Below, in pieces: positions 1 through 64,000 of a stretch of 64,000 nucleotides of DNA. This stretch comes from Odontesthes bonariensis (taxonomy: Eukaryota; Chordata; Actinopteri; Atheriniformes; Atherinopsidae): contig NC_134526.1 of assembly GCF_027942865.1 (NCBI RefSeq), positions 17,837,784 to 17,901,783 of the forward strand, given 5' to 3'. The notes beneath the pieces are model-generated. The model searched no databases, was not told where the DNA came from, and was given only the letters and a program-made list of their open reading frames with translations. Every line of letters begins with the position of its first letter. Position 1 is the stretch's first letter. Both the position numbers and the translations under genes were made by a program.

Positions 1-2570
1 ACAATGTGGTTCATCGCAAGATCATACGCCCAATAGAGAGTGTAAACATATACCATCATCCTGGCGGTGGTGGCAGTACAGTGGCAAGACAGATCCTCTG
101 GAGTCAGAGGACAAAAGTGCGATGTGCAGTTGTAAAACAGAGTAAGGAGGTCACAACTGTGTGTGAGCACGTAGTGAAACTGAGGGAACACAATGAGAGC
201 GACAAGAACAACTGTCTTCCTGTGCTCCTACTGTTGGAGGACCAAAACCCAGATTACACTGATGATCTGAGAAGGCATCTTGGAAATGCCATTGCAACCA
301 AAAAGATAAGTCCTTCGGTGCTGTGCTTCATATTGCTCATCTGCAACAGATCAAATGATCCGGAGAGAATGTGCAGAGCATCTCCATCTCAAACAGTAGC
401 GGTCACACACCGACTGTCCAATGAGGAAAAGCCTTTGTTCTTAAAAAAAGTTGAGCAACTCAAACTGCAGTTTGAACCAGACTTCATCCTCACGTTTGTT
501 CTGATGAGCCAAGAGTTCCAGCCAAGCTACATTGAGGATTTTGTGAAAAATCTTCTGGATAAAACCGATCATTCATCGCCCATCACTCGCCTGATCAGAC
601 TTGTGGCTCTCTTGAATTCCTATGTCAAGGATTCATACATATCTGTGTCACACTGTGAGGCCTCTCTTGGCGTTGCCCTCTATGTGGGCAGCACCCAGTA
701 CCATGCTTTTGTAAACCATCTCAGTGATGAAGCTAAGCTTATTTTCATCCATCTAAGAGATGGTACTACACACATCCCATCAATTCGTATCATTCATCCA
801 CTGGTGGCAGAAGAAATTCTGACTCAGCTCTCTGCAAATTTGCCTCAGAGTGTAATTGCCATGGATCTCATCAAAGATGAGGTACTTATCAATCACAGGT
901 TCGACAGAGACGAGTTCCTAAAAGTCGTTAGAGTTCTTTTCATTAGACGCAACAAAAAGAGCAGAGGAGACCCCACAGACACAGCTTTTTCCCCCCTTGT
1001 TGAACATGTCATCACTGAAAGAGGAGGTGTTCAGAAAGCTGTTGACCTGATGAAAGCAGCATACATAGTTCTGGGAAAAGATGCCTATGTGGCCCAACAG
1101 CTTGCTCGGCTGCTTTACACCAATTTGAGATTTGAGGAGGCCCTTGAGTGGGCAGAGGAAGCAAAATCTCTTTCCCCACATGATACATTTATCCTTGACA
1201 CACTGGGACAAGTTTATAAGAGGTGGTTTTACCACCTGTATGATACCCTAGAAGAAAAAGAACCATCTCCTGAAAGGGGAGTTCAAATCATAGACATTGC
1301 ACTCAAAGGAATTTCTGCCTTTCGAGCATCGGAAAAAACACCAAAGAAAGAAACAGTCAGCCTCAACAGTTCGTACTATGGAGAGGTGGATGTTGGCTGC
1401 AGGCTTCTAAAATTTCTGTCAGGAGTGGATGTTTTCTCAAGCATGGCTGGATATTCAGAGTTGATGAGGTACCTGTTAACAGACTACATACCAGAAGAGG
1501 TCAGAACACCGTGGCAGAGGTTTCATGTGCAGCTGAAAGGGTTAGAAAGGAGCCTCAGACAAGCACTTGAGTGCATTTCTGAAGACCTCAGCTATTTTCA
1601 AACTGACATAAGTGAAGAGGACGAGGAACTCGATGCAAGAGATCCAGAACAAGTATACAATCCAAGAGAATGGTTGACAAGGAAGAGTGCTGTATATGCT
1701 GGGTTTTTTTGCCGTGAACAAGAGAGTGATGAAGCAACTGTAAGCAGCACCCCCGACACATTCTCTCCAGCTGAAAGGCTGTCTCCATTCCAAAGACAGA
1801 TGAGGACCTATAAGCTCGGTGGAGGAAATGTTACAGCGATTCTCTCATTCCTCTATGATAAAAAATCCCAAAGGGCAGGAAAAAAACTGGAGGAAATCAT
1901 GGCTATGTACCCAGAAAATCTGACATGGAAAAATCTGGATGAAACAGAACTCACAAACTTCCTCTTTTGCCAGATTGCTCTCAACTGTATTCTACCTGGA
2001 TCCTCAAAGCTACTTTCCCTTCAAAAACTACAAGACCTCAGTACGAGATTTATGACCAAAGGAAGAAACATGTCATCAGCAAGTGCCCTCTTCCTTCTCT
2101 CTCTTCTGTTTTGGCCTGAATCAAGCAAGGAACTGAGTTCTGCCGAAGCTCAGATCCTTTTATCTGCCATTGACGCCCTTCAGAGGCTCTGTGAGCAAAA
2201 AATCCAGCACAAGGCTCAGAGGAAAAGCCGAATCGTTACTCACTTCTTTCTAGCAAAGGCAAGAGGTCTAAACAAGATTGTCCACAGAAGTGCTATAGAA
2301 AAGCAGATTAAAGGCACTCTGAGCGAAAGAAAACTAAAGTGGCTCGGAGGGGAAGTGTGGAAAACCAGGGAAGTTGTTCAACAGCTGAAACGGGTCGAAG
2401 GCTGGACAGAGAATGAAAATCTGTACGTGAGTTGTGGACAAAGAGACAAAAAGATACGGGTAATTCCTCGCTATTCTGCCTCCCTTCCATACGGAAATGA
2501 AAAGGTCACATTCTACTTGGGTTTTTCATTTGATGGCGTGGTTGCCTCCGACATCCAAGTGATGGAATGA
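1..2570 (+). CDS. samd9l: SAMD9/SAMD9L-like protein, C-terminal part (5' end outside window)
   Basis: The frame is open from the window edge to TGA at 2568-2570, about 855 codons in one uninterrupted exon. The family protein is roughly 1,600 aa, so only the C-terminal half is here and no start can be assigned. Residues near 17-32 (HHPGGGGSTVARQILW) match the P-loop of the SAMD9-type STAND NTPase. LPVLLLLED about 50 residues later fits Walker B. A helical TPR-like stretch lies around residues 350-405 (YVAQQLARLLYTNLRFEEAL). The C-terminus (VSCGQRDKKIRVIPRY onward) matches the terminal OB-like part of the family. Family members are cytosolic, interferon-linked translation repressors and antiviral factors in mammals; that role here is inferred. 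The single large exon is typical of the family. SAMD9 and SAMD9L cannot be separated without the N-terminal SAM domain. Confidence 0.85.
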   Translation, partial: NVVHRKIIRPIESVNIYHHPGGGGSTVARQILWSQRTKVRCAVVKQSKEVTTVCEHVVKLREHNESDKNNCLPVLLLLEDQNPDYTDDLRRHLGNAIATKKISPSVLCFILLICNRSNDPERMCRASPSQTVAVTHRLSNEEKPLFLKKVEQLKLQFEPDFILTFVLMSQEFQPSYIEDFVKNLLDKTDHSSPITRLIRLVALLNSYVKDSYISVSHCEASLGVALYVGSTQYHAFVNHLSDEAKLIFIHLRDGTTHIPSIRIIHPLVAEEILTQLSANLPQSVIAMDLIKDEVLINHRFDRDEFLKVVRVLFIRRNKKSRGDPTDTAFSPLVEHVITERGGVQKAVDLMKAAYIVLGKDAYVAQQLARLLYTNLRFEEALEWAEEAKSLSPHDTFILDTLGQVYKRWFYHLYDTLEEKEPSPERGVQIIDIALKGISAFRASEKTPKKETVSLNSSYYGEVDVGCRLLKFLSGVDVFSSMAGYSELMRYLLTDYIPEEVRTPWQRFHVQLKGLERSLRQALECISEDLSYFQTDISEEDEELDARDPEQVYNPREWLTRKSAVYAGFFCREQESDEATVSSTPDTFSPAERLSPFQRQMRTYKLGGGNVTAILSFLYDKKSQRAGKKLEEIMAMYPENLTWKNLDETELTNFLFCQIALNCILPGSSKLLSLQKLQDLSTRFMTKGRNMSSASALFLLSLLFWPESSKELSSAEAQILLSAIDALQRLCEQKIQHKAQRKSRIVTHFFLAKARGLNKIVHRSAIEKQIKGTLSERKLKWLGGEVWKTREVVQQLKRVEGWTENENLYVSCGQRDKKIRVIPRYSASLPYGNEKVTFYLGFSFDGVVASDIQVME

Positions 2571-3254
2571 TGGAAAACTGGAAATTGCAAGTGCACGATC
2601 AGAGCTAAAAAAAAAGAAGTTGCACAAATTATTCCACATTTATTTACAAAAAAAAAAAAATTTTCTTGCTTCATTATCCCAGATTTTAAACGTGTCTCAC
2701 TGTGATAAGTTTATGTAGAGATGCAGCTTTTAGCCAAGTTAAAATAACAGTTCTAATGATAAATGTGAATATCTGGAAACATTTTTTCTCAGTATTTCAC
2801 ATATTTTTTAATGTATTTTTTCAGTTTACTTATCATTTTATCATTTATAAAATGGGTAGAGAGTGTAATTTCTCTCTGGAACAGAAAGTCTGCCTTGTAT
2901 TTGTAAATAGTGAATGAAAAGCAGACAAAAGTAAGATTTTGAGACAACTTGAGACGAGTGTTGTGCTCAAAGTCTGTCATTGTTATCAACGGATTGTGTT
3001 TTCTTTTCAATTATTGGTGTCTTTTCCACAATATTTTGTTTTTATTACATCTTCTATTTTAATTACATCAAGAAATGTTAAGAGTTTAAGAGGACATAAT
3101 GTATCTTGTGTGTCGGGTGGTGCATTGAAAAACAGAGTTTATATCAGCTGGTGTATTCTAAAAAAAGGAGACGCATTCAGCCTTTGGTACACATCACAGA
3201 TTACAACCTTCTGAGTGCTTTGACGGATACATAATAAAATAAAGAACCACCAAC
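2571..3254 (+). other. 3' flank of the SAMD9L-like gene
   Basis: AT-rich sequence after the stop codon with no coding signal. AATAAA-type signals occur near 3231-3240, immediately before the LINE fragment, so this is probably 3' UTR plus flank. The short open frames here have no recognisable protein features. Confidence 0.5.
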
Positions 3255-3780
3255 TCAAGTCCTGACTAGAACCAGGAAATACGACCATATTAGCCCAGTG
3301 CTCAGGTCTCTGCACTGGCTTCCTGTCGCTCAGAGAATAGACTTTAAAACAGCTCTGCTCGTGTACAAGCCTCTTCATGGTCAAGCGCCACAGTGCATCT
3401 CTGACATGTTAGAGCCATATGAACCAACTCGGGCTCTGAGAACCTCAGGGAGGGGTCTCCTGCTGGTGCCCAGAGTCAGGACTAAACAAGGCGAGGCTGC
3501 GTTTCAGTTTTATGCTCCTAAAATCTGGAACAGCCTTCCAGAAGATGTGAGACAGGCCTCAACTCTGACCATGTTTAAATCCAGGCTGAAAACAGTTCCG
3601 TTTAGCTGTGCATATGACACCTGAAAGTATTTTATCTGCACTCTTCACTTTTTAATTAATTAATTGTTTTTTTAATGATTTTATTGCCTTCTTGTGATTT
3701 TATGTAGCTGTAAAGCCTTTTGAATTACCTTGTGTACGAATTGTGCTCTATAAATAAAATTGCCTTGCCTTGCCATATTG
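3255..3780 (+). mobile_element. 5'-truncated non-LTR retrotransposon (L2/CR1-type LINE 3' end)
   Basis: An open frame from about 3258 to 3624 encodes the C-terminus of a LINE reverse transcriptase: KYDHISPVLRSLHWLPVAQR, then a WNSLPEDVR block and FKSRLKT. These are diagnostic of the many L2/CR1-like elements of fish. After the stop come an A/T-rich 3' UTR and a tail of repeated TTGCC units (about 3762-3776), the short-repeat tail usual for this clade. The rest of the element is missing, as expected for a 5'-truncated insertion. The frame is intact here, suggesting a fairly young copy. The exact family cannot be named from this fragment. Confidence 0.85.
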
Positions 3781-5352
3781 TAACAACTCATGCAATAAGT
3801 ACAAGTCAAAGAAACAAGTCAAAGAAAATGTGTGAAATCTTTTCCTTTAATGGTTTATCGTATTCTCCATTGTGTAAAAGCTTTATCAAGTGTTTCATTA
3901 AAAGAAAAAAAAAGTACACCGAGAAATATTTTTCTTTTTAGATAATTTTCCCTCTAAACTCAATGAACCAAGGTGCTGGCTGAATGAACAAGGATGAGTC
4001 CTCTTCGGGTCCAATGTCTCTCTGTACGCAGGTGGCAGTTTCCTCCACACAACGAGAACAGGCGTGGTCTTCAAGTCAATGGTTCCGTGAAGTGAAAGCT
4101 TACAACATTAGGGGAGTTACACTTCATGCATGTGAATGGCTTCAGGGAATACTCGTGATTGTGTGAAGCCCTTATGAGCAGTGAGTGTCTTACCTGCAGC
4201 AGACAGCGGTCAGAGAACTCTGACATGAGAGCAAAGCTAAGAGCTATGTACGACCCCTGGCTAAAAGTATAAGGCTCATTTTACACAACATCATTTTGGG
4301 ATCAGACAGTTTAATATAGTGTTTATTTTACCATCTTTTTTAACCAAACAGGCTTCATGTTTCCGTACCTCACTGCTGGTCAGCGGCCTGCAACTGATCA
4401 ACGAAGACCGCCATGAGTTACATCACACTGGCTGGATGACTGGATGAATAGTTTTGCAAAGATTTAAAAGGTTGTGCAGGAGTTTTGAGCTTTTTTGACT
4501 TTTTACACATTCTTACCGTCTCGTGGTTGATTCTATGGAATTCTACGGGAGGAGTTGTGAGTCACAGCTGAGTGAAAAGTGTCTTTAAAAAAGGCACCCT
4601 GTAAAATATTTGTGATACGTAAGAAAGTCCATACTTACCGATGCAGGCTGCTCGTATGACTGCCTGTGTTGCACTCATACCTTTGGTTCTTTTGGAGATT
4701 ATTCAACCCAAAAGTTTGGACATGCTCAACAAGTTGCCACAAAATGGATACAAACACTGGTATAATCTATGACTTATGATGCAGTCCTTGAGATCATAAT
4801 AAGTGATTGGCTACCATCAATGTTCCACAATTGCTCTTTTCACAGCTCTTTTTTTTATTTAGCATTCACAATAACTCTACATCACAGATATTACGATCTC
4901 ACGCGAGAACAACAAACAAAGCTAGATGGAAATTAAAATCATGGTGGCAGTACTTACAGATTTAACTAACCTGTTACCGGCTGTGAGTCTTCTCCATGTG
5001 AGAAGTTAATAATCGAGAGATCAAACGTGAGGATGGCTGATGATTAAAAACAGGATTAAGTGGTAAAACCATTTTCTTTTCTTTTTTTTTTTTTATACAG
5101 ACATGAGAAAAAGTCATTTGTTCATTCAAATTTCCCATCACACATTTAACTCATGAACTGGCTGTCAGACTGCTGATGATGCGGTGGGACACACTTTAGT
5201 CTGCACAACCGGTGAACATCCAAACGGCATCGTAGTTTCCTTTAAGAGCTCTTAACACTCGGGAAAGAGCTATCAAATTAAACCACGGCCTCCTCGTGCT
5301 CTCATCTGTAAAAACATGGGTGACGTGACAGAAAACATCTCAACAGGAAAGA
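3781..5352. other. Intergenic stretch with minus-strand donor-like sites
   Basis: There is no protein-coding gene that I can support. On the minus strand several good 5' splice-site-like sequences occur: GTAAGAC with exon side at 4194, GTAAGA at 4517, GTAAGTAT at 4639, GTAAGTA at 4958 and GTTAGT at 4971. A minus-strand polyadenylation-type signal lies near 4854-4859. Together these hint at a spliced noncoding transcript, or alternative 3' exons of znf207, on the minus strand. Exon boundaries cannot be fixed from the sequence alone. Confidence 0.3.
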
Positions 5353-5406
5353 TTTGCATTGAAATGAGCCAACATGGTTCCTAAATGCAAAACAAAAAAA
5401 AAACAA

Positions 5407-5476
5407 GGGCCTTCACCAAACTTGCTGCAAGTTTGGGGACATTGATATCCAACAGCTTGGAAAGCTGTGAGGGCCC
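5407..5476. ncRNA. Candidate structured RNA element, copy 1
   Basis: About 70 nt folds as a closed multibranch structure. A 10-bp closing stem (5407-5416 with 5467-5476, one wobble) encloses a near-perfect hairpin at 5417-5435 with a 3-nt loop, a short GGA...TCC hairpin, and a 7-bp hairpin ACAGCTT/AAGCTGT at 5452-5468. A related element lies about 590 bp away with compensatory stem changes. A further hairpin at 5353-5391 followed by an A-rich hinge lies just 5' on the plus strand, and ACAGAA begins 19 nt after the closing stem in both copies. That recalls H/ACA architecture but is not a clean match. Strand is unresolved: on the minus strand the element would sit about 40 nt inside an intron that begins with a GC donor near 5515. 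Confidence 0.4.
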
Positions 5477-5998
5477 CTGGTAATGAATGAGAAGACAGAA
5501 AACAGTGAGACTTGCCTCGGGCTGAACAGGGCTACACTGAGACAGGGCCTCAGCCAGTCCCCAATGGCATTGCTACAGGGAGAAGAGAAATCTGGGTTTT
5601 AGCACTGCAGCCACTGTTGACCCGGATGTTATGCAGCTGTACAGGGCACTTAAGTGTGTCAAAGGCCTGTCAGCCTGTGCCATGTACAGAGCATGAATAA
5701 AGAGGTCTAATTTACAGCTTATAGTCAAAGGAATACAGTAACTGGCATTTTTCATCAGCAAAACATTTCAGTTATCGGTTCAAGACAACGACAACACAAA
5801 AACACGTAGTTTACAACTGCAAACCAACCTGCTGGGATATCTTTGTCCCTACTAGCGTCCCACAAAAAAGGAGTCTTACATTTTTCCCAGAGTTTATTAG
5901 AATACAAGTTTCACAACAACACATGAACCATTTCATTTACTTCCTCGGCTTAGGGTTCATTTTTACCATGAAACAGAATGAAAGCAGTAACTGTGGAA

Positions 5999-6055
5999 GC
6001 CCTCACCAAACAAAGTTGGGGACATCAGTCCAACAGCACTATGTGCTGTGAAGGC
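5999..6055. ncRNA. Candidate structured RNA element, copy 2
   Basis: This is a diverged copy of the element at 5407-5476. It keeps CTCACCAAAC, TTGGGGACAT and CAACAGC in order. The last hairpin is ACAGCAC/GTGCTGT (6033-6049), again 7 bp with a 3-nt loop, although three bases of each arm differ from copy 1. The middle hairpin is GGAC-ATCA-GTCC. The closing stem GCCCTCAC/GTGAAGGC has a small internal loop. ACAGAA follows 19 nt after the stem, the same spacing as copy 1. A minus-strand GC donor (GCAAGT, about 6100) lies at almost the same distance as in copy 1. The type of RNA is unknown. Confidence 0.38.
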
Positions 6056-6484
6056 CTCACCACTTAGCACAGAACAGAAATGCGTTTACAGAAAACTTGC
6101 CTTGATAAAGGGTGGGTACTGCCCATGTAACTCCAGCGCCTTCACAACACTACGAACCATATCTACAACACTTCTATAAACCTGAATGAAACATGAGAAG
6201 GAAAGAAAGCCACAGAACAGAGACGGACTGAATCAGAATCAGGTAACAGTTCATAGTCTATGTTAGTTACAGTGTAAATATTTCCCATGCGCTCTGTGAT
6301 GCCTTTAGGGCTCCTCTGTTTGCTGTTTTTTTTTTTTTTTTTTTTGTGTCTCATCCTCACAGCTCAGTAGTTGAATAGTCAGTATACTGTGGTACTATAA
6401 TACCAACACTGTTTCTCTACTAGCAGCTGAGGGCATTAGAAAATGGATGAGTATCCAAACCTATTGAAGAGAGGAAGGCAGACT

Positions 6485-9400
6485 TCAGTAGCGGCCTCCG
6501 GGAGACATGACAGGGGGTCTCATACCCATGGGTGGTCGTGGTGGGACTCCCGGGTACCCCAGAGTGACCACAGGAGGCGCCTGTCCGAAGGGAGGCGCCC
6601 CACCTGGTATGTAGCCTGGCACCCCCCGCGGTGGGCCACCATATTGGCCTGCAAGAACACAGAGTTGTATATCTTATTTAAAAAACATTTGCATTTGGCT
6701 TACATCAACGACATATAGCACTGTGCGAAAGTCTAAAGCACGTCTTAAGTAATCTGTTAAAGTTGTCCAGGCTGTCTTCATGTCTTTCAAAGATTTTCTT
6801 GAAGACTAGCTGCTTTTATTATTTTATTTGTTTTACTCATTTTCAGTTACAGTCCTCAAACCTCAACATTTTCAGGGGAATGTGTTTTTTGTTCATGAAG
6901 CCACTTCAAAAGCACAGAAAAAAGAAACCCGATCAAAGAAAATTCACCAGTGTTGTGTCGACACATAACAGGCAACTTTGCAAAGAGCTCATTTTAGAGT
7001 TGTATCATTTTTAAATTGTTGCCTTAGGCTGTTACTTGCTGCCTTTTGCTAAAACATAGTATTCGTTTCCACTTTTTATGCTGCATCTATGAAAAATGCC
7101 AAAGATAACACAGTCTGACTGGCATAAAATAAAAAAAACTGGACAACTGGATGGCAAAATAAGAAGCGCCAGGCCTGCAAAAACTAAACTTTAACTAAAG
7201 TGTAAAATGTTATGCCATACAGCTGAAGAGAGTGGGTGTAAAGAAAAGTTTAAGTAATGAGCAGAGAGATTCTCATCTTGGGAGATTTTTCTTTTGTTAT
7301 TGTTGTTTTTACTCAAACTCAGCTTGAAATACACAACACTGGTTAGCAGGGCCACTAAATTCCTAAAGTAGTGTTTTTTTTTTATGTTAGAGGCTGAGAA
7401 TTGGAAAAAAAGCTGACAGAGAGTAATTCCCCAATTTCTTCCAAACCAGCTAAGGGAAACTCGTTTTTTTTCTATGAAGCAATATTTCAAAAGTTTGCTT
7501 CAAATTCACAATTAATGTGGCTGATGTGGAATAAAATAAAAAAATAAAAAAAGGTTTTCTGAACTACAAGCAGACGGTGTATACCAGGTAAGGGATTTCC
7601 CATGCTGAGTTGCTGAGGGGCCATTATGCCACCCGCGGTGCCCACTGACGGGTGGGCAGCAGCGGCAGTCTGACCGGGGCGATGAATACCGCTGTGGTAC
7701 CTGGTCAGCTGAGCCCGCAACTCTTCCTACAGCAAACAGAGAGCAAGAAGAAGAGGATTGGTTTGACACTGCAGCTCCGTATCTCAACCAGAAAGATTGA
7801 ACAATTAATCGGCTTCAAGAAACTTTTTTTCCTCAAACCGCGTACCTACTTGCTGTTAAAAAACCTATAAAAGACACAGCTCCAGCCGGACTACTTACCA
7901 GTGAAAGATCTTCATCGGGGTGGATCAACTTACTGGTTGCACTGGAGGTGGTGAGCGTGGCGGGCTTACTGGTCATAGTGGAGGGAGGTTTGGAGACTGT
8001 GCCGCTGCCAGCATTGGCGCTGGCCACAGCTGCGGCGGCCTGGGTGTAGGCTGGGAATGTGGGCTTCGAGGGGTCGGAGCTGGTGGATAGGGGGCCGTGG
8101 GGGGAGCCCGACACCGTCTGATGACTCTGAAGGGGGAGAAAGCAACAAAGAGAGACTGCTGAGAGGTGTTTGAATCTTACAGCACGCAGTCACACTTTTG
8201 AGACTACTCCTCTATAACCGTGGCTCATTAGGTTTGTTTGTTCGCAGGATTAAGACGATTAAGAAACAGGATTTTATCAGTTTCACAGGTTGTATTAATA
8301 TCCACTTACACTACAGTGTTTTTACAAACAGATGGAACTTAGGAGCAGGTGCAGAGCACCGAGTCCCATTTGAATCTAATTGAGCCTACACATCCAGAAG
8401 GGATTCGAATGGCAACCGCGTTATCTGGCTGTGCTGGTCGGGTTTTATTCAGTTTAAACGCAGACCAACATGTTTACGAACAATTCAAAAGTCCGGTTTT
8501 GGTTGGAACAACATAATAATTTCCTCTTTTCAGGTGTCATGGAAACGTTAGTTCCTTAGTTGAACCACATCAGAGGAACATATTATGTTCTCACATACAG
8601 TGCTGTTTGTTTTTGGTGTTGAACTTGAATGGGGAGTAAACAATGTGCACACAACCTTTCTCTGTATACTCAGGTTTGGTCAGAGGAGTTTTACTTATTA
8701 CTACATCTCATACATTTCTATCTATAGTCGACTGTAAGCATGTAATCTTTGAGGATTTAGTGGAAAATTTCTAAATAGGGTCTTACTTGTCCCAACAATT
8801 CTACACAGATGGTGTTAAACACATGATTTTACCTGTCCAGCGCTGGGGAAAAGAGGTTTTGCGATGTCGGTCTGGGCTGACGGGGCGGTGGCAGCAGGAA
8901 CTATGGGTCTGCTCAGGATGCTTGCAGCGGGGGGGGGCTGAGGCATGTGTGTGATGCCAGAACGGTGACCCACTGGAGGAGGAATGCCTGAAAGCAGCAA
9001 TTCAGTCATTTTAAGTTACGCTACATGGGGGCAAGTGTGCTCTTAAGATGCAGGCTGGAGGGGGCAGGTGTTACCTGGTGGCACGCCTGGCATCATCGGA
9101 GGCATCATCCCACCCATCGGTATCATCCTTAAAATACGCAGGACAAAAAAAAATCCAGGATCAAATACAATGTGTAGGGGAAAAATGGGATTAATGCAAA
9201 GTCATGATTATCAAAAGGCAAATATTTACCCAGGAGGCATTCCTGGCATTACAGGGGGCAGTCCTGGCATCATCGGGGGAACACCTGGTATCATCGGGGG
9301 AATTCCTGAAAAGAAGAGATTCGTATTACACAATGGGCCTCATGCAAGAACCGTTCGTACGCACAGATTTGTTCTCAAATCATCCATACGAGTGATTTAA

Positions 9401-12298
9401 GAGAATTTGCGCATTCACCAATCTTTTCCTATTTTACGTTTTCTTTCAGGTACGAACAGAATTTACGAGTGATCCAGACCTGTCGTAGGAGTTTCGTAAA
9501 ATAGTCCGCTGTTATTCAAATCACGGTTGCTTGACTAATGGATTGTATATTTGATTACTTTGAAGAAAACTTAAGATTAAGATCAGATTTATTGTCATGC
9601 ATACACACAAAATTTGTCCTCCCCTTTTAACCCATCCAGGTTGGCACCTGTTTGACACACACGCGCACAGGGTCACACACTCAGAGACAGATGCCAACCT
9701 GGAGCAGTGGGCAGCCATGAAGCGCCCGGGGAGCATGGGAGTGCGGTGCCTTGCTCAAGGGCACCTCAGCCGTGACAAGGAGGTGGACTGACACCCCTCC
9801 AGCTATCAGTTCCACCAATTTTTTTTGAGTGGCGAGAGTGGGAATTGAACCGCCAACCTTCTGCCTTAGCCCGTCAGGCACTTGGAAGAGACCGTGTGGA
9901 GACAGACGAATGGCTGACATCGCGATTAAGATTCCCAAGGACTGTGCTGCTACAAATATGCAGCTTGCTAGAGCCACGACTCCAGAGAGAAACACGCCGA
10001 TCAAACCCAATTCCACCACACGCCCAGGTCCTCACCACCCTTGGATTTTTGGCCACGGAACCTTTCAGAGCGAGATTGGAGACAGATCGGGGGTGTCCCA
10101 GTCCTCTGTGAGTCGTGCGCTCCCCTTGGTCATCAAAACTCTCATCAGTTTATCACCCATGGTACATCAAATTCCCATACGCCGCTTTCCAACAAGTACA
10201 AATTAAGAGGGACTTTCATGCCGTGGCTGGACTGCCAAACATAATTGGAGCACGAGACACATATACGCATCAAAGCACCCGTGCTGTCGGGAGCGCACTG
10301 AGCTGAAGGCCAGGTGGGTGTGTCTCGATTCCTCGTTCATGGCGCAATATTGCCATGAACGAGGGTCTCCACCTGAACCAGCCCAGGCAGACCAGAAGGT
10401 GTGGTGCCAGAAGACCCCCCTCATGGACCACCCCATCAAAGAGCCATCATGATGAGGCAACAACTGATTGCACGGCTTTAGTTGCAGTCATCGAGCGCCT
10501 GCCCATGGCGAGACGTTTTTTTTTAAGCCATTTTCATATCAAACCATTTATTTTTTTATTTCGGTGACATATTAACAGCACTCGTAATTGCTTCCCATTT
10601 CTTCACTTTAGCAGGTCCCGTAATTCCACTGCTGACACTGCTAAAAATGACAGATTTTCCTTTTTGGTCTCAGAGCTCCTAAAGTTGTTCTTTTTGCGCC
10701 TTGATGTAATTTCTCATGACTCAACACTCAACACTTCCTGGCACAGGAGAGAGGAAGCACATCCTTATATGGTATAATTTTGGGCGTGGAGTATGCAAAT
10801 CTACTATCCTCGTGCACATGAACTTAGATACGCACGTGTGTGATTCACCATTTACGCAGGTCGTTTACACACTTTTTCCAAAGTTAAGAGCGCTTGTTGA
10901 ATCTGACGTGGCGTGTTCGTACGAGACCTTCTTACGAAAAAAGGGAGAGAAATTTAGAATAAAAATACGAAAATGTTCTTGCATGAGGCCCATTCATCGC
11001 TAAATAAACTCCATTCCCACTTAGTTAAGTACTTGGCCTCATATTCTACCTTTGTGTCCTGTACACAGCCTGTCAGACAGCTCTACCCTCACCATGTAAA
11101 TACCTCTGATATATGATGTCTCCTGTGCCAACAAAAAGTTGCTTATTTAGTTGCGGTGCAAACTATGTCTTGGTGTGTCAGTGGAGTGTCTGCTTCCATT
11201 CGTGGCTAAGAGATGGGTGTGGAAAACAGGCTCGTGCATGTGCATATAGTTTAGACAATTATGAGATTTAGAAAAGAGAACCATACGTAAGCCGTTTCCC
11301 ACCTGAGTATCCGCTTGGAGGTATCCCCGGAGCGCCGACGCCAACAGGCAAACCAGGCTGCGTCATCTGTGGCATGTAGCCTGTAGGAGGCTGACCTGCA
11401 ACAGGCGGCTGGAAGGAGGGGCCGGGCTCATCGTCCTCGTCATCTTCGTCAGAGTCATCCTGGTTCTGCTTTTTCTTCTGAGTCTCTGAACACAAGGAGA
11501 TGCTGAATCAGCCCCATGGACAGACAAGAACAAAACACCCATTCAAAGTATTCCGATGTAGATAAACACCTTGGTTCTTTTGCTCCAGCACACGCCTTCT
11601 CTCCTCCATGTCTTTCTCTGGAATACCCTCCATGCCATATATTTCCAGCTCGATATCTGTTCTTCCAGGTATTGCATTAGGAACCCCGTCAATGGTCTCT
11701 TTGTGTACCTAGAAATGATGCGCTCATTTTCATTGCCAAAGAACTGATTTGTTCATTTCATGTCAGTGATTTGCAGAGAGTTCTCACCTGCATACAGTGG
11801 ATGGCGAGCCCGGGGCCAGTGTACAGCTTCTTATGACAGATGTGACACTTGAAATGTTTGGCCTTCTGATGCTGAATGAGAATTTTCTCATCATCAAAAT
11901 CTCTGTTACAGTACCTGAGACGACGGCTCAGGAAACTTTCGCTGGCAAAACTTGACAACTGTGATTGCATTTCATAGCTGGATGTGCCCCGCACAGGTTG
12001 CACGTTACTCTCTCTGCACAGACACCAAAGATTTCCCTTGCTTATCTGGAATATCCCCCTACTTTAAACATCTCTGAGCTTACTCGACTCAATCTAAACA
12101 GCCGAGATAAAGAACAAATCGGTCGTGTTGTTACATGTTGGGAGCATAAATAAGAGTCCTGGCTGGGAAGAGCTCTAAGTAAACGTTATTTTACAGATAA
12201 CCACGGTGACATGTCCCGATAAGAGCAATACAACACCAAACATTACACAAAGGATACCAGCACCAAGGCTTCATCTGCTTTTTCTTCTTCCTCCCCAT
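6485..12298 (-). CDS. znf207: BuGZ / ZNF207 zinc finger protein
   Basis: Ten coding exons (high to low): 12258-12298, 11788-11914, 11570-11708, 11303-11485, 9230-9305, 9075-9127, 8833-8987, 7899-8126, 7585-7726, 6485-6648. They sum to 1,308 nt, 435 aa. The start is [15 protein letters not shown], as in vertebrate ZNF207. Two C2H2-type fingers follow within residues 15-58 ([31 protein letters not shown]), then an acidic [11 protein letters not shown] segment, Pro/Met/Gly-rich repeats in short exons, the Bub3-binding GLEBS region (DEDLSLEELRAQL across the exon 8-9 junction), and the conserved end [12 protein letters not shown]. The known role is microtubule binding and stabilising/loading Bub3 at kinetochores, with nuclear phase-separating behaviour from the low-complexity part. 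Intron 1 has a U12-type donor. Intron 4 carries a Harbinger transposon. Confidence 0.97.
6716..7165 (+). mobile_element. Degenerate Tc1-like element, copy A (znf207 last intron)
   Basis: The sequence begins GCACTGTGCGAAAGTCTAAAGC, resembling a Tc1/mariner-type terminus. It shares its order of blocks (CCAGGCTG, TCTTTCAAAGA, CTGCTTTT, CTCATTTTCAG, CATTTTCAGGGGAATGT, TTGTTCATGAAGCC) with the segments at about 19143-19690 and 53195-53945. There is no intact transposase. The boundaries are approximate. Confidence 0.6.
9333..10993 (+). mobile_element. Internally deleted PIF/Harbinger DNA transposon in znf207 intron 4
   Basis: A perfect 19-bp inverted repeat bounds the element: ATGGGCCTCATGCAAGAAC at 9333-9351 and its complement at 10975-10993. 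The outer AT could be a 2-bp target duplication or part of the terminus. Between them are broken pieces of a HARBI1-type transposase on the plus strand: [20 protein letters not shown] (about 9905-9970), a helix-turn-helix remnant, [10 protein letters not shown](R)D (about 10220-10260), [16 protein letters not shown] (about 10290-10335) and NEGLHLN. The catalytic middle is largely missing and frames are shifted, so it is non-autonomous. A second repeat (9570-9850) seems nested inside. Confidence 0.8.
9570..9850 (+). repeat. Nested fish interspersed repeat inside the Harbinger element
   Basis: The segment from TTATTGTCATGCATACACACAAAATTTGTCCTCC through GTGCCTTGCTCAAGGGCACCTCAGC to GGGAATTGAACCGCCAACCTTCTG is a familiar multicopy motif string in fish genomes. 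It interrupts the order of transposase pieces only at their 5' side. I do not name a family. The boundaries are approximate, and the evidence is the characteristic word content only. Confidence 0.5.
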
Positions 12299-13563
12299 GG
12301 TTTCTGCACTGTCAGTTCGCCGCCTGCTAATTCACGAAAATAAAACAGCTCACAGGAAGATGGCGTCAGGTCTCTGACATCCCACAGGAAGACAGCGCGG
12401 CCCCAGCGCGCCCTCTGGTGGCGAAACCGTGCGCCTCCACACCTTTTGTTCATTCAATCAATCTGATCAAGAACTGTTCAGTCACGGACAGAATGATGAA
12501 CAGGTCTACAGGGCACAGCCCAGGGCTTCAAGAGATGGAGGAGACCATGGAGTCCTTATCTGATTTTATCATTCACAGGGAGACCCACCAAAAAAAGAAA
12601 AGAAAAACAAAAGCCAGTGGGGAAAAAAAGAAAGAAAAAAAACTAACAAACGATCACAAACGACCAGATTTCAATCAAAAATTCACTTCATATGTTGTCT
12701 AAATAACAAAAGCTAATCTAATTATTATTTTTTTTTTACTAAATTTCACACAAAATGACGAATCAGAAACATAAATAATGATAATAATACAGACATTAAA
12801 AAATGACGAGAAATTACCACAATGTGACACAAAACAATCAAATTAAATGTTGTAATGATCCCTGGAGTTCCTCTCTCGTCTGTCACCAAGTGCATGCATT
12901 TTACTGGACTTTAACTAAACTCGATTATATATTTCATAAATTACCCTAAGATGACCTATGTTGTTAATTGTTGGCCTACTAAATACAGAAAACAAACTGA
13001 ACTGTACTGAATGAGTGGGGGCACAAGTAAGTGATATGTGCCCACGGCCCCCTTGTTTCATAGTTTGTCCATGCCTTCATTGTACTTTATTTCAAAAGCA
13101 AGTAACTTACCCAGGCAGAAATATATTTTTTCATCCACACAGATGCATAATGGATGAGCAAACTCCCAATTTTTACGACTACAGAACTGAAATTGAAATT
13201 GATTTTGAAATTGTAAAAGTTGAAAAAATGATAATCATAAAATCGTCTTGATAAACGTGGTTGGAATCAGTATTTTTGCGCTCAGACATTTGGTTCAGGA
13301 ACCCCTGCAAGAAAACTACATTTCACGTCGGACATTTTTCTAAAACGGACTAAGGAGACATGCGCAGTCGGCACATAAACGAGCCAGGAGATACCTGTCC
13401 AACCTGCAGATTGTGCGGCTTTTTAATTGATACCACGGTGATATTCCAACTTCTGTGATATTTGTCAAGCAGCAAAGCAAAGCTAAAATAAATAAATAGA
13501 TAAATAAAGCACGTCCTCATATCAGCCATTTTTAGCTGACGCTGGCATCCTCCGTGTAGGACC
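12299..13563. promoter_or_regulatory. Divergent intergenic region between znf207 and c17orf75
   Basis: The two start codons lie 1,265 bp apart on opposite strands, so this interval must hold both promoters and 5' UTRs. The znf207-proximal 150 bp is GC-richer and contains a CTCF-like motif (listed separately). The central part (12580-12980) is A/T-rich with no gene. I see no TATA-type arrangement that would fix either start site. Confidence 0.55.
12406..12423. promoter_or_regulatory. CTCF-like motif upstream of znf207
   Basis: GCGCGCCCTCTGGTGGCG closely matches the CTCF core in its GCGCCCCCTGGTGGC orientation, with one clear difference in the C run. It is about 110 bp upstream of the znf207 start codon in the divergent promoter region. 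This is a motif match only; occupancy is not shown. Confidence 0.5.
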
Positions 13564-16500
13564 ATGTTTACCTCCCAGACCTCGTCATTCCAAGAGTCGA
13601 TTGACGTGGAAGAGAAAGATGACTTTGACAGCGAAGAAATTGCTGGATACAGCCAGAAAATTCAGCTGAACTGCTACTACACCATCTATCTTTATCAAGG
13701 CACAAGGTAATGGTCATATCGCTCGTCCCAGTCTCTGCTCTGGACATTTCTTGTGCAGCTCTCTGTCTTTTATCTGCTCCAACAGTCTTGACATGTTGCA
13801 TGTTTGAGGAGCATTATTGTCGCGTAATCGCTATTTCAAATTGTGTTTTTACTGTACTTTCTTTCTCCCTTCGTCCAAACGGGACACACTGTTGGTGTGT
13901 AATCGTTGTGAAGTCCATGATTCTGTAGTTTTCCTGCCGCCGATGACACTCGTGCAGGTGAACTTATCCATACAAATCTAACCGGGTGATGAGTAAACTG
14001 TTGATTGTCTTAGATCTGAGGCCTCTGGGGACAATGTGGCATGGAACCAGAGACGGGCAGACTCTACAACAAGTCAGGATGACTTTAGGTAACACAGGAG
14101 CCGCCTACCTTCTACTTGCTTTCAGTGGTCGTTTCTCTTTGGCTTTTACTGTTGTGCATTGGTGTGTCCACTGGCTGCCATTGGAAATCCAATCAACATG
14201 GAATCAATGCTGTCTACGCTCATGATTTTTGTCCTGATTGGTCATTACTGTGCTGCTGAGTTACTTTGCCTTGAGCTGCCCCCACATCGGTGTGGTGCCT
14301 CCACTTCCATGTAGCAAGTGGAATTGGTGAAACGTAAATAAAATCCCTGAATGTCTGGGGACAGTGGTGTGAAAATGTTTCACAATATGTCCCGTCAGTG
14401 AGGCTCAGGCACAGTTGCAGCTCTGTGACTCAGTCGTGTGTCGTGTTGGTGTGTGGCAAATGGTCATCAGCTTTCTCCATCTCTTCTCCAATGGCTCGAG
14501 CGGCCTCCACATTCTTCATGGCCTGCACTGGCTGCTGGTAACCATAATAACTCAACACTCTTATCTACAGCTTGACACTGATTGACAGCAGCCTGCCAAT
14601 GGAGGCAGAACCGGAGCTGCGGACCTACATTTCCAGAAGGCTAAGCAAAGGAGCCTTGCTTGGAGGCATGGGCAACATCGCCACGGTGGAACTCAGGTAT
14701 TTATTTTGTATTCCCTTCATGTCAGAGCTTGGATTCTTTCACAGAAATTAAAATAAGTTTAGCTGAAAGAAACATTACCAGATGGTGAGCACAATTGTGC
14801 TAAATGTTTTTTCTTTCCAGTATTCCAGAGCAGGCGGTCGGCTGCTACTGCTGTCTGCTGGAGCAGGAAAGGTCTCCTGAACAGCCAGATGCTGATGGAA
14901 ATGGATATGTCATCTGCTTTATGGGAGGGTCTGAAAAAGGACTGAACTTATATCCATACGCATTGTTTAGAACAGCCAACATTTTCCGGCATTGATATTG
15001 TAAATAACCCTTGCTTTTACTGAACATTTTATTGCAATTTTACGATGCTTTTTCTGTGTCCAAGAAAGAGCAATATTTTAAATTCTTTGACCCCAGACAC
15101 ATTTAGAATAGAGCTTGATAAGTATGTCCAAGGCCTGCATAGCAGTCTGCAAACCCCAGAGGTATGAGAATGCAATTACACTTTAATGATGCCATATCGT
15201 TGTTGTTGTTGTTGTTGTTGTTGTTGTATGACCTTTAAACGTCTGTGTCTGTGTCCTAGCTGCAGAACCTTGAGACGGAGGTGCGTCCCTATCTGAGCCG
15301 GTGGTACGAGGAGTCTGTGATGCACATTTATCGAGTGGTGCAGCTGGTCCAGAACAACATCAGCTTCTTGCTTCATGCAGTGAGTTTTTTTTTTTTTTTT
15401 TTTCCCCATCAGTGTGTGTAAAATTCATACAATTACTTAAAGCCATACATAAAATACACTTTATAAAAGGGATGTGTTTGTAAATGTGTCAAAATTTAAA
15501 CGGAACATTGAAAACAGACTTTAAACTCTGCATAAATAGTTCAATGACAAAATATCAAATACTGAACCCGAGTAATTTTATATATAAAATACATGTTCAT
15601 TTCTAACTTGATGCCAGGAACACAATTCAGAAAAAGATGGGACAGGTTTAACACTGTTGCATCTTTGACAACACTCATTCTTGTCTGAGACAGGATTTTA
15701 TCCGCTTAACAGTTTTGGCCTCTTTTGTCACATTTTTTTTATTTCATGATGCTCTAAATGTTTTCGGGGGGGGGGGTGTCAGTGCTGCACAGCAGGCAGG
15801 CCAGCTTTTCCCCCAAAGCCTTCCCTGGAAAAACAATAACATGTTCTCTGGATTGTTGCATACGTTGCTTTAAAACTTGTATTTATAGCTCTGCCTAAAG
15901 TGCTTTCACAGATGTGCAAGTTCCCCCTGATATGCAGTGATGCCCAGCCATAGTATTATGAATGCTGGCTGAGGTCGTGTGTACATCGCAGTCGCATTAG
16001 TCTCCATCCTTGTCCTTTGTGTACAGAGATTTCTCTGGATTCTTAGAATTTTATAAGGATTTTATGTTGTAGCAGTCCTGTTTAGTTCCTGCTTGTTGCT
16101 ATCAAAATGTATTTAGTTGAGAGATGTTGTACCAGATGTTTTTGATGCTCAGCTCAATTAAGAAAAGTGTTACTTCTGGGTGAACAATGCATTTAATCCA
16201 CCGAGCTTCCCTCACGCAGGCTCTGAGTCACACACATGTGGAGGTCATCAATTCAGACGAGAGGACAAAGGCGGATGCTTCCAGGTGAGCTAGGAGACAG
16301 CCCTCCTATTAAAACTAACATGGCTGTGTCCTCGTCGGTCACTGCTTTTAATAGCTGGTTGCTGTATACTGAATCAGGTTCATCAAAGCAGCCAGTTTGC
16401 AGGGCCTGTCCCAGCAAGACACCACGACAGCCTCTCTGTGCAAAGCCCTCTCAGAGGACACACCGTCTGATCTGATCATAGACTGCTCCACCAGCCCACC

Positions 16501-17236
16501 CACACTCACCAACACTGGTAAGGCATGTTTTACATGCACTTGAGTAGAGTTTATCACCACAGACTAACAGAGGTGTTGTGTGCCCCCAGTCAGTAATCGC
16601 TTCTGCGATGGCTGGATTCAGGCATTTCTAAACGCTGCAGAGCGATGCAACCCCTTCCTGCTCAGACAGATTCTGGAGAACTTCAAACTTAAGGTGGGGA
16701 ATATATACACAGACTACAGCACTGTTACCAAAGCTGTTTGTTGTTGGATCCTGTTTTTTTTTTTGTTATGCATCTATGTTGCATAAACTGTTAGATTTGA
16801 TTCAGTTTGCAGAAATGACAGCAATTGAAAAACATCAGTTTCCATTTGCCCCAAAGTTTGAGCAACTTTGGATTATTACGCTCTCATTCCCCCTTTGCAG
16901 AAACTCTTCTTTTTTTTTTTTTTAATAAATAACAGTTGCTTGCTTTTATCCTGATCCCTTCCTCCTTTTAACTTGTTACTTCCTCTCCATTCAACCACCT
17001 CTCTCGCTATGCAGGCCATCCAGGATATGAACAGCCTGAAGCGCTTTGTGCGGCAGGCAGAGATGAGTCACTACGCCCTGTTTCGCTGCTGCCAGTTCCT
17101 CCAGGGCTGCGGTAACGGGGACGTGTTGCTGCAGAACGCCAGGGCGGAGCACAGCGATCTGCCCGAGGCCTGCAGCATCATCAGTGTCCTGGAGGAGTTC
17201 ATCAGGGAGCAGTCCCAGGCTCAGGCTCAGGCCTGA
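13564..17236 (+). CDS. c17orf75: Njmu-R1 / C17orf75 protein
   Basis: Ten coding exons: 13564-13706, 14014-14088, 14571-14696, 14821-14949, 15101-15161, 15260-15379, 16220-16284, 16378-16517, 16590-16693, 17015-17236. They sum to 1,185 nt, 394 aa, about the human length. Diagnostic segments along the protein are [90 protein letters not shown] and [20 protein letters not shown]. The human protein binds the WDR11-FAM91A1 complex that tethers AP-1-derived vesicles at the trans-Golgi; that role is taken from the family. Intron 4 (14950-15100) is an AT-AC U12-type intron. The gene diverges from znf207, as its human neighbour does. Confidence 0.96.
14950..15100 (+). other. U12-type AT-AC intron of c17orf75
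   Basis: The intron begins ATATCCATAC and ends CAGACAC. Joining exon ends at 14949 and 15101 keeps the frame and restores the conserved [10 protein letters not shown]. No GT-AG pair does this. A branch-like TTCTTTGAC (15083-15091), one base from the U12 consensus TTCCTTRAC, places its adenosine 10 nt before the 3' splice site, within the narrow window of minor-spliceosome introns. Confidence 0.9.
15199..15227 (+). repeat. Short TTG microsatellite
   Basis: About nine tandem TTG/GTT units lie in c17orf75 intron 5. Confidence 0.9.
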
Positions 17237-18652
17237 CTCCATCACAAACAGATACCCTGTTTGGTGAGACAGTCCAATCTAAACCAACACTACATTCTAT
17301 CTGAAGCTTGAAGTTGCCCGATTAAAAAAAATATATGAAAACACAAATACATGTCATAAATGTAAATTCTGAACCATGAGTTGCATATACTGGTGCTACT
17401 GTTGCTGCAGAGCAAGGAGTGTTGGTCAGATCTGGAATAAGTAATGTACTGTAAGAAATGACACCTTTTTTTTTTTTTTTTTAGCTCGTATTCATTTGTT
17501 GGTTCAGTAATATCACTACATAGATACTTTCTAAATCTTTTCTTGTCGTGTGTGTATAAAGTTATTAAAAGCCAAATATTCATTCTAATATCGCTGACAA
17601 CGTTCACAGCAAAGAACTGATCCAAATGTGAGCTACTGTTTGTTTTAATAGGATTATTATAACTTATTTTATGTCCAGATAATCCTCTCTTCTTGCCCTA
17701 TATGTTATTTAAAGTGAATTTTCTTTTTGAGAAGAATGCACGGATCACTTTCATGCATTGCTTGCTACACAGGCCTTGTTTTTGCTTAATTTTCAACTCT
17801 ATCTGCACTCCTAATATTTTTAGGTGATGATCATTGATATTGTGTGTTGATCAAGTTCTAAGGTCTGCTTATTCCTACCACAATGACTACAGTGATGTGG
17901 ATATTGTTTCATTTTTAAATATTTTTTTGAACATGAATTGTTTCCAGCTTTATGTGAACAGAACGGGGCACTACGAGACCCTCTCACTACATTTACCCAC
18001 CGTGTTGTTTCTCACCTACAAAATTCAAATGTTCCCGAAAATAAATACGACATTAAAATATAGAATAAAAGAAGTTTATATAAGCTCAGAGTAAATATTA
18101 GTCTGCCTAGGATTCCTTTTCCAGAAGCAGTAGTTGCTTTTTTTTTTTTGTTGTTGTTGTTGTTCATTCCAGGGTGAAACACGAGTTCAGATCATTCCAA
18201 TGAAATTCAATCCAAAGTATGTAATAGAGCAATATCATTGTTGATGCGGTATACTTTTAAGCTGTGACGTGTGAATTCATTGTTTTGCTGTTGTGAACCT
18301 TAGCTTGACTGACCCGCGGTGCACGTGTGAAGACTTTTCTGTACAGCGTGCTCTCTGCACTTATAAATGGTTGTGTGGTGCTCTCGTCTTGTATAGAAGG
18401 AACCGAAATAAAAGAGTTGGGCCCTAATGCTGTGGTTGTGCTTGTTTTTTTTTTTGTTTTTTTTTAGCACACAAAAGTTTTAACAAAGGTGACAATGTTG
18501 ATGTTTGTGCTTTTTTTTTTTCTCCACTACAAACGCAAAGATGCAGCTATTTGATGGCTGTGCTGTGTCCTGTGCGAAGAAAACGGAGGCGACTGATCCA
18601 CAAGTTAGATGGATGATGAGTCCCTGTGTAGATGACGTTCTCGTCCTACATA
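17237..18652 (+). other. c17orf75 3' UTR and convergent intergenic region
   Basis: Non-coding A/T-rich sequence. AATAAA at 18407-18412, followed by a T-rich downstream region, is the best polyadenylation signal for c17orf75. This would give a 3' UTR of about 1.2 kb. The minus-strand PH-protein gene ends 240 bp further on, so the two genes converge. No other gene is seen. Confidence 0.6.
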
Positions 18653-20385
18653 TCATATCCTCTCGTAGGTTCCCTCTGGTTGCTCATCTGAAACCAGGCA
18701 CAAACAGCAACAGCTTACACAGATGACGACATGTTGGAAGCGGCATGGTGTGATTCTTCTGTGTATGCAACATGGATATATGAGGAGAAGATTAGGAAAT
18801 TACTGAAACATTTCAACAAGTTGAACACTGAAATTGAACACGAAGTTACCTCCAGTTTCACTCGCTCTTCTCATAAGACCACTTGGCACGTCATAGATGC
18901 CGTCTGTGGGGTGTAAAATGGACAAAGCATTCTCACCACGCAAAGATTTTTTATTATTTTGATATATTAAGAAGAATCAAACGCAATCCACAGCAGAAGA
19001 CCTCTCACCCTGATGTTCAGTAGAAGTCTGGTATGACTGAGGGATGTCATAAATGTCTTCCGTCATCTCTGTTGAAGGGTCTAAGTCTAAGGAAACAACA
19101 TATGAGAGGACCACGTCAAACGTGTGTAGGTTGTGTTATTCTACAGTGCTGTGCAAAAAAAGTCTTGAGCCACCCCTCATAGTTTATTTTCCAAGGAGCA
19201 GGACAATCTTGGAATTTCTTTAAATTGGTTTTGAGCAATAATCCTCCAGGTTTCCTGAAGGTCTTTTAGAGATTTTCTTTGAACACTTGCTGCTTTTCTC
19301 ACTCAGTCTCAGTCTGGTCTTTGTACCTGTACATTTTCAGGGAAATAGCTATTTTTGTCTGTTAAGCCACTTAACACTGACCTATGAAGCATTATAAAGA
19401 CACTTACCTCAGGGGATGAACCAGTGTTACGCCTACACATAACAGACAAGTTAGCGAAAGGACCAATTCTAAATGGTATCTTTGTTACTAGCAGCCTGTG
19501 GCAAAGACGAATAATTTGTTCCCATTTATTTAGTTAGTAAAAGATAACAGTGTGATGGGCATTAAATATCTCAGCATGGCGTGCAGTGTGATAATATCGA
19601 CTTTCAAGCTTGTTTGGATTTTACAAACTCTGTTTTTGCTTTACTTACACCATTTGCATTTACATCTGCACATCTAAAGTTACAATAAATGGCTGCAACT
19701 ATTCACCTTTTCCTGGCAATAGATAAAGAAATGAGGTGTCGTTTAAGGCTCCTGCACAGCGCTGTAGATGGTTGGCTATTTCAAGAATATTTTACATCGT
19801 ACTTTTTCTGCAAGGTAAAACATCATAGTCTCCATTTTGGCTCTCTTCTGCATTACTCGTCCCACCGGACCACTGAGGATCACTGACACTGTGATCTGAA
19901 AAGAGAAGAGTTAGCATCCTGTAGCTGAAAGAACAATCCAATTTGAGACCTGAAGATGGTTACCATCGAGATTCTGGTCGTTAGAGGGTAGATGTAAGTT
20001 CTGGTAAATTGCCTCCTCACTGTCCTGCTCTTCAGGAGGGCAGTCCAGAAAGCAGATGCCACTGGACGTGGAGTAAACGGGGTTTGAAGGAGCAGGAGCA
20101 GAGAGAGGCTGAGCAGGGAGCCACTTCATCGCACCCTCACTGCGTGAGCAGATGGGTGTGCTGCTTTTTAATCTGTCTTGCTCCTCACACGTCTCAAGAC
20201 TGAGGAGCAGAAAGGGGCAATGAAGTGCAAGAAAGTTACCCAAAACACAGTAGTTCAGATGTGCCATGAGCCCAGTCTGACTTACATTGTGCCACTGGAG
20301 ACCGACACCCTCGAGGTAGAGAGATGCATGGCTTGCCAAAGATGTACAACCCACTCTTTTCTAAGGGCTGCTGTCTCTGCTGCCT

Positions 20386-20422
<37 letters not shown>

Positions 20423-22143
20423 CAGCAGGTATAAGCCAGTGTTGGGTGGATTTGTTTATAGCTAGCACCATATGGTTAGACCAACCACATTCAGCTTGCT
20501 ACTAGAGAACTTAGTCAGTCAAACCACAGTAGTGACTCACCAACATTTTCCTCTTTCCATTTCTCATGATGATTTCAAACATGAAGTGCCTCCCGCCGGC
20601 TTTCTGGACCTCTCGCACTGACTGCACCTGATCCAACATGTGGAAGGTTAGATGCTGAGTTAAATCAAGCAGCAGCAGAGCAGAAAGCGATCAGTGAAGA
20701 AAGCTACAGCTCAGCCCACTGTAATCAGTTCAAAGGTCATGCATTCAGAATTCTCCTATTCCTATACAGTGTGTGGACGAAACCAATGTGTTATGTGTGC
20801 AAAAGGTTTAGGCTCTTTAGTTTATCATCTGACACAATAGCACTAGCATGGTGGTCCTGAAAGTGCAACAGCATGGTACAAAAGAAAAAAAAAAAAATCT
20901 TTAGACTGAATGGATATTAAATACAAAAAAAATTAAACATTTAAACATTTCAACAAGTGCAACGTAACAAAAGAGTGCACAACCACATGTCAAAGTGTCA
21001 TCATCTAAATCAAAATTAACAAAAAAAAGAGATGATTTTATGTTGCGTGTTTGGTCATTGAGCTGCATCTAGCCTTTGTTTAGGGGCCGATGCTCTTTAG
21101 AGAGGCATCTAAAGGTCCAAAATGCTCTGAGCAGCATCACAACAACCTCAAACGTACAAAAATTATCCTCGAGTACGAAAAGAAGGAGTGCTGCAGCACA
21201 CGTCGAGACCTCAACATCAGAGTCAGGGTTTCAGTTGGTGATGAACGGGTGACCACTGAGACCTCCTAAATACACAGAGGAACCATCAGGCATCCTGCGA
21301 GATGCTCAGAAAAACCTACCAACATTTTTACCAAAAAATAACTGTGTGCAAGTGCACCCGTGAGAAACAATGCTGCTTCCGACAAAAATGTTATCTGCAG
21401 GCTGTTTGGATAAAAGTGCTCGCCCTCTTTTCACTTTTCTACCCTAAAACACACCACTGCTCACTTCACACTACACACAAACATCCAAATGTACCAATAA
21501 CCATTATCCAGAACTGCTCCAACAAGGAGAATAATGTGCAACACAACATTTGAACTCATATTTCTAGCTTTGGAGCGATACTATCAAATGAATGTGACTA
21601 AGTAAGGGCACGACAGCAGGGCAACACAATTCGCTCCCTGCTTGGAAACCTTAAAGTAAAAAAGTAAAGCAATAAATAAGATAATACTTTGTGTGCATTC
21701 ATGTACTTTTCCCACATCTGTTAATCAATTCCTATCAAAACAGCTGTAACAAACCGTGGACGACTTACTGAGCAGATGTAGTAGTAGCCTCTCAAGTGCG
21801 TCTGTGAAGAGAACAATTTCCCATGTACAGCATCAGGAGTATCAACACCTTTCAAAGTGTAGAAATGTGCCTTAACTGTTGCCATAAACATTAAGGTATT
21901 AAGCAGTATTTGATAAATCTGCACTTACAGCACTGCCATTCTTCTGAGTGTAGAAGAACAAGGCCGTGTTTTGAAGCCTGAACCAGTATGTGACCCACAA
22001 TATTTTCTACAAAAAAAGAAACCAACCACTTTGCTTTATGATTACATTTCACTCACTGGAAGGAAGAGTTTGTAACTTACCAGAGTATCTTTTCTTTTCT
22101 GGAGAAAGCCCTCAAACAGTAACGCAGTTCCATCTACAGACAT
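18653..22143 (-). CDS. PH-domain adaptor-like protein with tyrosine-motif tail (unrecognised)
   Basis: Nine exons (high to low): 22081-22143, 21929-22006, 21769-21801, 20541-20627, 20286-20383, 19964-20199, 19803-19895, 19009-19086, 18653-18687. They sum to 801 nt, 266 aa. The start is MSVDGTALLFEGFLQKRKD. Residues about 8-115 form a PH domain: YWFRLQNTALFFYTQKNGSA, LRGYYYICSVQSVREVQKA, FMFEIIMRNGKRKML, and the closing helix ALRKEWVVHLWQAM with its invariant Trp. The tail is unstructured with NPVYST, EEAIYQNL, GDYDVL, EDIYDIP and a terminal GTYERI, resembling sites for Grb2-type (YxN) and Crk/Nck-type (YDxP) SH2 domains. By inference it is a membrane-recruited, tyrosine-phosphorylated adaptor, loosely like STAP or SKAP proteins. 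The exon 7 donor (GTACGA) is weak, and reading through it would end the protein at 232 aa. The gene lies 350 bp past rhot1. Confidence 0.75.
19143..19690 (+). mobile_element. Degenerate Tc1-like element, copy B
   Basis: The sequence starts CAGTGCTGTGCAAAAAAAGTCTTGAGCC, the best preserved terminus of the three related copies in this window. It has the same internal block order as copies A and C. It lies in an intron of the PH-protein gene. No transposase frame remains. Confidence 0.6.
20388..20421 (+). repeat. CA microsatellite
   Basis: A run of CA units of about 34 bp lies immediately upstream, on the minus strand, of an exon of the PH-protein gene. On that strand it reads as part of a TG-rich polypyrimidine-poor acceptor region. 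Confidence 0.9.
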
Positions 22144-22489
22144 GTCAGCCCCCAGAGGACGATAACCTCACACTGTGCCTGCCAGTTGCTTTCACTTATT
22201 CTACCTGTGTGTGAGTGTGTATGTGTGTGTGTGGTGTGACTTCCTCCTCACCCAAGCCGAGAGCCGTATCTCTCAGTCTCATCACTTACTCACTTCTCTA
22301 TTCTGCTCCACAGATATCCCAGTTGGTCACAAAAACAGTTGATGTAGCATTCATTTCAGACAAGCAGTTCTGAAAAGAGCAATTTCTCTGCCATTCTGCA
22401 CACAGTTCACTCTGACAACCGCCTTCATCCCCCCCCCCCCGCTGCTGAATAAGCTGCGACTCAACCCATCAAGACAGACACAGCCGCGC

Positions 22490-23365
22490 CAGATTAAACA
22501 ATTCTTTATTGTAAATGATGGAAAAGAAGAACGAGGAGAAACACTTTCATAGTTTTAAGGTGGGAGAGGTGTGCTGCGAAGCCTTTGTTAGTAGCCGAAT
22601 CTCTTGTTCCATGGTGCCGCCATAAAAACATAGTGCGGGTCAAAGTGCTTTTTGAAAAGCGGAGAAATAAAAGCGGTCGTAAATGATGAGCCATAAAGAC
22701 AGCTTTGATAATACTAAATACAAAAATACATGAAAAATCTGTTTCATGCAGTGCACTCAAAACAGGTTAATAAATTAACACACAAATTAAACAAGTGTGT
22801 GGCATCCATGACCTTTTCTAGAGTTAGATGTAGCGCCATGTGTCCAAACTTCTGTTGATGTTTCTTCTGGCTTGTGATGCTGTCTATAGGTCCTACAATT
22901 CTTGAGTACTACATACATAATATACTGCATATACACAACTATAAACAGATTCAAGTCCCTTGGTGGTGCATCAGTTTGGCTGCCTCTTTCTGGTCTCCGA
23001 ATATCCAACTAAACGTACTGACCTGAGGAAATAAAGAGGACTGGATCTGCTGATATAATCCAGTGACTACGACTGTAATCTCACCGAGGCTAGACCAAAA
23101 GATCCCAGAATGCCTGCAATTACAAACTGATGGATTGACAAGTGCCCCTTTCAGCCACAACATACACAAAAAACACACTCCCATATAAAATATACTCAAT
23201 ACTCTCATTTGTTTCTTGCTCATGTTGCATTGTGAGAAAGGGGTGAGGTGGAGTTCGATGCTCGGTTGGTTGTTCAGCCAGTCTTTTTTAAATCTTTCAG
23301 GTACGAGAGGAGGGGCAGAGTTGACAGAGGGACCGAGGAGGATGTAGCTGTCGCGTGCCATCTCA
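22490..23365 (-). other. rhot1 3' UTR
   Basis: Minus-strand sequence after the rhot1 stop. AATAAA (complement of 22505-22510) is the likely polyadenylation signal, giving a 3' UTR of about 870 nt. No coding signal is seen on either strand. Confidence 0.65.
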
Positions 23366-37898
<14,533 letters not shown>

Positions 37899-38499
37899 GT
37901 TTGAGCTCGCTTCCCTCAACAGAAAGGACTATCTTTACTGTTTCATGAAGTTATCTGGAAGCCGTCCACCTTCTCCCCCTCCAGCAGTTTATCTAACGTC
38001 GGGCCCTCCCGCTGTCAAACACTCGGCGCCTTTGTAGGACAAAACGGACAGACCGTTAACGTCGCTACTTTGCGTTTTCTTCGCGCTTCTTCTCGACTCG
38101 CAGGTTATCAGCTCAGCAAAACTACGATTTAAAAAGTAACGCGTGTCACATATCTCTGTAATTTCAAGTTAATCACACTCTTTTCGGCGCCTGCATAGCG
38201 ATTCGCATTGGACGTTTCACGAGCATGCCCGACCTCCAGCACCGGGCTCTCACGGCAAGCCGTAGAGGACAAACTTCACGAGGCTAAAACAAGTGAAAAA
38301 ATAAAATCCGTTGTGCTGCTCTCTGGCGCCGAAGAATTGGAAATGTCCTGTCCACCATGAACGATAATAAGGATTTACACGGTCTTGTCTCCAAACCGTG
38401 AATTTAAATTGAATTTAAAAAAAACTATGTATTTATGGGGATATTTCTGAGCTGTTACAATATTGAAGCACATCAGTCAAAAAGATAAAAAATAATAAT
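37899..38499 (-). promoter_or_regulatory. rhot1 5' flank and promoter region
   Basis: Moderately GC-rich sequence with several CG dinucleotides from 37,900 to 38,330, consistent with the rhot1 5' UTR and promoter. No TATA box or defined start site is visible. The distal part abuts the 3' end of the upstream minus-strand gene. Confidence 0.45.
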
Positions 38500-39909
38500 T
38501 TTATTGAATTTTAGCACCATCTTGTGTTCAATGTAAAAAAGTCAGCCACTTTAAATCTAACCTACCATATAACTCTCATCTCATCAATTAACATCAATTA
38601 TCAAGCCACAACTTTTTTTTTACAAAAAAAAGAAGCTATTTCTTAAAACGGGCATAGTGTCAAACATTTATTTCCTAAGTCAATATTATATGCTTGTAAA
38701 AAAAAAGTCTCAACTCAAAAACAAAAGATGCATTGAGATTCAAATGAAAGAAGTGTCAAATCAGCATTGTGATATACAGTTAGGTATCAGGGGAGCATCA
38801 TTTGTCAAAAGGGTGGATTTCACATGGTGACACAATATTTTCTGAACTTGGGATCAAGCATCAGGTCCAGCTTCAGCTGAGGTGAGGCTGTATGACAGTC
38901 CGAGTCATGGTTCAAGAGAGTCAGGTCTGATTTCAGTGCAGTGGCAGCAGGTTACATTTCATCTGTTGGGCTACACAAGTCCAGCCTTTTGTGTTCTGGC
39001 AGCAGTTTTCTCGTTGCCATCCCGTGGTAGCTTCCCTCTGTTATTGTTCATCTTTAATAGCTTAAATTGGCTTCAACTGGAATGAGAAACAGGAGCATTA
39101 GGATGAGATCATAAAGATGATAATGACATCTCTGTGTGAAGCTCTGCAGTTTTATATGAAACACGAATACAAGCATGCTGACCCTGTGGAAGGTGTGTTT
39201 AATAATAAGTGGGTGCTAGACTGGATCAGGCAAAGGGACATCAAACTCTGTCATTTGGCTGTTTTTCTATTTACGCTGCATGCAATAGCGTTGCTAAATA
39301 GGTCAGTCATTGACCGTACAATAATATTCATGCAATGTCTTTTTCCGAACTGTTTTGCTCATGAAAGGTGGTCTCAATATGTTTAACAAATGCCCCAAAT
39401 ATGAACCTTATGAACCTTATCTTTCCTGGAAGCCTGGACTCTGTGCCCATGATTTAAAAAAAAAAAAAAAGAAAGAAAGAAAGAAAAATAATACTCTTGG
39501 ATTCTCCAACCAAGAGCTCAAACATCCTCAAAACTTTGAAAGAAGCTGATAAACACAACTTTTTACATCAACTTTGTACTGAAATGCAGCATTTCAGTGA
39601 AAGGACTTGGTGATATTCAACCATGGATATTTATGAGGTCCTTAAGGGCTTAGATGGCCAAACAAGTTGCCTTGATACACACAATTTGGGAGTCAAATAC
39701 AGTTTTGGTTACGCATTCTGGGCTCTGAATGAATTTTAATAAAAATAATGTATTGCATGAATAAACAAGTCAGGTGAAAGAATACAAATTTGTCTACATT
39801 GAATGTATAAACTGTGCATCTAGAAGGTGAAAGAATGAATGGATATTATTGGTAGAAGTTGTCATATTGGAGCAGATTGAAGTTCAGTTATTCATCCATT
39901 CTGCCTCTG
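38480..39909 (-). other. Probable adap2 3' UTR
   Basis: Non-coding A/T-rich sequence after the adap2 stop. AATAAA (complement of 38500-38505) is a candidate polyadenylation signal, giving a 3' UTR of about 1.4 kb. A short GAAA-rich simple tract lies near 39455-39490. No other gene is seen. Confidence 0.5.
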
Positions 39910-42900
39910 TCAGTCTTGCACCAAACAATGACCATGAGCACGTCTGTGTGCTGTATATTTCCGACACATTTCTAGTGTTTTGAAGCCTCGCTCACCAGTA
40001 TAATCCTGTGGTAACATGGGCTTGGAGAGGACCTTTCTGAGGGCGTCCAGCCACTCTCTCTGCTCCCTCTCCTTCTCACACATGAACACAAACTGACGCA
40101 TCGGGGTCTCCACCGTGACACCAAACTTCCACTTGTTTCCTCGAGCATGCTTCGGGACACACTCCTTCGCAGAGTAACCATTGCTCTCCGTGCCAATGAA
40201 AATGACTCCCAACTCCTTTGCATCCTGCACTCACGGCGACAAAAATGCATAAAAATTCCTGACATAACAAAAAAAAACAGTCATCATAGCAATGTGAAGC
40301 GTATGGGTGGTATAAGATGAGGAGTTTTCCTCACCAGTTGATCTTTGAAGTAGAACAGCTTCCTGCTCTGAGAGTCCAAAATGAACCACCTCTTTCTGAA
40401 TGGCTCCTTTTGCTGTGTTAAAAAAATACATGATGAATTCAAACAATGCATAAAAATGATCAACAAAGATCCCAGATGGAGATCATTTCCCGCAACTGCT
40501 TAATAGAAGAAATCAATCAGTCCAACATACATGTTAAATATACTGCATGTGTGTCTGCTAAATCAAAGAGGAACAGAAACAAGGAGCGAGACAATAATGT
40601 CAAAAATAACTTTAATGGTGGTGACTGCGTCTTGAATGCTTCGCTGCTTGCAGTAAAACAGGTGGCTAAATTTACAAATGAGGAAATGTGATAACGAACA
40701 TTCATTTATGACTGTTCTTCAATAACTCACCAGCGGCCCTGTCTTCTCCATATATCCCTCTTTGAGGTAGTTTCTTGTTATCTTTGGTATCAGCTGACAG
40801 AGAAACACACAGAGGTACAGCACTGTTAAGCTTTGAAACAATAATTCCTTATCAATAAAGCTCTGATTACCGTGGGGGGGCAAAAGCTTTCTAAGAAAAG
40901 GTAAACAAGAAGGCAATCAACAGAATATTGTTACCAAACAGAGTTCCCATTCCTACCTCTTCGTCACTTCCAGTTGGATATGCTGTCCTCAGGTATGCAT
41001 AGCGAGCAGCACGGATGGCGTTGTACCATGCGACTATTTCCTGAGGTAAACAATAATACACGAGTTTCTCAACAACTCCAAAACTTCAAACTCTGGCAAT
41101 CAGCACAAACCCTGTCAATGTTATAGCTTTTCACTCAATAGAACAGAGCCGCGCAGTTCCACCTGAGCGCTCTCGTGGTAAACATAGAGGTTCCTGGTGT
41201 GGTGTTCGTCCTGGTAGGTCATCTGCAGCCCATGAAGATGACCAATCTTCTGCGGCTGAAAAGTGGCGTTCAGGTCCTTGATGGCGATCACAGCTTTAGG
41301 ACCTTTGGACTCCTAAATCATAAAGATACGCATGTGCCCTTCAGAGTGGATTTCAAACTGAGGTTCCGCATCAATGTACTGTACATTGTGAGAAAAAAAT
41401 CATTATTTAAAATGAAGGGATGTAGATCTATTCCAGTAGACCCCCCGCCAAAATAACATTATGAATCCCTATATGTGAGAGGGTTGGGCTCCCAAAGGAT
41501 TTCACTTTGTTTACACAAAGTCATCGTTAACATTGTGCAGCGCAGTTAAAGTGTGACAGAGCAGGTGGAAACTCACATCTTCCCTGTTGTAATACGTCAG
41601 GGTAAATTCCCTCTCTGACAGCACAAACTTCCTCTTCAGAAACTGTGTGTTGTCTTTCCCTTTCTTCCACAGCATTCCTTCATAGAAACCTTGCAAGTCC
41701 AAGAAAAGCACAGAGTCACATACGCTTTGAGGCACACAGGTCGCTCTGAGATGAGAGTGAAAATGTTTAGGGTCTTTTTTTTAGCCAAACATTTTGCAAT
41801 GAGGGGACATTTTTTTACTCCACTTCCTGACTCTATCAGCCAACAAGTAACCTGTTTTTCCTGCTCAGTTCTGCATGTGTAGGAGGAACCACTTTTTTTT
41901 TTTTTTTAACAACAATCACCACATGAACAAACAGGCTAACAAAGTTTTATGCAATGTATGCCAGTAAGGACTGCAAATATTACCTGTGGTGTATGACAGT
42001 GGCGGATACTTGGTTTCTCCTGTAAATTCCATCCTCTCATATTTAGCTCGGATCCACTGCTCCCTGAGGACGCTGTGGTATAAAGAGGCAACATTAACTG
42101 TACATGTACCACAAAAACAAGCCTTCCATCTACATTTCACTTCTAAGTTGCACTTCTCTATTTGTGTTTCTGTCCGTGCCCTGTCAGCAGTCTCTTACTA
42201 CTCATAAATGCTCCCAACTGTGAGCAAATGTTCCATTATTGAGACATTAAGTGGTCACGCCAAAGTCCTCTGAGAGTGTCCGCATGCTGTGTAAACACTT
42301 ACGTGCAGTCGTATTGCTGGGGTCGATAGTAGTATGGCGGAACATTTTTCTCATACACAGCTCGGGCGCTGGCATTGCCATTTGATTTCATGAACTTTTC
42401 CCAACCAAAAGACAAAGGTTAAGATTAACCACAGGTGCAGCCAGTTTGATTTTGCACATGAAGAACTGTTACTCTGTCACAGCAATTACAACAGAGGTGG
42501 ATGTATGATGAGGCAGCCCGTACCTCCAAAGGTTCATCCTCCCAGAAGTCCAACCGTATGGATTTGACCCGGTTGGAGAGGCTGCGGTGGATCCCAGAGC
42601 AGTTCAGACACACGAACACGCCCAGCTTGTAGGATGCCCAGTCCGGATCTGAGGGGTGACCAAGAGGAGGGATTCGCGTGGCGTTATTTTTGCAATCAAA
42701 ACTGCATTAGCCTGTTATAAGGCAAGTAAAATAAGAGTTCTCCTGTCTCCACTGACAGGCTGGAAGTCACAAAGAAAGTACTCGTGTTTAACTTCGATCC
42801 TTAATACTTTTTGATGAACAAGTGCAAAAGTACTAAATGCAGGGAGGGGGGCGCCTGTGACTTACATTATCATCTATTATTTCATTATTACTTATCCATT

Positions 42901-43638
42901 TTTGTAAAAGCAGGATTTTAGGATTGCGATTGGTTGCTGGGGAAGTCATCGAAGATTATTTTGTTAGACTTTAATTGACATAATGATGATTTTCCATTTG
43001 AATATAATCTGCCGATTTTTTTTTTTTTAGAAATTGTGAGAAAATGCCCTTACAGTCCTCAGAAAAACTCTTTTTCTTTTAATTACCTACTTAACCGATT
43101 GCTTAATCTCTTTCGGCATTAATATGAGGCTACAAATTAGGCCAGGATAACTGATCATATTTTTCATGCTCTGTAATTTTTTTACGTGAATACCTAAATA
43201 TGTATTAGAGTTCCAGATAAAGCAGGCTACTGAAGCAAAAAGGGAGTTTTCTCAGAGATGAGAAGCAAAAGAAGTAATGGCATGTAAAGAGTACTAAGTT
43301 TAAGTACTTTAAATGTGTATTTACTGCTCAATGTAAGCGACCTTATTTCAGATTAGTCTAAAATCTGATTTTGGTAGATAACATTGTAATAATAACCATT
43401 ATTGTACCAAAACGCTCCAGAATGTATTTCCACACGGTACACATACACAAAGAAAATAAAAACAGATAGAAAGCAAAGAACACCGATATTATTATTTCAG
43501 CTTGACCAGACGTGGTATAGATGAAATTATACTTCAAGCAGGTCGCTTACCAGGCGCGCCGCAGTCCGCGCACCGGCTGTTGTCTGGCTGCTTCACCAGT
43601 TCCAGTAAGATCTTTTTGTTTCGCTCTCGGTTTGCCAT
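39910..43638 (-). CDS. adap2: ArfGAP with dual PH domains (centaurin-alpha family)
   Basis: Ten exons (high to low): 43551-43638, 42524-42648, 42303-42394, 41984-42072, 41577-41689, 41163-41312, 40957-41040, 40731-40793, 40335-40412, 39910-40224. They sum to 398 aa. Residues about 9-125 are the ArfGAP domain with zinc ligands CADC...CLNC and the arginine finger in GIHRSLSNRV. PH1 is about 130-240 (GFYEGMLWKKGKDNTQFLKR) and PH2 about 255-370 (EGYMEKTGPLQKEPFRKRWF). The family binds PIP3/IP4 and inactivates Arf6 at the plasma membrane. I use adap2 because the neighbours are atad5 and rhot1, as in human 17q11.2. Several segments (YYYRP, KPMLPQDY) read more like ADAP1. The C-terminus runs through a possible donor at 39980 and ends ...GHCLVQD, longer than mammalian ends. 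Confidence 0.9.
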
Positions 43639-44807
43639 TTTGGTCCAAAGTCGGGGTCTTTTCTCATATGATATTGAATCCCGCGGTCGAAATCAAACAT
43701 GGTGCTCACAGTTACACACGTGACGAAATGCGTCTGGCGAAACGTCCATGTGCGACCTGGAACTTGAGACGTTGAAGTTTTTAGATGTCCGAACTAAAAG
43801 CCGACGCGCACCTCAGTCCTCTGGGGCGCGCCCAGCTGCACTGGCGGAAACAATTGCGTTTTGCTGCTCGAGGTGGTTCTTTTTTTTTTTTTTTTTCTTT
43901 CAATGTCCACCTCTGTGCACTGGGCGTTTCTACCACTGGTTCAAAGATGAAAATCAGCTAAAAACCAGTCAACCTACAAAGCAGATGCCAGCTGCATTGA
44001 TTCGAAACACAAGTTCATGCGCTGCAAGCCCAGAAAATACGAACCTGCCAATCACAGCGATGAGACTACTCAACCATTTAGTTGTCTTAAGTCTTTATTT
44101 TGTTACAACAAAAAACCAACCGTGAAAAATCTGTACATATTTAAGACAGAAAAAAAAAAGTTAAAAAAAAAATAATCTAAAAAGCAAACATGAAATGTGA
44201 ATTTCAGGTCTGACCAACAGAACTTTCAGTCCAAAGCCAGCTGCAAGAACCAGGATGGCAGGTGATAATTTATTATCTTTACAAATATAGGTGGACATTT
44301 TATTTTACATATCAATCTCTTACAAATTATCCAAACTACTCACTCTTGCTACTGAAAAGTAATGTATTTGTTAAAAAGACTTTGCAAAACGCAAAGCACA
44401 GATATACGAGGCTACAAAACACGACTGTACAAAAAACACACTCCAGATGTTTTAACCTCACAGAATTCATATAAAGCTTTCAAAGCACCAAAGGATCTCT
44501 CACACACACACACCTAGCTGTTTTTAGGTGTGCGGCCTCAAACCCAGAAGATCTTCTACATCAAGGGATTTAGCAACTTCCATGTTGATAAATTACGTGG
44601 AAACAGTCAGTTTGAGTTGAGCAACCATCTCAGGCTGAGTCAGTCATAAAACTATAGGCAACCCCGGCGAGATGTTGCAAGACTGTCCACAACCTGAAAA
44701 CTGTACAGCACAACATGCTCCTTGCTCCTTCTGAGAGCCAAAGCTTAGGGACCTTAGAGGTATTTATTCAAGGTCTGTGTTTGATCATGAAGACACATCT
44801 GTGTGGA
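43639..44807 (-). other. adap2 5' flank and atad5 3' UTR
   Basis: The upper-coordinate part is the 3' UTR of atad5, with a polyadenylation-type signal at the complement of 44094-44099, which would give a UTR of about 0.7 kb. The GC-richer stretch 43,640-43,870 with several CG dinucleotides is probably the adap2 promoter. The gap between the two genes is therefore only a few hundred bases. Confidence 0.55.
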
Positions 44808-47800
44808 TTAGGGGAAGTCTTCAGCAAGAAGCTGTAGAGTGTTCTTCTCAACACCCAAATTGATTGCATCCAGATAGTGCAGGAACCTGAAAGAGGGGGG
44901 GGGGGCATAAAAACAGTTCATGAAACTTCATTTGCATGAGCTGCATACAGGCCTAATCTGTCGTTCAGTCACACTTCTGCTAAATTTATTTATAGTAGAA
45001 TGTTATGTCTTTGTTGTCAAAACTAAGACCCGTTAATCATCCTCGCCACATCCTGACCACACTTAAAACCAACAAACGTCGCTGCCGAGCACCTGAAAAA
45101 CACTAGTGTTTGCACGCCCACCTTCGTTTGACTTTGCCTTGCTCCTTAAGCTGCTCTGATCTGCAGATGGTGCGCATGACCGGCAAATAGTCCAGAGCAG
45201 CTGCTGGTCTGTTGCTAACAGTGCCAAACACTCCTCTAAACATGAGACTCTCCATCACTTCTCTCCTCCGCTGGACCAGCCTAGAACATAAGAAAAATGG
45301 CTTCATTCATTCTGTGACAAATAACCCTTTTGCAAGTTTATACAGGTCAAACACAGTAAAGACTCACTGTGGTTGACAGGGGCTGTCCTGAGTGAAGCTG
45401 TACCCTTCCCGATGAGCGGCCACAGGGAGCGTGAGATCTACCGCAGCCTCTTTTCCCAGCTCCCCCTCGAGTAGTTGAACTTTGTCCCAGGCGTCCGCCA
45501 CTGAAGACTGACACTTCCGGAAGCTCAGGGCCTCCACAGCTGCCTGGATCTCTAAGACACGACCTCTTGTTGACCAGGTCCCACCATCAGTCTCAACCCT
45601 CGACTCATCCGTCATCCCGTCTTTAACGACGGCGCCGACTGGTGATATTCTGTGAACGGAACCGCCGCCTGGGTGGACAAGCAGGGATGAATCCATGTAG
45701 GACATGTTGTCCAAGAAGTCAGCCATTGATTCAAGACACTGTGATACTGGAAGACTTTTGATTCGCTCTTCTCGAGTCAGTGGCTTCCTTTTTAACCTTT
45801 CTGAAACTTTGCTCTCTTCGACTTTCTCTTCTGGCTGTGTAGTGCTCTGCGGCGTGCACAGAGATGGAAATCCATCCTCCGAGTCTGACTCGGAGCGCAG
45901 TCCCTCCTGGTCAGGTAGACGGTGTCGTTTTTTGTTCCTCCTCATTCTGTTGGACACTTTGACTGGACTGCAATCGTCAGAGCAATCGCCTGCTTCTGCC
46001 GCCTGCAGGGACGTGGACGATGGCTGCAGCTTATGACTGAAAGGTTTATGCTCTTGTGACAGAGAAACACAGTGCTTGGGTTTAGAGGTAGTCAGCGGTG
46101 TGAGAGGTAGGCATAAGAGGGTCTCCATGTTGGAGTAGAGCAGGTCCACTCCTCGTCGCCTGCTGTCTGTCAGCAGCTCCCAGCAAACCGCCTCCTCCAT
46201 CAAACTCTGGCTCTGTTGAGACAACACACCCAGTCCCACAACAAGCATTTATACATCAGTATCGTAAAGCAACTGCAGCGCGAGCGCTTGAATGAGTCAA
46301 CATTACAATGAACACCTCAGTCTGATGTAGGGAAATGGAGTTTGTGAAACAATTTGTTTTCTTTAATCTAAAACAATTCTATTTGCTGTTGAAAGCTTAT
46401 GAACAAAACACTACGTGGAAGGATTGGTAGATTGATCAAAATCTATCAAAACTCTAAAATGAAGTCACTTCAATAAGAGCAAGGGCAGAATTGATTTGGA
46501 TTGTGTAATAAAAATAATTCAAAAGAAAAAATAACTGCATTTCCTGTAGTGCTTTACTTAAAGAGGGGGGCATGATATGAGTATTCTAACTTGGTCTTTA
46601 CGTGATGAAGAGTTTACCCTGAGCAGCTCCCAAATGTCTCTCTCTGGTTCAATATTCAGCAGGCCCAGTTTGCTCTCAGTGCAGCCTGTGTCACAGGGAG
46701 GTAGACTGGCTGCCTCCTCAGTCTCTGGCTTCACTTCAGCTTTTAATGCAAATATGGGGAAAAAATTAGAAATCCAAATTTTAGTCAAGGTCACATCTGC
46801 AAGAACATTATGTAGTATATCAAACAAAACCAGGGTATTGACAACATGGCTCTTTAACTCATCTCCACACCATTTTTGCAAGTATGTATTAGTGGCCTCG
46901 TTGAGAGGCTGCGAGCCCAGAACTGCAGCTGCAGCAGACTCTGTCTGATGTCACAGCCGTTGAGTCTGAGCAGAGAGCTGACATCTGTTGGGTTTGACCT
47001 TGTGTCTTCAGCCAAACACAGCAGCTGAAGGTAACTGCCAGCATTCAACTACAGCAGAAAAATGAGAATTCAAACGCAATCAATCTAATGGATTGAATCA
47101 CCATTGTTAACAAAACAAGATCACCGCATTCAGACAAGATGATGTGAATCACTCAGAAATTCTCCTCTTACAATTGAAGGTTTTTTGAAATGGATCTCTT
47201 CAAAGCTTCCATCAAACATGGTGCTGAAAGCAGGATCTGAAAACATACAACACGGCTCATAAAATAATTATCAACACAAGCCAGACTGTGGGACTGTCTG
47301 CTGGCTGTTCATACTAACCGCTGGTTGTGAGGACGACTGGCCTCTTGGTTGTGGTCATGAAGGTCTTAACGGCAGCTAGAAACCCTGAGTCGTCGTCAAA
47401 AACAACATCCACTTCTTCAAACAAGATTAGTGACGTGGCCATCTTCTTGTTCTGTTCTTCACTGTTGCTCTTTTTCAGGGTGGTGGCTGCAGGTAATTTG
47501 GTGGCTTGGTCTTTTTTCTTACTGCCAGCCTCACTTGCTTTCAGGACCTTCTCAGATGAAGCTATAAGAGACGAGCAAGAGTAAGAAAAAAAGCAAAATG
47601 CTTTGAATAGCTGACACAGGGAACGTGCGCTTACCCGCTTGTTGAGTTTTTGCAGTCTTAGGTGGTTCTTTGCTGGTGGGTTGACCCGTTTTAAAAAAGT
47701 TAGCAAGAGACGTTGGTGCCAGGCCTCCTTTCTTCACACCACTTGGTGACTGAGGAGGTTTCCTGGGAGAGGAAACCACCCTGCGAGGGGAATTACCCTT

Positions 47801-50800
47801 TCCTGAAACATTTAGAACAAAATCACAACTTCATAATTGCTCTTCTCACATGGCAGAAACTCATCAGAAACCGTGGTTTTAGTGTAAAATTCTGTACATA
47901 CTTGGAGAAGATCCAGGCCTGACAGAGCCAGCGCTGCTGCTGGTTCCATAGCTGTTGAAGTAAGTGGGTTTGAGGGCACTGACCCCTTGACTATCCACCT
48001 GGTGTGACTGGGTAGCTTCCTTCAGCTGGGACAGAATAAGACGACCGCTTCGCTGAAATGAAGCATTCACCTCAAATACCTTGAAAATAGAATAGATAAA
48101 AAGAGGACACGGTGATGTTGACGATTCAACATCTGCGTTGCTTTCAAATCTGTTGTTCAAATGCGATGTGTTTGCACCTTGAAGCCAAGCTCCTGGGCAC
48201 AAGCATAGACCGCGGCCGTCTTTCCAACTCCTGTGGGTCCTGTGATGAGCACTGTATTACACAACCTGTCCTCTCCATCCAGGAAGTCCTCTTCTCCACA
48301 GTCCCAGTTTGAATCTAGACACGAGAAAGCATCACTCACTTAAAATAAACATGCACCAAGCCAATAGAGGAAGTAATAAAACAACAGAATAATCTCACAC
48401 CATTGCAGCCTTCCTCTTCTTTCTTGCTTTTCAAATTCCTTCTCTCTTCTCTGTCTGCACGGATTTTCCATTCCTTTAGCCAACTAGACAAAAAGAAAGA
48501 AACCGTAGAAGTCAAAGGTTTCCCCAAATCGTGCAAATTTGATATCAAAAGAGAGTGCAACGCAAATGCAATGGTTGTTCCTTCGGAGGTAGAGGTGTAT
48601 GTCTGTAGATGCATGTCTTCACCTGTGCAGCCTCTTCACTGAGGCAGCGTTGTCTATGATGTCACTGGAGTGCTGGGGCTGATATTTGTCCGTCCACAGC
48701 ACGTCTTCCTTCACCACATCTAAAAGAAAGAAACTGCAGACTGAGTTTCATGGGATAAATTCAGAATTTCTTTTTGTGATACGTCTTTGTCGCTGTCAGC
48801 ACATTTCTTACAAAAGTATCATTATAAAAGGCCATCTGCAAGCGTAACACACTATAATTCAGTAATATCTGTCTGTATCTGAAGTTTAAGCTTAACATAC
48901 CTTTTGTTCTAGCATCCTCGTCATCCTCGTCATCCAGCACAACCACAGAATCCTCCTCAGATGGGATGGGAGCAGACTTCAGTGAAGGCTCGGCTTTCCC
49001 CGTCACCTCCTCCTCCGGTCTGGATCTTTGAGTTCGTCTCGTACGGCCTCCCCTTTTTGGTGGCTCTGATTCAGCTGTGGTGATTCTCTTTTCGGAATGG
49101 TTTGACTTCTGTTTCTTGGCCACTTTCACCGTTTTTTCTCCCTCATCATCCCTCCTCTTCCTCTTCCCTCTAACAGATTCACATGGCGGTGGTGTGCTGG
49201 TGTTCTCTTTCTTTCTCACAGCTTCTTGTTCTAATGAGTAAACACAATGGTTATTCGGGGCAATTCCGATGCTCTAAACGTTAACAGATTATGAAATTGA
49301 CCCCCGTATTTGTGCTGTGAGGAAAGTTAAAAGATACTGATCTGACCTGCGACCTGCTGCTGATGGTCGGTACGTCTCTTCAGGATGCGAGGGATGAACA
49401 TCTGTGCGGGGAAGTGAGGGTTAGAGGTGCTGAACTCCTCCATCAGAAGCTGACGAACATGCTCCGTCATCTCAGGCCTGCAGCCCGACGCCTGAAAAGA
49501 AACTTCACTGTAACTCTTTTCACCGGTCAATTTAAAATACGACTTAAGACAGCAAGTCTTACTCATTTTTCATATATTTTGTGCACTTGTTAGCAGGTAG
49601 GAGGCATCTGGAGAAAAAAAACTGTTCCATAAAGATTACAGACAAGCATTGGAAGAATAATGTTAACATACCTTTTCAGAAAAACTTCGACAAGCTGGTA
49701 CTGTACTCAAAGAAAGGGAACCGCTAACAGATGGAGGTGGGTTTGATGTTCGGCTCCAAAGATCTTTAAGATGACACAGTGATGAAGACTCAGGCCACGG
49801 CAAACTCCAAAGAGGACAATCTGTCGAAACACATAAAAAAAAACCCACAGCTTTGCCTTAACCCACTGGTCTAATTTGTACCTAATATGTACATTCCTGT
49901 GAGAGAGCAGCTTACCATTTGGTGGTTGTGTCGTGTGTGTAACTGGCTGAAAGGAGGAGCAGGACATGGAGAACGCCTCCTTGGTGGCAGCGGTCTTAGC
50001 AATCTGTTTCCTAAAGGACTCTGGCAGCCCGCTCTTCAAGAACTCCCTGCGCGCCCTGAACTGCTCGTCATCCTGGGAGTTTTCAGAGCCCTCGCGACTG
50101 CTCTCGTCAAAGATGGAAATTATGGCCGAAACCTTCCTAACAGACTTCTCTTGGTCTGAGGGGGCAACTTTAGAACCTGTCAACAAGGAAAACGCAGTCC
50201 TTTTAGATGTGGTTACCACAAAATGTTCAGCGATGCGCAGCGGATTGCGAAAAAATACCTAGAGCAGCCTTTGTCTCTTTGGCGGCTGGTGTGGCTTTAC
50301 CCAGAACATCATTCAGACTGCGTAAAGGCCTCTGTGCTTTCCTCTTTTCTGGTGCACTGTGAGGTGCGGCGGTCTCATCCTCAATGCAGATGACAGAAAC
50401 CTGACAAGACAGACCGGAGAAGCAACATCTCAGTTACAAAAAGAGTAATTAAAAGAAGTTTTCCAAACACTCAGTGTGATAGAGAAGTCTTTAATGTGTA
50501 GTACTCAAGGGAGAAGAGCAAGAAATATAAAGAAAACTATGTTCAGCTCATTGGGGATGACAAATATCCAGATTGTGTCTATGAGAATATCTTAACAAAA
50601 AGTGAAATAAATGGGAGGAAATCGTTTCCAAACGCTCACATTTTTTATGTGAATCTTTACTCAAATAAAAAAACTCCAGATATGACAGAAAATCTTTTAT
50701 CGCCTCGTGTTTTTTTCCGAGTTTACTACACATAAGTGTTTCATGATAAGATCAAAGACAAACATAATTAATTAAGAATGAATCAATCTAAATCAATGCT

Positions 50801-53800
50801 GACTGCATTATAGACCAAGCCACCCTGCTGTACCTCATCTTCACAGTAGCTCCTTTTGGTCTTGCTCCGTGATGAACGTCTCAAGCTGTCCTTCTCTTCC
50901 AAAGTTTTCTTGCTGTGCTGAATAACTTTGGCTTTTTCCAACAACTTCTTTGCCTGCTTCCGTTTTTCAGACTTACTAAATGTCTGAAACAAAGGTAAAT
51001 GAGGACGTGTTCGTCATCATCCGACATCAAAACAGAGAATCAACACATAAAGATTTAAGATTAGAAATCAACAACTTACTTCAGTTGCCAAAGAAGCGAT
51101 TGTGTCACTTGCATTTTCAGCCTTGGTTGTGGAAACATTCTTATGAACCCGACTAAATCTAATCCTAAACAAAAATGGGGTGAGAAAAAACATAAAAGAA
51201 ACAGAATATAAATACGATGCCAAATACTGAAGACAACACACAGATAGAGTGAAATGCATGCTGTACAGAAGTCATCAGTCATAAACTGAACGTCTGTGTC
51301 ACCTGATTGGACTTTCCTCTGCGTCTGGGGGACACACCACCTCTGCTGCAAAGACTCCATGTTTGGACTTGCGTGTCTTCGGGGTGGACGTGTTTGCGGG
51401 GCCGTTCTGAGGTAAAACAGAACCAGCAACGGAGTCCTTTGGCGACTCATTTTTTCTCCTGCTTTTTCTGACAGGAGTTGTCGGGGTGGTCTGAGGCGTT
51501 TGTCTAACCGCCGCCTCCCGTCTCGACCTCCTCACAGCTGGGACTGAGGGAGCCGAGGGGACGAGAGGCTCCTCGCTTTTGTCGTCAATCTCAATAACTG
51601 TGGCCACAGTTTCTTCCCCAGCAGGTGAGGTGGTGACTGCTTCATTTTCCTCTTTAGCTTTGTTTCTTCCTTTTCTCGCAGGTTTCTTTTTGGCTGCTTT
51701 GTTTTCCTGAGAGACTTGCTCAACACAGGCTGGAATCACAGAACCATCTTCGGTAACTTTGTCAGAAGCATCCACAATCTTCTCTCCAGCTTGCTTCTGT
51801 TTGCCTTGGCCTTTAACAGGTTTAGTTTTGGACCCTTCCACGCTGGGCTGTTTGAAGGCAGACATGAACTGCTTCCTCTCTGCTTCACTGCTTTTCGGAG
51901 TGGATTCACTCTCAATCACCGCCAGCTCCAGATCCTCCTCTTGAAGGACCACGTTGGATCTCCTTTTGAGCGTTGGAGAGGGAAGGGGGTTTCCAGCCTC
52001 TGTGAGAGGAGACGAGACCGTCTCTGCAGGGCTATTAGCCCCTTTTCTCCGGTTGAAGATCGAAGCCACCTTTCCAACTTCTTTAACTGCTTCCCGTTTG
52101 GGGGAGACTACATGCACCTCAGCCTGGATAGTGACAGTTCGGGGTGAGATCTGAACTGACGGCACCGGAGAGCCCGCATTTTCTTCAACCTTGGGGATAT
52201 CCAACTGTCCAGAGTTTAATTTCTCTACCTCCGCTGTGGTTTTACTCACATCGTCATCTTCTATGTCCTCTTCAATCGAGCCCTGATTCTGACTGCGCAC
52301 AAAATCCTCAAAGGAGATTTTGACTGTGCTGTTGTTTAGCTGAGAGGCTTCATCCACGTCAGCCTCCACGTTATCATCACACAACGAGCTCTGTGCCTTC
52401 ATCTCCTCTGGCTCTGGATGCTTTGCCTCTTTTTGTTGCCTCCTCCCAGCCTTGCGTGCAGCAGCTTTAACCTGTTTTCCATCATCTCTTGTAGATACAA
52501 TTGGAGATGGCTCAGTAGTTTTTAGTGCTGGTTCAGATTTGACAGCGTCCTCACATTTGGAACCAGGTTCGTCTCTTTGAGCCCGCTCATCACCGACAGT
52601 CTTGGAGTCAGCTTTACCAGACGCTCTTCCTTTGCCACAAGCCTTGGCACTGAACTTTGAAAGCAGAGCTGCTGTTTCGCTGGCAAGCACACAGCTTCCA
52701 ACTGCATCTGCTGTGGAGTCTGCTGTGGAGTCTACTCTTTCGTGCGATTCTTCTACAATCAGGCAGCTCGACTCGTCGGTGGAGCTCATACTTTCAGCCA
52801 CAAGTTTCCTCGCCGCCTTGCTGGTCTTTCTTACCCGTTTCTGAGACGGCCGTTTCCCCCCCTCTGGGTCTGTGTTGTTCTCTGCAGATTGAGACATCCG
52901 ACAGTTTTCTTTCGATTGCTCCGGTGGGGTTGTTTTTTCTTTAGAGGAGGATACCTTTCGACTAAAGTAGTCCATGATGTTGTTGGAGCGAGGAGGAGAA
53001 AACGGTTTCTCCACGGGCTTGGGAACAGGAGAGAAATAATTGGTGATCGTTTTGACCACAGGACTCCCAGCATCTTTTCGAGGTTTTTTGCAAGGCTGTA
53101 AAAAGAGAAAGTTGATCAAACACAAAAAAAGGTTTTTCACATAATCGTTACATATTTGAGGTGACGAATATTGACGAATATTGTATATTGTAGCAGTATT
53201 GTGCTAAAGTCTTGAGTCCCCCCTCATTTCCTGATAAATTTGCTTCCAAGCAGAAAGAATTAAGCAGTAGTTCTCCAGGCTTATTGAAGGTCTTTCAAAG
53301 TTTGTTTCTCCCCTAATGGGGTTGGACGCTTTTTCACTCATTTTCAGTCCAGTTCTTGTTTCCCACCATTTTCAGAGGCATGTTTTTTTGTTCATTATGA
53401 ATCTGTCAAGCATTAAACAGTCACAAAGCTGAAGGAATGAGTCGGTTTTAAATAGTTTCTTTCGGCACTTTGTTAGTAGCAGCCTGTCAGAAGAATGTCA
53501 GATTATACAGTTTGTCCGGCATAAAAACAATATTTTAGCCCCAACAAGATAATTCCACAAAAAGGCGTTAGCCAAAAACAGCAGCAACAGGTCTCATGGA
53601 GGGATGAATCCTTCCCAGAACCTGGACCTAAACATTATTGCAGCAGTGTGAGATCATCTTGACAGAGAACGGAACAAAAGGCAGAAAACATCCAAAGAAG
53701 AGCTTTGGGATATCCTGCAAGAAGCCTGGAGAACTATTCCTGAAAACTATTTAAAGAAATGACAGAAAGCTTGTCTAAGAGGGTTCAGGGTGTGTTAAAG

Positions 53801-54261
53801 AATAAAGGTGCTGAGACCAAATACTGACTTTCAAGCTCATTCAACTTGTACAAACTCAGTTTTTGCCTTTTATACTACATTTAAATTTAGTTTTGCATGC
53901 GTTTCAGTAAATCATCGTCCCAATTTCCTGTTTTTCAGGCAATATATAAATAAAAGATGACATTTAAGATCCATTATTTGTTGCCATTAACTGGCTAACA
54001 TTTCTATGAGGATTATGTGAGTCATTACATTTTTAGAAACGCTTATACTACAACACTGGCATCAAAATGAAGAGAAAGGCAATCAAATACGTAACCCAAA
54101 AAATGCTGAAAAATTGTATTCGTAATGCCACCAATGGTAACTAATCATCAACAAAAACACTCTTTCAATGTAATAACCAGTGCAAGCAAATGTGAGTGTC
54201 ACAAAAATACCTGGGTGTCAAAGTCTTCAATGACAGAAGCCATAGCCACAACACCAGCCAT
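44808..54261 (-). CDS. atad5: ATAD5 / ELG1 PCNA-unloading RFC-like subunit
   Basis: Twenty-one coding exons (high to low): 54211-54261, 51303-53095, 51080-51164, 50834-50983, 50259-50400, 49916-50176, 49672-49820, 49347-49491, 48901-49230, 48623-48719, 48401-48483, 48178-48314, 47902-48079, 47635-47802, 47319-47561, 47172-47236, 46871-47048, 46618-46739, 45368-46212, 45122-45280, 44808-44886. Total 5,460 nt, 1,819 aa (human 1,844). The 1.8-kb exon 2 encodes the long disordered N-terminus with PCKKPRKD and TITNYFSP as in mammals. The AAA+ core has WTDKYQPQ, Walker A GPTGVGKT and the variant Walker B LILFEEVDVVF. The C-terminus ends LLAEDFP. The protein replaces RFC1 in an RFC2-5 complex that unloads PCNA and recruits USP1-UAF1 for deubiquitination. 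It is nuclear. Confidence 0.97.
53195..53945 (+). mobile_element. Tc1-like transposon remnant, copy C (atad5 intron 1)
   Basis: This is the longest of three related copies. It opens with TATTGTGCTAAAGTCTTGAGTCCC, a worn terminus. Near 53580-53830 it keeps the C-terminal part of a Tc1-type transposase on the plus strand: NLDLNI-like words, then KEELWDILQEAWRTIPENYL, followed by an in-frame stop and an AKGA-like end. It is non-functional. Confidence 0.75.
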
Positions 54262-54855
54262 AATGTGACGAGCCTGGAAGCAAAAGAAAACAGTGTTTAC
54301 CACAGATCTGACTGGAAAGTAAATAACTACAGAGAAAACTGACTCACACAAGGTCTTAACTTACAGGTCTAAGCAACCTGACATGTAAACTCATTTTATT
54401 TTCCCTCCCTGTTTTTTTTCCCCATTTTAAGTTCATAATTCATAAATTTGGGCAATAAAGCCACGAACACAACGGAATAACGAACATAACTATCAAACCC
54501 TTTTTCTCAATTAAACGTTAACATATTTAAATGAACGACTTTCAATCAACAGCACAACATCACTCGAAGTTTCTGAATGTTTCACTGCAGAGTTGTAAGT
54601 CCATTGACATGTTTTCTTCCTACAGGACACTAGAAACATTACAGTGCTCTACACAGCATTAACACTATGCTATGCTGGAAGTTCAGAGTCTTAATGAGGT
54701 CAAAGTCAATAATATAATTTAAAAGAATAATCATATAGTCACAGTCATACAGTGACAAATGATAACACAAGGTGTAAACTGTTACTAACGTTTCCTGTTT
54801 TCTGCTAAATGACAGACAAACAGCCGCAAAAACCAAGGTAAAGGAAAACACTCAC

Positions 54856-54990
54856 CAACAAGGCTGAACTTTTAACTCGGTGCTTCGTCAGAGGCTGATT
54901 TCTTACACTTTCTTACTCACTTCTACGTGTTCGTGTGACTTAAGGACAGCGGTGCACTTCATTTTTGTGAGGAAGACGGTTGTTTATTGT
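54856..54990 (-). other. atad5: Probable noncoding first exon of atad5
   Basis: The minus-strand donor GTGAGTGTTTTCC ends this segment, and the matching acceptor lies just before the coding exon at 54261. The upstream (high-coordinate) limit is the transcription start, which cannot be fixed. The value given is approximate. Confidence 0.5.
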
Positions 54991-55889
54991 CAGCAGACAT
55001 TAGTTTCTCTGTAAAATACCAAGCTAGCAGACTTTGTTAGATGCTAGTCTCACTGCAGCTCTGTTCCTCGCGGCCCCAGAAAGTGCTCCAAACCCTGTCC
55101 AAGTCAGACATGGGTGCGTGAACTCGCGGGATGTTACATTGATATTTAAAGAACTATTGCGTCTTGAAATACTAAATACATTTCGGATAATACGCTGCCC
55201 CTTCAAAAACGCGCCAGACTGGTCCTGAATGAAGAGCGCCAAATATACGTGACGTTTGACAAGACATGATTCCTCCAATCATGGGGTAGAAAATGACTCC
55301 GTCATCTCCTGACGTAGTTTGCCCATAACAAAAATGGCCGTTGGCTTTGTATTTGAAGGAGATGAATTTCCGACAGCTACATCTACTGGCGGAAGTGATT
55401 AAATACTGGCTGAGGCGACATGAACTTTTTAATACAAAATAATTATTCCATACTAAATGATTCTCTTCCAACTTAATTTTCGTCAGGAAATTGTCATGGA
55501 AATATCAGAAAAAATTCAATCATAACAAAGTTATTTATTCAAATTCACTAAATGCAAAACGACAATAACCACTCTTAAACACTCCCAACACTTAAAAGTA
55601 GAGCACCTTTTAAGAAGTTGTAATTGGAAGGTGAAAATAGATGGAAGTCACTGAAATGGGGAATTTTCTTAGTACTTTGTATACTTTATTCTTTCTTTAA
55701 AACCACACAGTAACAGTACATCACAGTGATTTTACATAACTAAATAATCAACAGGATGTTTTCTTCACTAAATATGTTATTTTTCAGTTTGCATAAATAG
55801 TGCTCATATCAAACTCATCTCAATTGTCAGGTCACAGTAATGACACTGTTGTTTTTTGGTTATCCGTCAGTTGTTTGACAGCTTTTTCT

Positions 55890-56115
55890 TTGATGGCTGC
55901 ACAGTGATGAGGAGATTTGCACTTTTACCTCACAGCAAGATGGCTCCTGGTTCCAATCCCGGCTGGGGCCTTTCTGCGTGGAGTTAGCATGTTCTCCTAC
56001 TTGTGCTCTCTCCGGTTACTCGGGCTGTCTCCCACCGTTCGAAAACATGCATGTTAGGTTAAATGGTGATTCTAAATTGACCCTAGGAGCGAGTGTGAGT
56101 GTGCCTGGTGTTGTG
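55890..56115 (+). mobile_element. Fish SINE-like repeat with tRNA-type B box
   Basis: The segment runs GCTGCACAGTGATGAGGAGATTTGCACTTTTACCTCACAGCAAGATGG, then GGTTCCAATCCCGGCTGGGGCC (B-box-like), TGCGTGGAGTTAGCATGTTCTCC, CCCACCGTTCGAAAACATGCATGTTAGGTTAA and TTCTAAATTGACC. This word order is a very common interspersed repeat of fish genomes. It sits about 200 bp upstream of the GIMAP-like start codon. The family is not named. Confidence 0.65.
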
Positions 56116-56309
56116 TCTCTGTGTCTTTTTTTTGTCATTGGATTTTTTCTCTTTGCACACACCCTGCTAAAAGATTTTGGAAAAATACAGACGTCAAAAA
56201 GTCCAAGCCACACCTTCCTCCTAATCCACCCTTATTTTTACTTTCATTTTAGGACTTCTTATGTTAGTGCTCACACAAACAGAAAAGCCAGCTGTCTCAA
56301 GTAGAAACT

Positions 56310-59300
56310 ATGGCCAGTAAACCTGCTGTTTCTAGTTCTGGTAAGTGATCTTTTATTCATATCTCCTTAAAACTGTGCAATCTTGTGTAATTGAAAGTCA
56401 CTTAACAAAGATGATTTAAATCGGCTTTTTAAAAGGCTTTTAAAATTACTCTTTACTGGCTGAATATGTCCAGTACATGAAATTTGACTCTGTAGCAAAC
56501 AAATGACACCAACAGACTGTTATAATTTGTACAATCATGTAAATTATGCTTAATCTCTCCGACAGGGAAAAGTCTTCACTCTTCAGAGCTGAGGATTGTG
56601 TTGATAGGAGGAAGAGAAATAAAAGGAAGTAAAAGCTCGACTGGCAACTTCATACTACAGGGGGGTGTTTTTGACACTAGCAAAAGAACGGCTCAGAGTG
56701 TGGCGAGGCAGCGGGAGGTACATGGCAGACCAGTCACTGTAGTTGATACTCCGGGGTGGTGGTGGATGTATACACGAGAAAACACCCCAAAGCTGGATCA
56801 GATAGAAATCCAGAATAGTGTCCACCTGTGTCCTCCGGGGCCTCATGTCTTTCTGCTGGTTATCCCTTTTGATATACATTTGCCCCAGCTCAGCAAACCA
56901 TCACTAAAAGAGCACCTTGAACTTTACGGGGCAGAAGTGCTCACTCGCACCATTGTGCTGTTCACTTCACTTGCTCCATGTAGTGACAAAAATGTAGAAT
57001 CCAAAATCAAAACAAGCCCAACGCTGCAGTGGATTCTTCAGCAATGTGGGAACAGAAGACATGTCCTCAATATCAGAAACGAGCAGGATAGCACTCAAGT
57101 CCTAAAGCTTTTTGAGAAAATTGAGGCAGTGGTTGCAGACAACGGAGGGAGTCACTATACAGGTGATATTGCTCATGGAAATGCTCTGAGAGAAGAAATA
57201 AAGGTTTTGGCTAAAAGAGCGTCAAAAAGGTTTGATGAAGTGGAGAAACAAAGAAGGTATCTCAAAGCACTGATCGGAGGTAAGTCACATAGTAATCCTT
57301 TCCTGAAAATGAGAATGAATGCATTGAATATTAACTCACATCAATCTACATAAACAACCAAGTCTCTCGTCTATAAATAATTTAAAAAAAAAATCAAATA
57401 AAGCTGGAGAGCAAACACTGATTGAAGTTGTCATACTAATTTTACTTATTTTACAATCTTTTCCAATAATTTGAAACAATTAAACAATTACACTTCTTGT
57501 AATAGTAAAACCAGAGAATCTATCACCCTTAACCACCAACATCCACCACCATCTTGGCTTCAAAAGCCTTTGAATTACATCTTTATTTTTTTTCCTGTAA
57601 GTACTGATTTTTTAAAAATGATTCTTTAATAATGTCATTTCAAATTCTTACAACTTCTGCAGGCAGCAAAGCTCCCCCAGAACATCTGAGACTGGTGATT
57701 GTTGGTGCACAGTGGGCAGCCAAGAGCTCAGCAGGCAACACTATTCTGGGAAAAAATGCATTTAATGTAAATTCCAATAACAAAAGAACAATGCGCTGTG
57801 AAATAAGCCATGGCATGGTCGAGGGAAGGAGACTCACGGTGGTAGATTCTCCTGGCTGGTTCTACAACCACACCCTTCAGGACACCAATGAGATGGACAA
57901 ACTTGAAATCGAGGACAGCGTGTATCTGTGCCCTCCAGGACCTCATGCAGTGCTGCTTGTGATCGTCCTGGCAACGGCAATCAATGCATCGTACCTGAGA
58001 ACTGTCCAGGAACACATGAGTGTTTTTACAGATGATGTCTGGAAGCACACCATTGTTCTGTTTACTAGAGGCGACTGGCTGGGAGTGAAGACTGTGGAAG
58101 AGCGAATAGAGAGTGAGGAAGGTCTGCAGTGGCTGGTGAATAAATGTGGGAACAGGTATCACGTCCTGAACAACGTGGACCGTAGCAATAAGATGCAGGT
58201 AAAGGTGCTTCTTGAGAAGATTGAAGAGATGTGTGCAGGAAATGATGATCCTTACTATGAAGTTGACCAGGACCGTGCAACACAAATAGAGGAAGAAAGA
58301 GATGCTGTAAACAAGAAGGCCAGACAGTTAAGGAAAATAACAGAACGACAGTCAAGAATGCTGAAAGAACTGTTTGAAGGTAACCTAAAATCTTTTAACA
58401 CATTCTGATATATATGGAAGCAATGTTACCATTTAATGATAAAACATGAAAGAAAATAAACTTTGCATTTTTGTACAGGGGAGAGGCAGCCAATCAATGA
58501 CATGCGGATTCTACTTGTTGGCCGAAAAGGGTCAGGAAAGAGTGCAGCAGGAAATTTAATGCTGTTCAGGGAGGTGTTTGAAACTGTTTTTGACACAGCT
58601 TGGTTTGAGAAGGTAAACCAATATGCTAAAACATCCCTTAAACGTTTCACTCACAGTTTAAAGGTCAGAATGAATGTCTGTCAGGATTTGTCATGCCACA
58701 GAGTTTGTTGTGTGTCTTTGTAGAATTCCCAAGATCAAAGGAGAACCGCAACATGTGTGAAACATCAAGGAAATTTTGATGGAGTAAAAATCACAGTGGT
58801 TGAAGCACCAGGCTGGTATAAAGACACGAAAGCACCCGACTGGCTCAAAGGTGAAGTTCTCCGCGGTGTCTCCATGTGTGCTCCAGGGCCTCATGTGTTC
58901 CTCTTGGTTGTTCCCATCTTCAAAGCATTCACAGAGAGAGATTACAAAGCAGTGGTCAAGCTCCTGATGCCATTTACTGACAGAGTGTGGAGACACTGCA
59001 TGGTGCTGTTCACCTGGGGAAACTGGCTCAATGAACTGCCCATTGAAGAGTACATTGCCAGAGAGGGCAAAGCCCTCCAAGAGCTTTTAGGAAAGTGTGG
59101 GAACAGATACCATGTTCTTGACTGGAATTGGTTTGGTGATCCTGTTCCAGTCAAAGGGCTGTTAAAGAAAATTATTGAAATGACAACACAAAACAAGGGA
59201 TGCTTCTCAAATGAGGAAAAACAAAGAACATTTTTCTGGCAAGCAAAACAGCCCATGCTGACAGAGGAGGAGTGGAAGAGAAGGGAGCAGACGCTGATAG

Positions 59301-59775
59301 ACCGAGTGTTAAAAGCTTTAGCGACAGAACCAGAAGAACCAAAGCTGCAAGCTGTGACGATGGCGCACAGCATGGATGACTTCTACATTCCGAGCAGTAA
59401 GTTTGATATAATCAAGTGGAAATCTTTGCACATACTCTGTTACACGTATTCTTCCACTGAATGACCCATTAATCTTCTGTTTTAGTGAGCGGAGATGCCG
59501 CCTCGGAATATGGGAGCATCTCAGAGTTCAGGAATCAGAGAGCGCATGACAATGTTGCTGAATGGCTCAGAAGAAGAGTTAGAAAGTCTGACATCACCTC
59601 TGGGATTGGCAGCATTTGTTCCTCTGCCACTTACCTGGAAAGGTTTGATGAAAACCCTCCAAAGGATGACATTCCAACAGCAAGTTGTTCTTTCCCTGAA
59701 AAGGATAAAGCAGTTATTCCTCACATGAGAGTCTTCACGAACTCTGTAAAGATTGAACGGAGAAACTCTTGTTAG
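56310..59775 (+). CDS. GIMAP/AIG1-like protein with three tandem GTPase domains
   Basis: Six exons: 56310-56340, 56566-57279, 57663-58379, 58479-58612, 58724-59396, 59486-59775. All junctions are in frame; total 2,559 nt, 852 aa. AIG1 domain 1 (about 18-235) has VDTPGWW and LCPPGPHVFLLVIP. Domain 2 (about 255-480) has VDSPGWF and LCPPGPHAVLLVIV. Domain 3 (about 492-720) has EAPGWY and MCAPGPHVFLLVVP. Each carries the QQCGNR/NKCGNR/GKCGNR-YHVLN block of fish GIMAPs and a trailing charged helix. The P-loops differ: domain 3 is canonical (GRKGSGKS), domain 2 is GAQWAAKS, and domain 1 is GGREIKGSKSS. A Ser-rich tail of about 95 residues follows with no domain I recognise. GIMAPs are cytosolic GTPases of lymphocyte survival and immunity in mammals; the role here is inferred. 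The first exon is short (10 codons), so the start depends on its splice. Confidence 0.88.
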
Positions 59776-60778
59776 GTAAGAGAGGGTCTTAGAAGCAGGA
59801 GGGAAACTAAGTCAGCGAACAGTGCTGAAAATATACTGACAGTTTAGATCTACAAGTGGTGGTAATGAGCTCTGATATCACAGCATTATTTGTGATCTTT
59901 AAACAAACATGGATAGTGCAGTGTTTATATCATGTTCATATTGTGGCTATATGTACAATTATTGAATGTTAGCAATCATGTAAGTATACAGATTGTATTT
60001 TTGACTGCTGTATGTCATGAAAACTTTGGAGAAAAGCCTGAAGGAGAATTTTTGTACAACAAAACATTTGTCTGTTAAGTTTTTTTTTTTTACAAGCTTG
60101 TCAAGATGATCGAGTAGTGATGATAAAACAATCAAGAAAATAAAATGCAAAGCTTTTTCTTGTTTACCTAATAATCCTGACAAATAGTTATGTATAGAGG
60201 ACCATGGAAATAATGATCATAGTAATGTAAGAATTGCATCTGTTTTTCTTCACTTAACAAATAAATGGCAGTTAATACTGTATTCACCAATTCTCTTGAT
60301 ATGAAGTTGTGCAAGCATGCTCTCTAAAAAGTATGGAAGATGACTGACTCTTGTGTCCTTCAGTGGTTAAAAGTAACAGTTTCATTCGTAGCCTGTATTA
60401 CTGTGCTTCATATTTGAAGTACTCCAACAGACGCTGCTATATTCCTCCACAACGTGGCTCTTGTACATTTGGACCAAACTATTTTACACTGCGTGTTTTC
60501 AGTAAATAGCCTAATAGAAAATATGATCAACTGTGCAAGTGTACGTTATGAGAGAACGTTTAATTATTAAGTCAAGACAATTCTGAAAAACACAGCACAT
60601 TAAAACAAAAATAACTATTATTGTTGCCATCATTTTTTCAAAGAAAGTGTTTGAGCTAAGTGATCCTTCTCGGTTGCCGTCGTACCTCCGTCCGCTTTCC
60701 TCTCCTCGTCTACTTGCTATCCTGCGCAGTTCTAGTCGCAGTTTTCTGTTCCTTCCCCCCGTCCTCTGTGCGGTTGAC
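59776..60778 (+). other. 3' flank of the GIMAP-like gene and khsrp promoter region
   Basis: A/T-rich non-coding sequence follows the GIMAP-like stop, with AATAAA-type words near 60138 and 60260 as possible 3' end signals. From about 60,660 the sequence becomes pyrimidine-rich and GC-richer up to the khsrp start, consistent with a 5' UTR and promoter. Confidence 0.5.
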
Positions 60779-63704
60779 ATGTCGGAGTACAATGCGGCGA
60801 CGCCACCCGGTTCGGCGGCCTCTTCCGGCGGGCAGGCGGTTCTTGGGAACGGGGAAGGAGGCATCAAGAAGGACGCGTTCGCGGACGCGGTGCAGCGGGC
60901 CCGGCAGGTGAGAGATGTGACAGGCAGGTGGAGCCGAGAAGCGGAGTAGTTAGCATGAGGGCTAACATAGACTCAACACGACAATAAATTGACAGTTTCG
61001 TCTCCCGTTTTATCTGCTGTTTGTAAATGAAGTCACATGCCAGCTTTTTTTAAAGTCACAGGTTAATGTTTCCTGAAAGATGGAGATTGTGCTCGACAGC
61101 CGTGTCCCAACAGAGTCTACACTGAGTTATAAACACAGAACCTTTACCCGAGTAGATTATCATCTTGCTTTAATTTACTGTCTACGTCTTCCTCTCCATA
61201 GTGCTACAACATTATGATAATTATTAGTTTGAGAACATTGACACTAAATGTTGATACTAAAATGTGAAATAATGTCAGAAATCTATATCTCAGTGCATTT
61301 CAAGGTGTTATTGTAGGCAGAATCTTTTGTTTTTGTACTGTATGCGATGCAGTTTTTGTAATCGTGTATGTAATCCCAAAAATAACAGTAGTGTTACACC
61401 AACTATGTCATAAAACAAAAAGCTGCAGGTATTTTTTACACAATAATTACACAGACTATAAAATATGAGATTGACGAGTAAGAATAAATTGATGATAGAT
61501 GGCCTTGGCTGCTTTTCCTAAATTTAGCTTTTGCTCTGTAAAACACTTTGGGTTATACTTGTGTTTAAATGTTGCTATATGAATACAGATGAGTTGCCTT
61601 TAAGTATAAATGAGTTACTTTTGCACCAGATTGCAGCTAAGATCGGGGGTGATGCTGGTCCTCCCATGAACCACACCTCTGCATCGGATGGCTTTCCCTT
61701 CACTGGACAGAAACGACAGCTGGAAGACGCAGGTAACTAAACCTCTGTATCGCATCCCTCTCTATGACTTCAGATGCAGAGAGTATTGCCGATCCTCACG
61801 CACTTTTCTCACCCGACAGATGAACCAGAGAGCAAAAAGCTGGCTGCACAGAGTGACTTGGAATCAGCCAAAGCTCTCTGTGAGTTTGTTTCATTCTCTT
61901 TTGCTTTGCTGACAGTTTGTTTTCTGGCGTTTATGACTCACAGGTGACAGTGTTGTCTGTCTATGGTCCACCTACTCTGTCTGTGTCACAGTGTCCTCCA
62001 TTAGTAATACAAAACCTTTTCTCTCTCCTTCTCTTCGCCGTCATCCCGTCTCAGCTATCGGCGCGCAGTTAGCTGCTCTTGCACAGCCAAGGTGAGACCT
62101 TGCTGCTTTCATTAGACTGCGCATGATGTAGAAATACTTCAGCAGCGGAGGAAAGAAATGTTGCAAATGATTATTATCGTTGCCTCTTTTACCCTTCTTT
62201 GCTTGACTGAGTCAGACCCACCTCCACCTCAGAGGAGTACAGCGTTCCGGACAGTATGGTGGGACTCAGTGAGTTCAGCCCGACTTTATTTGAACTAAAC
62301 ATAACAATACGCCATCCTTCCCCCATATTTATTGACGGTGCATCCCTCTCTTCTCTCTTCATCACCAGTTATTGGCCGAGGAGGTGAACAGATCAATAAG
62401 ATTCAGCAGGAGTCAGGTTGCAAAGTCCAGATATCTCCAGGTATGGTCTGCGCTTCGATGGAGTTGGCCATGCAATTATTCATTTTTCATAAAGTTGATA
62501 GTTTTTTGTGTCTGTGCACTTGTGTGTGTGTGTGTGTGTGTGTCCAGAAAGCGGAGGCCTTCCAGAGAGGAGCGTCTCTCTCTCGGGATCCGTTGACTCC
62601 ATACAGTAAGTTTTAGACATCGTGCAAAAAGGCTTCTTGCCATTTTTAAATGGAAGCATCTGTAACAATCACTAATGATGAAGTAGGTTGCTCTGCTCAG
62701 CTAACATTTTTCCCATGATGATGCATCATTCTGAAGGCCCTGTCATTTGTTATCTTTAAAGACCATGTATTCAACATAGCATTTATTCCGTCCTTCTTTG
62801 CATCTTAGCAGCTTTTTAGTCCTCAGGATGGCATGATTAATGAGATTAAGTGGTCTGCTCTTCCTCAACCAGGAAAGCCAAGAGGCTATTGGATGAGATA
62901 GTATCACGAGGAAGGGGTACACCCCCTTCTTCCTACCACGAGTCAACCAATGGGCAGAATGGTACAGTTCATGAAATGATGATCCCAGCCGGCAAGGCTG
63001 GTCTGGTCATTGGCAAGGGTGGAGAGACTATCAAACAGCTACAGGTATACTGCAAGGCTTCAAGGTGTCTTTCATTGTAGAGGCACATAAAGGTCTTTTA
63101 TTTCTTATATTTTATGTATCAGGAGATTTGAATAAAATGTCAGACCTGTTAAGGATCAGATGAGATATATATATCTTTTAAAACCATAATGTGTGATTGC
63201 GCGATATTCCAGGAGCGCGCGGGGGTGAAGATGATCCTGATCCAGGATGCCTCTCAGGGGCCGAACATTGACAAGCCTCTGCGCATTATTGGAGATTCGT
63301 ACAAAGTGCAGGTGCAGCTATAGTCATCGCAGCGAGTTCAAAATAAATGTTGATCTCAGTTTGCCCAGTGTCGTGGTCAACGTGTAACTTCTCTTTTTCA
63401 GCAAGCCCAGGAGATGGTGGAGGAGATTCTGCGGGACAGGGACCAGGGCGGCTTTAGCGAAAGGACTGAATTCAGCTCCCGAATGGGTGGAGGCATGGAT
63501 GTAAGTTTTGTGTGTGGGAGAGCAAGACTGGAAGTGAGATCAGGGTCTTTCAGTCAAATCCAAGGAAATTAAAAGATAAACCGATGGGCTTCTCCACTCA
63601 GATTTCAGTTCCCCGACACTCGGTTGGAGTGGTCATCGGGCGCAATGGGGATATGATCAAGAAAATCCAGAATGATGCTGGAGTCAGGATACAGTTCAAA
63701 CAAG
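60779..63704 (+). CDS. khsrp: KH-type splicing regulatory / FUBP-family protein, N-terminal part (3' end outside window)
   Basis: Eleven exons in the window: 60779-60907, 61630-61732, 61820-61879, 62055-62091, 62216-62268, 62369-62440, 62548-62605, 62873-63044, 63213-63311, 63402-63500, 63602-63704. The gene continues past the edge in phase. The start [14 protein letters not shown] is followed by the family N-box [20 protein letters not shown] and the QKRQLED nuclear-signal region, then three KH domains with GxxG loops: [24 protein letters not shown] and [12 protein letters not shown]. The fourth KH and C-terminal repeats are not in view. KHSRP rather than FUBP1 or FUBP3 is favoured by [11 protein letters not shown] with DRDQGGF and [12 protein letters not shown], though FUBP3 is close. 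The family binds AU-rich mRNA elements for decay, aids miRNA maturation and regulates splicing. The Gly/Pro-rich N-terminus is much shorter than the human one. Confidence 0.85.
62521..62542 (+). repeat. TG microsatellite before a khsrp exon
   Basis: About 11 TG units lie directly upstream of the acceptor TGTCCAG of the exon at 62548, so the repeat forms part of the 3' splice-site region. Confidence 0.9.
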
Positions 63705-64000
63705 GTAGGTCTGGTTCTAAACGTCCACACTTATTTGGATCAAATCAAGGGTTTAAAGTACATTCAGGTTCTTATCTGTGTTAAAACAACATGAGAAGCT
63801 GATGTTTGATGCCACCAACATAGAAGGGCAATGCATTATGTTTAAAAACCTCGAAGTATTTAGTTCAGTATGGTTGTTTATCTCAAAAGCTGCCACCTCA
63901 CATCAAGCAACTGAATTTCAAGTGTTTTTCGAGTCAAAGTTCCTTTTTCCCCCCAATAAATTAGAAATGGATGTCTTACACACACTGATTTAATTGTAAA

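Follow-up and report, generated by a model that had tools for sequence, protein, structure and literature searches.

TDP-43 (TARDBP) autoregulates its expression through splicing in its 3' untranslated region (3'UTR) and poly(A) choice. The U1A PIE is located in the 3'UTR of U1A's own message and is bound by U1A itself. The mascRNA-type tRNA-like elements of MALAT1 and NEAT1 have a small cloverleaf-like fold near the RNA 3' end. GC donors are rare, and a GC 5' splice site usually reads AG|GCAAGT. According to the available parts of the published reports, ZNF207 is a U1 snRNP auxiliary factor that alters splicing linked to nonsense-mediated decay (NMD), including that of other U1 factors (PMC12191140). 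RNA decay that depends on a 5' splice site requires ZNF207; nuclear retention of this kind requires it too, though less than it requires LENG8, and tethered ZNF207 lowers reporter mRNA (PMC12363940). ZFP207 binding was located in UTRs in 267 of 1,400 events (PMC8892232), and in the ovary of the ricefield eel znf207 RNA was mainly in the nucleus (PMC9208217). Frith and Ni (2023; PMC10735318) described 25 conserved segments that vertebrates share with other bilaterians, including a Znf207 segment placed in the 3'UTR, and considered that UTR conservation may reflect RNA function. The available parts of PMC12191140, PMC12363940 and PMC8892232 did not report ZNF207 autoregulation or NMD-sensitive inclusion. 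Those of PMC6197280, PMC8501971, PMC2831892 (which describes a conserved U12-type intron in the ZNF207 gene), PMC12868714 and PMC8395096 contained nothing on ZNF207 that bears on the element described here. Among the matches listed for the ZNF207 literature, with subscription literature mostly outside the scope, no title or abstract opening concerned such an element.

The window analysed here is a stretch of 64,000 nucleotides from Odontesthes bonariensis. Its minus strand codes for a ZNF207/BuGZ-type protein from approximately 12.1 to 6.5 kb; the name is assigned from the protein sequence. The zinc-finger region matched 6j0d, a PDB chain labelled only 'transcription factor' and presumably a plant relative (E 1.8e-34), as well as C2H2 Pfam models, the latter below their cut-offs. 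Two structured copies, c1 and c2, were both located 3' of the ZNF207 stop codon on the same strand as the gene (Table 1). The 945 Mb genome contained a second znf207 gene on contig C4 (four exon matches, two places), whose last exon was 79% identical to the last coding exon in the window (ungapped columns). This locus is labelled L053, and 19.8 kb of it were scanned from the zinc-finger exons onward. Other frames were observed in the window. On the plus strand, frames at 9776-10206, inside the ZNF207 gene span, resembled a Harbinger-type nuclease element by eye, and the frame at 9829-10203 had two weak, unrelated Pfam matches (E 0.015 and 0.062). A plus-strand frame at 3238-3624 resembled by eye a fragment of a fish LINE reverse transcriptase; a Pfam match at E 0.1 was not found for it. 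Two AIG1/GIMAP-type GTPase frames were present at 56526-58408 on the plus strand (Pfam AIG1, E 1.1e-31 and 2.6e-39), followed at 58724-59464 by a third plus-strand frame apparently similar to them. A long minus-strand frame of 634 residues (51299-53203) resembles ATAD5/ELG1.

Table 1. Features at the two znf207 loci. Positions refer to the window unless prefixed with L053, the second znf207 gene.
Feature	Position	Strand	Description
Structured element c1	5405..5478	minus	Four-way junction; P1 with one C.A mismatch, P2 7 bp, P3 5 bp, P4 9 bp
Structured element c2	5996..6059	minus	Four-way junction; P1 9 bp, P2 7 bp, P3 4 bp, P4 4 bp
Structured element c3	L053:3467-3400	minus	Third copy, at second znf207 gene
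Zinc-finger exons of ZNF207/BuGZ gene	~11.6-11.9 kb	minus	
Last coding exon of ZNF207/BuGZ gene	6485..6648	minus	Proline-rich; stop TGA 6487-6485
Conserved non-coding exon-like block, 81 nt	6101..6181	minus	Acceptor-like TTTCATTCAG before, GC donor-like AAG|GCAAGT after
Partner exon-like block, 87 nt	L053:3608-3522		At second znf207 gene
AG|GCAAGT of c2	6095..6102	minus	Candidate GC 5' splice site or U1 site
AG|GCAAGT of c1	5510..5517	minus	
Possible second exon before c1, 57 nt	5516..5572	minus	Acceptor-like TCTCTTCTCCCTGTAG, GC donor-like CGAG|GCAAGT; acceptor scan
Acceptor-like TTTTTTTGTTTTGCATTTAG after c1	5381..5400	minus	Acceptor scan
AATAAA 3' of c2	5893..5898	minus	Candidate proximal poly(A) signal; motif scan
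AATAAA 3' of c1	4854..4859	minus	Candidate distal poly(A) signal; motif scan
Candidate poly(A) signals 3' of c3	L053:3396 and 3251		Motif scan

In the predicted four-way junction, the closing stem P1 is followed by P2 (ACAGC.../...GCUGU), P3 (GGA.../...UCC) and P4 (CCAA.../...UUGG), and a single unpaired U separates P2 from P3 and P4 from P1. Compared with shuffled sequences, the fold of c1 had a z of −4.5 on the minus and −3.6 on the plus strand, and that of c2 −3.6 and −2.8, respectively. The variable pairs include G-U pairs which, in c1 and c2, are kept on the minus strand only. A joint covariance model built from c1 and c2 themselves scored c1 at 97.6 bits on the minus strand (plus: 26.3) and c2 at 77.9 bits (plus: 16.8). 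The RNA strand of the element is likely the minus strand, the sense of ZNF207. This assignment is based on c1, c2 and the gene, as c3 has a slightly better fold on the plus strand (z −7.0, minus −6.4). When the whole 1,648 nt were folded, P1 and P3 of both copies re-paired elsewhere and P2 and P4 stayed; local folds of 151 and 161 nt retained both junctions.

The initial annotation of this DNA had described two related structured copies, and this observation was confirmed. The hairpins ACAGCTT/AAGCTGT and ACAGCAC/GTGCTGT, said to differ in both arms, have these sequences and the same pairing register, and the closing stems, said to be maintained in different sequence, likewise pair in the same register. 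An ACAGAA word reported downstream of each copy was present approximately 18 nt away on the plus strand and absent from c3; it was dropped, as it is not kept at the third copy. Sequence similarity alone between c1 and c2 appeared only moderately significant: under a strict scheme, a score as high was reached by 24 of 6000 random window pairs and by 2 of 4000 shuffles, and under a lenient one by 3 of 6000 and 0 of 4000. The covariance-model search that had been proposed was more productive, in that a model built from c1 only recovered c2 in the window (E 8e-7) and the third copy, c3, in the 19.8 kb of the second gene (44.4 bits, E 2.6e-9; opposite strand 23.8). The two-copy model detected one element in the 19.8 kb, again c3 (L053:3467-3401, minus; 62 bits, and 26.5 on the opposite strand of the same place). 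Because of the structure and the third copy, c1 and c2 are no chance pair.

Between c1 and c2, all 24 compared pairs were kept despite 11 substitutions, which none of 200,000 random placements matched. Adding two further pairs to the comparison gave 24 paired of 26, which 3 of 100,000 random placements equalled. From c1 to c3 there were 13 substitutions at paired positions and all 26 pairs were kept (0 of 100,000 random placements). Copies c2 and c3 differed by only four paired-position substitutions; the random test gave 16 of 100,000 in one direction and, from c3 to c2, 18,819 of 100,000, a comparison of low power with four substitutions. Across the three copies, five of the 26 pairs were changed on both sides, one copy being unpaired in two of these five, and 95.9% of 74 cells were paired, compared with 35.9 to 55.4% when the partners were slid. 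A shuffle control was moderate for three copies, with the observed values reached in 11 to 41 of 500 shuffles, and gave 114 to 149 of 500 for two copies, two rows being too few for this test. Overall, the four-way junction fold looks to be kept by selection.

The annotated interval (5407..6055) contained real structured copies, and the conserved unit proved to be larger. GCAAGT had been reported on the other strand near both copies. In agreement with this, the longer motif AGGCAAGT was present at two places on the window's minus strand, each time just before a copy, and also before c3; it was invariant at the three copies, and its only other occurrence in the window was on the plus strand elsewhere. 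From this donor-like site to the first base of the junction, the distance was 37 nt (c1), 41 nt (c2) and 54 nt (c3). When the two genes were aligned and identity was taken over ungapped columns, the junction was the most conserved piece measured (84%), followed by the last coding exon (79%), the exon-like block (75%), the linker between GC site and junction (47%) and the upstream 3'UTR (41%). The linker is not conserved, which counts against the module proposed below. The alignment 3' of the junction was hard to read, as 51 of 174 columns were identical and 99 gapped (68% of ungapped). One of six local BLAST hits between the genes spanned the last coding exon to the junction end (6663-5996; L053 4032-3401) with 62% identity.

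The exon-like block begins after an acceptor-like TTTCA(T/C)TCAG in the two genes, and 12 of 20 columns of the wider stretch are identical between TTTCATTCAG in the window and TTTCACTCAG in the partner. Splicing of the block to the penultimate coding exon at these acceptors would give the reading G-L-stop for the window gene and G-S-stop for the partner; in each, a single complete codon would precede an in-frame TAG. The window acceptor at 6181 passed the simple filter of the acceptor scan (at least 80% pyrimidines), the partner's at L053:3608 failed it, and use of another AG, located 10 nt before the partner acceptor, would lose the immediate stop. A coding role of the block was considered and rejected. 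The 27-residue window frame had no Pfam match and two weak PDB matches, both to designed proteins (E 0.18 and 1.7), and an initially considered likeness to a kinase focal-adhesion domain was dropped. The block is regarded as non-coding because of a frame-breaking length difference and stops in the partner gene.

The possible second exon before c1 is a weaker candidate, as it has no clear similarity to the 6181-6101 block. An intron of 135 nt (5515-5381) with c1 inside it would run from the GC site of c1 to the acceptor-like site at 5381, and the second gene has a similar arrangement, with an acceptor-like TTCTTTTTTTCAG ending at L053:3323, after c3. Unlike for c1 and c3, no acceptor-like site was found after c2, which would therefore need a distant acceptor. 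Pyrimidine-rich stretches ending in AG were also observed on the minus strand at 5477-5500, at the start of P1 in c1, and at L053:3474-3495, just before P1 in c3; together with the GC site they would bound introns of only about 39 and 48 nt. A simple scan for U1 duplexes gave −6.0 and −5.9 kcal/mol for the two GC sites, and several nearby GU sites were stronger (to −8.7 kcal/mol). One stretch in P4/P1 of c2, GUUUGGUGAGG (6001-6011, minus), had a U1 duplex of −8.6 kcal/mol compared with −5.9 kcal/mol for the GC site and is paired in the fold.

Taking together the literature on ZNF207 and U1, decay and retention, UTR binding, nuclear RNA and the conserved 3'UTR, our best reading, held tentatively, is that of a cis-acting regulatory RNA module of ZNF207, in which poison-exon or U1-dependent autoregulation beside a structured RNA would act in the sense transcript. 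The element probably helps znf207 to limit its own output. In this unit, the conserved exon would be non-coding and end in a weak GC 5' splice site, and the four-way junction would start 37-54 nt beyond the donor. When ZNF207 is plentiful, U1 would engage the GC site. The exon might then be spliced in from the penultimate coding exon, in which case the immediate stop and a downstream exon junction would lead to NMD. Alternatively, the terminal exon with U1 bound might be kept in the nucleus, or use of its neighbouring poly(A) signal might be suppressed. At low ZNF207, productive mRNA would be made, with the terminal coding exon and the signal at 5898 prevailing. The junction may set the strength of this choice, either by binding a protein or by positioning the GC site and hiding the stronger GU site in its stems. 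The location, the fold with its compensatory changes, the exon block and the GC motif are observed at both znf207 genes, from which we infer the splice-site use, the decay and the feedback by ZNF207.

A second possibility, to which we give somewhat less credence, is that the junction acts in the finished 3'UTR by binding a protein that sets mRNA stability, localisation or translation, the GC motif and the block being separate, unspliced binding sites. Ordinary mRNA would include c2, which is located 3' of the stop codon and 5' of the AATAAA at 5898. The high conservation of the junction relative to the other pieces would also fit, as would the treatment of the Znf207 segment as 3'UTR with a possible RNA function in the available text of Frith and Ni (PMC10735318). 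However, the invariant AG|GCAAGT would be left unexplained, and so would the acceptor-like end (TTTCATTCAG and TTTCACTCAG) with its in-frame stop in both genes.

Instead, U1 and ZNF207 might be docked on the terminal exon by the GC sites and the junction, so that the RNA is retained in the nucleus or the nearby poly(A) signal is blocked, with no exon being formed. The need for ZNF207 in 5'-splice-site-dependent decay and retention (available parts of PMC12363940) and the mainly nuclear znf207 RNA in ricefield eel ovary (likewise PMC9208217) are consistent with such docking, and an AATAAA is present 3' of both GC sites (5898 and 4859). On the other hand, a C at position +2 of the splice site weakens pairing with U1, and docking leaves the conserved acceptor side and the exon block unexplained; we consider it unlikely. 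We consider it still less likely that the element is an ancient animal RNA switch, in which the junction would sense a protein or small molecule and gate the GC 5' splice site by alternately hiding the GU site in P4/P1 (UUGGUGARGG) and exposing the GC site, which would place a gene with roles in splicing and cell division under riboswitch-like splicing control, possibly since early bilaterians. Of what defines a riboswitch, a ligand-binding fold that changes output, the element showed a fold with conserved junction-proximal pairs only.

Processing of the transcript into an independent small RNA, such as a miRNA precursor, snoRNA or tRNA-like RNA, would suit a compact, stable fold of approximately 65-75 nt in three copies. 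Against it, the window had no match at the gathering threshold in Rfam release 15, and permissive Rfam scans of the two loci gave 2 and 5 matches, far below the gathering scores and with no family common to both. ARAGORN (bacterial setting) also detected no tRNA gene in the window, and such an origin seems very improbable.

Dispersed copies in the genome had been named beforehand as evidence that would speak against the initial annotation. In the 945 Mb genome, the two exact patterns tested occurred at znf207 loci only. Both GCTGTTGGA..GTCCCCAA and TCCCCAA..TTGGTGARGGC, which overlaps the first pattern by seven letters, matched c1, c2 and c3 alone, with no match for the reversed controls; diverged copies would be missed by either pattern, as both are exact. 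A transposon or repeat would have many copies at unrelated places, whereas each exact pattern had three places, all at znf207 genes. DNA queries of 701 and 90 bases matched only themselves, and this test was insensitive, because neither query detected the other gene's copy. In viral and prokaryote contigs, a loose pattern matched 6 and 41 stretches, respectively; all 47 were scored with the model and regarded as chance, since this gave a single match at E 0.81. Although two copies lie within 600 bases, an origin as mobile-element or repeat copies, or as a chance pair, is hardly credible in view of the exact patterns matching the three znf207 copies alone, the same place of the element in two gene copies on different contigs, and the random-substitution tests. 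That selection acts on the RNA structure, as originally proposed in place of chance or a transposon, is supported by the fold, the compensatory changes, c3 and the genome pattern counts. The element is best described as a probably regulatory RNA of conserved structure that is, by the exact patterns, specific to znf207 and that matches no family of Rfam release 15 at the gathering threshold.

Read as an autoregulatory module, the znf207 element can be compared with the systems introduced above. Like the mascRNA-type elements, it has a small cloverleaf-like fold near an RNA 3' end; in contrast to them, ARAGORN finds no tRNA in the window. With the U1A PIE it shares a U1-associated protein and a structured 3'UTR RNA in that protein's own mRNA near a poly(A) signal. 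The folds are different, as the znf207 element is a four-way junction. TDP-43 offers the likeness of an RNA-binding splicing regulator whose own 3'UTR has alternative splice sites and competing poly(A) signals. At znf207, by comparison, splicing and feedback are predicted, and we know of no GC donor beside a conserved four-way junction in TDP-43. SR protein poison exons, as far as the available sources describe them, are similar in being conserved non-coding exons with an in-frame stop in the gene of a splicing regulator. The znf207 block differs in that it lies within the normal terminal exon, 3' of the stop codon, and in its GC donor, the adjacent structured RNA and a use that is predicted.

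The segment of Frith and Ni is located in the 3'UTR of the same gene, with an RNA function suggested, whereas the available text describes no structure, exon or splice site (PMC10735318). This bilaterian-conserved segment may be the znf207 junction element. RNA structure together with a hidden exon would then be a possible explanation of the deep conservation reported for the Znf207 3'UTR, the function of which was left open in the available text of PMC10735318. A structured module with GC donor-like sites in the znf207 message is a small, concrete candidate for the control of its level. The general kind, autoregulatory control through a 3'UTR or poison exon, is known; the pairing of a GC donor with a four-way junction is unusual.
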